NCBI RefSeq assembly: GCF_028532485.1
Contig: NZ_CP116942.1
Coordinates: 310,001 to 374,000 of the forward strand
Length of the DNA: 64,000 nucleotides
Reading direction: 5' to 3'
Source: Iamia majanohamensis
GTDB taxonomy: Bacteria; Actinomycetota; Acidimicrobiia; Acidimicrobiales; Iamiaceae
The position numbers and the translations under genes are program-made. Below, piece by piece: positions 1 to 64,000 of the stretch; within the stretch, counting starts at the first letter, position 1, and each line of letters opens with the position of its first letter. The notes under the pieces were generated by a model. It did not search any database, was not told the origin of the DNA, and worked only from the letters and a program-made list of their open reading frames with translations.

Positions 1-2
1 CC

Positions 3-272
3 ATCGGCAAGGCCGCCGACGCCCTCGAGGAGGCGGGTCACGCCGAGGTGGCCGAGCGCATCCGCACCGAGCTGGTGGGCCGCAACACGATCGTCGGGCG
101 CTGGACCTTCCAGATCGTCGAGGAGTTCGACGACGGCTACTGGTCCGACGTCCGCGCCGGCGAGAAGCGCGTCCGTGACGAGCTCCTCGACGGCCGCCGC
201 CACGTCTTCGAGTCCGAGATGAAAGAAGACCGCCGCACCCACGGTCGGAAGGACCACGAGTCCCGCCCGTAG
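3..272 (+). CDS. 3' end of an unrecognised gene (5' truncated by the window)
   Basis: The frame is open from the first bases of the window to a TAG at 270-272, giving about 89 residues of a C-terminal part. The product is charged, with acidic and basic residues mixed, and holds an aromatic patch (GRWTFQIVEEFDDGYW) followed by a helical charged tail. I see no signal peptide or membrane segment. G+C and codon use match the host chromosome, unlike the next gene. I do not recognise the family. An internal GTG at 48 could be read as a start, but coding character continues upstream of it, so a truncated longer gene is more likely. Confidence 0.6.
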   Translation: MGKAADALEEAGHAEVAERIRTELVGRNTIVGRWTFQIVEEFDDGYWSDVRAGEKRVRDELLDGRRHVFESEMKEDRRTHGRKDHESRP

Positions 273-460
273 CGGCAGGGAACGGGCGCTCGGGGCCTCC
301 TCGCCGTCGCCGATGTGCCCGTCGCCCACCACGACCCACGTAGGCGCCTGGGCCGAGCGGGTCCCCCGCTGAGCTTATTCGCAGTGGACGATGCAGACTC
401 CAGGAGACCGCCGACGGACACTGAGGACAAGCAACTTCACGAAGATGGTGGAAGACACCC

Positions 461-1738
461 TCATTTGTGCGAGAACTGACGATCAGCGAGATGAAGAAAA
501 TATAGGTCTTTCAGTTCAATGGCCGACTTGTCTTCAAGGAACTTTGAGTGCCCCACCACCGGGGCACCGAGGAGAGTTGCGAGTCCAGGTGCAATGATAA
601 GAGGCATCGCGGTCACGAGACCAACGACCGTTGTCAACGCACCTACCGCAACACCGCCAAGCATCTTCTTGTCAAGAACGCTTCGTGCTTTCGACAGTGA
701 GAGCCGCAGCTTGGCAAGTTCCGGAGCTACGATGTCCGACTCAACTTCTCTTGCAACTTGTGCCGGGTCTTTGCCTGGGTCGGCCCGGAGTTTCGCATCG
801 ATGGCGGCCGTGATGGCGGCTCTGAAGATCTCGAACTCGTCTTCATGATCGCCGCGTACCTTCAGGAGTTCCCTCGTCGACAAACCTGCCAAAACGGGTA
901 GTTGCAAAGAAAGCGCTACGTCCGCAAGGCTCGGGTCACGGCTGTTGGTAGGGGCGAGATCTACAAGCCGTCTGGCATCGGCAGTTAGCGGCGCACCGAG
1001 GTGTTGTGACATGGCGGCGTCACCAACTAGTGAGGTACAGATCTTTCTGAACTCGCTGTCTGCGTACCCTTCGATTGACGGCGGTTCTTCGCCAGGATGC
1101 TGTATGTACTGGCTGCCGGTTTCAAGAACTGGCGAGGTGAAGTAGTACCAAGTGTCCTCACCCATGTTCTCAGTCTCCATCTTTGCGCCGGTTGCGATGA
1201 GCTCTATCGCTGCCGTAGACAAATCCGGATCCAATGCCGTCGTTAGACCAATCTCAGCGGCATGAGTCTCAAAATGATCGGAACAGAAGCGGTTAGGCTT
1301 CGTGCGGAAATCAAGATGAGGTTCTACCCCGATTTGAGCAGCACGCAGCAAGACACTCGCGTGGTTCTTTAAGTCCCACGACGCCTCATCTCGATCCGTC
1401 TCAATGTCAGAGCAGAAGTTGAACGGCGCGTACCCTTCAACAACGATGGTATCGAAGTATTGAAAGGCGTGGCTGAGACCATGCTCGAGGTCCCGCTGGA
1501 GACATGGCGATCCCTTGCAAGTGGTAATTCCTGAGAGGTCATTGACTCGTGAGGCGATCGCTGTCTTTGGTCCTGCGGACTCGGAACTATCGCTGAACTC
1601 GGCCGCAGCTGCAGCAGCGGCGAGGGTTTCCGCTAGATCTAGGTTGGCAGCGTTCTTTATAGCCTCGCCGACGCTTGTCACATCGCTTAGATCCAGGGCA
1701 TCCAGCCATTGTCGAATCCAGTACTCCCGCACTTGCAT
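461..1738 (-). CDS. Hypothetical protein, atypically AT-rich, C-terminal hydrophobic segment
   Basis: 425 residues from an ATG at 1738 preceded by GGAGG. The frame runs on upstream to about 2587, but that part has no coding character. The body is soluble-looking, with an acidic middle and scattered Cys and His residues (CKGSPC, FNFCSDIETD, NRFCSDHFETH). Near the C-terminus a Lys-rich helix leads into a hydrophobic stretch (GGVAVGALTTVVGLVTAMPL and onward) that could cross or dip into the membrane. Base composition is close to 54 % G+C by eye against about 73 % around it, and codons such as AAA, TTT and ATA are frequent, so recent transfer is likely. I cannot assign a function. The setting (orphan, low G+C, flanked by gene-poor DNA) would fit a cargo or defence gene, but nothing in the sequence proves it. 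Confidence 0.7.
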   Translation of the reverse strand: MQVREYWIRQWLDALDLSDVTSVGEAIKNAANLDLAETLAAAAAAAEFSDSSESAGPKTAIASRVNDLSGITTCKGSPCLQRDLEHGLSHAFQYFDTIVVEGYAPFNFCSDIETDRDEASWDLKNHASVLLRAAQIGVEPHLDFRTKPNRFCSDHFETHAAEIGLTTALDPDLSTAAIELIATGAKMETENMGEDTWYYFTSPVLETGSQYIQHPGEEPPSIEGYADSEFRKICTSLVGDAAMSQHLGAPLTADARRLVDLAPTNSRDPSLADVALSLQLPVLAGLSTRELLKVRGDHEDEFEIFRAAITAAIDAKLRADPGKDPAQVAREVESDIVAPELAKLRLSLSKARSVLDKKMLGGVAVGALTTVVGLVTAMPLIIAPGLATLLGAPVVGHSKFLEDKSAIELKDLYFLHLADRQFSHK

Positions 1739-2091
1739 AAAGCCTCCGACGATGACGTGAGGAAAGTGTACCGAGGGCTGAGGTCGCGAGGCCGCCACTT
1801 CACTTGTAGTAGCAACGAACCTCGTCGGGCGTGCAGGTGGGGCCCTTGACGGGTGGGTGACATGGGTGTAGCTCCGCCCGCTCAGGTTTTCGCAAGCTAC
1901 GACGTGGCGCCAACCTTGAGTGAAGGCGATGCCCTTGGAGCCCGGCTTTGGCTGGGCAGGGCGAAGTGCGCAGGCTCGTCTTCGAGAGTCACTGCCTGCC
2001 AACCGAGAACAGGGCCACAACCCGGCGGACCTGCTGTCTGGTCCGCTCGTTGTTCTCGGAGGCTTTGGTGCGTCGATCTGTTCCCGGCGGG
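1739..2091. other. Gene-poor stretch, lower G+C
   Basis: About 350 bases between the AT-rich orphan gene and the lipoprotein gene. Short frames exist on both strands, but none has a ribosome site, a recognisable motif or host-like third-position bias. Composition is intermediate between the orphan gene and the chromosome. It probably belongs to the same acquired segment. I see no inverted repeats, transposase remnant or tRNA here. Confidence 0.5.
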
Positions 2092-2685
2092 TCACGGCTC
2101 GCAGGTGATGGCGACGGAGCCGTCGGCGAGGGGGAGGCGGAGGTGGGTGAGGTCGGCGTCGACGGAGGCGATGGTGCCGATGGCCTCGCTGCCGGCGGGC
2201 GGGTCGCCGCCGCTGATGACGAGCTCGAGGCGCTGGACGGTGGCCAGGTAGCCGCTGTCGGGCTCGGCGCCGTCGGGGCGGGCGAGGGGGCCGACCTCGA
2301 GGCGAAGCCGGTCGGCGGTCCGGGCGGTGCCGGCGACGTCGGGGTCGCCCAGCTCCACCACCAGGGTGGTGCCCGCGTCGCCGGGGACCGCGCGACAGCC
2401 GGAGGGCTGGTCGTCGAGCTCGGCGGACGCGGTGCCTCGGTCCTGGGGCCACTCGACCCGGGCCGTGGCCGGACCGGCGGGCACGGGCGGGAGGTCCGTC
2501 ACCGGCGTGGTGGGCTCGGCGCCGCCGTCGGGCACGTCGAGGCGGCCGGCGGCCTCCTCGGCGCCCCGGCCTCTGCCCGTCCCGCAACCGGCCAGGACGA
2601 GCAGGACGAGGACGAGCGCTACCGCAGCGACGACCGCTCGGGTGGGTCGTCGCGTCGGGGGAGCAGTGGAGGGTTCTGGGTACAG
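2092..2685 (-). CDS. Lipoprotein, probable CTG start
   Basis: 197 residues if read from CTG at 2685. The protein then has a short basic N-terminus (PTRRPTRA), a long hydrophobic core and the lipobox LAGC, so it is exported and lipid-anchored. The mature part is a small domain rich in Asp, Pro and Thr that I do not recognise. The only standard start in this frame is a GTG at 2835. That would put some 50 unlikely residues before the signal peptide and overlap the divergent CoA-transferase start. The sequence AAGGA lies about ten bases before the CTG, which supports the shorter form. Reading frame and lipobox are clear; the start is inference. Confidence 0.65.
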   Translation of the reverse strand: MYPEPSTAPPTRRPTRAVVAAVALVLVLLVLAGCGTGRGRGAEEAAGRLDVPDGGAEPTTPVTDLPPVPAGPATARVEWPQDRGTASAELDDQPSGCRAVPGDAGTTLVVELGDPDVAGTARTADRLRLEVGPLARPDGAEPDSGYLATVQRLELVISGGDPPAGSEAIGTIASVDADLTHLRLPLADGSVAITCEP

Positions 2686-2815
2686 GAGTCGTCCGTCCTT
2701 GCGGTCGTGGGTACCAAGAATGGTGGGGTGGTGCGGGCCGGGGGTGGTCGGGGCGGCGGGGGAGGGCTCACCGGTCGGGCTGGCCCGAGCGGGGCTCGGC
2801 AGCGATGATCGGCGG

Positions 2816-4021
2816 GTGAGCGACGCGACCGACACCGGGGCCGAGGGCCCTGCCGGGCCGCTGGCCGGGATGCGGGTGGTCGACTGCTCGACCGTCGTCG
2901 CCGGGCCCGGCTGCGCCCGCTACCTGGCCGACTTCGGCGCCGACGTGGTCAAGGTGGAGCGGCCCGACGGGGGCGACACCACCCGGGCCATGGGCTGGCG
3001 CGACCCCCGCGACGACGTGGCCCTGTGGTGGAAGCTCGAGGGCCGGGGCAAGCGCTCGGTCGTCCTCGACCTGAAGGACCCGACCGACCTCGGCCACATG
3101 CGCCGCCTCCTGGCCGACGCCGACGTGCTGGTCGAGAACTTCCGGCCCGGCACCCTCGAGCGCCTGGGCCTCGACCCCGCCGAGCTCATCGCCGCCAACC
3201 CCCGGCTGGTGGTCACCCGCGTCACCGGCTTCGGCCAGGAGGGCCCCTACGCCGGGCGCCCCGGCTTCGCCACCCTGGCCGAGGCCATGAGCGGCTTCGC
3301 CGGCATCAACGGCGAGCCCGACGGCGCCCCGCTGCTGCCGCCCATCGCCCTCACCGACGAGATCACCGCCATCGTGGCCGCCTTCGCCACCATGGTCGCC
3401 GTCCACAGCGGGGTCGGGCAGGTGGTCGACGCCAACCTCTACGAGTCCCTGCTCCAGATGATGGGCCCGCTCCCGTCGGCCAAGGCCCTGCTCGACTACG
3501 ACCAGCCCCGCCTCGGCGCCGGCATCCCCTACTCGGTGCCCCGGGGCACCTACCGCTGCGTCGACGGCCGCTGGGTGGCCATCAGCACCTCGGCCGAGTC
3601 GGTGGCCCAGCGGGTGATGGCCCTCATCGGCCTGGCCGGCGACCCCCGGGTGGCCTCGTTCTCGGCCCGGGTCGAGCACCGCGACCTGGTCGACGGCACC
3701 CTGGCGGCCTGGGTGGCCGAGCGCGACCTGCCCGCCGTGCTGGCCGCCTTCGAGGAGGCCCACGCCGCCGCCGCCCCGGTCCACACCATGGGCGACATCC
3801 TGGCCGACCCCCACCTGGCCGCCCGGGGAGCGCTGCCCGAGGTCGACGGCGTGCCCATGCAGGGCCTGGTGGCCCGCCTGTCGGCGACCCCCGGCCGCAT
3901 CCGCTGGGCCGGCCGCCCCCTCGGCGCCGACACCGAGGCCGTCCTGGCCGAGCTCGAGGCCGAGCGCCCGGGCGAGGGCCACGTCGAGGGCGCTCCACCC
4001 CTGCCCGGCAGCGCCGTCTGA
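2816..4021 (+). CDS. CaiB/BaiF family (class III) CoA-transferase
   Basis: 401 residues from GTG 2816, the usual length for the family. The N-terminus has the typical opening (AGMRVVDCSTVVAGPGCARY) followed by DFGADVVKVERP, and KSVVLDLK-like and VENFRPG segments follow, all hallmarks of class III CoA-transferases. The Asp in VVDANLYESLL (about residue 205) is the likely catalytic nucleophile that forms the acyl-aspartyl anhydride. These enzymes move CoA between carboxylic acids in the cytosol; the substrate cannot be read from the sequence. The gene diverges from the lipoprotein gene and is convergent with the GGDEF-like gene, with two copies of a palindromic repeat between. It has no obvious operon partners. 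Confidence 0.9.
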   Translation: MSDATDTGAEGPAGPLAGMRVVDCSTVVAGPGCARYLADFGADVVKVERPDGGDTTRAMGWRDPRDDVALWWKLEGRGKRSVVLDLKDPTDLGHMRRLLADADVLVENFRPGTLERLGLDPAELIAANPRLVVTRVTGFGQEGPYAGRPGFATLAEAMSGFAGINGEPDGAPLLPPIALTDEITAIVAAFATMVAVHSGVGQVVDANLYESLLQMMGPLPSAKALLDYDQPRLGAGIPYSVPRGTYRCVDGRWVAISTSAESVAQRVMALIGLAGDPRVASFSARVEHRDLVDGTLAAWVAERDLPAVLAAFEEAHAAAAPVHTMGDILADPHLAARGALPEVDGVPMQGLVARLSATPGRIRWAGRPLGADTEAVLAELEAERPGEGHVEGAPPLPGSAV

Positions 4022-4035
4022 GCGTCCGCCCGCCG

Positions 4036-4147
4036 CGTACCGGTGGAGATCCCCGGTGCCCGGGCACGGGCGGCCGTCACCACTTCGCCCGGTGGTCCGT
4101 ACCGGTGGAGGCTCCCGGTGCCCGGGCGCGGGCAGGCCTCACCGGTT
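4036..4147. repeat. Two copies of a 50-bp palindromic repeat (4036-4085, 4098-4147)
   Basis: Both copies begin CGTACCGGTGGAG and align without gaps over 50 bases. The first holds the perfect palindrome GTGCCCGGGCAC. The second has GTGCCCGGGCGC. A third copy with a different but still perfect palindrome is at 14977-15026. The pair sits between the convergent 3' ends of the CoA-transferase and GGDEF-like genes, so a bidirectional terminator or a REP-type element is plausible. Confidence 0.65.
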
Positions 4148-4157
4148 CGGGGTCGGG

Positions 4158-4949
4158 TCAGTCCTCGGGGACGAGGGCGACCTCGATGCGGTCCTGGTGC
4201 CAGTCCCGGGCCGAGGCCAGGGCGGCCTGGGCCGAGCCCAGGAGCTGCTCGGCGTCGAAGGCGTGGGCCGGGTAGCAGGCCACCCCGGCCCGCAGGCTGA
4301 TCCCGTCGCCCTGCTCGGCCAGGCGGCGGCGCACCCGCTCCACGGTCCACACCGCCCCGTTCTCGGGGGTGTCCTCCAGGATGAGCGCCACCATGTCGTG
4401 CTCCAGGCGGCAGGCGATGTCGGAGTCGCGCAGGGTGTCGACCAGCACGGCGGCCACGTCGCGGTCGACCCGGGGGGCGGGGTCGTCCCCGCCCAGGCCG
4501 GTGATGGGCTCCAGCAGGGCGAGGGTCAGGGGCCGCAGGCCCCGGCGGGCGGCGGAGACCCGCTTGTCGAGGGTCACCGCGAAGAAGGCGGCGTTGAACA
4601 GCCCGGTCTCCTCGTCGGTGACCTTGGTGTGGTCGACCGAGGGGGCCGCAGGCCCGACGGGGGCCGGCTCGCGCCGGCGGGCCTCGGCCTCGAACTGGGC
4701 GGCCCGGGCGGCCATGGCGTCGCTCTCGGCCCGGGCCCGCTCGGCCACGGAGGTGGCCTCGGCGGCCTCGGCCTGGCTGCGGCGCAGGCGGTCGGCCAGC
4801 CCGAGGGTGAAGAGGCCCGCGACCAGGGCGGCCACGCCGGCGGCGGCCACCATCCAGGCCTGGTCGGTGGCCATGGCCCCGACGGCGAGGACGAGCCCCG
4901 CGCAGCCGGCCACGACGCCGGGGGCGGCACGATGGGTCACAGGACCCAT
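4158..4949 (-). CDS. Membrane-anchored degenerate GGDEF-domain protein
   Basis: 263 residues from ATG 4949. Two hydrophobic helices near the N-terminus are followed by an Ala/Glu/Arg-rich coiled-coil linker (about residues 60-105) and a C-terminal domain of about 150 residues. That domain starts VTDEETGLFNAAFF, the usual opening of GGDEF domains, and ends with the RAGVACYPAHAFDAEQLL pattern typical of their second half. Where GGDEF should stand there is RLEHDMVALIL, so the nucleotide-binding loop is missing and cyclase activity is unlikely. It may be a structural or sensory remnant. The next gene upstream encodes a shorter soluble paralogue, suggesting tandem duplication. Confidence 0.75.
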   Translation of the reverse strand: MGPVTHRAAPGVVAGCAGLVLAVGAMATDQAWMVAAAGVAALVAGLFTLGLADRLRRSQAEAAEATSVAERARAESDAMAARAAQFEAEARRREPAPVGPAAPSVDHTKVTDEETGLFNAAFFAVTLDKRVSAARRGLRPLTLALLEPITGLGGDDPAPRVDRDVAAVLVDTLRDSDIACRLEHDMVALILEDTPENGAVWTVERVRRRLAEQGDGISLRAGVACYPAHAFDAEQLLGSAQAALASARDWHQDRIEVALVPED

Positions 4950-5037
4950 GATCGGCCGTCGGGGGCCGCCGTTGAGAACCCGGGGGCGCCCGCCCGCACG
5001 CAGCGGGGGCGGCGCCCGCCGGACGGGCGGCGCAGGG

Positions 5038-5481
5038 TCACTCGGCCACGGGCGCGGTGACCACGTCGCCGGGCCCGGCCTCGCCCAGCGCGGTGTCGGC
5101 CGCGACCACCAGCTCGTCGGCCGACAGGGCGTGAGCCGGGTAGCAGGCGATGCCCAGGCGGACCTCGGCGTCGGGGTGGGTCTCGGCCACCTTGGTGCGG
5201 AACCGGTCGGCCACCACCGCGCAGCCCTCGCTGGGGGTGAACTCCAGGACGAGGGCCACCCGCCCGTCATCGAGCCGGGCCGCGATGTCGGAGTCGCGGA
5301 CGGTGTGGCCCACCAGCTCGGCCATCTCCCCGGGGTCGGGCCCGTCGCCCACCGCGGCCACCACCAGGCCCAGCTGGCGGAGGGTGCGGCGGGCGGTGGC
5401 CACGCGCGAAGGCAGCACGGCGCGCAGCATGGCCTCGCTGAACAGGCCGGACTCGGGGTCCGTGACGGGGGCGTCGGTCAT
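5038..5481 (-). CDS. Soluble degenerate GGDEF-domain protein, paralogue of its neighbour
   Basis: 147 residues from ATG 5481. It consists almost only of the same domain as the gene at 4158-4949. The shared segments are VTDPESGLFSEAML, VRDSDIAARLDD and RLGIACYPAHALSADELV. It has no membrane segment and no GGDEF signature (the site reads RLDDGRVALVL), so it should not make c-di-GMP. The two genes lie in the same direction 88 bases apart. A BldD gene with an intact c-di-GMP-binding signature is 5 kb away, which makes a role in that signalling circuit thinkable but unproven. Confidence 0.7.
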   Translation of the reverse strand: MTDAPVTDPESGLFSEAMLRAVLPSRVATARRTLRQLGLVVAAVGDGPDPGEMAELVGHTVRDSDIAARLDDGRVALVLEFTPSEGCAVVADRFRTKVAETHPDAEVRLGIACYPAHALSADELVVAADTALGEAGPGDVVTAPVAE

Positions 5482-5718
5482 GGCGGTCACAGGGCTCCGG
5501 TGTCGGCGGTGTCGCTCATGGTGATGATGCCACCACAGGTCGCCACCGGCGCGGTCCCCCGGACCGTTTGCGCACCCACCACTCATGCAGCCCGTCGCGC
5601 CCCTGCGTACGGTCGCCGGTGAGCGAGCGTCGGAGCATCCTCCGTCCGCGCCCCGTGCGGGGGGCGTGGGCGCAGGGGCCCGGCCCGTTCGGCCCGCTCG
5701 GGGGGCGTCGGCCGGCCG

Positions 5719-6405
5719 TCACGGCCCCGGCGGCCCCCCGAGGGCGGCGGGCAGCGGTGCGGCCAGGGCGTCCTCCAGCCGGGCCAGGTACTCGGACCGG
5801 GGGATGTCGGTGGCGCCGAGCGACCGCAGGTGCGGCGTCGTCCACTGCACGTCGAGCAGCCGGGTCCCGCCGGCGCGGAGCAGGTCGACCAGGGCCACCA
5901 GGGCGACCTTGGACCCGTCGCGCTCGCGGTGGAACATCGACTCGCCGGCGAAGAGACCGCCGATGGCCACGCCGTAGAGGCCCCCGGCCAGCCGGCCGTC
6001 CTCGGTCCAGGCCTCCACGCTGTGGGCCCAGCCCAGCCGGTGCAGCTCGGTGTAGGCCCGGCGCACCCGCCGGTCGATCCACCCGCCCTCCCGCTTCGGG
6101 TCGGCGCAGGAGGCGATGACCTCCTCGAAGGCGGCGTCCACCGTGGTGGTGTGGCGCCGGGTCGAGCGGCGCAGCGAGGTCGAGACCTTCAACCCGTCGA
6201 GCGGGAGGATCCCCCGCGGGTCCGGGGACCACCAGGCCAGGACCCGCCCCCGCCGCAGCGGCATGGGGAACACCCCGGCCCGGTAGGCGGCGAGCAGCGT
6301 GGCCGGCTCCAGGTCGGCCCCCACCGCCACCGGGCCCTCCGGGTCCGCGTCGACGGGCGAGGGGATCACCCACGGGCTGGGCCCGGGGTCGATCGGGGGG
6401 GTCAC
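5719..6405 (-). CDS. aat: Leucyl/phenylalanyl-tRNA--protein transferase
   Basis: 228 residues from GTG 6405; the GTG overlaps the TGA of the upstream gene (GTGA), so the two are translationally coupled. Aat adds Leu or Phe from aminoacyl-tRNA to proteins with N-terminal Lys or Arg, marking them for ClpS/ClpAP(C) degradation in the cytosol. Family motifs are clear: YRAGVFPMPLRRG, WWSPDPRGILPL, GWIDRRVRRAY, GGLYGVAIGGLFAGESMFHR and LLDVQWTTPHLRSLGA. Length and motif order match the family, and no key segment is missing. The function of the coupled upstream gene is unknown. Confidence 0.93.
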   Translation of the reverse strand: MTPPIDPGPSPWVIPSPVDADPEGPVAVGADLEPATLLAAYRAGVFPMPLRRGRVLAWWSPDPRGILPLDGLKVSTSLRRSTRRHTTTVDAAFEEVIASCADPKREGGWIDRRVRRAYTELHRLGWAHSVEAWTEDGRLAGGLYGVAIGGLFAGESMFHRERDGSKVALVALVDLLRAGGTRLLDVQWTTPHLRSLGATDIPRSEYLARLEDALAAPLPAALGGPPGP

Positions 6406-7196
6406 CGCCCGGGCGGGGCGATGGCGAGCGCCCGGGCCACCTGGCGGCCGACCCGGCGGGTGGCCCGGCGGTTCAGCTCCTCGCCGGCCACCGCCCCCAC
6501 CATCATCGGGATGAGGGTGGCGGCGTTGCGCCCGACCTTGCCGATGAGCCGCTTGCGGATCTGCTCGACGAGCTTGTCGCGGCTCGAGCGCCCCAGGAGG
6601 CCCCCGGCGGCCGAGCTGGCCGCGGCCCGGGCGCCGGGCCGGGCCAGGGCGGCCAGCTCGTCGGGGGCGATGCCACGGGTCTCGGTCCACGCCTTGGCCA
6701 GCAGGGGGCCGTTGCGGCGCAGGTCGCCCGCCACCGGGTAGCCGGCGGCCTCGTGCAGCTCGCCCACCAGCTTCACCTCGATGGCCACGACGAGCAGGGT
6801 CTCGACCGCCAGCTGCACCGGCAGGGTGGCCCAGGTGGCGGGGTTGGTCGCCGCCGCCGCGGCCAGGACGCCGGTGGTGGCGCCGGCCGCCCCGCTGGCC
6901 AGGCTGGCGTTGCGGATGAGGGGCTTGGCCAGCAGCGCCCCGGAGAGCCCGTCGTGGTGGGCCCGGAGGGTGTCGAGGTCGCGCACCGGCAGGTGCGACG
7001 AGGCGTCGAGGGTGGCGCTCGCCGCCCAGCGCCCGGAGCGCACCGCCTGGGTCCCGGCCCGGGCGCTCGACTCCCGGGCCAGGCGCAGCACGTCGCGCAC
7101 CTGGGCGACGGTGGGCCGTCCCCCGGTGCCGTGCTCGCCGCCGGCGGCCGCGCCGACGGCACGGGCCAGGGCCTCGTCGACGTCGGGCTCGGTCAC
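6402..7196 (-). CDS. Hypothetical membrane-associated protein, EcsC-like
   Basis: 264 residues from GTG 7196. An Ala/Arg-rich N-terminal half is followed by a hydrophobic segment (GAAGATTGVLAAAAATNPAT) and LVVAIEVKLVGELHEAAGYP. The latter resembles the conserved core of EcsC-family proteins, but I hold this only loosely. A second hydrophobic patch (AATLIPMMVGAVAGEEL) is near the C-terminus. The stop overlaps the aat start by four bases, so the genes are co-transcribed. I cannot say what it does. Confidence 0.65.
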   Translation of the reverse strand: MTEPDVDEALARAVGAAAGGEHGTGGRPTVAQVRDVLRLARESSARAGTQAVRSGRWAASATLDASSHLPVRDLDTLRAHHDGLSGALLAKPLIRNASLASGAAGATTGVLAAAAATNPATWATLPVQLAVETLLVVAIEVKLVGELHEAAGYPVAGDLRRNGPLLAKAWTETRGIAPDELAALARPGARAAASSAAGGLLGRSSRDKLVEQIRKRLIGKVGRNAATLIPMMVGAVAGEELNRRATRRVGRQVARALAIAPPGR

Positions 7197-7247
7197 CCGC
7201 CCATCATGCCGTGCCGTCGGGCCGGCCCCGTCGGGGCCGCCGCCGAC

Positions 7248-8102
7248 CTAGCGGCGGTAGTCGTAGAAGCCCTGGCCGGACTTCCGGCCCAGGTGGCCGG
7301 CGGCGACCATGCGGCGCAGCACCGGGGCCGGGCTGTAGTTCGGGTCGGCGAACTCGGCGTAGAGGGCGTCGAGGATGGCCACCGAGGTGTCCAGCCCGAC
7401 CAGGTCGAGCAGGGCGAGGGGCCCCATCGGGAAGTTGCAGCCGCCCTTCATGGCCGCGTCGATGTCCTCGCGGCTGGCGACGCCGTTCTCGAGCATCCGC
7501 ACCGCGTTGTTCAGGTACGGGAAGAGCAGGGCGTTGACGATGAAGCCGGCCCGGTCCTCGACCCGCACCGGGCCCTTGCCGCAGGCGGTGGCGAACTCGG
7601 TGACCGCCTCGACGGCCTCGTCGGAGGCGGTGAGGGGGGCGATGACCTCGACCAGCGACATGGCCGGGGCGGGGTTGAAGAAGTGGACGCCGACGACGCG
7701 CTCGGGGCGCTCGGTGGCCACGGCCATCTCGACCACCGGGAGGGTGGAGGTGTTGGTGGCGAGGATGGCGTCGGCCTTCACCACCTGGTCGAGCTCGGCG
7801 AACAGGGCGCGCTTCACGTCGAGGTCCTCGACCACGGACTCGATCACCAGGTCGCAGTCGGCCAGGTCGCCGATGTGGTGGGTGGCGGTGACCCGCCCGA
7901 GGATGGCGTCGCGGTCCTCCTCGCTGAGCCGGCCCTTGTCGACCTGCTTGGCCAGGCCCTTCTCCATGCCGGCGAGCATGGCCTCGGCCGTCTCCTGCTT
8001 GCGGGATCGGAGGACCACGTCGAGGCCGGCGCGCGCCGCCACCTCGGCGATGCCCGCCCCCATGATCCCCGAACCGACGATTCCCACTCTCGCGATGGCC
8101 AT
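7248..8102 (-). CDS. hbd: 3-hydroxyacyl-CoA (3-hydroxybutyryl-CoA) dehydrogenase
   Basis: 284 residues from ATG 8102, the normal length of the stand-alone enzyme. The N-terminal Rossmann fold shows GIVGSGIMGAGIAEVAARAG. The central part has LVIESVVEDLDVK and ATNTSTLPV, and the catalytic region has GVHFFNPAPAM, where the His is the catalytic base. The C-terminal helical domain contains FPMGPLALLDLVGLD. It oxidises 3-hydroxyacyl-CoA to 3-oxoacyl-CoA with NAD(P), in butyrate-type metabolism or beta-oxidation. It stands alone with the same orientation as its neighbours; no thiolase or crotonase is adjacent. Confidence 0.93.
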   Translation of the reverse strand: MAIARVGIVGSGIMGAGIAEVAARAGLDVVLRSRKQETAEAMLAGMEKGLAKQVDKGRLSEEDRDAILGRVTATHHIGDLADCDLVIESVVEDLDVKRALFAELDQVVKADAILATNTSTLPVVEMAVATERPERVVGVHFFNPAPAMSLVEVIAPLTASDEAVEAVTEFATACGKGPVRVEDRAGFIVNALLFPYLNNAVRMLENGVASREDIDAAMKGGCNFPMGPLALLDLVGLDTSVAILDALYAEFADPNYSPAPVLRRMVAAGHLGRKSGQGFYDYRR

Positions 8103-8150
8103 GGGCGGCGAGGTTACCGACGGGTCGGTCCGGCGGCCCAAAGCCGCCGG

Positions 8151-8984
8151 TCAGCCGGCCGGGGCCCCGTCCTCGGCGGTCGCCCGACCCTCGGCCCGGG
8201 CCTGGAGGGCCAGGCGGACCGCCACCACCACCAGCAGGGCGGCGAACAGCAGCGACGAGACCCGGGGGTCGAGCCCCAGCGACAGCTGGGAGGCCAGGTA
8301 GGCCGAGACCACGCCGGCCACCCCCACCACCGCCGCGGGGCGGAGCGCGGTCAGGCCCGAGGCCCGGTTGCGGAGCGTGCCCACCACGCTGGTGGGGAGG
8401 ATCACGGCCAGCGACGTGCCCTTGGCCAGCACGAGGGGCAGCCCGAAGGCGATGGTCAGCAGGGGCACGAGGATGATGCCGCCGCCCACGCCGAGCAGCC
8501 CGGCCAGCACGCCGGCCACGAAGCCCAGCGCCACCAGGGCCAGCACCGCCCCGACGGTGAGGGCCGCCCGACCGGCGCCGTCGCCGTCGTCGCCCAGCGC
8601 GAGGCGCACCGCGGTGACGAGCATCAGGGCGGCGAAGGTCCACTGCAGGGCCGGGCCGCTCAGGGTCCGCAGGAAGCGGGTGCCGACCACCGCCCCGGCC
8701 AGCGACCCCACCGTGAGCAGGGCGGCCGCGGCCAGGTCGAGCTCGCCGGCCAGGCCGTAGCCCACCAGCCCGGCACACGAGATGGGCACGATGGCGGTGA
8801 GCGACGTGCCCGTCGCCAGCTTGTGGGGGAACCCGGCCAGGAGGGTGAGGGCGGGGACGATGACGATGCCGCCCCCCACCCCGAACAGGCCCGAGGTGAG
8901 CCCGGCCAGCAGACCGGCGGCCACCACCCACGCCCACGGGACCTCCGACGACGCCGGGGCGGGGGTCGGGGCGTCGGCGGCCAT
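8151..8984 (-). CDS. TauE/SafE-family permease (sulfite/organosulfonate exporter type)
   Basis: 277 residues from ATG 8984 with about eight hydrophobic helices. The two internally related halves each carry the family motif: GLFGVGGGIVIVPALTLLAG near the N-terminus and GLLGVGGGIILVPLLTIAFG in the middle. Each is followed by KLATGTSLTAI or LAKGTSLAVI. TauE/SafE proteins are membrane carriers for sulfite, sulfonates or other small anions; the substrate cannot be told here. The start at 8984 was chosen because the longer frame upstream is Pro/Arg-rich and would run into the divergent peptidase gene. Confidence 0.85.
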   Translation of the reverse strand: MAADAPTPAPASSEVPWAWVVAAGLLAGLTSGLFGVGGGIVIVPALTLLAGFPHKLATGTSLTAIVPISCAGLVGYGLAGELDLAAAALLTVGSLAGAVVGTRFLRTLSGPALQWTFAALMLVTAVRLALGDDGDGAGRAALTVGAVLALVALGFVAGVLAGLLGVGGGIILVPLLTIAFGLPLVLAKGTSLAVILPTSVVGTLRNRASGLTALRPAAVVGVAGVVSAYLASQLSLGLDPRVSSLLFAALLVVVAVRLALQARAEGRATAEDGAPAG

Positions 8985-9120
8985 CGGCGCCACCTTCGCC
9001 CACCGGCCCGGGCGGCCGCGAACCGGCCCGCCCGCCCCATGCCGCCCCGGCGGGGCCGTGGCGGGCCGGGGCCCCGGCACCGGCCCGACCCCCGGGCGCG
9101 GACCTCCTAGGGTCCCGGAC

Positions 9121-9783
9121 ATGTCCGGACCCCTCGCCCTCGTCGGTGGCTCCCCGTTCCGCCCCGAGGTCGTGATCGAGGAGGAGCTGGCCGGCGCCGG
9201 CGCCGAGGAGGTCGTGGTCCTGCCCACCGGGGCGGCCTACGAGCACCCGGAGCGCCTGGTCGAGGCGGCCACCGAGCGCTTCGAGGCCCTCGGGCTCCGG
9301 GTCCGGGGCCTCGACGTGCTGCGCCGCCCCGACGCCATGGACGACGAGGCTGCCGCCGTGGTCCGCGACGCCCGGTTCGTCTACCTCTGCGGCTCCTCGC
9401 CCATGCACCTGCGCTCGGTGCTGAAGGAGACCCCCGTCTGGGACGCAGCGGTGGCGGCCTGGCACGACGGCGCGGTGCTGGCCGGCTCCGCCGCCGGCGC
9501 CATGGTGCTGTGCGACCCGATGGTCGACCCCCGGGGCGGGGCCTTCACCGTGGGCCTCGGGCTCCTGGCCAACATCACCGTGGTCACCGGCTTCGACACC
9601 TGGTCCGAGGACGCCGTGCACCGCACCCGCTTCCTCTCCCCGCCCGACCTGGTGATCGTGGGCGTGGCCACCGGCTCCGCCCTGGTGCGCGACCCCGACC
9701 GCACCTGGCGGGGCGCGGGCCCGGTCGAGCCCAAGGTCTTCGTCGGCGGCCAGCCCGGCACCCTCGCCGACATCCCCACGTGA
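9121..9783 (+). CDS. Peptidase S51/cyanophycinase-like protein
   Basis: 220 residues from ATG 9121. The start PLALVGGSPF and the strand EEVVVLPTGAAYEHPE match the class I glutaminase-like fold of S51 peptidases. The nucleophile elbow reads AGSAAGAMVL, with Ser in the position of the catalytic Ser of dipeptidase E and cyanophycinase. An upstream YLCGSSPMHL strand is also typical. It probably hydrolyses a peptide or isopeptide bond in the cytosol. It diverges from the TauE-like gene and is convergent with the cyclophilin gene. Confidence 0.75.
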   Translation: MSGPLALVGGSPFRPEVVIEEELAGAGAEEVVVLPTGAAYEHPERLVEAATERFEALGLRVRGLDVLRRPDAMDDEAAAVVRDARFVYLCGSSPMHLRSVLKETPVWDAAVAAWHDGAVLAGSAAGAMVLCDPMVDPRGGAFTVGLGLLANITVVTGFDTWSEDAVHRTRFLSPPDLVIVGVATGSALVRDPDRTWRGAGPVEPKVFVGGQPGTLADIPT

Positions 9784-9813
9784 CGTCGTCGGGGAGGTCG
9801 GTCGCCGGCGCTC

Positions 9814-10647
9814 TCAGGCGGGGCGGATCGTCACCGACTCGACCAGGACCACCTCGGTGGGGGTGCCGTTGGTGGCCGCGTCGCCCAGGGAGGCCAGCTC
9901 GGCCACCAGGTCGAGGCCCTCGGTCACCCGGCCGAACAGCGGGTACTCGGGGGTGAGCTGGGCGGCCCCGGCCTCGCTGGCCACGAGGAAGAACTGGCTG
10001 CCGGACACCGCGTCGGACCGGGCCATGGCCACGTCGCCGGGGGCGTAGGCGCCCGACGGCTTCTCGATGTCGGGCATGTCGTAGCCGGGGCCGCCGCTGC
10101 CGTAGTCGGGGATGCCGCTCGAGCCGGTCTGGGCCACGAAGTCGGGCACCAGGCGGTGGAACGGCAGGCCGTCGAAGTAGTGGTAGCGGGCCAGCACCAC
10201 GAAGTTGTTGACCATGGTGGGGGCGGCCTCGGCGTCGAGGGCGACGGTGATGGGGCCCATGGAGGTGGTGATGTCGGCCGCCAGGGCCTGGCCCTCCTCG
10301 ATGCAGGTGGGCGGGGGCTCGGCGAAGGTGGCGATGCGCTCCTCGGAGCCGTCCTCGGCCGGGCACGGGGTGGGGCCCTCGATGGTGCCCCCGGGGGGCG
10401 GGTCCGGCAGCGTCGGGTCCGCCTCCGGCGCCGTGGTGGTGGTGGTGTCGTCGGTGGCGGCCGTCTCGTCGTCGTCGCCGCCGAGGAGCACCACCGCGGC
10501 GGCCACCAGGGCGGCCGCCACCACCAGGACCAGCCCGGCCACGACGAACCGGTGGCGACGCCGGGCCCGGGCCTCGGCGATGCGGGCCGCCTCCATGCGG
10601 GAGCGGTGGCCCTCCTTGTGGCGCTGGCGCTTCTCCTCCGAGGTCAC
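9814..10647 (-). CDS. Membrane-anchored cyclophilin-type peptidyl-prolyl isomerase
   Basis: 277 residues from GTG 10647. A basic cytoplasmic N-terminus (RQRHKEGHRSRMEAARIAEARA) precedes one hydrophobic helix, then a Thr/Pro/Asp-rich linker. The C-terminal cyclophilin domain (about residues 120-275) contains TTSMGPITVALD, APTMVNNFVVLARYHYFDGLPFHRLV, and GSQFFLVASEA. The PFHRLV and SQFF segments carry active-site Arg and Phe residues. It should catalyse proline isomerisation outside the cell membrane. This architecture is common in Actinobacteria. Confidence 0.88.
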   Translation of the reverse strand: MTSEEKRQRHKEGHRSRMEAARIAEARARRRHRFVVAGLVLVVAAALVAAAVVLLGGDDDETAATDDTTTTTAPEADPTLPDPPPGGTIEGPTPCPAEDGSEERIATFAEPPPTCIEEGQALAADITTSMGPITVALDAEAAPTMVNNFVVLARYHYFDGLPFHRLVPDFVAQTGSSGIPDYGSGGPGYDMPDIEKPSGAYAPGDVAMARSDAVSGSQFFLVASEAGAAQLTPEYPLFGRVTEGLDLVAELASLGDAATNGTPTEVVLVESVTIRPA

Positions 10648-10795
10648 GGCGGGCGACGGTACCCGCTGGTCCGGGCCCGGCGCGGTCCACCTCGGTCCCC
10701 GGCGGCCCGGGGCGCCGGCCGAGCGCCGGGTCCGCCACCGCGGAGCGTCGTCGACCACCCACGCGCCGAGCAGGCCGGTGGGGCAGACTGTGCCG

Positions 10796-11386
10796 ATGGC
10801 CGCCTCCCCCTCCCCCGACGCGGCACCGGCCGACGGCTCGGACCACGACGGGGCCACCGAGGACGCCTTCGCCCTGCGCGTGGGCCAGCGGCTGCGGGCC
10901 ATCCGCCAGGCCCAGGCCCTCTCGCTCTCGGACGTGGAGGAGCGCTCCGGGGGGCGCTGGAGCGCCTCGGCGGTGGGGGCCTACGAGCGGGGCTTCCGCA
11001 ACCTGAGCCTGCCCCGGCTCAAGGCCCTGGCCGACTTCTACCGGGTCCCGGTCAGCGTCCTCATGGGCGAGACCGGCCCGGCCGGCGAGCCCCGGGACCG
11101 CCGCAAGCTGGTCCTCGACCTCGACGCCCTGCGCGGCGTCGACGCGGCCGAGCCCGTGCAGCGGTTCGTCCAGTCGATCATCGAGGCCCGGGGCGACTTC
11201 AACGGCCGGGTCCTGTCGCTCCGCCACGACGACCTCAAGGCCCTGTGCGTGCTCTGCGGCGGCGACATCCCCACCGGGGTGGCCCAGCTGCGGGCCTGGG
11301 GCGTCCTGGTCGACGGCCCCGAGGTCGCCGAGCCGCCCCCCGACTTCCGGGCCCGCCCGGGCCGGGCCACCGACCGCCCCGCCTGA
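10796..11386 (+). CDS. bldD: BldD-family developmental regulator with c-di-GMP signature
   Basis: 196 residues from ATG 10796. The N-terminal helix-turn-helix (about residues 25-85) reads RVGQRLRAIRQAQALSLSDV, then GRWSASAVGAYERG, with the usual BldD residues PRLKALADFYRVPV after it. The C-terminal domain keeps the BldD c-di-GMP signature RxD-x8-RxxD exactly (RGDFNGRVLSLRHDD). In Streptomyces, c-di-GMP clamps two BldD subunits and allows repression of development genes. That knowledge comes from the family, and the targets in this organism are unknown. The first 20 residues are a disordered Ala/Pro/Asp extension. lysC follows in the same direction 95 bases downstream. Confidence 0.88.
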   Translation: MAASPSPDAAPADGSDHDGATEDAFALRVGQRLRAIRQAQALSLSDVEERSGGRWSASAVGAYERGFRNLSLPRLKALADFYRVPVSVLMGETGPAGEPRDRRKLVLDLDALRGVDAAEPVQRFVQSIIEARGDFNGRVLSLRHDDLKALCVLCGGDIPTGVAQLRAWGVLVDGPEVAEPPPDFRARPGRATDRPA

Positions 11387-11395
11387 CCGCCGGCC

Positions 11396-11447
11396 CGTAC
11401 CGGCGCGGGATGTGGTCGCCCTGACGACCGGACGGCGGACCACTTCG
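11396..11447. repeat. Possible distant copy of the CGTACCGG palindromic repeat
   Basis: After the bldD stop the sequence starts CGTACCGG, contains the short stem GGTCG...CGACC and ends with ACCACTTC, as in the copy at 4036. The middle does not align well, so membership is uncertain. Confidence 0.3.
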
Positions 11448-11481
11448 GAGCGGGTTGGCGGGGGCGGTACCGTGCTCGTCC

Positions 11482-12702
11482 GTGGCCCTGGTCGTCCAGA
11501 AGTTCGGAGGGACGTCGGTCGCCGACCCCGACCGCATGCGGGAGGTCGCCGACCACGTCGTGCGCACCCGTCGTCGGGGTGACGACGTGGTGCTCGTCGT
11601 CTCCGCCATGGGCAAGGAGACCGACGAGCTGCTGCGCATGGCCGGCCAGGTCGCCAAGGCGCCGGTGGGTCGGGAGATGGACATGCTCATCACCGCCGGG
11701 GAGCGCAAGGCCACCGCGCTCGTGAGCATGGCCCTGCACGACCGGGGCGTCCCCGCCGACTCCTTCACCGGGAGCCAGGCCGGGTTCGTCACCGACACCA
11801 ACCACATGAACGCCAAGATCCTGGAGGTGCGCCCGGACCGGGTGCGCCAGGCCCTCGACGAGGGCCGGGTCCCGGTGGTGGGCGGCTCCCAGGGCGTCTC
11901 CACCGAGCACAACGTCACCTTCTTCGGCCGGGGCGGCTCGGACACCACCGCGGTGGCCCTGGCCAACGCCCTCGGGGGCGTGTGCGAGCTCTACACCGAC
12001 GTGTCCGGGGTGTTCACCACCGACCCCCGCGTGGTGCCCGTGGCCCGCAAGCTGTCGAGCATCAGCTTCGACGAGATGCTGGAGATGTGCGCGTGCGGCT
12101 GCCCCAAGCCGGCCATGCGCGCGGTGGAGTTCGCCCGGACCCACAAGGTCCCGCTGCACGTGCGGTCGGCCTTCACCTGGGAGCCGGGCACCTGGATCGA
12201 CGAGGAGGATGCAGCGATGGAGCAGGCCATGGTCTCGGGGGTCGTCGGCGACGACTCCGAGGCGAAGATCACCATCACCAACCTGCCCGACACGCCGGGC
12301 ATCGCCGGCCGGCTGTTCCGCGGCCTGGCCGCCCGGGGGGTGAACGTCGACATGATCGTGCAGAACGTCTCGGCCGGCGGGGCCACCGACATCTCCTTCA
12401 CCCTGCCCAAGGACGACCTGCCCGCGGGTCGGGAGGTGAGCGACGGCCTGGCCGCCGAGCTGGGCGCCGACCAGGTCATCGCCGACGACGGCATCGGCCG
12501 GGTGAGCCTGGTGGGCGCGGGCATGAAGTCCCACCCCGGCGTGGCCGCCACCGTGTTCGAGCAGCTGGCCGCCGACGGCATCAACATCGAGATGATCTCG
12601 ACCTCGGCCATCCGCATCTCCTGCATCGTGCGCGAGGTCGACCTCGACCGGGCCGTGACGGTGCTCCACACCGCCTTCGGCCTCGACGCCGCCCCCGCCT
12701 GA
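11482..12702 (+). CDS. lysC: Aspartate kinase
   Basis: 406 residues from GTG 11482. The start VALVVQKFGGTSVADPDRM holds the kinase KFGGTS motif. FFGRGGSDTTAVALA and LYTDVSGVFTTDPRVV complete the amino-acid kinase domain. Two C-terminal ACT domains begin near MEQAMVSGVVGDD; the segments TNLPDTPGIAGRLF and NIEMISTSAIRISC are typical of lysine/threonine feedback sites. It phosphorylates L-aspartate, the first step toward lysine, threonine, methionine and diaminopimelate. In many relatives an internal start near the MEQAM Met yields a separate beta subunit. A strong hairpin follows the stop, and asd lies two genes downstream. Confidence 0.96.
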   Translation: MALVVQKFGGTSVADPDRMREVADHVVRTRRRGDDVVLVVSAMGKETDELLRMAGQVAKAPVGREMDMLITAGERKATALVSMALHDRGVPADSFTGSQAGFVTDTNHMNAKILEVRPDRVRQALDEGRVPVVGGSQGVSTEHNVTFFGRGGSDTTAVALANALGGVCELYTDVSGVFTTDPRVVPVARKLSSISFDEMLEMCACGCPKPAMRAVEFARTHKVPLHVRSAFTWEPGTWIDEEDAAMEQAMVSGVVGDDSEAKITITNLPDTPGIAGRLFRGLAARGVNVDMIVQNVSAGGATDISFTLPKDDLPAGREVSDGLAAELGADQVIADDGIGRVSLVGAGMKSHPGVAATVFEQLAADGINIEMISTSAIRISCIVREVDLDRAVTVLHTAFGLDAAPA

Positions 12703-12752
12703 GGCCACCCCTCGCCGGCGGCCCCGCCGGGCGGCCGTCCGCCCAGAAGCAT

Positions 12753-12804
12753 CGAACCAGCGACCAGACGCGTCGCCAGGACGACGCCTCTGGTCGCTGG
12801 TTCG
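12753..12804. terminator. Strong hairpin after lysC
   Basis: Two 23-base arms (12753-12775 and 12782-12804) are complementary with one mismatch and enclose a six-base loop (CCAGGA). The stem includes the uninterrupted core AACCAGCGACCAGA. There is no T-run, as is usual at this G+C content. Its place 50 bases after the lysC stop, before a separate transcription unit, suggests a terminator. Confidence 0.7.
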
Positions 12805-12913
12805 CAGGGGTGGTCGGCGCGGCGACGCCCGAGGTGACCGTGCCGGGGGTGGGGGAGGCGGGTGGAGCGGAACGGACGGGCGCGACCGGGGTCGGGCCCG
12901 GTAGGAACGGACC

Positions 12914-14972
<2,059 letters not shown>

Positions 14973-14976
14973 TTCC

Positions 14977-15026
14977 CGTACCGGTGTCGGCTCCCCGTCG
15001 CCGGCGACGGTGAGCCTTCACCACCT
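14977..15026. repeat. Third copy of the 50-bp palindromic repeat
   Basis: It starts CGTACCGGTG, four bases after the asd stop, and aligns over 50 bases with the pair at 4036-4147. The core is CCGTCGCCGGCGACGG, a perfect 16-base palindrome different in sequence from the GTGCCCGGGCAC core of the first copy. The change keeps the pairing. It lies between the convergent asd and VOC genes, so it may end transcription from both sides. Confidence 0.65.
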
Positions 15027-15028
15027 CG

Positions 15029-15424
15029 TCAGTCGACGCGGCTCCGGAGCGGGTGGTCGGGCGGGACCTCCACCAGCACGATCCGCACCCCGTCGGGGTC
15101 CGACACCCAGCACTCGACCAGGCCCCAGGGCATCCGCTCCGTCCCCCGGTCGATCGCCACCCCCTCCCCGGCCAGGCGGGCCTCCTCGGCGGCGGCGTCG
15201 GCGACCTGGAGCCAGACGATGGCGTCGTCGGAGCGGTCGGGGACCGAGGCGTCCCCGGTGGTGAGCTCGATCGCGCCGCCGCCGGCGAAGAGGACGACGC
15301 CGAGGACCTCGCCCCCGCCGCCGTACTCCCGGGCCACGGTGAGGCCCAGCACGTCCTCCCAGAAGTGCCGGGACCGGGCCAGGTCCCGGCACCGGAAGAT
15401 GGTGCGCATCGAGAGGACGTCCAC
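15029..15424 (-). CDS. Glyoxalase/VOC-family protein
   Basis: 131 residues from GTG 15424; an ATG five codons inside is an alternative start. The VOC beta-alpha-beta pattern is seen in TIFRCRDLARSRHFWEDVLGL and VECWVSDPDGVRIVLVEVP. A Glu (AIELTTG) and a late Glu (LVEVP) could be metal ligands. Such proteins include glyoxalases, dioxygenases and resistance proteins; no substrate can be assigned. It is convergent with asd. Confidence 0.8.
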   Translation of the reverse strand: MDVLSMRTIFRCRDLARSRHFWEDVLGLTVAREYGGGGEVLGVVLFAGGGAIELTTGDASVPDRSDDAIVWLQVADAAAEEARLAGEGVAIDRGTERMPWGLVECWVSDPDGVRIVLVEVPPDHPLRSRVD

Positions 15425-15533
15425 GCCCCGATCCTGGCGCGTGGCCGCGGTCGGCGCAGGAACCCGGTCACCAGGGCAGTTCCCCCCGCTCGGACCTCAC
15501 CTCGGGCCGCGATCGTCAGTAGGGTCCTGGCTG

Positions 15534-16286
15534 ATGCGCCGTCGGCCCACCGCCCGCCTCGGCCCCGCGACCGCCGTGGTCGCGGTCCTCGTGCTGGGAG
15601 GGTGCGGGACCTCCTTCGGCCTGGCCGACCCCGCCTCCGAGCAGGCCGACACGGTGGCCTCGTTCTGGTCGCCGGCCGTGTGGGCCGCCCTCGCCGTCGG
15701 CGCCTTCGTCTGGGCCCTCATCACCTGGTCGATCATCCGCTACCGGCGCCGCAGCGACGCCCTCCCCACCCAGGTCGCCGAGCACATCCCGATCGAGCTC
15801 ACCTACACGGTGATCCCCATCATCATCGTGGTGGTGCTCTTCGCCTTCGGCACCCTGGCCCAGCGCGACGTCAGCGACCGGGCCTCGGACCCCGACGTGA
15901 CCGTCCTGGTCGAGGGGTTCCAGTGGTCGTGGCGGTTCACCTACGAGGACCAGGACGTCATCGTCACCGGTGACGGCGAGGGCACCGACGGCCCCGAGCT
16001 CGTCCTGCCCGTCGACCAGACCACCCGGCTGGAGCTGGTGGCCCTGGACGTGAACCACTCCTTCTGGGTGCCGCGGTTCCTCTCCAAGCGCGACCTCATC
16101 CCCGGCGTCGACAACGAGATCGACGTGACGCCCAACGTGCTCGGCACCCACCAGGGCCGCTGCGCCGAGTTCTGCGGCCTCGACCACTGGCGCATGTACT
16201 TCAAGGTGCGGATCGTGAGCGAGGCCGACTTCCAGGCCTGGGTGGCCGAGAACGCCGACACCACGATCGAGGAGGGCGGCGGATGA
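15534..16286 (+). CDS. ctaC: Cytochrome c oxidase subunit II
   Basis: 250 residues from ATG 15534. A lipobox (VLGGC, C24) follows the signal sequence, two membrane helices follow, and then the extracellular CuA domain. CuA ligands are visible: H175 in NHSFWVP, and C210, C214, H218 and M221 in [21 protein letters not shown] is the aromatic patch for electron entry. The subunit takes electrons from the dihaem QcrC in the actinobacterial bc-aa3 supercomplex. It overlaps ctaD by four bases (ATGA), and ctaD in turn overlaps ctaF. Confidence 0.96.
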
Positions 16287-17965
16287 CCGCGACCGTCGAC
16301 GCCCCGGAGACCCTGCCGGCCGACGACGAGGAGGAGCGCCCGCCGTCGTCGGTGCGGGCCCGGGGGCTGCTCGGCTGGCTGACGAGCACCGACCACAAGG
16401 TCATCGGGATCGGCTACGTCATCACCGCGCTCGGCTTCTTCGCCCTGGGCGGGGCCCTGGCCGAGGTGGTGCGGGCCGAGCTCTACTCACCGGGCACGCA
16501 GTTCATCGAGCCGGGCACGTACAACCAGGTCTTCACCATGCACGGCAGCGTGATGATCTACCTGTTCATCGTGCCCATGGCCTTCGGGTTCGCCAACTAC
16601 CTGGTGCCGCTGCAGATCGGGGCCAAGGAGATGGCCTTCCCCCGGCTGAACGCGCTGGGGTACTGGCTGTTCCTCTTCGGCGGGCTCACCATGGTCTCGG
16701 GCTTCCTCACCGCCGACGGGCCCGCCGCCTTCGGCTGGACCGCCACCGCACCGCTGTCGGAGGCCATCCGCAACCCGGCCATCGGCAACGACCTGTGGCT
16801 GCTGGCGATCATCATGGCCGGCACCGGGACGATCATGGCCGCGGTCAACGTGGTGGCGACCACCCTCGCCATGCGTGCCCCGGGCATGTCGATGTTCCGC
16901 ATGCCCATCTTCACCTGGAACATGCTCGTCACCAGCGTGCTGGTGCTGATCGCCTTCCCGATCCTCACCTCGGCCTCGATCATGATGCTGGCCGACCGCC
17001 TCCTCGACGGGCAGATCTTCAACTTCGAGGGCGGGGGCCAGCCCATCCTCTGGCAGCACCTGTTCTGGTTCTTCGGCCACCCCGAGGTGTACATCGCGGT
17101 GCTGCCGTTCTTCGGCATCGTCACCGAGATCTACCCGGTGTTCTCCCGGCGCCCGGTGTTCGGCTACCGGGGCATCGTCTTCGCCACCCTCACCATCGCC
17201 TCGCTGTCGGTCGGGGTGTGGGCCCACCACATGTTCACCACCGGGGCGGTGGAGGTGAGCTACTTCTCGGCCCTGTCGCTGCTCATCGCCGTGCCCACGG
17301 GCGTGAAGTTCTTCAACTGGATCGGCACCATGTGGGGCGGCCAGCTCACCTTCCCGACCCCGATGCTGTGGGCCGTGGGCTTCCTCTTCCTGTTCCTCTT
17401 CGGCGGCCTCACCGGCGTGCTGCTGGCCCTGCCGGCGCTCGACTTCGCCGTCCACGACAGCTACTTCGTCGTCGGCCACATGCACTACGTGATGTTCGGC
17501 GGCTCCGCCTTCGCCATGTTCGCCGGCATCTACTACTGGTTCCCGAAGGTCACCGGCCGGATGATGGGCGAGGGCCTGGGCAAGCTCCACTTCGCCCTCA
17601 CCTTCATCGGCTTCAACACCACGTTCCTCGTCCAGCACGTGCTCGGCGCCGAGGGCATGCCCCGGCGGGTGGCCGACTACCTGCCCGAGGACGGCTTCAC
17701 CACCCTCAACCGGATCTCGACGATCGGGGCCATCATCCTCGCCCTCTCCGTCATCCCCTTCGCCTGGAACGTCATCCACTCGGCGCGCAAGGGCGCCATC
17801 GCGGGCAGCGACCCGTGGGGCGGCCACACCCTGGAGTGGGCCACCACCTCGCCGCCCCCGCCGTGGAACTTCGACGAGCTGCCGCCCATCCGGTCGAACC
17901 GGCCGCTGTGGGACGTGCGCCACCCGCCCGACGAGGCCCGGGTGCCCGAGGAGGCGCACTCGTGA
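16283..17965 (+). CDS. ctaD: Cytochrome c oxidase subunit I
   Basis: 560 residues from ATG 16283. Twelve or more membrane helices. H87 (FTMHGSVM) and H401 should bind haem a, H399 (VVGHMHYVM) haem a3, and H266, H315 and H316 bind CuB ([17 protein letters not shown]). Y270 is placed for the His-Tyr crosslink. This is the oxygen-reducing, proton-pumping core of an A-type oxidase. The N-terminal 35 residues are an acidic extension before [11 protein letters not shown]. It is coupled to ctaC and ctaF by four-base overlaps. Confidence 0.97.
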
Positions 17966-18504
17966 GCGACGACGACCGCCACCCGGTCGAGCGGGACGAG
18001 GCCGCCACCAGCGAGGCGGTGGCCGAGGACGAGGGCCGCACCGCCGGCGCGGTGGCGGTCGAGGAGGCGAACCGCGACGACGCCGGGCGGGGCTCCACCG
18101 ACGACCAGGACCCCGACGCCTGGGGGCTCCAGGCCAAGATCTTCGGCGCCATCGCCGTGTTCATGGTGGTCATCGCCGTCGTCTACTGGTTCATGTCCTA
18201 CGAGGCGGCCGGCACCACCTTCCTCGCCGTCTCCGCCCTGATGACCGGCGTCCCCGCCCTCTACCTGGGCTGGCCCCGCAACCGGGGGGACCGGGCGGCG
18301 CCCCAGGTGCACCACGAGCCGGGCCACGACCCCCACGACGGGGTGTGGTTCCCCGACGCCAGCATCTGGCCCCTCGCCATCGGCGTGTCCATGGCCCTGG
18401 TGGGCAACGGCTTCCTGCTCGGGCGGTGGCTGCTCGCCCCCGCCCTCGTGCTCCTCGCCTGGTCCATCGGCGGCATGATCCGCCAGGGCCGCCACCGCCT
18501 GTAG
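17962..18504 (+). CDS. ctaF: Cytochrome c oxidase subunit IV, actinobacterial CtaF type
   Basis: 180 residues from GTG 17962 (GTGA overlap with ctaD). A highly acidic, Ala-rich N-terminal extension of about 50 residues precedes [22 protein letters not shown]-type helices, a short loop (GWPRNRGDR), the [21 protein letters not shown] segment and two more helices. CtaF is a small membrane subunit of the actinobacterial aa3 oxidase. Mycobacterial CtaF is about 140 residues; the excess here is the N-terminal tail. The operon position supports the call more than sequence identity does. Confidence 0.85.
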
Positions 18505-18569
18505 CCGCCCGCCCGGCGCCCCTCCGGCCCCGGCGACCGGGACGGGCCGTGGCGCCGTAGCCTGGCGCC

Positions 18570-18734
18570 ATGGCGCACGACGGCGACGAGACCACCGAGC
18601 ACATGATCGAGGGCACCCGGGCCGCCCGGGAGGCGGCCGAGGAGGCCGTCGAGGACGTCCACGAGGACGCCGACGAGCTCGAGGAGCGGCTCGAGTCCGA
18701 GGGCCTGGAGCCCGGCGCCGACGACGAGGAGTAG
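18570..18734 (+). CDS. Small acidic helical protein (54 aa)
   Basis: ATG 18570 to TAG 18732-18734. The protein is almost all Glu, Asp, Ala and Arg with heptad-like spacing (AAREAAEEAVEDVHEDADEL), so a single charged helix is likely. It has no Cys and no membrane segment. It follows the cta genes by 65 bases and ends four bases before the convergent ankyrin gene. Strong third-position G/C bias supports that it is real. Function unknown; a small partner of the oxidase complex is only a guess. Confidence 0.5.
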   Translation: MAHDGDETTEHMIEGTRAAREAAEEAVEDVHEDADELEERLESEGLEPGADDEE

Positions 18735-18737
18735 GCC

Positions 18738-19193
18738 TCAGCCCGCCCCGTCGGGCGGCCCCGGGGACCCCTCGGCCCCGCCCCCGTCGGCGGGGTCGAC
18801 GCCGAGGAGGGCCAGCAGGTCCCCCCGCCCGAACATGCGGGCGGTGGCCACCGGCGTGGGCTGGCCCGCGGCGGGGTCGGCCCCGCCGTCCACCAGGGCC
18901 GCCACCACGTCGGCCTCGCCCTTGAACACGGCCCCGGCCAGCGGGGTCTGGCCCTTGTCGTTGGCCCGGTCGGGCTGGGCCCCCCGGGCCAGGAGGGCCC
19001 GGACCGTGGCCGCGTGGCCGTGGTACGCAGCCAGCATCACGAGCGTGTCGCCGCTGTCGTTGGCCAGGTCGGCCGGGACGCCCGCCTCCACGTAGGCGTC
19101 GAGGGTGGCGGTGTCGCCCCGGCGGGCCATGTCGAACACACGCCCGGCCAGGTCCTCCAGGCCGGCCTCGTCGGCCGGCTCGCCGTCGGCCAT
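18738..19193 (-). CDS. Ankyrin-repeat protein coupled to qcrB
   Basis: 151 residues from ATG 19193, whose first base is also the last base of the qcrB stop (TGATG), so it is translated from the qcr operon. About four ankyrin repeats are visible: MARRGDTATLDAYVEAGVPA, SGDTLVMLAAYHGHAATVRA, KGQTPLAGAVFKGEADVVAA and a last partial repeat. No signal peptide, so cytosolic. Ankyrin repeats bind proteins. In this place it may act on assembly or stability of the bc complex, but no direct evidence exists. Confidence 0.88.
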   Translation of the reverse strand: MADGEPADEAGLEDLAGRVFDMARRGDTATLDAYVEAGVPADLANDSGDTLVMLAAYHGHAATVRALLARGAQPDRANDKGQTPLAGAVFKGEADVVAALVDGGADPAAGQPTPVATARMFGRGDLLALLGVDPADGGGAEGSPGPPDGAG

Positions 19194-20641
19194 CAGTCGA
19201 CGGCGGTGGGGGTGCCGGCGTCGCCGCGGGCCAGGGCCGCCTTGGTCTCCTTGCGCCGCGACGGCCACTCCCAGACCCGCAGCAGCTCCCAGCGGATGCG
19301 GGGCCGCTCGGGCGGGGCCACCCCCGCGTCCTCGTCGCGGAGCTGGAGCTCCTTGCACAGGCGGTAGGTGATGAGGGCGGCGATGGGCGGCACCACGATC
19401 AGGGCGATGCGGCACGAGACGAGGACCACGTTGACCGAGAGGCCGAAGGTGGTGGCCAGCACGTCGGTGGAGCCCGACAGCGTGAGCAGGGCGTAGAAGA
19501 CCAGCGTGGCCACGCCCATGCAGGTGCGCACCGGGCGGTTCCTCGGCCGGTCGAGGAGGTGGTGCTCGGCGTGGTCGGAGGTGAACTTCGACTCGAGGAA
19601 CGGCCAGGCGTAGAGGAGGCCGAAGGTGATGCCGGCCAGCAGGACGCCGGCGTAGAAGGCCCCCGGGATCTCGAAGCCGGCGATGCGGGTCTCCCAGCCC
19701 GGGAACACCCGGAGGGCCCCGTCGAGCCAGGCCATGTACCAGTCGGGCTGCGACGCCGAGGACACGTTGGAGACCTTGTAGGGGCCGTAGAGCCAGACCG
19801 GGTTGATCTGGGCCAGACCCCCCAGGCCGGCGGTCATGGCCGCGGTGCAGAGCATGAGGCCGATCGACTTGAAGGCGAAGCGGGGCCAGACCGGCTCGCC
19901 CACCACGTTCTTCTCGGTCCGCCCCCGTCCGCCGAACTGGGTGTGCTTGTGGCGCACCACCAGGCCCAGGTGCAGGGTCAGCAGGGCGATGATGGCGGCC
20001 GGCAGCAGCAGGATGTGGATGACGTAGAGCCGGTTGATGATGTCGGGGCCCGGGTACTCGCCGCCGAAGAGGAACGAGGCCAGCCAGGTGCCGATCAGCG
20101 GGATCGACAGCGTGATCGAGTAGGCGATGCGGAGCCCGGTGCCCGAGAGCTGGTCGTCGAGCAGCGAGTAGCCGGCGAAGCCGTTGAAGATGGCCAGGAT
20201 CAGCAGGGTGATGCCGACCATCCAGTTGAGCTCGCGGGGCCGGCGGAAGGCACCGGTGAAGAAGATCCGCATGAGGTGCACGACGATGGCGGCGAGGAAC
20301 AGCAGCGCCGCCCAGTGGTGCATCTGGCGCATGACCAGCCCGGCCCGGACGTCGAAGCTGATGTCGAGGGCGGAGCTGTAGGCCTGCGACATCGTCACGC
20401 CCTGGAGGGGCACGTAGCTGCCGTCGTAGACGACCTCGGACACGCTGGGGTCGAAGAAGAAGGTGAGGTACACCCCGGTGGCCAGCAGGACCACGAAGGA
20501 GTAGAGGGCGATCTCGCCGATGAGGAACGACCAGTGGTCGGGGAAGACCTTGCCCAGGGCGGTGCGGGCGAACTTGGCCGACCCGGTGCGCTGGTCGAGC
20601 CAGCGGGCGACGCGCCGGGTGACGAGCCGGTCGCGGGCCAT
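19193..20641 (-). CDS. qcrB: Cytochrome bc complex, cytochrome b subunit
   Basis: 482 residues from ATG 20641 (TGATG with qcrA). Haem-binding His pairs lie in MRQMHHWAALLFLAAIVVHLM and in the helix with VIHILLLPAAI and LTLHLGLVVRHKHTQF. The quinol-site segment QPDWYMAWLDG (the place of PEWY) is present. About eight to nine membrane helices. The long cytosolic C-terminal tail (after YRLCKELQLRDEDAG) is typical of actinobacterial QcrB, which is the target of the drug Q203 in mycobacteria. It oxidises menaquinol. Confidence 0.95.
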   Translation of the reverse strand: MARDRLVTRRVARWLDQRTGSAKFARTALGKVFPDHWSFLIGEIALYSFVVLLATGVYLTFFFDPSVSEVVYDGSYVPLQGVTMSQAYSSALDISFDVRAGLVMRQMHHWAALLFLAAIVVHLMRIFFTGAFRRPRELNWMVGITLLILAIFNGFAGYSLLDDQLSGTGLRIAYSITLSIPLIGTWLASFLFGGEYPGPDIINRLYVIHILLLPAAIIALLTLHLGLVVRHKHTQFGGRGRTEKNVVGEPVWPRFAFKSIGLMLCTAAMTAGLGGLAQINPVWLYGPYKVSNVSSASQPDWYMAWLDGALRVFPGWETRIAGFEIPGAFYAGVLLAGITFGLLYAWPFLESKFTSDHAEHHLLDRPRNRPVRTCMGVATLVFYALLTLSGSTDVLATTFGLSVNVVLVSCRIALIVVPPIAALITYRLCKELQLRDEDAGVAPPERPRIRWELLRVWEWPSRRKETKAALARGDAGTPTAVD

Positions 20642-21633
20642 CAGCGGTCCCGGTCCCAGAAGCCGGGCCCGGTCGGGCTGGAGAAGTCACCCAGGGCGAT
20701 GAGGTAGCCCTCGTCGTCGAGGCCCAGGGGGAGCTGGGGCAGCGGCCGCCCCGCGGGCCCGAAGATGACCTCGGCCCCGTCGAGCACGTCGAAGGTCGAC
20801 TGGTGGCAGGGGCACAGCAGCAGGTGCTCCTGGGCCTCGTACAGGCCCACCGGGCAGCCCACGTGGGTGCAGATCTTCGAGTAGGCGATGATCCCGTCCT
20901 GGGTCCAGTCCTCCCGGCCCTCGACGGGGGTCACGTCCTGGTTGGGGCGGATCAGGAGGGTGGCCGCGTCGGCCTGGGCCGCGGGCTGGACGTCCTCGCC
21001 CTCGGCGTCGGTGTTGAGGGGGACCTCGGGGAACACGGTGAGCACGCCGTTGAGGTTGATGTCCGAGGGCCGCACCCGGTCGTTGGTGGCGGTGACGACG
21101 TGGACGCCCGACCGGTAGGGGGTGGTCTTGAGCCCCTTGCCGGGCCGGGGGCCGAGGGAGCGGATCGGGAACAGGAGGGCGGCGCCCAGCGCCACCACCG
21201 CGGCCCCCGCGGAGCGGACGAGCAGCTTGCGGCGGGTGAGGATGTTCTCGCCCTGCTCGAACTCGTCGCGGAAGGCGTCGACCTCGGCCTCGCTGGAGGC
21301 GATGGGGTGGCGGGCCTCGACCACGGGCTCGTGGGGCATGAAGCGCTTCGACCAGAGGATGAAGCCCACGCCCAGGCCGGCCAGGGCGGTGGCGAGGAAC
21401 AGGCCCTCGAGCTGGGTCTGGCCGCCGGCCCAGTAGACGACGGCCAGGGCGATGGCCGACGCCGTGCTGATGAGGAACCCGGTGGCCACCGCCAGCTCGG
21501 CCCGGCGCGACTCGGCCTCCCGGGTCGCCTCGGCCTCGGCCGCGGCCTGCGCGGCCTCGGGCCCGGGACAGCCCAGGCACCCGCCGCCGGGCCCCGCGGC
21601 GGACTCGGGCGCGGTCGGCTCGTCGGCCGTCAC
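20641..21633 (-). CDS. qcrA: Cytochrome bc complex, Rieske iron-sulfur subunit
   Basis: 330 residues from GTG 21633 (overlaps the qcrC stop as GTGA). Three hydrophobic helices (about 49-68, 75-95, 138-155) replace the single anchor of proteobacterial Rieske proteins, the standard actinobacterial form. Cluster ligands are in CTHVGC (255-260) and CPCHQS (274-279), followed by FGPAGRPLPQLPL. The N-terminal tail holds CLGCPGPE, a CxxC pair outside the cluster site, which is not usual. It passes electrons from menaquinol to QcrC. Confidence 0.96.
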   Translation of the reverse strand: MTADEPTAPESAAGPGGGCLGCPGPEAAQAAAEAEATREAESRRAELAVATGFLISTASAIALAVVYWAGGQTQLEGLFLATALAGLGVGFILWSKRFMPHEPVVEARHPIASSEAEVDAFRDEFEQGENILTRRKLLVRSAGAAVVALGAALLFPIRSLGPRPGKGLKTTPYRSGVHVVTATNDRVRPSDINLNGVLTVFPEVPLNTDAEGEDVQPAAQADAATLLIRPNQDVTPVEGREDWTQDGIIAYSKICTHVGCPVGLYEAQEHLLLCPCHQSTFDVLDGAEVIFGPAGRPLPQLPLGLDDEGYLIALGDFSSPTGPGFWDRDR

Positions 21634-22592
21634 GGGGCGTCCTCCTCGGCGGTGTCGGCGTCGGCCTCGGGCCCGTCGGCCGTCGACGCCCCACCTGCCC
21701 GTGCGTCCGCGCCTGCGGCCGTCGCCGTGGCCGGCTCGGGCGCCTCCCCGGGCGGGATGGGGTCGACCCGGGGGGTGTTGGCCCGGCGGAAGCCCATGAA
21801 GTAGGCGGCCACCAGCAGGGCGCCCATGCCCCCGACCCAGATCATCATCCCCTCGGGGATGGGGCCCAGGCGGCCGAGGGCGAGGCCCCCGGCGTCGTCG
21901 GGCTCCTGCAGGTAGGTCACGTAGCGGGCCACGTCGTCGAGATCCTGCTGGTCGATGATGTCGTCGCCGAAGCGGGGCATCTGGCCCGGGCCGGACCGCA
22001 TGGCGGCGCCGATCTGGAGCGGGGTGACCGTCCCGAGCGACGGGGCCGCCCGGCCGTAGCTGAGGGCCCCGCCGGCCCCGGTGGCGGAGTGGCAGGCCTG
22101 GCAGTTCTCCCGGTACAGCTCGCCGCCCTGGGACACGTCCCCGGCGGCCACCTCGACGTCGGGGAGGGGCGGGCCGTCGCCGAGGGTGCCGACGTAGGCG
22201 ACCAGGGCGTCGATCTGCTCGGGGGTGTAGGCCGGCTCCTTGGCCTCGGGGGGCCGGGACGGATCCGCGATGGGCATGCGCCCGGTGCTCAGCTGGAAGT
22301 AGGCGCCGGCCTCGCCGGCGTCCTCGAGCGACGGGCCCCGCAGCGCCCCGCCGGGGGCCCGCAGGCCCTGGCCGTCGTCGCCGTGGCAGCTCACGCAGCC
22401 GGTCTGGAACAGCGTCTCGCCCTGGGCCAGCAGCTCCTCGTCGGTCGGCTCGGCCTGGGTGGCGGGCTCGACCACCGGTGCGGCGTCGCTGGGGGCCGAC
22501 AGCAGCACCACGAGGACGGCACCGGCCACCGTCCCGAGGAGGGGGACCAGGCGGCGGCGTCGGCGGCGGGTGGGGGTGCGCTCGGCGGCCAC
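21630..22592 (-). CDS. qcrC: Cytochrome bc complex, dihaem cytochrome c subunit
   Basis: 320 residues from GTG 22592. A basic signal-anchor is followed by two class I cytochrome c domains with CVSCH (66-70) and CQACH (164-168). The likely axial Met residues are in STGRMPIAD and SGPGQMPRFG. A C-terminal helix (GMMIWVGGMGALLVAAYFMG) anchors it, then an acidic Ala-rich tail. The fused dihaem protein replaces soluble cytochrome c and hands electrons straight to CuA of CtaC, the known actinobacterial arrangement. One base separates it from ctaE. Confidence 0.96.
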   Translation of the reverse strand: MAAERTPTRRRRRRLVPLLGTVAGAVLVVLLSAPSDAAPVVEPATQAEPTDEELLAQGETLFQTGCVSCHGDDGQGLRAPGGALRGPSLEDAGEAGAYFQLSTGRMPIADPSRPPEAKEPAYTPEQIDALVAYVGTLGDGPPLPDVEVAAGDVSQGGELYRENCQACHSATGAGGALSYGRAAPSLGTVTPLQIGAAMRSGPGQMPRFGDDIIDQQDLDDVARYVTYLQEPDDAGGLALGRLGPIPEGMMIWVGGMGALLVAAYFMGFRRANTPRVDPIPPGEAPEPATATAAGADARAGGASTADGPEADADTAEEDAP

Positions 22593-22593
22593 G

Positions 22594-23232
22594 TCAGTCG
22601 AGCAGGTAGAGGGTGGCGAACATGGCGACCCAGACGACGTCGACGAAGTGCCAGTAGTAGCCGACCACCGCGACCGGGGGGCCGATGGGGGCCTCGGTGC
22701 GGCGCCCGGTGACGAGGGCCACCACGCCGACCATGAACAGCAGCCCCCCGAACACGTGGAGGCCGTGGAAGCCGGTCATCAGGTAGAAGGTCGTGCCGTA
22801 GGCGTGGGACGAGATCGAGAAGTCGAGGATCGACCACTCCTGGACCAGGTTGGCCAGGAACAGCGTGCCCAGGACGCCGGTGACGGCCAGCCACCGGACC
22901 ACGCCCCGCCGGTCGCCCCGCTCGCTGGCCACCACGGCCAGGTGCATGGTGCCGCTCGACGCCACCAGCACGAGGGTGGCGAGCAGGGCGCGGGGCACGT
23001 CGAGCTCGACGTCGGTGGGGGGCCAGACGTCGGTGGTGGAGCCGAGGAAGAAGTGGGAGCCGAACAGGCCGGCGAAGAACATGAGCTCCGATGCCAGCCA
23101 CACGACCACGCCGACCCCGAGGATCGACGGGCGGCCGGGCACGTCGCGCCCCGGGGAGGCGGTGCGGCTGCGGGCCGGGGCGGCGGTGCCCCCGCTGCCC
23201 GTCGGATCCGTCGCGGTGTCGACGCCCGGCAT
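22594..23232 (-). CDS. ctaE: Cytochrome c oxidase subunit III
   Basis: 212 residues from ATG 23232, chosen over the in-frame GTG two codons upstream because AGGA stands six to seven bases before the ATG. About five helices: VVVWLASELMFFAGLFGSHF, LLATLVLVASSGTMHLAVV, FYLMTGFHGLHVFGGLLFM, and YYWHFVDVVWVAMFATLYLL. The Glu in WLASELMFF and the HFVDVVW motif are hallmarks of subunit III. Its place at the head of ctaE-qcrCAB links oxidase and bc complex expression. Confidence 0.95.
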   Translation of the reverse strand: MPGVDTATDPTGSGGTAAPARSRTASPGRDVPGRPSILGVGVVVWLASELMFFAGLFGSHFFLGSTTDVWPPTDVELDVPRALLATLVLVASSGTMHLAVVASERGDRRGVVRWLAVTGVLGTLFLANLVQEWSILDFSISSHAYGTTFYLMTGFHGLHVFGGLLFMVGVVALVTGRRTEAPIGPPVAVVGYYWHFVDVVWVAMFATLYLLD

Positions 23233-23345
23233 GGACACTTCCTATCGCGTGGCCGGACCCCCATGTCGGACCGGAGGCGCGCCCGGCGGGGCGTTCCCGT
23301 GCGCATCGTCGTCCCGGCCGGGGCGGGGGTAGGTTCGGTCCCGCT

Positions 23346-24236
23346 GTGGTCGCGCTCGCCGCCCCCTCGGCCGGGTCCGTGCTCGCCCCGGTGCTCGACC
23401 CCGCCTTCCTCCTGCTCTCCGTGCTGCTGGCCGGCGGGTACGGCTGGCTGCTGGTCGCCCGGGCCCGGCACCACCCGGACCGGCCCTGGCCGGTGGGGCG
23501 GACCGTGGCGTTCGGCTCCGGCGTGGTGGTGCTCCTCGCCGCCACCCACCTGGGCCTGGCCCGCTACGACACCTCGCTGCTCAGCCTGCACATGCTCCAG
23601 CACCTGCTGCTCGGGATGCTGGCGCCCGTGCTGCTGGCGCTGGGGGCGCCCATCACCCTCGCCCTCCAGGGCCTGCCCCGGGGCGGGCAGGTGGCCCTCT
23701 TGCGGGTGCTCAACCACCCGGTGTGCCAGGTGCTGGCCCACCCGCTGGTGGCCTGGTCGCTGTTCAGCCTCAGCCTCTTCGCCCTCTACTTCTCCCCGCT
23801 GTTCGGGCTGTCGGTGCGCAACGACCTGGTCCACACCGGGGTGCACCTCCACTTCGTGGCCGCCGGCTTCCTCTTCTGCTGGTCGGTGCTGGCCGTCGAC
23901 CAGGGGCGGCGCCGGGTGGGCCACGCGGTGCGGCTGCTGGCCGTCGTGATGACGGTGCCGTTCCACGCCATCCTCGGCCTGGCCCTCCAGGGCGGGGCCG
24001 ACAGCCCGCTCGGCGCCGACGTGTTCACCCCGCTCGACGCGTCGTGGGGCAGCACCCTGGCGGCCGACCAGCGCCTGGCCGCCAGCGCCCTGTGGGGCCT
24101 GGGGGAGATCTGGGGGGTGGCGCTGGTCGTGGTGGTCGCGGCGTCGTGGATGCGCGACGACGCCCGCCGCCAGGCGCGCGAGGACGCCCGCCTCGACGCC
24201 GAGGCCGCCGCCGCCCCCGCCTCGGCGGAGGCCTGA
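23346..24236 (+). CDS. CtaG-like cytochrome c oxidase assembly protein
   Basis: 296 residues from GTG 23346. About seven membrane helices and the family pattern HMLQHLLLGMLAPVLLALGAP, HTGVHLHFVAAGFLFCWSVL and MTVPFHAILGLAL. The repeated His residues in membrane helices are the proposed metal sites of the Caa3-type CtaG family, which helps mature the CuB centre. It diverges from ctaE across a 110-base gap. The C-terminal tail is charged and disordered. Confidence 0.88.
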   Translation: MVALAAPSAGSVLAPVLDPAFLLLSVLLAGGYGWLLVARARHHPDRPWPVGRTVAFGSGVVVLLAATHLGLARYDTSLLSLHMLQHLLLGMLAPVLLALGAPITLALQGLPRGGQVALLRVLNHPVCQVLAHPLVAWSLFSLSLFALYFSPLFGLSVRNDLVHTGVHLHFVAAGFLFCWSVLAVDQGRRRVGHAVRLLAVVMTVPFHAILGLALQGGADSPLGADVFTPLDASWGSTLAADQRLAASALWGLGEIWGVALVVVVAASWMRDDARRQAREDARLDAEAAAAPASAEA

Positions 24237-24285
24237 CGCCCGCTGCGGCTGCGGTCGGTGGGGGACCGGGACGCGGGAGGGAGGA

Positions 24286-24855
24286 TCAGGTGTCGCCGCG
24301 GGCGTGGGCGGCGTGGCGGGCGTGCTGGGCCCGGGCGAAGGCGGCGACCACCTTGGGCGGACCACCGGCGCGGCCGCGGCCCCGGCCCGCGGGGGGCCCG
24401 GCGTCCTCGTCGACCTCGACCCGGGACAGCACCCCGGCGAGGGTGACGAGGTCGTCGTCGCCGAGGGCGGTGAGCGCCTCGGGCGGCTCGTAGAGGCGGG
24501 CCAGGGCGGCGGCCTGGGCGCGGCGGCCCTCGTCGGTGATCACCACGGTCTTGCGTCGCCGGTCCCGGCTGTCGGGCACCCGGGTGACGAGGCCCGCCTC
24601 CTCGAGGGTGTCGACCTTGGCCGTCACCCACGAGGCGTCGCAGCCCCAGCTCTCGGCCAGCTCGCCCTGCGACGGGGTGGCCTCGGGGTCGAGGTGGAGG
24701 AGGGCCCCCAGGTCGGTGTGGGCCAGTCCCAGGTCGGCGGCGATGCCCTCGAAGCGCCCCGCCGACTGCATGAACAGGTGCGAGATGGTGGCCCACGCAG
24801 CCCGGGCCGCCTCGGCGGCGTCGGGTCGGGTGTCGGCGTGGGCCACGGCAGGCAT
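24286..24855 (-). CDS. MarR-family transcriptional regulator
   Basis: 189 residues from ATG 24855. The winged helix-turn-helix reads ATPSQGELAESWGCDASWVT and AKVDTLEEAGLVTRVPDSRDRR, the usual MarR recognition helix and wing. It ends with a basic, Arg/His/Ala-rich tail of about 40 residues that is longer than normal. It diverges from the DrrAB-type exporter, so it is the likely repressor of that operon and of itself. The ligand is unknown, probably a drug-like compound. Confidence 0.9.
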   Translation of the reverse strand: MPAVAHADTRPDAAEAARAAWATISHLFMQSAGRFEGIAADLGLAHTDLGALLHLDPEATPSQGELAESWGCDASWVTAKVDTLEEAGLVTRVPDSRDRRRKTVVITDEGRRAQAAALARLYEPPEALTALGDDDLVTLAGVLSRVEVDEDAGPPAGRGRGRAGGPPKVVAAFARAQHARHAAHARGDT

Positions 24856-24886
24856 CCTCGCTGGGCGTCGGGACCTCTCACCCTTG

Positions 24887-24933
24887 ATGCTACAGAACTG
24901 TTGTGACGAGTCAACCCTTGACGTTGCTCAACG
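24887..24933 (-). promoter_or_regulatory. marR promoter with overlapping palindromes
   Basis: On the minus strand TTGACT (24914-24909) and TAGCAT (24892-24887) stand 16 bases apart, a good housekeeping-type promoter for marR. GTCAACCCTTGAC (24910-24922) is a palindrome covering the -35 box. CGTTGCTCAACG (24922-24933) adjoins it toward the exporter gene. Both are good candidates for the MarR operator. No footprint evidence can be read from sequence alone. Confidence 0.5.
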
Positions 24934-24953
24934 AAAGCGCGAACGTCGTCGCC

Positions 24954-25979
24954 ATGTCCTCCGAGCAACCGGCCATCGAGGTCGCGGGCCTCACCAAGCG
25001 CTTCGGCGACGTGGTCGCCCTCGACGGCGTCGACCTCCGGGTCCGCCCCGGCACCGTCTACGGGCTCCTCGGCCCCAACGGCGCGGGGAAGACCACCACC
25101 GTCCGCGTGCTCACCACCATCCTCGCCCCCGACGAGGGCGAGGCCCGGGTGCTCGGCCTCGACGTGGCCACCGAGGCCGACGCCGTCCGCCGCCGCATCG
25201 GGCTGGCCGGCCAGTACGCCGCGGTCGACGAGCAGCTCACCGCCCGGGAGAACCTGGAGCTGGTCGGGCGCCTCACCCACCAGCGCCGCTCCGGGCTGCG
25301 GGCCCGGGCCGACGAGCTGCTGGAGGCCTTCGACCTGGGCCACGCCGCCGACCGCCCGCTCAAGACCTTCTCGGGGGGCATGCGCCGCCGCCTCGACCTG
25401 GCCGCCTCGCTCGTGCACCGCCCGCCCGTGCTCTTCCTCGACGAGCCCACCACCGGCCTCGACCCCCGCAGCCGCTCGGACCTGTGGGCCCTCATCCGGG
25501 GCCTGGTCGACGGCGGCACCACGGTGCTGCTCACCACGCAGTACCTGGAGGAGGCCGACGTCCTGGCCGAGCGCATCGCCGTGGTCGACCACGGTCGGGT
25601 GATCGCCGAGGGCACCTCCGAGGAGCTCAAGGCCCAGATGGGCGCCACCGTGCTGGAGCTCACCTTCCCCGACCACGAGGCGGCCAAGGCCGCGGTGGGG
25701 CAGGTGGCCGAGGTGATCCCCGGCGCCGAGAGCGACGGCACCATGGTGCGGGTCACGGTGCCCGACGGCACCCACTCGGCCCTGGAGGTCCTGCGGGCCC
25801 TCGACGCCCGGGGCACCGACGTGGCCGGCATGACCCTCCGCGAGCCCAGCCTCGACGACGTGTTCCTCGCCCTCACCGGCCGCCCGGCCGAGCCCACCGA
25901 CGAGGACGGCCCGCCCGACGACGGCGGCACCCGTCCCGAGACCGACCCCTCCGACCTCGCGCCCACCGGAGGCCGCTGA
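24954..25979 (+). CDS. DrrA-type ABC exporter ATPase
   Basis: 341 residues from ATG 24954. A GTG at 24903 is in frame, but the palindromes lie inside that extension. Walker A GPNGAGKTTTVRVL, signature TFSGGMRRRLDLAASL, Walker B VLFLDEPTTGLDPRSR and the switch TTQYLEEADVLAERI are all present. The C-terminal regulatory segment ends with DAREPSLDDVFLALTG-type sequence typical of DrrA (daunorubicin resistance) proteins. It powers the next gene's permease, with which it overlaps by one base (TGATG). Confidence 0.93.
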   Translation: MSSEQPAIEVAGLTKRFGDVVALDGVDLRVRPGTVYGLLGPNGAGKTTTVRVLTTILAPDEGEARVLGLDVATEADAVRRRIGLAGQYAAVDEQLTARENLELVGRLTHQRRSGLRARADELLEAFDLGHAADRPLKTFSGGMRRRLDLAASLVHRPPVLFLDEPTTGLDPRSRSDLWALIRGLVDGGTTVLLTTQYLEEADVLAERIAVVDHGRVIAEGTSEELKAQMGATVLELTFPDHEAAKAAVGQVAEVIPGAESDGTMVRVTVPDGTHSALEVLRALDARGTDVAGMTLREPSLDDVFLALTGRPAEPTDEDGPPDDGGTRPETDPSDLAPTGGR

Positions 25980-26860
25980 TGACCGCCACCACCGCCCCCA
26001 CCACCCCGGCCAGCGTCGTCGCCCCGTCCGACGGGTCGAGCACCGAGGAGGCCTCCCGCCTCACCTGGGCCTACCGCGACACCATGGCCATGGCCAAGCG
26101 GAACCTGCTCCACATCACCCGGGTGCCGCAGCTGCTCGTCTTCACCTTCGTGCAGCCGGTCATGTTCGTGCTGCTGTTCCGCTACGTCTTCGGCGGGGCC
26201 ATCCCCATCCCCGGCCTCAGCTACGTCAACTACCTGATGCCCGGCATCTTCGGCCAGACCGTGATGTTCGGCGCGGCCAACACCGCCGTGGGCCTGGCCG
26301 ACGACCTCGGCACCGGCATCATCGAGCGCTTCCGCTCCCTGCCCATGGCCCGCCTGGCCGTCCTCTCCGGCCGCACGCTCGCCGACCTGGCCCGCAGCTG
26401 CGTGGTCGTGGCGGTGATGCTCGTCGTGGGCTTCGCCGTCGGCTTCCGGCCCGACGGCTCGGTCCCCGCCATCGCCCTCGGCATCCTGATCGTGCTCGGG
26501 TTCGCCTTCGGCCTCTCGTGGCTGTTCGCCAACGTCGGGCTCCGGGCCCCCAACGCCGAGGCGGCCCAGGCCGTGGCCTTCCCCATCATGTTCCCGCTGA
26601 CCTTCGCCTCCTCGGCGTTCGTCCCGGTGAACTCGATGCCGGGCTGGCTCCAGGGCTTCGCCGCCAACCAGCCGGTGACCATCATCATCAACGCGGCCCG
26701 CTCGCTGATGCTCGGCCCCGAGGCCACCCAGGACCTGCAGGACGCCGGCGTGTTCACCATGTCGGGCACCAGCTACGTCATCCAGGCCCTGGTCTGGATC
26801 GTCGTGATCGTCGGCGTCGCCGCCCCCCTGGCGGTCCGCCGCTACCGCCGCACCGTCTGA
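25979..26860 (+). CDS. DrrB-type ABC-2 permease
   Basis: 293 residues from ATG 25979. Six hydrophobic segments in ABC-2 order. VPQLLVFTFVQPVMFVLLFRYVFGG-type entry helix, GIIERFRSLPMARLAVLSGR (the coupling loop typical of DrrB), and PLTFASSAFVPVNSMPGWLQ are diagnostic. With the ATPase it should export a lipophilic compound or lipid. Directly after its stop begins the terminal repeat of the IS5-like element, so the original operon terminator may be gone. Confidence 0.92.
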   Translation: MTATTAPTTPASVVAPSDGSSTEEASRLTWAYRDTMAMAKRNLLHITRVPQLLVFTFVQPVMFVLLFRYVFGGAIPIPGLSYVNYLMPGIFGQTVMFGAANTAVGLADDLGTGIIERFRSLPMARLAVLSGRTLADLARSCVVVAVMLVVGFAVGFRPDGSVPAIALGILIVLGFAFGLSWLFANVGLRAPNAEAAQAVAFPIMFPLTFASSAFVPVNSMPGWLQGFAANQPVTIIINAARSLMLGPEATQDLQDAGVFTMSGTSYVIQALVWIVVIVGVAAPLAVRRYRRTV

Positions 26861-26867
26861 TCCGCCA

Positions 26868-27834
26868 CGAGGTGCCGGGAGGCCGCGCGGATTGGTGACC
26901 ATCCCCGGGTCGGAGCGGTGGCTCGCGTTTGATGGCGAGTGCGCCCAACACAACCGACCAGGGGAGGTCCCTCCCATGATGCGCGCGCTCGATCCCGAAG
27001 TCAGCGATGCGGTCTTCGTCACCCTCGAAGCCCTGCTGCCGGCGCCTCCCACGCACCGCATCGGAGGTGGACGACCAAGGGTCCCTGACCGGCTCATCTT
27101 CCGTGGTCTGCTGCAACGGATCGTCACCGGGGCCGCCTGGGAGACCATCGAGTTCCTGCTGGACCACCAGGTCTCTGACACCACCCTTCGAGCTCGCCGC
27201 GACGAATGGGTGCACGCCGGAGTCTTTGACCGGCTCGCCGCACAAGCCCGGGCCGCCTACGACACGATCATCGGTCTCGACACCGGCCACGTCGTCATCG
27301 ACGGCAGCAACCACCTCGCTCCCTGCGGCGGCCCCGGCACCGGTGTCGGCCCAGGTCAGAAGGGCCGCCTCGGCTGGAAGTGGTGCACCGGCGTCGACGC
27401 CGCAGGCATCCCGCTGGCCTGGACCATCGACGGCGCGAACCGCAACGACTACAAGATGCTCGGCCCCACCCTGGACGCCATCGCCGCCGATCCGAACCAC
27501 CTCAAGATCGGCACCCTGCACCTCGACCGAGGCTTCGGCTACGCCTCACTGCCCGACCGCCTCGCCGGCTACGACATCACCGCAGTCGACGTGATCCCCC
27601 GCAACCACCCCGGCCAAGGCCGGACCCCACTGGTCGGCTTCGGACACCGCTGGGTCGTCGAGCGGACCAACTCCTGGCTGTCGAACTTCGGACAGCTCCG
27701 CCGCAACACCGACCGACGCACCGAGCACCGTCACGCCGCCCTCTGCCTCGCCACCACCCTGCTCATCACCGCCAAGCTCATCGACCACCGCAACCACCAC
27801 ACCCGACCAATCCGCTGAGCCTCCGGGCACCTCG
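26868..27834 (+). mobile_element. Complete IS5-family-like insertion sequence
   Basis: About 967 bp bounded by 29-base inverted repeats (26868-26896 and 27806-27834) that match at 25 of 29 positions. The inner ten bases GCGGATTGGT are identical. One transposase gene fills it. I see no clear target duplication outside the ends. The element has a slightly lower G+C than the chromosome. It lies between the exporter permease stop and the HAD gene and interrupts neither. Confidence 0.82.
26976..27818 (+). CDS. IS5-family-like DDE transposase
   Basis: 280 residues from ATG 26976 with GGGGAGG nine bases upstream. The N-terminal DUF4096-like part reads RPRVPDRLIFRGLLQRIVTG. The DDE triad is likely the Asp in VVIDGSNH, the Asp in LHLDRGFGY and the Glu in RWVVERTNSWLSNF. 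The frame is intact, with no stop or frameshift, and the length suits a single-frame member of the family. The stop lies inside the right inverted repeat, a compact arrangement usual for such elements. Confidence 0.9.
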   Translation: MMRALDPEVSDAVFVTLEALLPAPPTHRIGGGRPRVPDRLIFRGLLQRIVTGAAWETIEFLLDHQVSDTTLRARRDEWVHAGVFDRLAAQARAAYDTIIGLDTGHVVIDGSNHLAPCGGPGTGVGPGQKGRLGWKWCTGVDAAGIPLAWTIDGANRNDYKMLGPTLDAIAADPNHLKIGTLHLDRGFGYASLPDRLAGYDITAVDVIPRNHPGQGRTPLVGFGHRWVVERTNSWLSNFGQLRRNTDRRTEHRHAALCLATTLLITAKLIDHRNHHTRPIR

Positions 27835-27865
27835 CGTCGCCCGCCGCCCCGGGGGTCGGCCGGGT

Positions 27866-28681
27866 TCAGCCGAGGTGGTCGAGGACGGCGACCCAGCCGC
27901 CGTCGGCGGCCGCGCCGATGACGTGGTCGGCCCGGTCGAGGGCGACGGGGTGGGCCACCTCGGGCACGAGGGCGACGGCCGCGCCGTCGAGGAGCTCGAC
28001 GTCGTTGGTGCCGTCGCCCAGGGCCAGCACGCGGTCCGGGTCCAGGCCCCGGGCGGCGCAGAAGGCGAGCACGCCGTCCCACTTGGACTGCCCGTGGGGC
28101 GCCACCGTGATGGTCCCCATGCCGGCGAACTCGAGGGAGCGGTCGAGGTGGGTCTCGGCGGTGGCGCCCACGGCGTCGGCCGCCTCCACGCACTGCCCGT
28201 GGGGCACGCCGATGAGGCTGAAGCCGAGCACCGCCTCCTCGGCCACGACCCGGTCCAGGTCGTGGGGCGGGCCGCCGATGGCGGCGGCGTGGTCGGGGTG
28301 GGTCGAGGGGGTGGCGCTGAGCACGGCGTCGACGTCGGGGTGGTCGATGTAGACGACGGGGTCGCGCCCCACCGAGCGGAAGGCGGCCAGCACGGCGACG
28401 GCCTGCTCGGTCGGGTACGGGGCCCGGTGGAACCGGGAGCCGTCGGCCAGGTCGACGCCGAGGGCGCCGTTGAGGACGACGGCCGGCGGGGTGAGCCCGA
28501 CCCGGGCCAGCGGGCCCCGGGTGGTCGTCAGCCGCCGGCCGGTGGCCACGAGCAGGGGCACGTCGCGCTCGGAGAGGGTCCGCACGGCGTCGACGACGGC
28601 GGGGTCGATGCGGTCGTCGGTGTGCCAGAAGGTGCCGTCGAGGTCGGTGACCACGAGGCTGACGGAGGGGGCGGCGCTCAC
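27866..28681 (-). CDS. HAD-superfamily (Cof-type) hydrolase
   Basis: 271 residues from GTG 28681. Motif I is VVTDLDGTFW with the nucleophile Asp. Motif II is LLVATGRRLTT, the Lys of motif III is in HGQSKWDGVLAF, and motif IV is VLALGDGTNDVELL. The cap between motifs II and III is of the C2B type, as in Cof/sugar-phosphate phosphatases. It should dephosphorylate a small phosphorylated metabolite in the cytosol. The minus-strand frame runs on far upstream, but that is only an effect of high G+C. Confidence 0.9.
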   Translation of the reverse strand: MSAAPSVSLVVTDLDGTFWHTDDRIDPAVVDAVRTLSERDVPLLVATGRRLTTTRGPLARVGLTPPAVVLNGALGVDLADGSRFHRAPYPTEQAVAVLAAFRSVGRDPVVYIDHPDVDAVLSATPSTHPDHAAAIGGPPHDLDRVVAEEAVLGFSLIGVPHGQCVEAADAVGATAETHLDRSLEFAGMGTITVAPHGQSKWDGVLAFCAARGLDPDRVLALGDGTNDVELLDGAAVALVPEVAHPVALDRADHVIGAAADGGWVAVLDHLG

Positions 28682-28746
28682 CGGGCGAGCCTGGCGGCCC
28701 GTCCCCGGCACGGCAACCCGGACGCAGGGACCACCGGGTCGGGGGG

Positions 28747-30360
28747 TCAGGCGGTCGGTGGCGCACCGGCGACGTCGGCGGGCACGCCGTCGTCGGCCGG
28801 CGGGCGGGCCCGGACCAGGGCGAGGGCGAGCACCAGGCCCACCAGGGCGACGACGGCGCCCAGCTGGTAGGCGCGGGCGAGGCCGTCGGCGAACGCCTCC
28901 CGCACCGCCGTGGTGAGCGCCGACTGCTGCGACGAGGGGAACGTCGCCAGGGTCTGGCTCGCCCCCGGGGCGCCCGAGAGCAGGCCGTCGAGGCTCTGGG
29001 CCGTGGCCGCGTCGACCGACACCCCGGCGTCGCCGGCCAGGGACTCGGTGCGCGACAGCTGCACGGCGTTGAACACGGCGCCGCCGACGGCGACCCCGAA
29101 GCTGACCCCCAGCCCGCTCAGCGTGGTGAACACGCCCCCGGCGGCGCCGGACTGCCGGGACGGGATGGCGTTCATGGCCGCCAGGTTCATCGGGGTCAGG
29201 GCCAGGCCGGTCCCGGCGCCGACGAGGGCCATCGCCGGCCACAGCCCGCCGTAGGTCACGCCGGCGTCGGCCGAGGACAGCCACACCATCCCGCCGGCCA
29301 TGCCGGCCACCCCGACGACGATGGGCAGCAGGGGGCCGGTGCGCTGGGCCACCGGGCCGCCCAGGGGCAGGGTCACGACCATCGGGCCCATGAGGGGCAG
29401 CAGCTGGACCCCGGCCTCGGTCACCGAGGACCCGAGCAGCTCCTGGAGCTGGAGCGGCAGGAAGAACAGGGCGGTGATGAGGGTGAAGTTGAGGACGAAG
29501 AGGACGATGGTGGCGCCCGAGAAGTTGCGCGACCGGAAGAACGAGAGGTCGACCAGCGGGGCCGGCGCCCGCCGCTCGACCACGACGAAGAGGACGAGCA
29601 GCACCAGGGCGACGACGAGGAGCACCAGGGTCGTCGGCGACGTGAGCCCCCAGGTCGGGGCCTGGATCACGGCCAGGCTGAGCGTCGTCATCGACGCCGC
29701 GGCCAGCGCGAGGCCGGTGCCGTCGATGCGGTGCTCGGCCTGCGGGTCGCTCGACTCGGCCGTCGCCCACAGGGCCACGGCGACGAGACCGCCGGCGACC
29801 ACGGCGCCGAACCCGAAGATGGCGGGCCAGCCGATGGCCCCGGTGAGGGCCCCGCCGAGCAGGGGCCCGACGGCGGAGGACACGGCCGACGCCGCGCCCC
29901 AGACACCGATGGGCAGGCCCCGCTGGTCGGGCGGGTAGCTGGCCACGATGACGGCCAGGGAGGTCGGGATCATGCCGGCCGCCCCCAGCCCGGTGAGGGC
30001 GCAGCCGGCGATCAGGACCGCGGCGTTGGGTGCGGCCGCGGCGAGGACCGACCCGGCCACGAACACGCCGGTGCCGGCGAAGAGCACCCGGCGCCGCCCG
30101 AAGCTGTCGGCCAGCCGCCCCGAGGCGATGAGGAACGCCGACATGGCCAGCGTGAACGCGGTGATCGTCCACTGGAGCTGGCTGGTGGAGGCGTCGAGGT
30201 CGGAGTGGATGGTCGGCAGCGCCACCGCGATGGCGGCGGTCGGGAACTGGGCGATGCCGTTCGCCGTCGCCATGGCGACGAGCGTCGGCGTGCGGCGGGT
30301 GTGGGCCGTGCCCGCCGGGAGGTGCAGGTGGTGGGGGATCGCCCGGGGCAGCGGTGCCAT
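28747..30360 (-). CDS. MFS transporter of the DHA2 (EmrB/QacA) type
   Basis: 537 residues from ATG 30360 with about fourteen hydrophobic helices. Helix 1 region reads AIAVALPTIHSDLDASTSQLQ, followed by the MFS signature GRLADSFGRRRVLFAG. The motif C-type stretch GAASAVSSAVGPLLGGALTG is present. Such drug:H+ antiporters export lipophilic cations, dyes or natural products. A large extracytoplasmic loop near the C-terminus (SLAGDAGVSVDAATAQSLDG and onward) is normal for the group. No regulator is adjacent. Confidence 0.93.
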   Translation of the reverse strand: MAPLPRAIPHHLHLPAGTAHTRRTPTLVAMATANGIAQFPTAAIAVALPTIHSDLDASTSQLQWTITAFTLAMSAFLIASGRLADSFGRRRVLFAGTGVFVAGSVLAAAAPNAAVLIAGCALTGLGAAGMIPTSLAVIVASYPPDQRGLPIGVWGAASAVSSAVGPLLGGALTGAIGWPAIFGFGAVVAGGLVAVALWATAESSDPQAEHRIDGTGLALAAASMTTLSLAVIQAPTWGLTSPTTLVLLVVALVLLVLFVVVERRAPAPLVDLSFFRSRNFSGATIVLFVLNFTLITALFFLPLQLQELLGSSVTEAGVQLLPLMGPMVVTLPLGGPVAQRTGPLLPIVVGVAGMAGGMVWLSSADAGVTYGGLWPAMALVGAGTGLALTPMNLAAMNAIPSRQSGAAGGVFTTLSGLGVSFGVAVGGAVFNAVQLSRTESLAGDAGVSVDAATAQSLDGLLSGAPGASQTLATFPSSQQSALTTAVREAFADGLARAYQLGAVVALVGLVLALALVRARPPADDGVPADVAGAPPTA

Positions 30361-30402
30361 GGCGGGCGAACCTACGCCCTGCCCGGACCGCCCCGTCGGG
30401 CG

Positions 30403-31980
<1,578 letters not shown>

Positions 31981-32077
31981 CTAGTGACGACCCGGGCGCG
32001 AGCGCGAGGCGTCCGCGTCGTGCGATCCGCCACACCGGAGGAGGGGCGACGGCCGGTCGGCTGGCAGGCTGCCGAGC

Positions 32078-33556
32078 GTGGATGCCGCCCCCGACCCGGA
32101 CGCCGAGAGCCCCCCGCCCCGCCCGCCCGGGGCCGAGCCGCCGTGGTGGCCCGGGGCCCGCCCGGCCGACGAGCTGGCCGACGCCGCGCCGGCCGTCGTC
32201 GACTGGGCCGTGCGCTACCTGGAGGGGGTGGGGGAGCGCCCCGTGCTCTCCGAGGTGGCCCCCGGCTGGGTGCGCGACCAGCTCCCGGCCCACGCCCCCG
32301 AGGAGCCCGAGGCCTGGGACGCGATCCTCTCGGACCTCGACCGGGTGGTCGTGCCCGGCACCACCCACTGGCAGTCGCCGCGGTGGTTCGGCTACTTCCA
32401 GGCCAACTCGTCGGCGCCTGCGGTGCTGGCCGAGGCGATCATCGCCACCCTCGGCACCCAGGGGATGCTGTGGCAGACGGGCCCGGCCTGCACCGAGGTC
32501 GAGACCCTCATCATGGACTGGCTGGCCGAGCTGCTGGGCCTGCCCGACCGCTTCCGCTCCGACGGCCCCGGCGGCGGGGTCATCCAGGACTCGGCCTCGT
32601 CGTCGACGCTCGTCGCCACCCTGGCGGCTCGCGACCGGGCCCGGGCTGCGGGCGCCCGCCTCGACGACCTCGTCGCCTACACCTCGGTCGACGCCCACTC
32701 GTCGGTGGAGAAGGGGCTGCGGGTGGCCGGGCTGCTGGCCGACCAGCTGCGGTCCGTCCCCGTCGACGGCGCCCGGGCGATGCGGCCCGACGCCCTGGCC
32801 GAGGCGGTGGCCGCCGACGTCGCCGCCGGGCGCACCCCCTTCCTCGTGGTCGCCACCGTGGGCACCACCTCGACCCACGGCCTCGACCCCCTCGGCCCCG
32901 TCGGGGACGTGGCCCGGGCCCACGGGGCCTGGTTCCACGTCGACGCCGCCCACGCCGGCGCCGCCGCCCTGCTGCCCGAGCTGCGGTGGATCCACGACGG
33001 GCTGGAGGCGGCCGACTCCTACGTGATGGACCCGCACAAGTGGCTCTTCACGGCCATGGAGTGCTCCGCCCTCTTCGTGGCCGACGCCGCCCCGCTGGCC
33101 GACGCCCTGTCCATCACCCCCGAGTACCTGCGCAACGCGGCCACGGGGTCGGGCCAGGTGGTCGACTACCGCGACTGGCAGGTGCCCCTCGGCCGCCGCT
33201 TCCGCGCCCTCAAGCTGTGGGCCGTGATCCGCCGCTTCGGGGCCGAGGGCCTGCGGGCCGCGGTGCGCGGCCACATCGCCCTCGCCGCCGACCTGGAGGC
33301 GCGGCTGGCCGCCGACGCGCGGTTCGTGCTCCCGGTGCCCCGGCCGCTCAACCTGGTCTGCTTCGCCCACGTCGCCGGCGACGAGGCCAGCGAGGCCCTC
33401 CTCGGGGCGCTGAACGCCACCGGCCGGGTGTTCTGCTCCCACACCCGGATCGACGGGCGGTACCTGCTGCGGGTGTCGGTGGGCCAGACCGCCACCGGCC
33501 CGGCCGACCTCGACGAGCTCTGGGCCCTCGTCGACCGCCTCGCCCCCCCGGCCTGA
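32078..33556 (+). CDS. PLP-dependent group II (aromatic-L-amino-acid) decarboxylase
   Basis: 492 residues from GTG 32078. The segments WQSPRWFGYFQANSSAPAVL and DSASSSTLVATLAARDRA are typical of AADC/TDC-type enzymes. HVDAAHAGAA holds the Asp and His that bind PLP, and MDPHKWLFT holds the Schiff-base Lys. It probably decarboxylates an aromatic L-amino acid such as Trp, Tyr, Phe or DOPA; specificity cannot be told. The first 30 residues are a Pro-rich extension. It is not followed by a transporter, so acid resistance seems unlikely. Confidence 0.9.
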   Translation: MDAAPDPDAESPPPRPPGAEPPWWPGARPADELADAAPAVVDWAVRYLEGVGERPVLSEVAPGWVRDQLPAHAPEEPEAWDAILSDLDRVVVPGTTHWQSPRWFGYFQANSSAPAVLAEAIIATLGTQGMLWQTGPACTEVETLIMDWLAELLGLPDRFRSDGPGGGVIQDSASSSTLVATLAARDRARAAGARLDDLVAYTSVDAHSSVEKGLRVAGLLADQLRSVPVDGARAMRPDALAEAVAADVAAGRTPFLVVATVGTTSTHGLDPLGPVGDVARAHGAWFHVDAAHAGAAALLPELRWIHDGLEAADSYVMDPHKWLFTAMECSALFVADAAPLADALSITPEYLRNAATGSGQVVDYRDWQVPLGRRFRALKLWAVIRRFGAEGLRAAVRGHIALAADLEARLAADARFVLPVPRPLNLVCFAHVAGDEASEALLGALNATGRVFCSHTRIDGRYLLRVSVGQTATGPADLDELWALVDRLAPPA

Positions 33557-33638
33557 CCGCCCCGGTCCGCCGTCGGGGGGACGGAGGGGAGGGCGGACGG
33601 CGTGCCCGGCGCCGGACCGCGAGGCATCCTGGTCGGCG

Positions 33639-34151
33639 ATGGACGAGACGACCTCCCACGCCGGCCGCCTCCTGGTCGCCACCCCGCTCATCGGCGACGG
33701 CACCTTCCACCAGACGGTGGTCCACCTCATCGCCCACAGCGACGAGGGCGCCTTCGGCGTGATCCTCAACCGGCCGTCGGACACCCCGGCCCACGAGGTG
33801 CTCGTCGGCTGGGGGGCCCGGGCCGCCGCCCCCGGGGTCGTGTTCGTCGGGGGCCCGGTCGACGGCGACACCGTCGTGGGCCTGGGCGTCGACGGGTCCG
33901 TGGACCTCCAGGCCGACCCCGACGAGGTGCCCGACGCGCCCGAGGAGGTGCGCCTCTTCGCCGGCCGGGCGGGCTGGGGGCCCGGCCAGCTGGAGGAGGA
34001 GCTGGGCCAGCAGGCCTGGTGGGTGGTCGACGCCGCCCCCGGCGACCTGCTCACCCGCGACCCGGCCGGGCTGTGGCAGCGGGTGCTGCGCCGCCAGCCG
34101 CGCCCGACGGCGTGGTACGCCAACTACCCCGACGACCTCCGCACCGGCTGA
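33639..34151 (+). CDS. YqgE/AlgH family protein
   Basis: 170 residues from ATG 33639. Family features are AGRLLVATPLIGDGTFHQTV near the start, GVILNRPSDTPAHEVL, VFVGGPVDGDTVV and RLFAGRAGWGPGQLEEEL. The fold is known but its biochemical role is not settled. Bacterial homologues have been linked to regulation and envelope traits. The next gene follows after one base, so the two share a transcript. Confidence 0.9.
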   Translation: MDETTSHAGRLLVATPLIGDGTFHQTVVHLIAHSDEGAFGVILNRPSDTPAHEVLVGWGARAAAPGVVFVGGPVDGDTVVGLGVDGSVDLQADPDEVPDAPEEVRLFAGRAGWGPGQLEEELGQQAWWVVDAAPGDLLTRDPAGLWQRVLRRQPRPTAWYANYPDDLRTG

Positions 34152-34152
34152 C

Positions 34153-35106
34153 GTGGCCCACCCCGACGCCGACGCCGGGCGCTTCGCGGTGCGCGAGACC
34201 CGGGCGCGCGGCTTCGCCCAGCGCTACGTCCGCGTCGGCGAGGGCGGCGTCCCCCTGCTCGCCGTGCACGGCTGGCCCGAGAGCAAGCGCATCTGGTGGC
34301 GGGTGCTGGAGCCCCTGGCCGAGGCCGGGTTCGACGTCATCGCCCCCGACCTGCGCGGCTTCGGCGACTCCGAGGTGGGCCCGCCCGACGACGACCGGGG
34401 CGACGTCGTGGCCCACAGCCGCGACCTGCTAGCCCTCCTCGACGACCTCGGGGTGGAGCGGGCGGTGCTGGCGGCCGGCGACCTGGGCGGGCCGGTCATC
34501 CAGGACATGGCGGCCCGGGCCCCGGAGCGCACCCACCGGATGGTCGTGTTCAACACCGTGGTGCTGCCGCCCCCCGACGCCGGCCCGATCGCCCGTCCGC
34601 CCCGCGAGGCCACCGACTACTTCGGCTGGCAGGCCACCGAGGCCGATGCCCTCGCGGCCGAGCTGGCCACCCCCGAGGCCCGGCGCCGCTACATCTCGAC
34701 CTTCTACACGTCCCGCCACTGGGCCCACCCCGGCGCCTTCCTCGACGACCCCGACGGGCGGTGGGGGTTCGGCGCCGGCGGCGAGGTGGTCGCCTTCCAC
34801 ACCGAGCCCTTCGGCGACGCGGCGACGTTCCGGGCCTCGATCAGGCCCTACGAGGCGGCCGTCCGGCCCGAGCTCCTCGTCGAGGCGCCGCTCATGGGGC
34901 CCAACCCCGACGTCGAGGTGCTGATCCTCCACGGGACGTCGGACCAGGTCATCGGGCCCGACTTCGACCGGGCCGCGGCGGCCGTCTACCCGCACCACGT
35001 CGGCCCCTTCCGCCTGCGGGACTGCGGGCACTTCGTCCCGTGGGAGGCGCCCGGGCCCTTCACCAGCGGCGTGCGCGCCTTCTGCCGCGACCTGCTCGCC
35101 GGCTGA
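34153..35106 (+). CDS. Alpha/beta hydrolase, epoxide-hydrolase-like
   Basis: 317 residues from GTG 34153. The oxyanion motif HGWPES, the GFGDS turn, and the nucleophile elbow AAGDLGGPV with Asp in place of Ser mark the epoxide hydrolase/haloalkane dehalogenase branch. The catalytic His is in CGHFVPWEAP and an acid in HGTSDQVIGP. A cap domain lies between about residues 140 and 225. It likely opens an epoxide with water; a haloacid or halide substrate cannot be excluded. It directly follows the yqgE-like gene. Confidence 0.82.
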   Translation: MAHPDADAGRFAVRETRARGFAQRYVRVGEGGVPLLAVHGWPESKRIWWRVLEPLAEAGFDVIAPDLRGFGDSEVGPPDDDRGDVVAHSRDLLALLDDLGVERAVLAAGDLGGPVIQDMAARAPERTHRMVVFNTVVLPPPDAGPIARPPREATDYFGWQATEADALAAELATPEARRRYISTFYTSRHWAHPGAFLDDPDGRWGFGAGGEVVAFHTEPFGDAATFRASIRPYEAAVRPELLVEAPLMGPNPDVEVLILHGTSDQVIGPDFDRAAAAVYPHHVGPFRLRDCGHFVPWEAPGPFTSGVRAFCRDLLAG

Positions 35107-35153
35107 GCCCCGCCACCACCCGCACCCGCCCGGCGGCCGTCTAGCCTGCACCC

Positions 35154-35546
35154 ATGGCCACGCTGTCGTTCGAGGGCGAGACCCACGGTGAGCTCGTCGT
35201 CAAGGTGCGACGCTGGCTGGCCTCGGTCGAGGGCGAGGAGGAGGCCGTCACCGGCGCCGCCGACGCCATCTCCCAGGGGGCCGAGCTCACCAAGGAGGCG
35301 CTGCGGATCATCGCCGCCTCCGCCCCCGAGCCCATCGCCCAGAACGAGCTGGTCAAGGCCCTCACCGGTGCCGGCTACAAGGCCACCGACGCGACCAAGG
35401 ACGCCCTCATCGACGGGCTCGACTCGGTCGAGGAGGTCACCGGCGGCAGCGTCGTGAAGCGGGCCCGCGACGTGGCCGAGCAGGCGGTCTACGAGATGAA
35501 CGCGCAGGTCGCGCGCCAGATCCTGAAGTCGCTGCGCCCTCGCTGA
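35154..35546 (+). CDS. Hypothetical protein, helical, 130 aa
   Basis: ATG 35154 to TGA. The predicted helices (VVKVRRWLASVEGEEEAV, ISQGAELTKEALRIIAAS, DVAEQAVYEMNAQVARQIL) carry many charged residues and no Cys or membrane segment. No motif I recognise. It stands between the hydrolase and guaB3 in the same direction with gaps of 47 and 66 bases. Codon bias is that of the host, so it is probably expressed. Confidence 0.75.
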   Translation: MATLSFEGETHGELVVKVRRWLASVEGEEEAVTGAADAISQGAELTKEALRIIAASAPEPIAQNELVKALTGAGYKATDATKDALIDGLDSVEEVTGGSVVKRARDVAEQAVYEMNAQVARQILKSLRPR

Positions 35547-35612
35547 CCGCGCCGCCGGGCGCACCCCCACCCCACCCGCGCGCCCGCTGCGCCGCAGGAA
35601 GGACGGACCGAC

Positions 35613-36722
35613 ATGGCCGAGATCGAGATCGGCATGGGCAAGGACGCCCGCCGGGCCTACGGGCTCGACGACGTGGCCATCGTGCCCAGCCGCCGCACCC
35701 GTGACCTCGACGACGTCGACACCAGCTGGGAGATCGACGCCTTCACCTTCGACGTGCCGATCATGGCCTCGGGCATGGACAGCGTGGTCAGCCCGACCAC
35801 CGCCGTCACCCTGGGCCAGCTGGGCAGCGTCGCCCCCCTCAACCTCGAGGGCCTCTGGACCCGCCACGAGGACCCCGAGCCCCTGCTGGAGGAGGTCGCG
35901 GTCAAGCCGGCCGAGGAGGCGTGGGCCCAGCTGCGCGCCGCCTACGCCGAGCCGGTGAAGCCCGAGCTCATCCGCGACCGGGTGAAGGAGATCCGCGCCG
36001 CGGGCGTGGTGTCGTGCGGCTCGGTCACCCCCAACCGGGTCGAGGCCCTGGCCGACGCCCTCGTGGCGGCCGAGCTCGACCTGCTCGTGATCCAGGGCAC
36101 CGTGGTCTCGGCCGAGCACGTCACCAAGGGCAACCCCGAGCCCCTCAACCTCAAGACCTTCGTGCGCCGCCTCGACATCCCCGTGATCGTCGGCGGCTGC
36201 TCCAGCTACCGGGCCGCGCTCCACCTCATGCGCACCGGCGCGGCCGGCATCCTCGTCGGCGTGGGGGCCGGGTCGACGTCCTCCACCCGGCGCATCCTCG
36301 GCATGGGCGTGCCCCAGGCCACCGCCCTGGCCGACGCCCGGGCGGCGCGCATGCGCCACCTGGACGAGACCGGCGTCGACGTCCACCTCATCTCCGACGG
36401 GGGCATCCGCACCGGCGGCGACATCGCCAAGGCCATCGTCTGCGGTGCCGACGCGGTGATGGTGGGCGCCCCGCTGGCCGCGGCCACCGAGGCGCCGGGT
36501 CGCGGCTTCCACTGGGGCCAGGCCGCGGTCCACGCCGACCTGCCCCGCGGGGCCCGGTACCCGGTGGACCGGGTGGGGAGCCTGGAGCAGGTGCTGCACG
36601 GCCCCGCGTCCGACGACGCCGGCACCGCCAACCTGGTGGGCGCCTTGCGCCGCACCATGGCCCTCACCGGCTACGCCACCACCAAGGAGCTCCAGAAGGC
36701 CGAGCTCGTCGTCGCCGGCTGA
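35613..36722 (+). CDS. guaB3: GuaB3-family IMP dehydrogenase-like protein
   Basis: 369 residues from ATG 35613 with an AGGAAGGA ribosome site. It has an IMPDH-type barrel without CBS domains: GLDDVAIVPSRRTRDLDDVD at the start, MASGMDSVVSP, and LISDGGIRTGGDIAKAI near the end. The catalytic loop reads GAGSTSSTRRILGMGVPQ, so the nucleophilic Cys of true IMPDH is replaced. This is the usual form of the actinobacterial GuaB3 paralogue. Whether it acts as another purine enzyme is not settled. The canonical guaB is 4 kb upstream. Confidence 0.9.
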   Translation: MAEIEIGMGKDARRAYGLDDVAIVPSRRTRDLDDVDTSWEIDAFTFDVPIMASGMDSVVSPTTAVTLGQLGSVAPLNLEGLWTRHEDPEPLLEEVAVKPAEEAWAQLRAAYAEPVKPELIRDRVKEIRAAGVVSCGSVTPNRVEALADALVAAELDLLVIQGTVVSAEHVTKGNPEPLNLKTFVRRLDIPVIVGGCSSYRAALHLMRTGAAGILVGVGAGSTSSTRRILGMGVPQATALADARAARMRHLDETGVDVHLISDGGIRTGGDIAKAIVCGADAVMVGAPLAAATEAPGRGFHWGQAAVHADLPRGARYPVDRVGSLEQVLHGPASDDAGTANLVGALRRTMALTGYATTKELQKAELVVAG

Positions 36723-36735
36723 TCCGGTCGACGCC

Positions 36736-36804
36736 CGGTTCCCGGGCCCGTCGCTCCTGCGGCGGGCCACGTCGCGGCCCCGACGAGCGAGGGCCCGGGA
36801 ACCG
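36736..36804. terminator. Large inverted repeat between guaB3 and the copper cluster
   Basis: The arm CGGTTCCCGGGCCC (36736-36749) is perfectly complementary to 36791-36804, and after one bulged base TCGCTC pairs with GAGCGA, giving a 20-bp stem. The 28-base loop holds a smaller hairpin (GGGCC...GGCCC). It starts 14 bases after the guaB3 stop and probably ends its transcription; no T-run is present. Confidence 0.65.
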
Positions 36805-36858
36805 CGGCCGGGCGGGCGACGACCTCCACCTCACACCCGAGATGGAGGAACCCGACCG

Positions 36859-37428
36859 ATGACGAGGACCTGGAGGGGGCGCACCGCCGCCCTGGTGGCG
36901 GTGCTGGCCCTGGCCCTGGCGGCCGCGGCCTGTGGCAGCGACGACGACAGCGCCGGGGGCGTGGAGGTCAGCGACGCCTGGGCCCGCACCAGCCCCGAGG
37001 GCGTCGAGGCCGGCGCGGCCTACATGGTGCTCACGAGCGACGAGGACGACGCCCTGGTGGCGGCGTCGGTGCCCACCGACGTCGCCGGCACCACCGAGGT
37101 CCACGAGACGGTCGCGGCCGACGAGGCGGGGGGCGACGACGGCGGCGACATGGACATGGACGAGGGCGCGGCCGAGGGCGGCGACGACATGGACATGGGC
37201 GACGCGGGCGGCGACGACATGGACATGGGCGGCATGACCATGCAGGAGGTCGAGCGCATCCCGCTGCCGGCCGGCGAGGCCGTCGCCCTGGAGCCCGGCG
37301 GCTACCACGTGATGCTCCTCGACCTGGCCGGCCCCCTCGAGGAGGGCGACACCTTCACCGTGTCGCTCACCTTCGAGAGCGGTGCCACCCAGGACGTGGA
37401 GGTCGAGGTGCGTGACGACGCGCCGTAG
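36859..37428 (+). CDS. Copper chaperone PCuAC-domain lipoprotein with Met/Asp insertion
   Basis: 189 residues from ATG 36859 with a GGAGG site. Signal peptide with lipobox AAAC (C25). The PCuAC copper site is present: H82 (EVHETV), M126 and M128 (GGMTMQEV), H150 and M152 (GGYHVMLLDL). Between H82 and M126 there is an insertion of about 40 residues rich in Asp, Gly and Met with repeats of DMDM. This may bind extra copper. PCuAC proteins deliver Cu(I) to the CuA centre of oxidases outside the membrane. The next gene overlaps it by 17 bases. Confidence 0.9.
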   Translation: MTRTWRGRTAALVAVLALALAAAACGSDDDSAGGVEVSDAWARTSPEGVEAGAAYMVLTSDEDDALVAASVPTDVAGTTEVHETVAADEAGGDDGGDMDMDEGAAEGGDDMDMGDAGGDDMDMGGMTMQEVERIPLPAGEAVALEPGGYHVMLLDLAGPLEEGDTFTVSLTFESGATQDVEVEVRDDAP

Positions 37429-37966
37429 CGCACCGCCCGTCCGCCGACCGCGGGGCCGCGCCACGGGCGCGGCCCCGCGGGTCGCGCCTCTCGTGGCCCT
37501 CGCCCTCGTCGTCGCCGCCTGCGGCGGAGGAGGAGGCGGCGCGACCCTGCCGGAGGTCACCCTCGACCGCCTCGACGGCTCCGGGAGCGTGGACCTGGCC
37601 GAACCCGACGGCACCCCCCGGGTGGTCAACCTGTGGGCCACCTGGTGCGTGCCCTGCCGCCGGGAGCTGCCCGCCTTCGACGAGGTGGCGGCGGCCGCGG
37701 GCGACGAGGTCGAGATCCTCGGCGTGAACGTGGGCGACGGCCCCGACGCCGCCTCCGAGCTGGTCGACGAGCTGGGCCTCACCTTCCCCCAGCTGCTCGA
37801 CCGCGACGCCGAGGTCACCGCCGCCCTCGAGGTGACCAACATGCCCTCCACCGCCTTCGTCGACGGCGACGGCGAGGTGGTCGAGGTCCACGCCGGCGCC
37901 CTCGACGCGGAGGAGCTGCGGGCCGCCATCGCCGAGGACCTCGGCGTCGAGGTGCCTGCGGGCTGA
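37412..37966 (+). CDS. TlpA/ResA-like thiol-disulfide oxidoreductase, lipoprotein
   Basis: 184 residues from GTG 37412, inside the end of the preceding gene. After an Arg-rich N-terminus comes a hydrophobic stretch with the lipobox VAAC. The thioredoxin fold shows VVNLWATWCVPCRRELPAF with the active pair WCVPC, and the cis-Pro segment NMPSTAFVDGDG. TlpA-like proteins reduce the cysteines of CuA or of cytochrome c apoproteins outside the membrane. Coupling to PCuAC suggests a role in oxidase CuA maturation. Confidence 0.88.
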   Translation: MTTRRSAPPVRRPRGRATGAAPRVAPLVALALVVAACGGGGGGATLPEVTLDRLDGSGSVDLAEPDGTPRVVNLWATWCVPCRRELPAFDEVAAAAGDEVEILGVNVGDGPDAASELVDELGLTFPQLLDRDAEVTAALEVTNMPSTAFVDGDGEVVEVHAGALDAEELRAAIAEDLGVEVPAG

Positions 37967-37986
37967 GCTCGCCGGCCCCCGGTCGG

Positions 37987-39006
37987 TCAGCCGGCCTCGG
38001 CCGCGGGCGCCCGCCCCGGCCAGGTGGCCCACACCAGCCGGCCGGCGGCCACCAGTACGCCGACGCCGAGCACGCCCACCCCGACAACCACGGCGCGGTC
38101 GAGGGGCAGCGGGGCGTCGGTGGGGACCAGGGCCCGGACCACGGCCTCGTGGCGGTGCCACGCCCACCACACCAGCTCGACGGCGGCCACGGCCACCAGC
38201 CCGGCCCGCACCGGCGGCTGGAGGCCTCTCGCCGCCAGCGCCCCGCCCGCCGCGACCACCCCGACGGCAGGGAGGGCCCACAGCAGCAGGCTCGGCCCGG
38301 TCTCGGCCGGCACCGACAGCGTCGCCCACACCCCCATGGCCAGCGCGACCACCCCGCCCGCCAGGGCGGCACCGGCGACGGTGGCGAGGCGGCGTCGCCG
38401 GACGCACAGCCACACCGCACCGGCCAGGCCGACCAGGCCGCCGACCACCGCGGGCACGGCCGAGGGTGCCGGCACCCAGGTGGAGGCCACGGTGACGTCG
38501 ACGTCGCGGTCGCCCACCCGCAGCGGGACCACGGCCTCCAGGATCCGGTCCCCCGGCTCCCGTCCCGGCGGTCGGGCCTGGTTCATCCAGTGGGTGCGGT
38601 GGTCGTGCCAGGCGTAGCGCCCCGACGACGCCACCTCCTCCCACTCGGGCGGGGCCTCGGCGTCGACCCCGGGCGGCAGCTCGACGCCCCCGTAGCGGTC
38701 CTGGTTGAGGACCCGGGCGGGGGAGCGCTGGTTCTCCTCGACGGTGCCGTCGGGGAGGAAGCGGAGGTAGGGCTCGCCGCCGTAGCCGAGGACCTCCACC
38801 GGCTCGTCGCCGGTGAGGTGGAGCTGCAGGAAGGAGTCGCCCCCGATGACGTCGAGCTCGACGCCGGGGGCGGGCGGATCGACCGAGAGCACCACGCTGC
38901 GGTAGTCGGTGGGGCCCGGCGGGTCGGCGGCCGCGGGCGAGGCCCCGCCCAGCACGACCAGGGCCGCGGCGCCCGCCGCGGCCAGCCACCGCCCCGGCCG
39001 GCCCAT
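37987..39006 (-). CDS. Five-helix membrane protein with exported His-rich N-terminal domain
   Basis: 339 residues from ATG 39006 (TGATG with the cupredoxin gene). A signal peptide is followed by an extracellular domain of about 155 residues containing RYAWHDHRTHWMNQARPP, which has several possible copper ligands. Five hydrophobic helices make up the C-terminal half (for example AVPAVVGGLVGLAGAVWLCV and VVVGVGVLGVGVLVAAGRLV). I do not recognise the family. Co-transcription with cupredoxin and SCO genes suggests a part in copper delivery or oxidase assembly. Confidence 0.8.
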   Translation of the reverse strand: MGRPGRWLAAAGAAALVVLGGASPAAADPPGPTDYRSVVLSVDPPAPGVELDVIGGDSFLQLHLTGDEPVEVLGYGGEPYLRFLPDGTVEENQRSPARVLNQDRYGGVELPPGVDAEAPPEWEEVASSGRYAWHDHRTHWMNQARPPGREPGDRILEAVVPLRVGDRDVDVTVASTWVPAPSAVPAVVGGLVGLAGAVWLCVRRRRLATVAGAALAGGVVALAMGVWATLSVPAETGPSLLLWALPAVGVVAAGGALAARGLQPPVRAGLVAVAAVELVWWAWHRHEAVVRALVPTDAPLPLDRAVVVGVGVLGVGVLVAAGRLVWATWPGRAPAAEAG

Positions 39007-39380
39007 CAGGAGACGGTGAGGGTGATCTGGCCGGAGGGGTGGACGGTGCACTCGCCGGTGAACTCGCCCGGCGACGAGAAGCGCTGGCGCAGCGTCTCGC
39101 CCGCCCCGACGAAGAAGGGCCCGACCAGGTGGCCGCGCTCGTCCTCGTTGTCGATCTCGATCACCTGGCCCACCTCCGCATCGAGCTCCGCGGGGAGGAT
39201 CTCCAGGGGCTCGCCCCGGTCGAGGGCCTCGCCCGCCCCCTCGGGGATCACGTAGGAGAAGTCGGCCGCCTCCTCCGACTGCTCGACGGCGAGGTCGCCG
39301 ACGTCGTCGCCGCCGCACGCGGCGAGGAGGGTGGCGCCGAGCAGGGCCGCCACCAGCAGGGCGAGGGCACGGCGGGTCAC
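39006..39380 (-). CDS. Cupredoxin-like lipoprotein
   Basis: 124 residues from GTG 39380 (GTGA overlap with the SCO gene). Signal sequence with lipobox LAAC. The C-terminal half has the cupredoxin pattern: the first ligand His in [15 protein letters not shown], and Cys and His in [19 protein letters not shown]. The spacing Cys-x-x-His is short but usual for small plastocyanin-like domains; no clear Met ligand is seen. It may carry copper outside the membrane for the oxidase. Confidence 0.85.
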
Positions 39381-40018
39381 TCGGGGCCCGCCTGCTGGTC
39401 GAGCAGGAGCTCGAGGTCGTGGGCGATGTCCTCGGCCGGCGTGCCGAACGCCCAGGAGACGAGCAGGCGGCCCTGGTCGTCGACGGCGTAGAGGAAGCCG
39501 CTGTGGGTCACCTGCACCTCCCCGGCATCGTCGGTCGCGACGTCGTAGGTCACCCCGAACAGGTCGGCCGCCTGCTGGAGCTGGGCGTCGTCGGTGGTGC
39601 GCAGGGCGTGGGCGTCGGGCACGAACGACCGCACGTAGGGCGTGAGCACCTCGCCGGTGTCGCGCTCGGGGTCGATGGTGGCCATGGCCAGCTCCACCCG
39701 GTCGGCGTCGTCGCCCAGGTCCTCCAGGGCGGTCCGCACGTCGGCGAGGGTCGTGGGGCACACGTCGGGGCAGTGGGTGTAGCCGAAGTAGGCGAGGAGG
39801 ACCTCGCCCTCGTCGGCCCGGAACGGCATCTCCTCGCCGCCCTCGCTGACGTCGGGCAGCGAGGTCTCCCCCACCTCGGGGGCCGGTGTGCGCTGGATGC
39901 CGCGGAGCTGGTCGTCGCCGTCGTCGCCCCCGCACGCCGCGGCCACCAGGCCGAGTGCGACGGCGAGGACGAGCAGCAGGCGCGCCGGGCGGCGCGCGGG
40001 GGGCGACGGGGGGGTCAT
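39377..40018 (-). CDS. SCO1/SenC-family copper chaperone
   Basis: 213 residues from ATG 40018. Lipobox VAAAC after the signal sequence. The thioredoxin-like fold has [16 protein letters not shown], with both copper-binding Cys in CPDVC, and the third ligand His in [27 protein letters not shown] is the typical SCO segment between them. SCO proteins insert copper into CuA of subunit II. It is the first gene of the minus-strand copper operon. Confidence 0.93.
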
Positions 40019-40117
40019 GGACGTGCACGTCGTCGCCGGCCCCCTCCTGGTTCCCGGGCTCGTCGGAGACCTCCCGGACCGGTCGGGGCCGGGTCCGGGG
40101 AGGACTACGGTTCCGAC

Positions 40118-41692
40118 GTGGCCCCTCCGGACGAGCCCCGCCGCCCCGAGTCCGAGGACCGTCCCGTCCTCGTCGTCGACTTCGGCGCGCAGTACGCCCA
40201 GCTCATCGCCCGGCGGGTGCGCGAGGCCCACGTCTTCAGCGAGATCGTGCCCGCCACCCTGAGCGCCGAGGAGCTGGCCGCCCGCCGGCCGGCGGGCATC
40301 ATCTTCAGCGGCGGGCCCGCCTCGGTCCACGTCGAGGGTGCCCCCGACATCGACCCCGGCGTCTACGACCTCGGCGTGCCCGTCCTCGGCATCTGCTACG
40401 GCGCCCAGCTCGTGGCCCTGCAGCTGGGCGGCACGGTGGCCCGCACCGGCCGGGCCGAGTACGGCCGCACCCCGCTCGACGTCAGCCACCCCGACGCGGT
40501 GGTCTTCGGCGGCGGCCAGCCCTCGCACCAGCAGGTGTGGATGAGCCACCGCGACTCCATCACCGAGGCCCCCGCGGGCTTCACCGTCACCGCCTCGAGC
40601 CCCGACGCCCCCGTGGCGGCCATGGAGGACGTGGGCCGGCGCCTCCACGCCGTGCAGTTCCACCCCGAGGTGGTGCACACGCCCCACGGCCAGCAGGTGC
40701 TCGAGCGGTTCCTCTACGACGTCTGCGGGTGCGAGCCGGACTGGACGATGACGAGCGTCATCGAGAGCGGCGTCGAGGCGGTGCAGGCCCAGGTGGGCGA
40801 CGCCCGGGTGATCTGCGCCCTCTCCGGCGGGGTCGACTCGGCCGTCGCCGCCGCCCTGGTCCACCGGGCCGTCGGCCCCCAGCTCACCTGCGTGTTCGTC
40901 GACCACGGGCTCATGCGCGAGAACGAGGGCGAGCAGGTCGTGGAGACCTTCCGCCGCCACCAGGGCATCGAGCTCATCCACGTCCAGGCCCAGGACCGCT
41001 TCTTCGCCCGGCTGGAGGGCCTCACCGACCCCGAGGAGAAGCGCAAGGCCATCGGCGAGGAGTTCATCCGCGTCTTCGAGGAGAACACCGGCGGCATCAC
41101 CGACGCCCGCTTCCTCGTCCAGGGCACCCTCTACCCCGACGTCATCGAGTCCGGCGGCAGCGAGGGCTCGTCCACCATCAAGAGCCACCACAACGTGGGC
41201 GGGCTGCCCGAGGACATGGAGCTCGAGCTGGTCGAGCCCCTCCGCACCCTGTTCAAGGACGAGGTGCGGGCCCTCGGCACCGAGCTCGGGCTCCCCGACG
41301 AGATCGTCTGGCGCCAGCCCTTCCCCGGCCCCGGCCTCGGCGTGCGGGTCATCGGCGAGGTCACCCCCGAGCGGGTGGCCCTGCTCCAGCGGGCCGACAC
41401 CATCGTCCGCGACGAGATCAAGGCGGCCGGCCTGGAGCGGGAGATCTGGCAGGCCTTCGCCGTGCTCCCCGACATCCGCAGCGTCGGTGTGCAGGGCGAC
41501 GAGCGCACCTACGGCCACCCCATCATCATCCGGGCCGTCACCAGCGAGGACGCCATGACCGCGGACTGGGCCCGGCTGCCCCACGACCTGCTGGAGCGGA
41601 TGTCGAGCCGCATCATCAACGAGGTCGACGGCGTCAACCGCGTCGCCTACGACGTGACCTCGAAACCGCCCGGGACGATCGAGTGGGAGTGA
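40118..41692 (+). CDS. guaA: GMP synthase (glutamine-hydrolysing)
   Basis: 524 residues from GTG 40118. The glutaminase half has the nucleophile C93 (LGICYGAQ) and H182/E184 ([10 protein letters not shown]). The ATP-pyrophosphatase half has the P-loop [14 protein letters not shown]. The C-terminal dimerisation domain ends with the strongly conserved [12 protein letters not shown]. It converts XMP to GMP. The last codons are also an insertion site: two further copies of PPGTIEWE-stop with synonymous changes lie downstream around the IS110 element. The gene itself is intact. Confidence 0.96.
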
Positions 41693-41694
41693 CG
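41678..41694 (+). other. guaA 3'-end insertion site, copy A
   Basis: The 17 bases ATCGAGTGGGAGTGACG span the last guaA codons and stop. The same 17 bases recur at 41816-41832 and 43366-43382. In copies B and C the preceding codons read GGC ACC instead of GGG ACG, so they still encode Pro-Gly-Thr before Ile-Glu-Trp-Glu-stop. Confidence 0.8.
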
Positions 41695-41756
41695 GCCTCG
41701 GTGGTCTGAGGGGGGCGGAGCGGAGGTCACGTCGACGACACCGTGCTTCCCGCTCC

Positions 41757-41832
41757 TGCCGCCTCCTCCGTCGGCGGCGGGCCGCTCGGGCCCTGGCTCC
41801 ACGCCCCCGGGCACCATCGAGTGGGAGTGACG
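41757..41832 (+). repeat. Left flanking repeat (copy B) of the IS110 locus
   Basis: 76 bases nearly identical to 43307-43382 (about 72 matches). The first part is a GC-rich block starting TGCCGCCTCCTCCGTCGGCG; the last part is the recoded guaA end. The block before the guaA-like end looks like the right end of an IS110 element, so this copy may be what is left of an earlier insertion. The 85 bases between guaA and this repeat contain no gene. Confidence 0.7.
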
Positions 41833-42139
41833 AGGGCTCCGAGCGCCCGGGTCACGGCTGGGGGGCGAGTGGCGCCCACGGTTCGGTGCTCGCTCTGGCT
41901 CCGCTCGCTGGCAGTGATGCTGGTGGGTGGGAGCTCCGGGCTCGGGTCTGCCTCTGTCGCTGGCTGGCTTCGTGTCCTTTGAGCGATCTGGCGTCTTGGT
42001 GCCCGGAGCTCCCGTTGCACTCACCGGTCGAGCGTCCGTGACCTCATAGGAGCCTGCGCTACCAGGCGCCCATCACTGTCTTGTCCGCTGTCTCGGCGGG
42101 TGCGTGCCACCACCCCCTGACAGTTGGAAAGAGAAGGTG
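41833..42139 (+). ncRNA. Candidate bridge-RNA region in the IS110 left end
   Basis: No coding frame is convincing here. GGGAGCTCCGGGC (41929-41941) is perfectly complementary to 42001-42013 and encloses 59 bases, so a folded RNA of about 85 bases or more is likely. IS110 elements of this layout are known to express a bridge RNA from this end that pairs with target and donor DNA. That this copy does so is inference; strand and ends of the RNA are not known. Confidence 0.4.
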
Positions 42140-43201
42140 ATGACGATGACCACCATCGCAGACGCGACGGTGTTGGTGACCGTTGGTGTGGACACCCATG
42201 CCGATGCTCATGTGGCTGCGGTGCTCGACGAGCGGGGTGTCTTGGTCGGGACCCGGTCGTTTCCCTCGACACGGGCCGGGCATGGCCAGCTGGTGATCTG
42301 GGCTGCGGGCTTCGGTCGACCCGAGGCGTTCGGTGTGGAGGGGACCGGGGCGTGGGGTGCGGGTCTGGCCCGTCACCTCGGCGCCCTGGGCTACGTGGTG
42401 GTCGAGGTCGATCGCCCGGATCGCACCGATCGGTACCACCGGGGCAAGACCGACGTCTTCGACGCAGAAGCGGCGGCCCGGGCGGTGCAGTCAGGGCGGG
42501 CGACCACCGTCCCCAAAGCGCGCAACGGGCTGGTGGAGGCCATCCGGGTCCTGCGGGTGGCACGGGGCTCAGCGGTCGGGGACCGGGCCGGGGCGATCAA
42601 CCGGCTCAAGAGCCTTGTGTCCACCGCACCAGATGACCTGCGGGACCGGTTGCGCAACCTCGACAACCAGACCCTGGTCAGGATCTGCGCCGGGTTCCGC
42701 CCCTGCGGGGTCACCGATCCCCTCAATGCCACCAAGCACGCCCTGCGGTCCCTGGCCCGCCGCATCACCCAGCTCACAGACGAGATCGATGACCTCGATG
42801 CCCAGCTCGAGCCGCTCGTGACCGCCGCCGCACCACCCGCTCTGCTGGAACGGGTCGGGGTCGGCATCGACGTCGCTGGCCAGCTGCTGGTCACCGCCGG
42901 CGACAACCCCGACCGGCTCCACAGCCCAGGAGCCTTCGCCATGCTCTGCGGCGTCGCCCCCATCCCCGTCGCCTCGGGCAAGACCAGCACCCACCGTCTC
43001 AACCGCGGCGGTGACCGCGCCGCCAACGCAGCGATCTACCGCATCGCGTTGTGTCGCATGCGCTGGGATCCCGACACCCAGGCCTACATCGCCAAGAAGA
43101 TCGCCGAGGGCAAGACCAAGCGGGGCGCCATCAGATGCCTCAAGCACCACATCTCCCGAGAGATCTACAAAGACCTCCGACCCCCCACTTGCCATCCATA
43201 G
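42140..43201 (+). CDS. IS110-family transposase (DEDD recombinase)
   Basis: 353 residues from ATG 42140, with GAGAAGG just upstream. The RuvC-like DEDD domain has VGVDTHADAHVAAVLD, AFGVEGTGAWGAGLA and GKTDVFDAEAAARA. The C-terminal Tnp20 domain has ERVGVGIDVAGQLLVTAGDN and GVAPIPVASGKTSTHRLNRG, where a Ser near SGKTS is the likely nucleophile. The frame is intact. It should cut and paste through a circular intermediate, guided by RNA. Confidence 0.93.
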   Translation: MTMTTIADATVLVTVGVDTHADAHVAAVLDERGVLVGTRSFPSTRAGHGQLVIWAAGFGRPEAFGVEGTGAWGAGLARHLGALGYVVVEVDRPDRTDRYHRGKTDVFDAEAAARAVQSGRATTVPKARNGLVEAIRVLRVARGSAVGDRAGAINRLKSLVSTAPDDLRDRLRNLDNQTLVRICAGFRPCGVTDPLNATKHALRSLARRITQLTDEIDDLDAQLEPLVTAAAPPALLERVGVGIDVAGQLLVTAGDNPDRLHSPGAFAMLCGVAPIPVASGKTSTHRLNRGGDRAANAAIYRIALCRMRWDPDTQAYIAKKIAEGKTKRGAIRCLKHHISREIYKDLRPPTCHP

Positions 43202-43306
43202 GAGCATCGCTCGCTCCGCTGCTGCGCTCCGCTTCCGTGGGCGCCACCCGCCCGTCGCGTTGATCAGGCCGCCCACCTCGCTGGGGGTAGGGCGGCTGCG
43301 CCGCCG

Positions 43307-43382
43307 TGCCGCCTCCTCCGTCGGCGGCGGGCCGCTCGGGCCGTGGCTCCGAGCCCCCCGGCACCATCGAGTGGGAGTGACG
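43307..43382 (+). repeat. Right flanking repeat (copy C) of the IS110 locus
   Basis: Partner of 41757-41832. After its guaA-like end the sequence goes on CGGCCTCGGCGGTCTGA, matching what follows the real guaA stop (CGGCCTCGGTGGTCTGA), whereas copy B diverges at that point. So copy C borders the original chromosome on the right. Confidence 0.75.
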
Positions 43383-43408
43383 GCCTCGGCGGTCTGACGG
43401 GCGCGCCG

Positions 43409-43984
43409 TCAGGGGTCGGGGTGGTGGGGGAAGCGGGGGGCGTAGGGGTCGTCGGGCAGGTCGGCGTCCCAGCCGTCCGGGGCGCCGAGGCGGGCGCCGT
43501 CGGGGCCGAACGCCTCGACGTAGCCGGGGTGGACCTGGCGCCACCGTCGGCCCCACCGCAGCGGCTCGGTGCCCTCGACCCGTGCGACCAGTCGGTCCAG
43601 GCACTCGTGCCACCCGGCGCCGTTGCGCGCCGCCGCGCCCACGTCGTCCATCTCCTCGGTCAGCACCAGTCGGGTGCCGGCACCGTCAGGGTGGAGCTCG
43701 ATGCGGAGTCGGCTGGCGCCCCAGGTCATCTCCATCACCCGGGGGGGCTCGTAGGCCACCATCTCGCCGTCGAAGCTCTCGTCGGGGTCGACCGAGGTCA
43801 CGAAGCGGAGTGGGGCGCCGGCCCGGCGCTCGCCCACGATCTGCTGCGGGAACCACACCGCCTGGTGCTCCGGCCGGGTGACCGCACGCCACACCCGCTC
43901 CGGAGGGTGGGGGAACCGCCGGGTGAAGGTCAGCACGGCCCTGTCGCCGTGGCGCTCCAGGGTGCCGAGGTCGGTGTCGTCCAC
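43409..43984 (-). CDS. SRPBCC (AHSA1-like) domain protein
   Basis: 191 residues from GTG 43984, one base after the ArsR stop. The SRPBCC start LTFTRRFPHPPERVWRAVTR and the segments FVTSVDPDESFDGEMVAYEP and LRIELHPDGAGTRLVLTEEM are typical of AHSA1-type proteins. The hydrophobic cavity of this fold binds small ligands. ArsR-SRPBCC gene pairs are common in Actinobacteria, but the ligand is not known. The C-terminal 50 residues are an acidic, Pro-rich addition. Confidence 0.85.
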   Translation of the reverse strand: MDDTDLGTLERHGDRAVLTFTRRFPHPPERVWRAVTRPEHQAVWFPQQIVGERRAGAPLRFVTSVDPDESFDGEMVAYEPPRVMEMTWGASRLRIELHPDGAGTRLVLTEEMDDVGAAARNGAGWHECLDRLVARVEGTEPLRWGRRWRQVHPGYVEAFGPDGARLGAPDGWDADLPDDPYAPRFPHHPDP

Positions 43985-43985
43985 G

Positions 43986-44300
43986 TCAGGGTGCCTCCGG
44001 ACCGTCGTCCATCTCGTCGAGGTGCGCGCCGAGGACGTCGAGCCGGTGCGCCCACGCGCGGCGGTACGGCACCAGCCACTCGTCCAGCTCCTGCAACGGC
44101 TCCGGACGCAGGCGGTAGAGCCGGCGCTGGGCATCGCCTCGGACCTCCACCAGCCCGGCCTCCCGCAGGACGCGGAGGTGCTTGGACACCGTCGGCTGGC
44201 TGATGGTCAGGCGGTCCACCAGCTCACCGACTGGCCGCTCTCCCGTGCGGAGCAGGTCCATGATCCTCCGTCGGTTCGGTTCGGCGATGACCTCGAACAC
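43986..44300 (-). CDS. ArsR-family regulator
   Basis: 104 residues from GTG 44300. Winged helix: FEVIAEPNRRRIMDLLRTGE, VGELVDRLTISQPTVSKHLR and VLREAGLVEVRGDAQRRLYRL. No Cys metal site is present, so it belongs to the non-metal ArsR group that partners SRPBCC proteins. It should repress its own operon and perhaps the divergent PhnB-like gene. Confidence 0.9.
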   Translation of the reverse strand: MFEVIAEPNRRRIMDLLRTGERPVGELVDRLTISQPTVSKHLRVLREAGLVEVRGDAQRRLYRLRPEPLQELDEWLVPYRRAWAHRLDVLGAHLDEMDDGPEAP

Positions 44301-44360
44301 ACCCCGACTCTATCGCCCTCTGGCTATATTGCCCATCACTCATCGACAGGAGGACCACCC
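44301..44360. promoter_or_regulatory. Divergent promoter region with near-palindrome
   Basis: The 60-base gap between the ArsR and PhnB-like starts is AT-rich for this genome. GGCTATATTGCC (44322-44333) is a palindrome except at its two central-flank positions and overlaps possible -10 boxes for both directions. ACAGGAGG before 44361 is the ribosome site of the plus-strand gene. It is a good candidate for the ArsR operator. Confidence 0.45.
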
Positions 44361-44765
44361 ATGGCCGGCAGCGTGACCCCCCACCTGATGTTCACCGGAC
44401 GCGCGCAGGAGGCCATCGACCTCTACGTGGACCTGTTCGACCCGGCGGAGGTCGTCGAGGTCCAGCGCTTCGGGCCGGACGGTCCCGGCGGGCCCGAGGC
44501 CGAGGGGACCGTGCAGCTGGCCCGGATCCGCCTGGCGGGCCAGGACCTGCAGTGCATGGACAGCCCGCCCGTGCACGACTTCGACTTCACGCCGTCGCTG
44601 TCGCTCTTCGTCGACTGCCGCGACGAGGCCGAGCTGGAGCGGCTCTTCGCCGGCCTGTCCGACGGCGGCGCTGTCCTCATGGCCCTCGCCGACCACGGCT
44701 TCAGCACCCGGTTCGGGTGGGTCAACGATCGCTTCGGGGTCTCCTGGCAGCTCAACCTCCCCTGA
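44361..44765 (+). CDS. PhnB-like VOC-family protein
   Basis: 134 residues from ATG 44361. SVTPHLMFTGRAQEAIDLYV and FGPDGPGGPEAEGTVQLARI are typical of the PhnB/3-demethylubiquinone-methyltransferase-like family, as is FGWVNDRFGVSWQLNLP at the end. Despite the name of that family, members are not proven methyltransferases. It diverges from ArsR-SRPBCC and probably forms a regulated unit with them. Confidence 0.88.
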   Translation: MAGSVTPHLMFTGRAQEAIDLYVDLFDPAEVVEVQRFGPDGPGGPEAEGTVQLARIRLAGQDLQCMDSPPVHDFDFTPSLSLFVDCRDEAELERLFAGLSDGGAVLMALADHGFSTRFGWVNDRFGVSWQLNLP

Positions 44766-44851
44766 CCCGGACGCGCCCGTCGGCAGGGTCCGCGCAGGAC
44801 CGATCGACACCTGATTGTCACAATCGCACGGGATCAGTAACATCTCCCGCC

Positions 44852-46093
44852 GTGCTCACCGTCCCCCGCCTCACCCGACGCGCCCGAGGGGCCCGTCGCG
44901 CCCTGGTGGGCGTCGTCTCCCTCGCCCTCGTGGCGGGACTGGTGCAGGCCCCGGCGGCCGGCGACGAGATCACCGACACCCGCAGCGAGGCGGCCCGGAT
45001 CGCCGACCGCATCGAGGAGCTCCAGCACGACGCCGAGGTGACGACCGAGCAGTACCTCGACGCCCGGCTCGCCCGCGAGCAGCTCGACGAGCAGATCGCC
45101 GAGGCCGACGAGCGGGCCGAGCGGTCCTCCGAGGAGCTCGACGGCCTGCGCAGCGAGGTGCGCGAGGTCGCGGTCGAGTCCTACATGTCCGAGGGCTCCA
45201 GCGGCCCCGACACCGCGGTGCTGGGTGCCTCCGACGCCACCGACGTGAGCACCCGCCGGGGCTACGCCGAGAGCATGGGCGCCGACAGCGACGACCTGAT
45301 GGACGAGCTGCGGGGCAGCGAGGCCCGCGCCGCGGCCGACACCCGCACCCTCGAGGAGCTGCGCACCGAGGCCGAGCGCACCGAGGAGGAGATGGGGGCG
45401 GCCCGGGACGAGACCGAGGCCCGCATCGCCGAGCTCCGCGAGCTCGAGGAGCAGGTCCAGGGCGAGCTGGCCGACCTGGTCGAGGCCGAGCAGCAGCGCC
45501 GGGCCGAGGAGGCCGCTGCCCGAGCCGAGGCCGAGGCCCGCGCCGCCGCCGAGGCCGCGGCGGCCGAGGCTGCGGCCGCACCGCCCGCCACCGAGCCCGC
45601 CGCGCCGGAGACCACCGAGGTCCCCGACACCACCGAGGCGCCCGAGCCCACCGCCCCGCCGGCCCCCGAGCCCACCGCTCCGGCTCCGGCGCCCGCTCCC
45701 GCCCCGGCGCCCGCGCCGGCCCCCGCCCCGTCGCCCGCCTCGGGCGGCGCCGCCGCCGCCATCGCCGCCGCCCGCAGCGTGCTCGGCACGCCGTACCAGT
45801 GGGGGGGCGAGAGCCCGTCGGGCGGGTTCGACTGCTCCGGGCTCATCAAGTGGGCCTGGGCCCACGGGGGCAAGTCGCTGCCCCACTCCTCGGGCGCCCT
45901 CTACTCCATGAGCGCCAAGATCCCGGTCTCCCAGCTCCAGCCCGGGGACCTGGTCTTCTACAACAGCCCCATCTCCCACGTCGGGCTCTACATCGGTGGC
46001 GGGCAGATGATCCACGCCCCCCACAGCGGTGACGTCGTGAAGCAGTCGAGCATCTACTACTGGTCGGCCCTGGTGGGCGGAGGCCGGATCTGA
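44852..46093 (+). CDS. Secreted coiled-coil NlpC/P60 peptidoglycan hydrolase
   Basis: 413 residues from GTG 44852. A signal peptide (ALVGVVSLALVAGLVQAPAAG) is followed by a long coiled coil (about residues 30-235), then a linker of Thr/Glu/Pro and repeated Ala-Pro. The C-terminal NlpC/P60 domain has the catalytic Cys in GGFDCSGLIKWAW, His in ISHVGLYIGGG and a third polar residue near MIHAPHSG. This matches the RipA-type layout, in which the coiled coil holds the endopeptidase inactive until division. It overlaps the next gene by four bases. Confidence 0.92.
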   Translation: MLTVPRLTRRARGARRALVGVVSLALVAGLVQAPAAGDEITDTRSEAARIADRIEELQHDAEVTTEQYLDARLAREQLDEQIAEADERAERSSEELDGLRSEVREVAVESYMSEGSSGPDTAVLGASDATDVSTRRGYAESMGADSDDLMDELRGSEARAAADTRTLEELRTEAERTEEEMGAARDETEARIAELRELEEQVQGELADLVEAEQQRRAEEAAARAEAEARAAAEAAAAEAAAAPPATEPAAPETTEVPDTTEAPEPTAPPAPEPTAPAPAPAPAPAPAPAPAPSPASGGAAAAIAAARSVLGTPYQWGGESPSGGFDCSGLIKWAWAHGGKSLPHSSGALYSMSAKIPVSQLQPGDLVFYNSPISHVGLYIGGGQMIHAPHSGDVVKQSSIYYWSALVGGGRI

Positions 46094-46662
46094 GCCTCCC
46101 GGGCCGCGGCGCGCTGGTCGCGTCGGCCCTGGTCCTGCTGGCCGGGTGCGGCGGCGGGTCCGACGACGCCGCGCCCGAGACGACGGGGACCGCCGCGCCG
46201 ACGACGGCGCCGGCGCCCGCCCCCGGGGCGGGCACCGCCACCCTCGACGGCGACGTCCTGGCCCTGACCGGGGTCACCTGCACCGACGGTCCCGGGGCGG
46301 ACGACACCCCGGAGGCGACCCGCGAGGCGCTGGTCACCGCGTCCGGCGACCTGGGCGACGAGGAGGCGACGGTGGAGGTGACCCGCTACCTCTCCGACAC
46401 CGGCGCCGGGGAGCCGGTGGTCACCGAGACGGCCCGCATCCTGGTGGGGGCCGGCGACGACGCCCGGGGCCTGGAGGCCACCCGGACCACCGCCGGGCCC
46501 GACGGCGCCTGGCTCGACCTGGCCGACCCCGCCGCCGACGGTCCCCTCGTCGACCGACGGGGCGACGAGGTCACCGTCGAGGCGACCTTCGGGCCCGAGG
46601 GGGCCCGGGCGGGCGACGCCGGGCTGGTCGAGGGCCGGCTCGTGCTGCAGTGCCCGGCCTGA
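46090..46662 (+). CDS. Lipoprotein with CTG start, coupled to the NlpC/P60 gene
   Basis: 190 residues if read from CTG 46090. The frame has no ATG, GTG or TTG between the stop at 46030-46032 and the lipobox LLAGC. GGAGG stands six bases before the CTG, and CTGA overlaps the stop of the previous gene, so translational coupling is likely. The protein has a short signal sequence (ALVASALVLLAGC), a Thr/Pro/Ala linker, and a beta-rich domain with two Cys (GVTCTDG and LQCPA) that may form a disulfide. Function unknown; perhaps a cell-wall partner of the hydrolase. Confidence 0.75.
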   Translation: MSLPGRGALVASALVLLAGCGGGSDDAAPETTGTAAPTTAPAPAPGAGTATLDGDVLALTGVTCTDGPGADDTPEATREALVTASGDLGDEEATVEVTRYLSDTGAGEPVVTETARILVGAGDDARGLEATRTTAGPDGAWLDLADPAADGPLVDRRGDEVTVEATFGPEGARAGDAGLVEGRLVLQCPA

Positions 46663-46696
46663 CCTCCGCTCTCGGGGCCGCCCACCGCCGTCGGGT

Positions 46697-48127
46697 CTAG
46701 GGCGAGGCCTCGCTCCGGCGCCCCGGCTGCTCGCCGTCGATGTCCCACACGTGCACCCCGGCCACGTCGCGCGTGTCGTCGGCCAGCTCGCGCAGGGGGT
46801 GGGCCCGCCGCATGCGTCTGAGGGACCTGGGCCCCACCCGCAGGGTGGCGTAGCTGATGGCGCCCAGGGGGATCGGCAGCCAGAACTGGGCCAGGCGGTA
46901 GGTGACCACCGAGATGGCGGCCTCGCTGCGCCCGAGGCCGAAGCCGACGAGCGTGGCGATGAGGGTGGCCTCGACCACCCCCAGGCCGCCCGGCGTCAGC
47001 GGGATCACGGCCAGGATGTTGGCCACGCAGAAGGCGACGATGACGTCGACGGGGTTGATGGTGGGGCCGAAGGCCCGGATGAACACCCACAGGGCGGCGG
47101 CGTCGAGCAGCCAGTTCACCGAGGCCCAGAGCACTCCCCGGCGGATGAGCGACGGGTTGGCGATCAGCTCCCGGAGCCGGTCGACGAGCGTGAGCATGAA
47201 GCGCTCGGCGGTGTCCGGGTCGAGGAAGGGCAGCTTGCCGGCCACGGCCCGCACCACCCGGATGGCCGGCGCCTGGCCCTTCATGAGCAGCACGACGAGC
47301 CCGGCGAAGAGGGCCATCAGGAGCATGCCGACGATGGCGGCGGTGCCGTAGACGGGGTTGAAGCCGTCGAGCGGGATGGAGATGAGCAGCGCCACCCAGA
47401 GGAGGAGGTTGAGCACGACGGCGGAGCCGAGCCCGACGGTGGCGATGCTGAAGCCCGACGCCGCCCCGCTGACCCCGGACTGGGTGAGCAGGCGCAGGCC
47501 GAGGGTGCTGCCCGCGGCCGACCCTCCCGGGACCAGGTTGGTGACGGCCTTGGTCGAGAGCTGGATGCGGAGCACCGTGCCCATGCTCAGGTGGGGCTCG
47601 GGCGGCAGCGTCACCCGGGTGAGCTGGGCGTAGGCGACGAGGGCCGCCATCTCCAGGCCGAGGGCCACCAGCAGCAGGACGGGGTTCACCGCGCTCAGCT
47701 GGTCGGCGGCCTCCCGGGCCCCGCCCAGCTGGGGCAGGACCAGGTAGTTGAAGACGAGGAAGAAGGCGATGACCAGCGGGGTCCGCTTCAGGGTCTTGGC
47801 CCCCTGGACCTTCACCATCTCCGCCGTCACCGAGGTGCCGAGCAGGCCCTCGCCCTCGCCGCTGCCGCCCCCACCGGCGTCGTCGGCCCCTCGGGCGTCG
47901 TCGGCCCCGGTCCGGTCCGGCGCGCTGCTCGCCGCCGACCCGGCGCCGGGGCGCGCCGGGTCGGGCGCGCCGGCCCGAGACGCCGGGCGGGAGGGTTCGG
48001 GGTGGTGCTGTCCCGCGACGATGCGCCATCTTCCCAGGAACGGGGCGGCCGCGGCGACCAGGACCTCGGTGGTGCCGCCGGCCCCTCGGGCGCCCCGACC
48101 AGGGCCGCAGGGGGTGTCACGGGGCAT
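46697..48127 (-). CDS. Lysylphosphatidylglycerol-synthase/UPF0104-type membrane protein
   Basis: 476 residues from ATG 48127; a start at the Met at 47818 (MVKVQGAKTLK) is also possible and would leave more promoter space before pcrA. The first 100 residues are disordered, Pro/Ala/Asp-rich. Eight or so helices follow, with family segments LSTKAVTNLVPGGSAAGSTL and CVANILAVIPLTPGGLGVVE, both typical of the flippase domain of MprF and its stand-alone relatives. It probably moves or handles a lipid. No synthase domain is attached. Confidence 0.82.
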   Translation of the reverse strand: MPRDTPCGPGRGARGAGGTTEVLVAAAAPFLGRWRIVAGQHHPEPSRPASRAGAPDPARPGAGSAASSAPDRTGADDARGADDAGGGGSGEGEGLLGTSVTAEMVKVQGAKTLKRTPLVIAFFLVFNYLVLPQLGGAREAADQLSAVNPVLLLVALGLEMAALVAYAQLTRVTLPPEPHLSMGTVLRIQLSTKAVTNLVPGGSAAGSTLGLRLLTQSGVSGAASGFSIATVGLGSAVVLNLLLWVALLISIPLDGFNPVYGTAAIVGMLLMALFAGLVVLLMKGQAPAIRVVRAVAGKLPFLDPDTAERFMLTLVDRLRELIANPSLIRRGVLWASVNWLLDAAALWVFIRAFGPTINPVDVIVAFCVANILAVIPLTPGGLGVVEATLIATLVGFGLGRSEAAISVVTYRLAQFWLPIPLGAISYATLRVGPRSLRRMRRAHPLRELADDTRDVAGVHVWDIDGEQPGRRSEASP

Positions 48128-48143
48128 CGGTAGGGTGGCCCGG

Positions 48144-51100
48144 ATGCCCGGCCCGGACCGCCCCGCCGGCGAGCTCGACCTCCTCGCCGGCCTCAACCCG
48201 TCGCAGGTCGACGCGGTCACCCACGTCGACGGGCCCCTGCTCGTCCTGGCCGGCGCGGGCTCGGGGAAGACCCGGGTGCTCACCCACCGCATCGCCCACC
48301 TGATCCAGGACCACGACGTCTCGCCGTTCTCCATCCTGGCCATCACCTTCACCAACAAGGCCGCCGATGAGATGAAGCAGCGGGTGGCGGCGCTCGTGGG
48401 GCCCGTGGCCCAGAAGATGTGGGTGTCGACCTTCCACTCCGCCTGCGTGCGGATCCTGCGCCGGGAGGCGCCCCGCCTCGGCTACCCGTCGTCGTTCACG
48501 ATCTACGACCAGGCCGACGCCGTGCGCCTCACCACCTACGTGCTGCGCGACCTCGACATCGACACCAAGCGGTTCCCGCCTCGCGCCGTCCACGCCACCA
48601 TCAGCGCGGCCAAGAACAAGGGCATCGGCGTCGACGCCTACGAGCAGGCGGCCACCAACCCCTTCGAGCGGCGCTACGCCGAGGTCTACCGCGAGTACCA
48701 GGCCCGCCTGCGCAAGGCCGGGGCCATGGACTTCGACGACCTGCTGGGCGTCACCGTCGAGGTGCTGCGCAGCTTCCCCGACGCCCTCGAGCACTACCAG
48801 CGGCGCTTCAGCCACATCCTCGTCGACGAGTACCAGGACACGAACCCGGTCCAGAACGACCTGGTCATGCTGCTCGGCGCCGCCCACCGCAACGTCTGCG
48901 TCGTGGGCGACCACGATCAGTGCTTCCCGCCGGGCACGCCGATCTCCACGCCCGACGGGCCTCGTCCCATCGAGGACCTGGCCGAGGGTGACGAGGTCTG
49001 GGGCACCGGGGGCGACGGCCAGCGCCACCGGTCGGTCGTGGCCGCCACCCACCAGGGACGGTGGTCCGGGCGGACCTACCGGGTCCGGGCCGGCGGCCGG
49101 GAGGTGCGAGGCACGCCCCACCACCTCCTCCTCGCCCGGCCCACGCTGCCGGAGGACCGCTGGGTCGTGTACCTGATGGAGCGCTCCGACCGCGGCTACC
49201 GCATCGGGGTCACCCGCAGCATGCGTCCCGACGGACGGGGCGGGCGGGAGATCGGTCCCCGGGTGCGGGTCAACCAGGAGCACGGCGACAGGGTCTGGGT
49301 CGTCCGCCTCTGCGAGACGCGCGCCGAGGCCGGCTTCTGGGAGGCCTTCTACGCCGCCGAGTACGGCTTGCCCACGGCCTGCTTCCACGGTGTCGGCCGT
49401 GATCTGGTGATGGACGAGGAGCTCATAGGGCGTCTGTACCTCGAGCTCGACACCGAGGGTCGAGCCAAGGCCCTGATGGACGACCTCGACCTCCATCGTG
49501 ACTTCCCCCACCACCGTCCCGCGGCCGGCGGTCGGCGCCAGACGGTCAACCTCACGATGTTCTCCGACGGGCGCACGGGCATCGGCTACCACCGGGTGCA
49601 GTGGTGCTCCAACCGGCCCGAGGTGGCGGCTCGCCTGCGTGCGGCCGGCATCGCCCTCCGCGACGAGGCGTCGCCCTCACCCCGGCTCGAGAGCTGCCGG
49701 AAGAGCTGGGCCGAGGCCGAGGCCCTGGCCCGCACCGTGGCCGCCGCCGGTGCCCTCGACATCCGGCGCCGGGCTCGGGTCGGCGGCACGCTCTACGACT
49801 TCACCCCGTTGGCCCACCTGTGGCCGGGGATGACCGTCCTCGTTGAGGACGACGGTGCCTTCGTCGAGGCGGTGGTCGACGCCGTCGAGGTCGACGAGCA
49901 CGAGGGCACCGTCCACGACCTCGAGGTCCGTCCCACCCACACCTTCTCGGCGGGAGGGGTGCTGGTCCACAACAGCATCTATGCCTTCCGGGGCGCCGAC
50001 ATGAGCAACATCGTCGACTTCGAGACGGCGTTCCCCGAGGTCAACGTGGTGCTGCTGGAGCAGAACTACCGGTCGACCCAGACGGTGCTCGACGCCGCCA
50101 ACGCGGTCATCGCCCACAACGTCACCCGCAAGCCCAAGGAGCTGTGGACCGACCAGGGCGCGGGCGAGCCCATCCTCCGCTTCCACGCCGACGACGAGTC
50201 CGACGAGGCCCAGTGGGTGACCACCCGGATGTCGGGGTTCCACGACCAGGGCCGCCGCTGGGGCGACATGGCGGTCTTCTACCGGACCAACGCCCAGAGC
50301 CGGGTCCTGGAGGAGTCCCTCGCCCGCAGCGGCATCCCCTACAAGGTGGTCGGGGGCACCCGCTTCTACGACCGGCGCGAGGTGAAGGACGCGGTCGCCT
50401 ACCTGAAGGCGGTGGTGAACCCGGCCGACGAGGTGGCCGTCAAGCGGGTGCTCAACACGCCCAAGCGGGGCGTGGGCGACGCCTCGGTCGCCCGCCTCGA
50501 CGCCTGGGCGGCCAGCCAGGGCATCACCTTCATGGAGGCCCTGGGCCGGGCCGAGGACGCCGGGGTGGGGGGCCGGGCCGTCACCGGCATCACGTCGTTC
50601 CTCCGGGTGCTCGAGGCCGCCACCGAGGTGACCGACGAGGGCCCGGGCCGGATGCTCGAGGTGCTGCTCGACGAGAGCGGCTACGTGGCCGAGCTGCGGG
50701 CCGAGCACTCCATCGAGGCCGAGGGCCGCATCGAGAACCTGGCCGAGCTGGTCGGCGCCGCCCGCGAGGTCGAGGCCGCCGACGTCTTCCTCGAGCAGAT
50801 CAGCCTGGTGGCCGACACCGACGACATCGAGGACGACGAGTCCGAGGTGCTGCTGATGACCCTCCACGCGGCCAAGGGCCTGGAGTTCCCGGTGGTGTTC
50901 GTCATCGGCCTGGAGGACGGCGTCTTCCCCCACATGCGGGCGCTCACCGAGCCGGCCGAGCTGGAGGAGGAGCGGCGCCTCGCCTACGTGGGCATCACGC
51001 GGGCCCGGGAGGCGCTCCACCTGAGCCACGCCTGGGCCCGCACCATGTTCGGGGCCACCCAGTACAACCCGCCCAGCCGGTTCCTCGACGAGATCCCCTC

Positions 51101-51497
51101 GGCCCTCGTGTCCGAGGTCCAGGGCCGGCGCCGAGCGTCGCGCTCGGGCGGCGGGGGGTGGCGCAGCCGGGCCGGTGCCGCCGACGACACGCCCAGCGGA
51201 CGCGTCTTCGGGGCCGGGGGCCGGGCCCGCGGCGAGGTCAGCCCGGCCCGGGCCCGGCGCGAGGCCGCCCGGGAGCGCCGGGTCGACGCCGCCGTCGACG
51301 CCGGGAGCGCGGCCGAGCCGGTCGGCGCGGCGGCGCTGGGGCTGAAGGTCGGCGACGACGTGCGCCACGCCAAGTGGGGCGACGGCGTGATCCTCGAGGT
51401 CGAGGGCCAGGGCGACAAGAGCGAGGCGCTCATCCGCTTCCCGACGGTGGGGGAGAAGCGGCTCCTCCTGGCGTGGGCGCCGGTGGAGCGGGCCTGA
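48144..51497 (+). CDS. pcrA: UvrD/PcrA superfamily 1 DNA helicase, interrupted by an intein
   Basis: 1,117 residues from ATG 48144, of which 766 remain after removal of the intein (residues 260-610). Q motif LNPSQ (17-21), Walker A AGAGSGKT (36-43), motif Ia TFTNKAADEMKQR, motif II VDEYQDTN, motif III split as VGDHDQ and SIYAFRGAD by the intein, motif IV-VI segments VLLEQNYRST, MTLHAAKGLEFP and RRLAYVGITRAR. The C-terminal tail ends in a Tudor-like domain (VGDDVRHAKWGDGVIL) that in PcrA contacts RNA polymerase. It unwinds DNA in repair and clears proteins from DNA. Activity needs splicing. The gene is divergent from the flippase-like gene 16 bases away. Confidence 0.95.
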   Translation: MPGPDRPAGELDLLAGLNPSQVDAVTHVDGPLLVLAGAGSGKTRVLTHRIAHLIQDHDVSPFSILAITFTNKAADEMKQRVAALVGPVAQKMWVSTFHSACVRILRREAPRLGYPSSFTIYDQADAVRLTTYVLRDLDIDTKRFPPRAVHATISAAKNKGIGVDAYEQAATNPFERRYAEVYREYQARLRKAGAMDFDDLLGVTVEVLRSFPDALEHYQRRFSHILVDEYQDTNPVQNDLVMLLGAAHRNVCVVGDHDQCFPPGTPISTPDGPRPIEDLAEGDEVWGTGGDGQRHRSVVAATHQGRWSGRTYRVRAGGREVRGTPHHLLLARPTLPEDRWVVYLMERSDRGYRIGVTRSMRPDGRGGREIGPRVRVNQEHGDRVWVVRLCETRAEAGFWEAFYAAEYGLPTACFHGVGRDLVMDEELIGRLYLELDTEGRAKALMDDLDLHRDFPHHRPAAGGRRQTVNLTMFSDGRTGIGYHRVQWCSNRPEVAARLRAAGIALRDEASPSPRLESCRKSWAEAEALARTVAAAGALDIRRRARVGGTLYDFTPLAHLWPGMTVLVEDDGAFVEAVVDAVEVDEHEGTVHDLEVRPTHTFSAGGVLVHNSIYAFRGADMSNIVDFETAFPEVNVVLLEQNYRSTQTVLDAANAVIAHNVTRKPKELWTDQGAGEPILRFHADDESDEAQWVTTRMSGFHDQGRRWGDMAVFYRTNAQSRVLEESLARSGIPYKVVGGTRFYDRREVKDAVAYLKAVVNPADEVAVKRVLNTPKRGVGDASVARLDAWAASQGITFMEALGRAEDAGVGGRAVTGITSFLRVLEAATEVTDEGPGRMLEVLLDESGYVAELRAEHSIEAEGRIENLAELVGAAREVEAADVFLEQISLVADTDDIEDDESEVLLMTLHAAKGLEFPVVFVIGLEDGVFPHMRALTEPAELEEERRLAYVGITRAREALHLSHAWARTMFGATQYNPPSRFLDEIPSALVSEVQGRRRASRSGGGGWRSRAGAADDTPSGRVFGAGGRARGEVSPARARREAARERRVDAAVDAGSAAEPVGAAALGLKVGDDVRHAKWGDGVILEVEGQGDKSEALIRFPTVGEKRLLLAWAPVERA
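48921..49973 (+). other. Intein in PcrA motif III with a GIY-YIG-like insert
   Basis: 351 residues. It begins with Cys260 (CFPPGTPISTPDGPRPIEDL), has block B with T324-x-x-H327 (RGTPHHLLL), and ends VHDLEVRPTHTFSAGG then VLVHN with H609-N610, followed by Ser611 as the +1 nucleophile. All residues for protein splicing are present. Between the blocks lies an insert without LAGLIDADG or HNH motifs. It has WVVYL (Y343), GYRIGVT (351-357) and, 40 residues on, AEAGFWEAFYAAEYG with E400. This order resembles a GIY-YIG nuclease. The insertion point is in the most conserved part of the helicase. Confidence 0.9.
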
Positions 51498-51722
51498 CCC
51501 GCTCGGCCCACCGACGAGGGGCGGGGGTCCCCCCGCGGGGCGCTTGGCAACGCCGCGAGCCAGGTGACAACCTTCCGGGGCACCGTCACGGTGTGCCACA
51601 CCACCCGGATCGGACCACGTGACCCCTCGGCGCGAGCACCCTCGACCCCACCGCCTCCCCGCGCTCGGCGCGCGGGCGGTGCGGCGCGCCCGCCGGCGAC
51701 CCGTCCCCGGGTCGCGCCCGCT

Positions 51723-52910
51723 GTGAGCCTGGACCCCGGCGTCTCCGAGGCCCCGGGGAGGGAGCGGCGCCGTGAGCGTCGTCGCCGCAAGGCCCGGGGA
51801 CCCCTCGAGGGGGTGGCCCGGGTCGATCGGCGGACCAAGGAGATGGTGGCCCGCCTCCAGCCCGGCGAGGTGGCCGTGGTCAACCACCGCGACCTGGACC
51901 GGGTCGCGGCCGAGAGCCTGGTCGACCGGGGCATCGCCGCGGTGGTGAACGCCGACGAGTCGCTGACCGGTCGCTACCCCAACACCGGCCCCCTCCTCCT
52001 CGTGCAGGCCGGCATCCAGGTGCTCGACGGCGTGGGCCCGCAGGTGATGACCGACATCGCCGAGGGCCAGGTGGTGGAGCTGGTCGACGACACCGTCACC
52101 GTCGACGGGGAGGTGGTGGCCCGGGGCACCGTCCTCACCGAGGAGGTGGTCCTGGAGCGCCTGGAGCAGGCCAAGGCGACCATGGGCGACGAGCTGGAGC
52201 GCTTCGCCGCCAACACCCTCGCCTACATCCAGACCGAGGGCCACCTGCTCATCGACGACCCCGACGTGCCCGACGTGCCCGTCGACATCAAGGGCCGCCA
52301 CGTCCTCATCGTGGTCCGGGGCATCGACTACAAGGACGACCTCGCCGTGCTCCGGGCCAGCGGCTACCTCTCGGAGGTGAAGCCCCTCCTCGTCGGGGTC
52401 GACGGCGCGGCCGACGCCCTGCTGGAGCTGGGCCTCACCCCCGACATCATCATCGGCGACTTCGACTCGGTGTCCGACCGGGCCATCGGCTGCGGTGCGA
52501 CCCTCGTCGTCCACGGCTACCGCGACGGGCGGGCGCCGGGCGGCGACCGCATCCGCGAGCTGGGCCACGACTACGTGGTGTTCTCCTCCGAGGGCACGAG
52601 CGAGGACATCGCCATGCTCCTGGCCTTCGAGCGGGGCGCCCAGCTCATCGTCGCCGTCGGCACCCACAGCTCGATGGCCGAGTTCCTCGACAAGGGCCGG
52701 GGCGGCATGGCCTCGACCTTCCTCGTCCGCATGAAGGTCGGCCCCGTGCTGGTCGACGCCAAGGGCGTGAGCCGCCTCTACGGCAGCCGGCTGCGCAAGC
52801 GCGACCTGCTCCTGCTGGTGGCCTCCGCCGTCGTCACCCTCATCGTCATCGCCCTGGCCAGCGAGCCCATCCGGGTCCTGGTCCGGGGCCTCCTGCTCCC
52901 CCTCGACTAG
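51723..52910 (+). CDS. steA: SteA-like cytokinetic ring protein
   Basis: 395 residues from GTG 51723; a GTG at 51564 is an alternative but adds a Pro/Arg-rich stretch. After a very basic segment (ERRRERRRRKARG) comes a thiamine-pyrophosphokinase-like fold: VVNHRDLDRVAAESLVDRGI, GLTPDIIIGDFDSVSDRAIG and VGTHSSMAEFLDKGRGGMAS. A single C-terminal helix (LLLLVASAVVTLIVIALA) anchors it. SteA works with SteB in the division ring of corynebacteria, linked to the RipA/RipC hydrolases. The adjacent steB-like gene supports the call. Confidence 0.85.
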   Translation: MSLDPGVSEAPGRERRRERRRRKARGPLEGVARVDRRTKEMVARLQPGEVAVVNHRDLDRVAAESLVDRGIAAVVNADESLTGRYPNTGPLLLVQAGIQVLDGVGPQVMTDIAEGQVVELVDDTVTVDGEVVARGTVLTEEVVLERLEQAKATMGDELERFAANTLAYIQTEGHLLIDDPDVPDVPVDIKGRHVLIVVRGIDYKDDLAVLRASGYLSEVKPLLVGVDGAADALLELGLTPDIIIGDFDSVSDRAIGCGATLVVHGYRDGRAPGGDRIRELGHDYVVFSSEGTSEDIAMLLAFERGAQLIVAVGTHSSMAEFLDKGRGGMASTFLVRMKVGPVLVDAKGVSRLYGSRLRKRDLLLLVASAVVTLIVIALASEPIRVLVRGLLLPLD

Positions 52911-52918
52911 GTCCCTGC

Positions 52919-54067
52919 GTGATCAACCTCCGCTACCACATCGTCAGCATCACCGCCGTCTTCCTCGCCCTCGGCATCGGCATCGCCATGGGGTCGAGCT
53001 TCCTCGGCGCAGCCGCCGTCGACCGGGTCGACGAGAACATCCGCGACGTGCGGCAGGAGGCGGCCGAGGCCCGGGCCGAGCGCGACGTGCTCCAGGACCA
53101 GGTCGACGCGGACGAGGAGCTCCAGGCCCAGATGCTCGAGGAGGGTCCGGCCACGGTGTTCACCAACGACCTGCCCGAGGTGCCGGTGGTGCTGATCACC
53201 GTGGGCGGGGTCGACGACGACGGCCTCGACGCCGTCCGGGTCGCCCTGGAGTCCTCCGAGGCCCAGTTCGAGGGCGTCCTCCGCGTCGACGACAAGATCG
53301 TCGACGAGGGCGCGGCCGAGGAGCTGGGCGCGGTGCTCGGCGTCCCCGGCACCGAGGGCGCCGAGCTCCAGGACGAGCTGGTCGCGGCGGTGGCCGGCGA
53401 GCTCTCCGAGCACGGCGTGGTCCCGGGCGAGGAGCCCGCGGGCGAGACCCCCACCACCGAGCCGGGCACCACGGAGCCGGGCACCACCGCGCCCGTGCCG
53501 ACCGAGCCGGGCGCCACGACCGTGCCGGGCACCACCGCCCCGGTGCCGACCGAGCCGGGCGCCACCACCCCGCCGGGCGCGACCACCGTGCCGGAGGACC
53601 CGGGGTCGGTGGATCCCGCCGTCCCCGAGCCCACCGCCCTGCGCGACCTCGTCGCCGCCGGGTTCCTGGCCTGGGAGCCCGCCGCCGGCGGTCCCGAGGC
53701 CCCCGACCTGCTGGCGGGCGAGGGCTACCGCTACGTGGTGGTCACCGGCAGCGAGCCGGAGGTGCCCGACTCCGCCCTGCTGCTGCCGGTGCTCGAGGCC
53801 ATGGCGGCCGACGGGCCCGCCCCGGTGGTCGTGGGCTCGGCCGCCAGCGGCGAGGACCCGGCCGAGCGCGAGGCGACCCGCCTCGGGCCCCTCACCGCCC
53901 TGCGGGAGGACGACGTCCTGCGGGACCGGATCTCCACCGTCGACGACCTCGAGGTCTTCGCCGGCACCGCCGCGGTGATGGGCGCGGTCGACGACCTGGC
54001 CGGCACCGACCGGGGCCACTACGGCCTGGGCGAGGGCCGCGACTCGCTGCTCCCGCCGCCCGGCTGA
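52919..54067 (+). CDS. steB: SteB/MctB-like membrane protein
   Basis: 382 residues from GTG 52919, eight bases after steA. The family start is INLRYHIVSITAVFLALGIG, a single N-terminal helix, then a coiled coil and an alpha/beta domain (VPVVLITVGGVDDDGLDAVR). A low-complexity linker of about 60 residues (about 178-240) is built from Pro, Thr, Glu and Gly with repeated TEPG and TTAPVP units. MctB was named as a copper-efflux protein in mycobacteria, SteB as the SteA partner in division; next to steA the second role fits better. Confidence 0.85.
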   Translation: MINLRYHIVSITAVFLALGIGIAMGSSFLGAAAVDRVDENIRDVRQEAAEARAERDVLQDQVDADEELQAQMLEEGPATVFTNDLPEVPVVLITVGGVDDDGLDAVRVALESSEAQFEGVLRVDDKIVDEGAAEELGAVLGVPGTEGAELQDELVAAVAGELSEHGVVPGEEPAGETPTTEPGTTEPGTTAPVPTEPGATTVPGTTAPVPTEPGATTPPGATTVPEDPGSVDPAVPEPTALRDLVAAGFLAWEPAAGGPEAPDLLAGEGYRYVVVTGSEPEVPDSALLLPVLEAMAADGPAPVVVGSAASGEDPAEREATRLGPLTALREDDVLRDRISTVDDLEVFAGTAAVMGAVDDLAGTDRGHYGLGEGRDSLLPPPG

Positions 54068-54185
54068 CCGACCCCGGCCCCCGGGCGGCCGGGTCCCAAC
54101 GGCCACCCTCGTGCCGGACCGGCCCCGCCCCGGCAGTACCGTCGTCGGCCATGCCCACGACGCCCTCCCCGCGCCCCGCCGCCCG

Positions 54186-55697
54186 ATGCCGGTGATCCCC
54201 GGTCGCCGCGCCCTCCGCCGGGCCCGGATCGCCCTCGACGACGACCTGGTCCTGGGCGGGCTCATGGAGCGCCTGGCCGAGGCCGACCCCGACCGGGTCC
54301 TCGTCGACGAGGTCGACGGCGCCCGGCGCACGGTCGGCGAGGCCGCCGCCCTGGTCGACGGGTGGGCCGGCGCGGTGGCCGAGCGGGTCGCGCCCGGGGG
54401 GATGGTCGTGGTGGCCACTCCCAACGGCTACGACCAGCTCCTGCTCTGCCTGGCCGCCAGCCGGGCCGGCGCCGTGCCCGCGCCGGTGAACGACCGCCTG
54501 CGCCCGGCCGAGCTCGAGCACATCGTCGACGACGCCGACGCCGCCCTGGTGGTGCGGTCGCCCGACGAGCTGCCGACCGACTCCCCCCTGGGCACGGCCC
54601 ACCCGGCCGACGCCGGCGACGTCGGCGCGGTCTTCTACACCTCGGGCACGACCGGGCGGCCCAAGGGCGCCGAGCTCACCCACCGGGGCATCCTCGGGGG
54701 CCTCAACCGGGCCGCCCTCGTGCCCGCCCTGGGCCGGGGCGAGGAGGCCGTGTGCGGCCTGCCCATGGCCCACATCATGGGCGTCGCGGTGGCCGTGGGG
54801 CTGGCCTGCGCGTCGATCCCGGTGCGCTTCCTGCCCCGGTTCGACGCCGAGGCCGTCCTCGACGAGATCGAGGGGCGCCGGGCGGGCATCTTCGTCGGCG
54901 TGCCCGCCATGTACCGCATGCTCCTCGACGCCGGGGCCGAGGACCGTGACCTGGGGTGCGTGCGGCTCTGGCTGTCCGGGGCCGACGCCATGCCTGCGGC
55001 CCTGGCCGACCGCTTCAGCCGCATGGGCGGCCTGGCCACCCTGCCGGGCGTGGGCCGGGTGGGGCGGGCCGTGTTCGCCGAGGGCTACGGCATGGTCGAG
55101 ACCGCCGGTGGCGTGGCCGCCCGCGTCGCCCTGCCCTACCTGCCCGACGCGGTGGGCCGCGTCGGCGTGCCCCTGCCGGGCTACCGCACGCGGGTCGTCG
55201 ACCCCGAGGGCACCGAGGTCGGGCGGGGCACCGTCGGCGAGCTGCAGCTGGCCGGGCCGGGGGTGCTCAAGGGGTACCGCGGCGACGAGGACGCGTCCCG
55301 GGGCGCCTTCACCGACGACGGGTGGCTGCGCACCGGCGACCTGGTGCGCCGCGGGCCCCTGGGCGTCTTCACCTTCGAGGGCCGGGCCAAGGACGTGATC
55401 GTCCGTGGCGGCTACAACGTCTACGCCGTCGAGGTCGAGCAGGCCCTCGAGCAGCACCCCGACGTGGCCGAGGCGGCGGTGGTGGGCCTGCCCGACGACC
55501 GCCTGGGCGAGGTGCCGGCCGCGGCCGTCACCGCCCGGAGCGGCGCCGACCTCGACCCCGAGGAGCTCCGGACCTGGGCCCACGACCAGCTCAGCTCCTA
55601 CAAGGTGCCGGTGCGGGTCGTGGTCGTCGACGAGCTGCCCCACAGCGGCACCCGCAAGGTCCAGCGGGCCGAGGTGCGCGACCTCTTCGCCGGCTGA
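54186..55697 (+). CDS. Acyl-CoA synthetase/ligase (ANL superfamily)
   Basis: 503 residues from ATG 54186. The P-loop is VFYTSGTTGRPKGAELTH, A5-type motif AEGYGMVETAGGVA, the hinge GWLRTGDLVRRG and the C-terminal VIVRGGYNVYAVEVEQAL. The catalytic Lys is in GTRKVQRAEVRDL. It activates a carboxylic acid to acyl-AMP and then acyl-CoA; the substrate cannot be read. No other fatty-acid genes lie beside it. A GTG start at 54111 is possible, but the extension looks non-coding. Confidence 0.92.
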   Translation: MPVIPGRRALRRARIALDDDLVLGGLMERLAEADPDRVLVDEVDGARRTVGEAAALVDGWAGAVAERVAPGGMVVVATPNGYDQLLLCLAASRAGAVPAPVNDRLRPAELEHIVDDADAALVVRSPDELPTDSPLGTAHPADAGDVGAVFYTSGTTGRPKGAELTHRGILGGLNRAALVPALGRGEEAVCGLPMAHIMGVAVAVGLACASIPVRFLPRFDAEAVLDEIEGRRAGIFVGVPAMYRMLLDAGAEDRDLGCVRLWLSGADAMPAALADRFSRMGGLATLPGVGRVGRAVFAEGYGMVETAGGVAARVALPYLPDAVGRVGVPLPGYRTRVVDPEGTEVGRGTVGELQLAGPGVLKGYRGDEDASRGAFTDDGWLRTGDLVRRGPLGVFTFEGRAKDVIVRGGYNVYAVEVEQALEQHPDVAEAAVVGLPDDRLGEVPAAAVTARSGADLDPEELRTWAHDQLSSYKVPVRVVVVDELPHSGTRKVQRAEVRDLFAG

Positions 55698-55768
55698 ACG
55701 CCACCTGACCCCCAGGTGGCGTGCGGGTGACGGGTAGCCTCGTGACGGTGGACACGACGGAGCAGGGG

Positions 55769-56962
55769 ATGGATCGACGGCGCGTGCTGCGGCTGATGGG
55801 CGTGGGGCTGGCCTCCTCGGCGATGGCGCCGTGGCTGGTGGCGTGCTCGTCCGACGACGGTGACCCGTCGGCCGGGGGCGGGACGACCACCTCGACCGCC
55901 CCGGCGTCGACCACCACCACCACCCCGCCCGGACCGGTGGGCCCCCTCGGCGAGCCCGACGCCAACGGCCTGCGGGTCCCCGACGGCTTCACGTCCCGGG
56001 TGATCGCCACGAGCGGCGAGGTCGTCGAGGGCACGGGCTACACCTGGCACGGCAACCCCGACGGCGGCGCGACCTACGCCGCGGCCGGCGGCGGGTGGAT
56101 CTACGTGTCGAACAGCGAGGAGCTCGACACCGGAGGAGTGTCGATGGTGCGCTTCGACGCCGACGGCACAGTCGTCGAGGCGGCACGGATCCTCGACGGC
56201 ACCGACGTCAACTGCGCGGGCGGCGCCACCCCGTGGGACACCTGGCTGAGCTGCGAGGAGGTGCCTGACGGCCGCGTCTGGGAGTGCGACCCCACCGGCG
56301 GCGAGGACCCCGTCGTGCGCCCGGCCCTGGGGCGGTTCAAGCACGAGGCGGTGGCCGTCGACCCGGCCGCCGAGGTGCTGTACCTGAGCGAGGACGAGCC
56401 CGACGGTGCCCTCTACCGCTTCACCCCCGACTCCTGGCCCGACCTCACCGCAGGCACGCTCGCGGTGCTGGCCGGACCCGAGGGCGAGCGTCGGTGGGCC
56501 GACGTGACCGACCCGGACGGCGGCGCCGCCAACCCGACCCGGAACCAGGTCGAGGACGTCGTGCGCTTCGCCGGCGGCGAGGGCCTGGCCCACTTCGAGG
56601 GCACGACGTACCTCACCACCAAGATCGACAACAGGGTGTGGGCGCTCGACGGGCAGGACGTGACGGTCGTCTACGACGCCGCCACCCAGGAGGGCGAGCC
56701 GGTGCTGACCGGCGTCGACAACATCACCGTCGACGCCGGGGGTGACCGCTACGTGGCCGAGGACGGAGGCGACATGCAGGTGGTGCGCCTCGGCCCCGAC
56801 GGCCTGGTCGAGCCCGTGGTGCAGGTGGTCGGCGTGGAGGGCTCGGAGATCACCGGGCCGGCGTTCTCGCCCGACGGCACCCGCCTGTACTTCAGCTCGC
56901 AGCGCAGCCCGGGCCGCACCTACGAGGTCACCGGGCCGTTCCCCCACGGCCAACCCGGCTGA
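55769..56962 (+). CDS. PhoX/DUF839-like secreted protein with Tat-type signal
   Basis: 397 residues from ATG 55769, chosen because GGAG stands six bases upstream; GTGs at 55742 and 55748 are alternatives. The start MDRRRVLRLMGVGLASSAMA is a twin-arginine signal, followed by a possible lipobox (LVAC) and a Thr/Pro linker. The rest is a beta-propeller-like domain: WDTWLSCEEVPDGRVWE, LGRFKHEAVAVDPAA, VLYLSEDEPDGALYRF, the typical PhoX/DUF839 blocks. Export through Tat fits a protein with a metal cofactor (PhoX has Fe and Ca). Phosphatase activity is possible, not certain. Confidence 0.85.
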   Translation: MDRRRVLRLMGVGLASSAMAPWLVACSSDDGDPSAGGGTTTSTAPASTTTTTPPGPVGPLGEPDANGLRVPDGFTSRVIATSGEVVEGTGYTWHGNPDGGATYAAAGGGWIYVSNSEELDTGGVSMVRFDADGTVVEAARILDGTDVNCAGGATPWDTWLSCEEVPDGRVWECDPTGGEDPVVRPALGRFKHEAVAVDPAAEVLYLSEDEPDGALYRFTPDSWPDLTAGTLAVLAGPEGERRWADVTDPDGGAANPTRNQVEDVVRFAGGEGLAHFEGTTYLTTKIDNRVWALDGQDVTVVYDAATQEGEPVLTGVDNITVDAGGDRYVAEDGGDMQVVRLGPDGLVEPVVQVVGVEGSEITGPAFSPDGTRLYFSSQRSPGRTYEVTGPFPHGQPG

Positions 56963-56977
56963 GCAGCGAGGCCGGGC

Positions 56978-57529
56978 CTAGCCGCCGGCGGTCGTCGGCA
57001 CGTCGCCGGACTCCACGATGGTCGTGGAGGTGGTCGTCGTGGTCTCTCGCCGGTCGAAGTTGAGGTCGACGTCGAGCTTCCCGTCGACCACCTCGACCGG
57101 GTAGCTCTCCAGGCCCTCGCCGTCGGCGGGGGCCGTGAGGGCGGCGTCGCACTCGGCCCGGAACAGGTCCTCGTCGGGCTGCCAGTCCCAGGTGCACTCC
57201 CGGTCGCGGTCCGGGGGCTGGGCCCGGAAGGCGTACCAGCCCTCCTCGGGGTCGTCGCCCAGGTGCTGGAGGATGACGTCGCGGGTGCTCGACGTGCCGG
57301 TGTCGGAGATGTCGCCGTAGAGGATCGGCCCCCGCTCGTCGATCTCCTCGGCCAGGCGCTCGGCGTTGCCGCCCTGGAAGGTCTGGTCGCCCAGGCGCAC
57401 GTCGAAGCTGTCCTGGCGCGAGGTGAGGACCGAGGCGCCCCACAGGACCAGCAGCACCACCGCGATGCCGACCCCGGACACGGCCAGGGCCCGGCCGGCG
57501 TGGCTCCCGGAGCGCTCGACCGGGCTCAT
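56978..57529 (-). CDS. Membrane-anchored protein with a degenerate Rieske-like domain
   Basis: 183 residues from ATG 57529. One N-terminal helix (GVGIAVVLLVLWGASVLT) anchors an extracellular domain. The pattern GPILYGDIS, CTWDWQPDEDLFRAECDAAL, and LESYPVEVVDGKLDVDL follows that of the Rieske fold, but the CxH and CxxH ligands are missing and only two Cys remain. It cannot hold a normal [2Fe-2S] cluster. A Thr-rich tail ends the protein. The function is unknown. It is convergent with the PhoX-like gene and divergent from sucC. Confidence 0.7.
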   Translation of the reverse strand: MSPVERSGSHAGRALAVSGVGIAVVLLVLWGASVLTSRQDSFDVRLGDQTFQGGNAERLAEEIDERGPILYGDISDTGTSSTRDVILQHLGDDPEEGWYAFRAQPPDRDRECTWDWQPDEDLFRAECDAALTAPADGEGLESYPVEVVDGKLDVDLNFDRRETTTTTSTTIVESGDVPTTAGG

Positions 57530-57702
57530 CGGCGGGGCGTGCCGGCCCGCCCGCGCCGCGCCGACGTGGTGGTCACGACGGGCCGGGTCGGGGCCAGAGT
57601 GGTGGTCGCGGGCACGTGCGTAGTATCCCTGCCCGGGCCGCCCGGCTTCGAGTCGCGCCGGGACGCCGCCCCCCTGCCACCCCGAGGGAGACCGTCCTCC
57701 GC

Positions 57703-58842
<1,140 letters not shown>

Positions 58843-58863
58843 AGCCCGGAGGACACCGAGAGC

Positions 58864-59748
58864 ATGAGCATCTTCGTCGACGAGACCACCAAGGTCATCT
58901 ACCAGGGCCTCACCGGGTCCCAGGGCCGCTTCTACGGCCTGCGCAACCGCGACTACGGCACCCAGGTCGTGGCCGGCACCAACCCCAAGAAGGCCGGCAC
59001 CGACGTCGAGGGCATCCCGATCTACGCCTCGGTGGCCGAGGCCAAGGAGGCCACCGGCGCCACCGCGTCGTGCGTCTTCATCCCCGCCCCCGGCGTGAAG
59101 GGCGCGGTCATGGAGGCGGCCGAGGCCGGCCTCGAGCTGGTCGTGGTCATCACCGAGGGCGTCCCCGCCCAGGACGAGGCCTGGTTCTTCAACAAGGTGA
59201 GGCGGGACCACCCCGGCACCCGCATCCTCGGTCCCAACTGCCCCGGCGTCATCAGCCCGGGCAAGGCCAACATCGGCATCACCGCCGGCGAGATCGCCAA
59301 GGAGGGCGGCCCCGTCGGCATCGTCAGCCGCTCCGGCACCCTCACCTACCAGGCCCTCTACGAGCTCAAGCTGGCCGACATCGGCGTCACCACCTGCGTC
59401 GGCATCGGCGGTGACCCCGTCCCCGGCACCAGCTTCATCGACTGCCTGGAGGCCTTCGAGGCCGACCCCGAGACCAAGGCCGTCATGATGATCGGCGAGA
59501 TCGGCGGCTCGGCCGAGGAGGAGGCCGCCGAGTTCATCAAGGCGGAGATGTCCAAGCCCGTGGCCGCCTACGTCGCCGGCGTCACCGCCCCTCCCGGCAA
59601 GAAGATGGGCCACGCCGGCGCCATCGTCTCCGGCGGCAAGGGCACGGCCGCGGCCAAGATCGAGGCCCTGGAGGACGCCGGTGTCCGGGTGGGCCAGAAC
59701 CCCACCGAGGCCGGCGCCCACATGGTCGACATCGTGGCGTCCCTCTAG
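58864..59748 (+). CDS. sucD: Succinyl-CoA synthetase alpha subunit
   Basis: 294 residues from ATG 58864 with a CGGAGGA ribosome site. CoA-binding domain: [20 protein letters not shown] and [35 protein letters not shown] and [18 protein letters not shown] are typical of the family. The phospho-His is H250 in [14 protein letters not shown]. It forms the heteromer with SucC. The stop is followed by a non-coding, repeat-bearing stretch of about 330 bases. Confidence 0.96.
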
Positions 59749-60078
59749 TCGAGGTCACTCGCTTCGCTCCGTTCCCTCGAGCTGGTCGTGCTCGCTGCGC
59801 TCGCGCCGTGGGATCTCGGCAGGTGCCGGCTCGTCCCTCGCAGGCACCTGCCTCTGCGGGGGAGACCCCCCGCACCCCCCAGCGGCTGCGCCGGCTCGCC
59901 ACGCCTGTGTCGGGGCGCACCCCCTTCGGTGCCATGGGTTCCCTGCGGCCTCGCCGGGGTGGGTCACGTCGGCTGGGGGGCTGGGTTCCCTGCGGCCTCG
60001 CCGGGGTGGGTCAGGTCGGCTGGGGGGCGCGGGTCGCTGTGGTCTCGTGTGGGGTGACCGAGGTGGCGGGGTGATCAC
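59749..60078. other. Non-coding stretch with hairpins and repeats
   Basis: Several open frames overlap here, but none has a ribosome site or known motif. It holds CTCGCTTCGCTC and GCTCGCTGCGCTCGC motifs, CAGGTGCC...GGCACCTG (stem with 15-base loop, from about 59819), GCGGGGG-AGA-CCCCCCGC, and a 47-bp tandem duplication. The hairpins close to sucD may end its transcription. Confidence 0.6.
59936..60029. repeat. 47-bp tandem duplication
   Basis: Units 59936-59982 and 59983-60029 start GGGTTCCCTGCGGCCTCGCC and differ at two positions. They lie just before the exonuclease gene. A recent slippage or duplication event is the simplest origin. Confidence 0.85.
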
Positions 60079-60849
60079 ATCAAGCTGATCTCTTGGAACT
60101 GCAACGGGGTGCGGTCGGTGCGGGACAAGGGGGTGCTGGAGGAGCTGGTCCGCGCCGAGGCGCCCGACGTCCTGCTCCTGCAGGAGACCCGGGTCCAGAC
60201 CGAGCCCCCCGGCCTCGAGTTCCTCGACGGGTGGCACCGGGTGTGGAACGCGGCGGACCGCAAGGGCTACTCGGGCACCGCGGTCTTCAGCCGCCTGCCC
60301 ATCGAGGCCTCCCGTCCCGGGCTCGGGCGCGCCACCCGCGACCCCGAGGCCCGGGTCCTCACCGTCGACCTGCCCGGGCTCACCGTCGTCTCCGCCTACG
60401 CCACCAACGCCCGGCGCGACCTGTCCCGCCTGCCCCAGCGCGTCGCCTTCGACCAGGCCCTCACCCCCCACCTCCGCACCCGGGCCCGACGGCAGCCCGT
60501 CGTGCTCGGCGGCGACCTCAACGTGGCCCCCACCCGCGACGACCTGGCCCGACCCACGTCCAACAAGGGCCGCTCGGGCTGCACCGACGAGGAGCGGGCC
60601 GCCTTCCAGGCCCACCTCGCCGCCGGCTTCGTCGACGCCTACCGCCACCTCCACCCCGACGGCCGCGACTGGACGTGGTGGTCCAACGTCACCTTCGCCC
60701 GGGACCGGGACGTGGGCTGGCGCATCGACCACTGGCTGGTGTCGCGCCGGCTCCGCCCCCACCTCCGCCGGGCGTGGGCGCTCAGCGACGTGCGGGGCTC
60801 GGACCACTGCCCCATCGGCCTCGAGCTCGACCTCCCCGGTCCGGGCTGA
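60079..60849 (+). CDS. xthA: Exonuclease III family AP endonuclease without a standard start codon
   Basis: About 256 residues. The family N-terminus MKLISWNxNGxR is present as IKLISWNCNGVRS, but the Met position is ATC (60079). There is no ATG, GTG or TTG between the stop at 60055 and this point; CTG at 60085 is another option. Starting at GTG 60109 would lose the first strand with the metal-site Asn. Other motifs are intact: LLLQETRVQ, GYSGTAVFSR, VVLGGDLNVAPT, WRIDHWLVS and GSDHCPI. It cuts at abasic sites and degrades DNA 3' to 5'. Confidence 0.85.
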   Translation: MKLISWNCNGVRSVRDKGVLEELVRAEAPDVLLLQETRVQTEPPGLEFLDGWHRVWNAADRKGYSGTAVFSRLPIEASRPGLGRATRDPEARVLTVDLPGLTVVSAYATNARRDLSRLPQRVAFDQALTPHLRTRARRQPVVLGGDLNVAPTRDDLARPTSNKGRSGCTDEERAAFQAHLAAGFVDAYRHLHPDGRDWTWWSNVTFARDRDVGWRIDHWLVSRRLRPHLRRAWALSDVRGSDHCPIGLELDLPGPG

Positions 60850-60862
60850 CGCGACCCCGGGC

Positions 60863-61669
60863 TCAGGCGGCCCGGGACCGCTGGTAGCGGGCGGGCGAGG
60901 TGGCCAGGTGCTGGCGGAAGTGCCGGGTGAGGTGGGCCTGGTCGTAGAAGCCGACGTCCACCGCGACCTGCGACGCGGGGACGCCCTCGAGGAGGAGACG
61001 CCGCGCCGCCTCCACGCGCCGCCCCACCAGGTACCGGTGGGGCGGCAGGCCGTACTCGTCGGTGAAGCTGCGGATCAGGTGGGTGGTGCTCCAGCCCAGG
61101 CGGACGGCCACGTCGTCGAGGCGGTGGCGCGCGGCCAGGTCGGCGTCCAGGTGGGCGCGCAGCGCCTCGGCCGCCTCCGAGGACGCCGGCTCGACGCCGG
61201 TCGACCGCACCCCCAGGCCCGCCGCCACCCCGTCGACCACCGCGGCCAGCAGGGCCTCGGCCTCGAGGTCGCCGGCCGGCGCCACCAGCGCCTGGTGGAG
61301 GTCGGCCACGGCCCGCACCAGCGCGGGGTCGGCGAGGGTCGAGCCGTCGACGGCCGGTCCGACCAGGTCGAGGCCGAGGCGCTCCGGTCGCAGGTACAGG
61401 ACCCGCTTGGTGAAGCTGCGGCCGGACCGGGCCGAGCGGCCGTCGTGGGCCACGTGGGGCGGCAGCACGGTGACGGCCCGGCCACCGGCCGACCGCTCGT
61501 GGCGTCCGAGGCGGTAGCGGACCAGGCCCCGGTCGACGAGGAGCACCGTCCAGGTCCCGTGGCTGTGCAGGGGGTAGGCGTGGTCGGTGAACCGGGCGTG
61601 GAGCACCTCGTCCACGCCGGGTAGGTCCGGGTGCCAGGACCGGGACGCCTCGGGGGCTGCGGGCAGCAC
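60863..61669 (-). CDS. AraC-family regulator
   Basis: 268 residues from GTG 61669; TTG 61684 is an alternative. The N-terminal cupin-like part has HARFTDHAYPLHSHGTWTVL. The C-terminal double helix-turn-helix has HRLDDVAVRLGWSTTHLIRS and VPASQVAVDVGFYDQAHLTR, then HFRQHLATSPARYQRSR. It diverges from the DUF2000 gene 49 bases away, which it probably controls. The ligand is unknown. Confidence 0.9.
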   Translation of the reverse strand: MLPAAPEASRSWHPDLPGVDEVLHARFTDHAYPLHSHGTWTVLLVDRGLVRYRLGRHERSAGGRAVTVLPPHVAHDGRSARSGRSFTKRVLYLRPERLGLDLVGPAVDGSTLADPALVRAVADLHQALVAPAGDLEAEALLAAVVDGVAAGLGVRSTGVEPASSEAAEALRAHLDADLAARHRLDDVAVRLGWSTTHLIRSFTDEYGLPPHRYLVGRRVEAARRLLLEGVPASQVAVDVGFYDQAHLTRHFRQHLATSPARYQRSRAA

Positions 61670-61718
61670 GCGAGGACCGTACAAGACCCCCTGGGCCGGG
61701 CCGGGGTCCACTGGGGCG

Positions 61719-62132
61719 GTGGACACCGAGCAGCGCAAGATCGCCGTCGCCGTGCGCGACGACCTCGAGACCTGGCAGCGGCTGAACGTCGCCGCCTTCG
61801 TCACCAGCGGCATCGGGACCGCGTTCCCGGACCTGGTGGGCGAGCCCTACGTCGACGCCTCCGGCGTCGGGTACCTCCGCAAGCTGGGCCTGCCCGTCCT
61901 GGTCTACGCCGGTGACGGGCCGGGGCTCCGCCGGGCGTTCGACCGGGCCCTCGGCCGAGGGCTCGCCGTCAGCGTCTACACCGACGACCTGTTCGCCACG
62001 CGCGACGACGTGGAGAACCGGGCCGCGGTCGAAGCCGTGGCCACCGCGGACCTGGTCGTCGCCGGCTTCTCGGTGGTCGGGGCGGCGCGCCAGGTCGACA
62101 AGGTCTTCGACAAGCTGCGCCTCCACCCCTGA
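61719..62132 (+). CDS. DUF2000-family protein
   Basis: 137 residues from GTG 61719. RKIAVAVRDDLETWQRLNVA and AFVTSGIGTA at the start and VDASGVGYLRKLGLPVLVYA in the middle match the DUF2000 family, which has a PTH2-like fold. Function is not known. Pairing with an AraC regulator is often seen in Actinobacteria. No signal peptide. Confidence 0.85.
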   Translation: MDTEQRKIAVAVRDDLETWQRLNVAAFVTSGIGTAFPDLVGEPYVDASGVGYLRKLGLPVLVYAGDGPGLRRAFDRALGRGLAVSVYTDDLFATRDDVENRAAVEAVATADLVVAGFSVVGAARQVDKVFDKLRLHP

Positions 62133-62151
62133 GCGGGCCGGGCCGGCCCGC
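62133..62151. terminator. GC hairpin between convergent genes
   Basis: GCGGGCC-GGGCC-GGCCCGC forms a 7-bp stem with a five-base loop directly at the stop of the DUF2000 gene, seven bases before the end of the convergent membrane-protein gene. It could end transcription in both directions. Confidence 0.5.
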
Positions 62152-62157
62152 ACCGGG

Positions 62158-63276
62158 TCAGGGCGTGTTGCTGGGCGGGGGCTCGGGGAAGCCGGGCTGC
62201 GGCGCGGGTGCCTCGGGCTCCGCCGGGGGTGGCGGGGGCGGCGCCGCGGTCGGTGCGTCGGCCGCGGCCGGGTCGTCGCTCGGCGGGGCCGGCGGAGGAC
62301 CCGGGATCACCTGGGTGCCGGGGTCGATGAGCGCCCCCCCGCCGGTGGCCGGGGCCGGGCTGGGCTGGGGCGGGGCCGGCTGCGGGTCGAGCGGCCCGGG
62401 CTCGGGCTGGGGCCCGGGGGGCGCCGGGGCCGGCGCCGGCCCCGGTGACCAGGGCTGGGGGTCGGCGGCACCGGGCGCCGGGGCGGCCGGGTCGGGCTGC
62501 CACTGCCCGGGGACGGGGGGCGGCGGAGGGGCGGGCTGCTCCCACTGGCCGGGGGCCGGCGGGGGCGCCGGCTGCTGCCACTGCCCCGGGTCGGCCGGGG
62601 GGGCCGCCTGCCACTGCCCGCTGGGGGGCGCCGGGGTGGGCTGGGCCCACGGGCCCGGGTCGGCCTGGTCGGCGCCGGGCTGCCACTGGCCGCTCGGAGG
62701 GGCGGGGGTGGGCTGCGGCCACTGGCCCTGGGGGGTGCCCGGGGCCTGCGGTGCGCCCTGGCCCGGCCAGGTCGCCGGCGCGGCGCCGGTCTTGGCCGGC
62801 AGCAGGTCGAGGACCGTCCCGGCGACGCCGCCGGCGAGCCCCAGGAACAGCAGCAGCATGCCCAGGCCGAGCTGGGTGTCGGTCTCGCCGAACAGGTCGC
62901 CGGACAGCAGGATGCTGACGAGGTAGCCGAGCCACAGCAGCACCGCGAAGACCAGGGCGACGAGCTGGACCTGGAGGAGGCTGAAGCCAGCGAGGCGGCG
63001 CTCGGCCATGCCCGCCCCGCCGAAGGCCCGCAGCAGGGCGAGGGCGCCGGCCAGGAGGGCGAAGAGCGGGATCCAGGTGCCCACGCCGAAGAGGCCGGGG
63101 GCGAAGTCGGTGGTCCACACCGACCACCCGACCTCCTCCCCGAAGGCGTCGATCTTGTAGATCTGCACGAAGGAGAAGAGGAAGGTGAGCACCCCGGCCG
63201 CAGCGGTGACGATGGGGCCGATCGGCGGTGCCCCCTTGGCGGCGGGGGCCGGTTGTGCGGGCTGGGGCCAGGCCAC
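62158..63276 (-). CDS. Four-helix membrane protein with a Pro/Gln/Trp repeat tail
   Basis: 372 residues from GTG 63276 with a perfect AGGAGG site. Four hydrophobic helices fill about residues 18-160 (PIVTAAAGVLTFLFSFVQIY and similar). The C-terminal 210 residues are disordered: Pro, Ala, Gly and Gln with a GQWQ unit repeated about six times (PSGQWQP, DPGQWQQP, APGQWEQP, VPGQWQP). The layout is like mycobacterial Pro-rich membrane proteins (34-kDa-antigen type). Function unknown. Confidence 0.8.
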   Translation of the reverse strand: MAWPQPAQPAPAAKGAPPIGPIVTAAAGVLTFLFSFVQIYKIDAFGEEVGWSVWTTDFAPGLFGVGTWIPLFALLAGALALLRAFGGAGMAERRLAGFSLLQVQLVALVFAVLLWLGYLVSILLSGDLFGETDTQLGLGMLLLFLGLAGGVAGTVLDLLPAKTGAAPATWPGQGAPQAPGTPQGQWPQPTPAPPSGQWQPGADQADPGPWAQPTPAPPSGQWQAAPPADPGQWQQPAPPPAPGQWEQPAPPPPPVPGQWQPDPAAPAPGAADPQPWSPGPAPAPAPPGPQPEPGPLDPQPAPPQPSPAPATGGGALIDPGTQVIPGPPPAPPSDDPAAADAPTAAPPPPPPAEPEAPAPQPGFPEPPPSNTP

Positions 63277-63412
63277 GGGGTGCCTCCTGGGGCGGGGTGC
63301 AGGTGCAGGCCCGGTCTAGCCGACGCGTCGATCCGCCACACCCGGCCGGGCCGGGGCGACCTACCCGTTCGCCCGGTCGGCGAACCGGTGGCGGCTGGTA
63401 GGTTCGCCGGTC

Positions 63413-64000
63413 GTGCGCGTGGCAGCTCTGGTGTCGGGGACGGGGTCCATCCTCGACGCCCTCCTCGCCGCCGACGTGCCCGTCGAGCTGGTCCTGGCCG
63501 ACCGCCCGTGCCCCGCCCTGGAGCGGGCCGCCGCCGCCGGCGTGGCCACCGAGCTCGTGGCGCGCGACCGCTTCGACGCCGGCTTCGACCGCGACGCCTA
63601 CTCGTCCCTCGTGGCCGACGCCCTCGATGCCCACGGCGTCGACCTGGTGGCCATGGCCGGCTTCGGCACGATCCTCGGGCAGCCCGCCCACGACCGCTAC
63701 GGCGGGCGCATCGTCAACACCCACCCGGCCCTGCTGCCGCGGTTCAAGGGGTGGCACGCGGTGCGCGACGCCCTCGCCGCCGGGGTCACCACCACCGGCT
63801 GCACGATCCACGTGGCCGGCCTCGAGGTCGACACCGGCCCGATCCTCGCCCAGGAGGAGGTGCCCGTCCTCCCCGACGACGACGAGGCCTCTCTCCACGA
63901 GCGCATCAAGGTCGTCGAGCGCCGCCTCTACCCGGCCACGCTGCGGGCCATCCTCGACCGGGGGACGGTCCTGCCCCCCGACGACCCCGTCCCCTCCCAC
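63413..64000 (+). CDS. purN: Phosphoribosylglycinamide formyltransferase (3' end beyond window)
   Basis: The frame runs from GTG 63413 to the last base without a stop; 196 codons are inside and the family is about 200 long, so few residues are missing. ALVSGTGSILDALL is the substrate-binding start (the usual GSN is GSI here). VAMAGFGTILG, RIVNTHPALLPRFKG (catalytic Asn and His) and GLEVDTGPILAQEEVPV (catalytic Asp) are all present. It transfers a formyl group to GAR in purine synthesis. purH often follows. Confidence 0.93.
   Translation, partial: MRVAALVSGTGSILDALLAADVPVELVLADRPCPALERAAAAGVATELVARDRFDAGFDRDAYSSLVADALDAHGVDLVAMAGFGTILGQPAHDRYGGRIVNTHPALLPRFKGWHAVRDALAAGVTTTGCTIHVAGLEVDTGPILAQEEVPVLPDDDEASLHERIKVVERRLYPATLRAILDRGTVLPPDDPVPSH

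What the first reader, a model, noticed from the sequence alone, without database searches (positions are those of the whole stretch)
41833..42139. Candidate bridge RNA in the IS110 left end
A 307-base non-coding end upstream of the transposase contains a perfect 13-bp inverted repeat spaced by 59 bases. Position and size fit the bridge RNA of IS110-group elements. If loops pair with the guaA end, this would be a natural guide for an essential-gene site.
Basis: partly seen in the sequence, partly recalled or inferred. Interest (0 to 1): 0.6.

Follow-up and report, generated by a model that had tools for sequence, protein, structure and literature searches.

The report
IS110 bridge RNA aimed at repeats
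The stretch encodes the guide ("bridge") RNA of an ordinary IS110 jumping gene, which pairs with the element's own ends and with a palindromic repeat scattered through this bacterium's genome; it does not pair with the essential gene guaA as first guessed.

Summary
The 13-bp inverted repeat is real, and it is the stem of the target-binding loop of an IS110-group bridge RNA. Three identical copies in this genome and the empty sites put the element at 41913-43208 (1,296 bp); 41833-41912 is host DNA. The bridge RNA (about 41928-42108) has four guides: LTG 41956-41964, RTG 41980-41986, LDG 42047-42055, RDG 42071-42080. LTG and RTG match the hairpin repeat into which the IS inserted (at least 15 intact copies remain). 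LDG and RDG match the element's own ends.

Across 30 distinct left ends, guides read from fixed alignment columns match their own target or donor far better than swapped ones (z about 9-11; 0 of 20,000 permutations). Both loop stems covary. Joining right and left ends rebuilds a promoter, as in IS621. The guaA end is not the target: its best match is 7 nt, in the stem, not above chance.

Verdict: a new member of a known kind. The one unusual feature is the core: donor TC and target RC share one base, and the loops' core letters match the partner DNA. Expression and transposition were not tested.

The parts
41913..43208 (+). IS110-group insertion sequence, 1,296 bp (one C at either border, 41912 or 43208, is ambiguous)
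   Evidence: three identical copies in the genome, flank comparison and empty sites
41863..41912 (+). left half of the interrupted palindromic repeat: arm GGGCGAGTGGCGCCCACGG and left target ...GCTCGCTG-GC
   Evidence: 19-nt arms 95% complementary with 43235-43253 (I6); empty copies at G000:C1 47165, 1411725, 2108179, 2108626, 2914288
43209..43253 (+). right half of the interrupted palindromic repeat: right target GCTCGCTCCG... and arm CCGTGGGCGCCACCCGCCC
41928..42108 (+). predicted bridge RNA, about 180 nt (start inferred from the promoter, end from the DBL stem)
   Evidence: I18; stem covariation across 30 elements, own-arm duplex -43.4 against -29.3 kcal/mol for swapped arms, z -16
41956..41964 (+). 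left target guide GTCGCTGGC: 8/9 match to this copy's target, 9/9 to the copy at 727470, 7/9 to the copy at 766135
41980..41986 (+). right target guide TGAGCGA (pairs TCGCTCA), followed by T41987, the predicted handshake base
42017..42108 (+). donor-binding loop (DBL)
   Evidence: fold and stem covariation z -6.7
42047..42055 (+). left donor guide TAGGAGCCT, matches right-end TAGGAGCAT (one fixed mismatch at donor position 7)
42071..42080 (+). right donor guide CATCACTGTC, reverse complement of the left-end CAGTGATG plus handshake base
42140..43201 (+). IS110 transposase/recombinase, 353 aa; DEDD residues D18, E67, D105, D108 and serine S279 align with IS621
43197..43208 (+). right end CATAGGAGCATC (left donor + core TC); overlaps the transposase stop codon
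43189..43194 (+). -35-like TTGCCA, completes a promoter with the -10-like GATGCT at 41916-41921 only in the excised circle (17-nt spacing)

Best explanation
The left end of this IS110-group element encodes a bispecific bridge RNA. When the element excises as a circle, its right and left ends join and form a promoter that transcribes the RNA. The second loop (DBL) pairs through LDG and RDG with the circle junction. The DEDD/serine recombinase then exchanges strands next to a shared C and inserts the element. Shown here: element borders, guide complementarity and covariation, stems, promoter motif. Inferred from IS621: transcription, RNP assembly, chemistry of strand exchange.
For: Three identical copies in three different flanks all match the same LTG/RTG. 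Fifteen empty sites match TCGCTRGCGCTCNCTYCG, 0 for the reversed control. In 30 distinct left ends, guides taken from fixed alignment columns were compared with their own and with swapped partners (matches, own against permuted): LTG 5.23 vs 2.60 of 7; RTG 3.77 vs 1.61 of 5; LDG 6.93 vs 6.39 of 7; RDG 5.17 vs 3.37 of 6. None of 20,000 permutations reached the observed values, and all four remain far above permutation when transposases are thinned to <60% identity (at most 2 of 20,000 reach). Donor guides co-vary with the ends, e.g. TAGGGGC, TAGGAAC, TAGGAGT and AAGAGGCGC pairs. RNAalifold independently picks the left-end/RDG pairing, with up to 12 sequences changed on both sides at one pair. 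TBL stem z -16, DBL stem z -6.7. Junction promoter 9.2/12 against 6.16 +- 0.16 shuffled. Handshake bases pair in 25/30 (TBL) and 28/30 (DBL) elements.
Against: No expression or transposition data. The RDG statistic is inflated because left ends were located partly by their RDG match; LDG was also required to be near-matching. LTG and RTG were not used to place the ends. About half of the fetched relatives were left out because their ends could not be placed automatically. Permutations ignore relatedness (partly met by thinning; LDG loses power, 308 of 20,000 at <55% identity). Rfam has no family that matches. The window copy's target matches LTG at 8 of 9 positions and RTG at 4 of 5 non-core positions, not perfectly.
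Confidence: 0.95

Rival explanations
1. The bridge RNA targets the 3' end of guaA; the IS is a guide-directed insertion at an essential-gene site.
For: The IS lies close to guaA, and copies of the guaA 3' end flank it (41678, 41816, 43366).
Against: The guaA-end motif is not at the junctions; the longest match to the bridge RNA is 7 nt in a stem, within shuffled range. The other two copies of the IS sit in repeats without this motif. LTG/RTG match the repeats.
Confidence: 0.02
2. The inverted repeat is only a regulatory hairpin in the transposase 5' UTR (attenuator or translation control), without guide function.
For: It lies upstream of the start codon and is very stable.
Against: Loop sequences between the arms vary in step with each element's insertion site across 30 elements; regulation alone does not predict this.
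Confidence: 0.03
3. The guide-target matches reflect common descent or compositional bias of high-GC repeats rather than recognition.
For: Related elements share both guides and targets, and GC-rich sequence gives frequent short matches.
Against: The signal persists among transposases <60% identical (LTG z 7.5, RTG z 7.3, n 15). The four guides follow four different DNA segments on the strands predicted by IS621.
Confidence: 0.02

Closest known systems
IS621 and its bridge RNA (IS110 group, E. coli; Durrant et al. 2024 PMC11208160, Hiraizumi et al. 2024 PMC11208158)
   Same: Recombinase with DEDD residues and the catalytic serine (PDB 8wt6, E 1.7e-6); bridge RNA in the left end; order stem-LTG-stem loop-RTG, then DBL with LDG and RDG; 9-nt LTG (7 + core); promoter built at the circle junction; targets are palindromic repeats (REP); handshake bases.
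   Different: Core is donor TC / target RC instead of CT in both. RDG is contiguous rather than split. Most of this clade seems to lack the 5' stem-loop before the TBL (about 4 of 30 have an extra hairpin). Distant in sequence.
ISEc21 seekRNA (IS110 family, Siddiquee et al. 2024 PMC11187229)
   Same: Upstream non-coding region needed for circle formation and targeting; bottom-strand match lies 5' of the top-strand match; junction promoter; insertion without duplication of target bases.
   Different: ISEc21 targets a coding sequence in IS3-family transposases, not a palindromic repeat.
IS1111 group (bridge/seekRNA in the right end)
   Same: DEDD recombinase and guide RNA principle.
   Different: Here the RNA lies in the left end; the right end has only 7 bp beyond the stop codon.

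Membership tests
IS110 family, IS110 group | recombinase with N-terminal DEDD (PF01548) and C-terminal Transposase_20 (PF02371) with the conserved serine | tested here: met
   both domains; D18, E67, D105, D108, S279 align with IS621
IS110 family, IS110 group | long non-coding left end that carries the bridge RNA, short right end | tested here: met
   left end 227 bp, right end 7 bp beyond the stop codon
bridge RNA | two stem-loops with internal guide segments conserved in structure | tested here: met
bridge RNA | LTG/RTG complementary to the bottom/top strand of the insertion site | tested here: met
bridge RNA | LDG/RDG complementary to the element's own RE-LE junction | tested here: met
   (RDG partly circular, see the Against line)
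bridge RNA | promoter reconstituted at the circle junction | tested here: met
   motif only; activity not testable here
IS621 and near orthologues | CT core dinucleotide in both donor and target | tested here: not met
   donor TC 30/30; target AC 23, GC 6, TC 1 (the TC case, L069, has a hand-placed, doubtful border)
bridge RNA | RNA expressed, bound by the recombinase, directs recombination | not testable with these tools
   needs RNA-seq and assays
IS1111 group | bridge RNA in the right end and 7-17-bp sub-terminal inverted repeats | tested here: not met
   RNA lies in the left end; by eye only GATGCT/AGCATC (6 bp) near the ends, not conserved in relatives

The most novel reading that the evidence does not exclude
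This clade of IS110 elements may use a one-base effective core with a handshake built into it. Donor core is always TC and target core RC. The RTG always carries GA, which mismatches the target's first core base but pairs with the donor's T after strand exchange; the RDG always carries GU, which mismatches the donor's T but pairs (A-U or G-U) with the target's R after exchange. The RNA would thus favour the exchanged state at the core itself, unlike IS621, where both cores are CT.
Probability: 0.35. Interest if true: 0.5.

Novelty: new member of a known kind. Interest (0 to 1): 0.33.

Why it matters
It confirms, from raw sequence, a natural IS110 bridge RNA with all four guides placed, in a high-GC lineage where left-end guides, targets and donors vary together across dozens of elements. 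The set is useful for learning guide rules, and the departure from the CT core bears on which cores such recombinases accept. It also shows a mobile element that uses RNA to aim at palindromic repeats rather than at genes.

Tried and rejected
Left border at 41833: rejected from repeat copies and empty sites. guaA end as target: rejected. Core CT by analogy with IS621: would require right junctions of the form CT-GG..., which none of the copies shows. Rfam scan: no bridge-RNA family matches. The search for related loci with the single protein in genome contigs: 73 candidates, none confirmed. A 14-mer of the LDG region in genome contigs gave scattered hits in many phyla; not examined one by one, judged chance. 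Plasmid search: only transposase-level matches at 64-69% identity in Streptomyces and others. RNAalifold on the MAFFT alignment misses most of the distal TBL and DBL stems because arm lengths vary, so stems were tested by swapping arms instead. No covariance model was built, because the alignment and arm-swap tests already answered the question.

Full report
What is there. The surrounding 91 nt fold far better than shuffled sequence (z -5.2). The ORF downstream, 42140-43201, is an IS110 transposase by Pfam and by the NCBI model of RNA-guided IS110 transposases. Its DEDD residues and serine align with the IS621 recombinase of PDB 8wt6.

Borders. The genome is one contig of 4.58 Mb, and two further copies are identical to the window only over about 41902-43218. 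Their flanks differ outside it. The left junctions read GCTCGCTGGC|AGTGATG (window), GGTCGCTGGC|AGTGATG (727470) and GTTCGCTAGC|AGTGATG (766135). The right junctions read GAGCATC|GCTCGCTCCG, GAGCATC|GCTCCCTCCG and GAGCATC|GCTCACTCCG. Empty sites read TCGCTGGCGCTCnCTCCG.

Target. The degenerate pattern of the empty site occurs 15 times in the genome and its reversed control 0 times. The sites belong to two kinds of hairpin repeat with the same centre. The pattern also occurs in 7 of 24 genomes of the family. The window copy interrupts one kind, the other two copies the second kind. I call these REP-like from their form; whether all are extragenic was not tested.

Guides. From 298 genomes of the order, 49 had relatives, and the loci were fetched. 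Right ends read TAGGAGCATC at or just past the stop codon; left ends start with (A/T/G)GTGATG or variants. Thirty distinct left ends were aligned. Guides were then read from fixed columns, without looking at targets, and compared with each element's own target and donor and with those of other elements. All four guides fit their own partner; 0 of 20,000 permutations reached the observed sums. Thinning to transposases less than 60% identical left LTG z 7.5, RTG z 7.3 and RDG z 6.4. The RDG and LDG tests are partly circular, because the ends were placed with their help; LTG and RTG are not. Donor guides change together with the ends, e.g. TAGGGGC, TAGGAAC, TAGGAGT and AAGAGGCGC, and the left-end/RDG pairing was found independently by RNAalifold.

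Structure and expression. TBL stem arms vary widely but pair with their own partner (-43.4 against -29.3 kcal/mol, z -16); the DBL stem likewise (z -6.7). Joining right end to left end produces TTGACA-17-NATNNT in most elements (TTGCCA-17-GATGCT in the window copy); mean score 9.2 of 12 against 6.16 +- 0.16 after shuffling. This is the arrangement described for IS621 (PMC11208160).

How it works, most likely. By analogy with IS621 (PMC11208158): the circle makes the RNA; the recombinase loads it; the TBL holds the repeat and the DBL the junction; top strands are cut after the core and exchanged. Handshake bases predicted from IS621 pair in 25 of 30 (TBL to donor position 7) and 28 of 30 (DBL to target position 7) elements, more than permuted (38 and 1 of 20,000 reach these counts). 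The core differs from IS621: donor TC in all, target RC in 29 of 30, RTG GA in all, RDG GU in all. So each loop's core letters fit the partner DNA after exchange. That is an inference from conserved letters and depends on the core register.

guaA. It is not at the junctions, and the bridge RNA has no guide for it. The repetition looks separate from the IS: a member of another genus of the family has two tandem copies with a similar 130-bp spacer.

Verdict. An ordinary, well-preserved IS110-group element with a complete predicted bridge RNA: a new member of a known kind, with a core variant worth a closer look.

Noticed in passing
window 41670-43382: The guaA 3' end (ATCGAGTGGGAGTGA) is present three times in tandem, with a 76-bp flanking repeat (41757-41832 / 43307-43382, 95%). 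G002, another genus of the family, has two guaA ends separated by a similar 130-bp spacer with GGCGGAGCGGA...TCCCGCTC; possibly a small non-autonomous element or attachment scar at guaA.
   Followed up: partly
L054-L068 (G000:C1, 15 places): Two kinds of hairpin repeat share the centre TCGCTGGCGCTC; one kind often follows shortly after an apparent stop codon. G299 of the same family has 30 copies.
   Followed up: partly
L077-L080 (G185, four loci): Four identical copies of a 50% related IS110 sit in repeat-like flanks with target CCCAGCGGC/TGCGCCGGG that match its own LTG (9/9 in three copies) and RTG; the pair L047/L075 sits in near-identical flanks that look coding.
   Followed up: partly
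G000:C1 2356193-2357206 and 3343861-3346227 (L012, L013, L014): Diverged IS110 relatives in the same genome; the second appears split by about 1.3 kb.
   Followed up: no
L034, L036, L050, L088 left ends: These relatives have about 30-40 extra nt before the TBL that may be the 5' stem-loop known from IS621 and missing in most of this clade.
   Followed up: no
window 42140-43198: The transposase has a weak NCBIfam match to TIGR-Tas (19.7 bits, cutoff 100), in line with IS110 being discussed in the TIGR-Tas paper PMC12045711.
   Followed up: no
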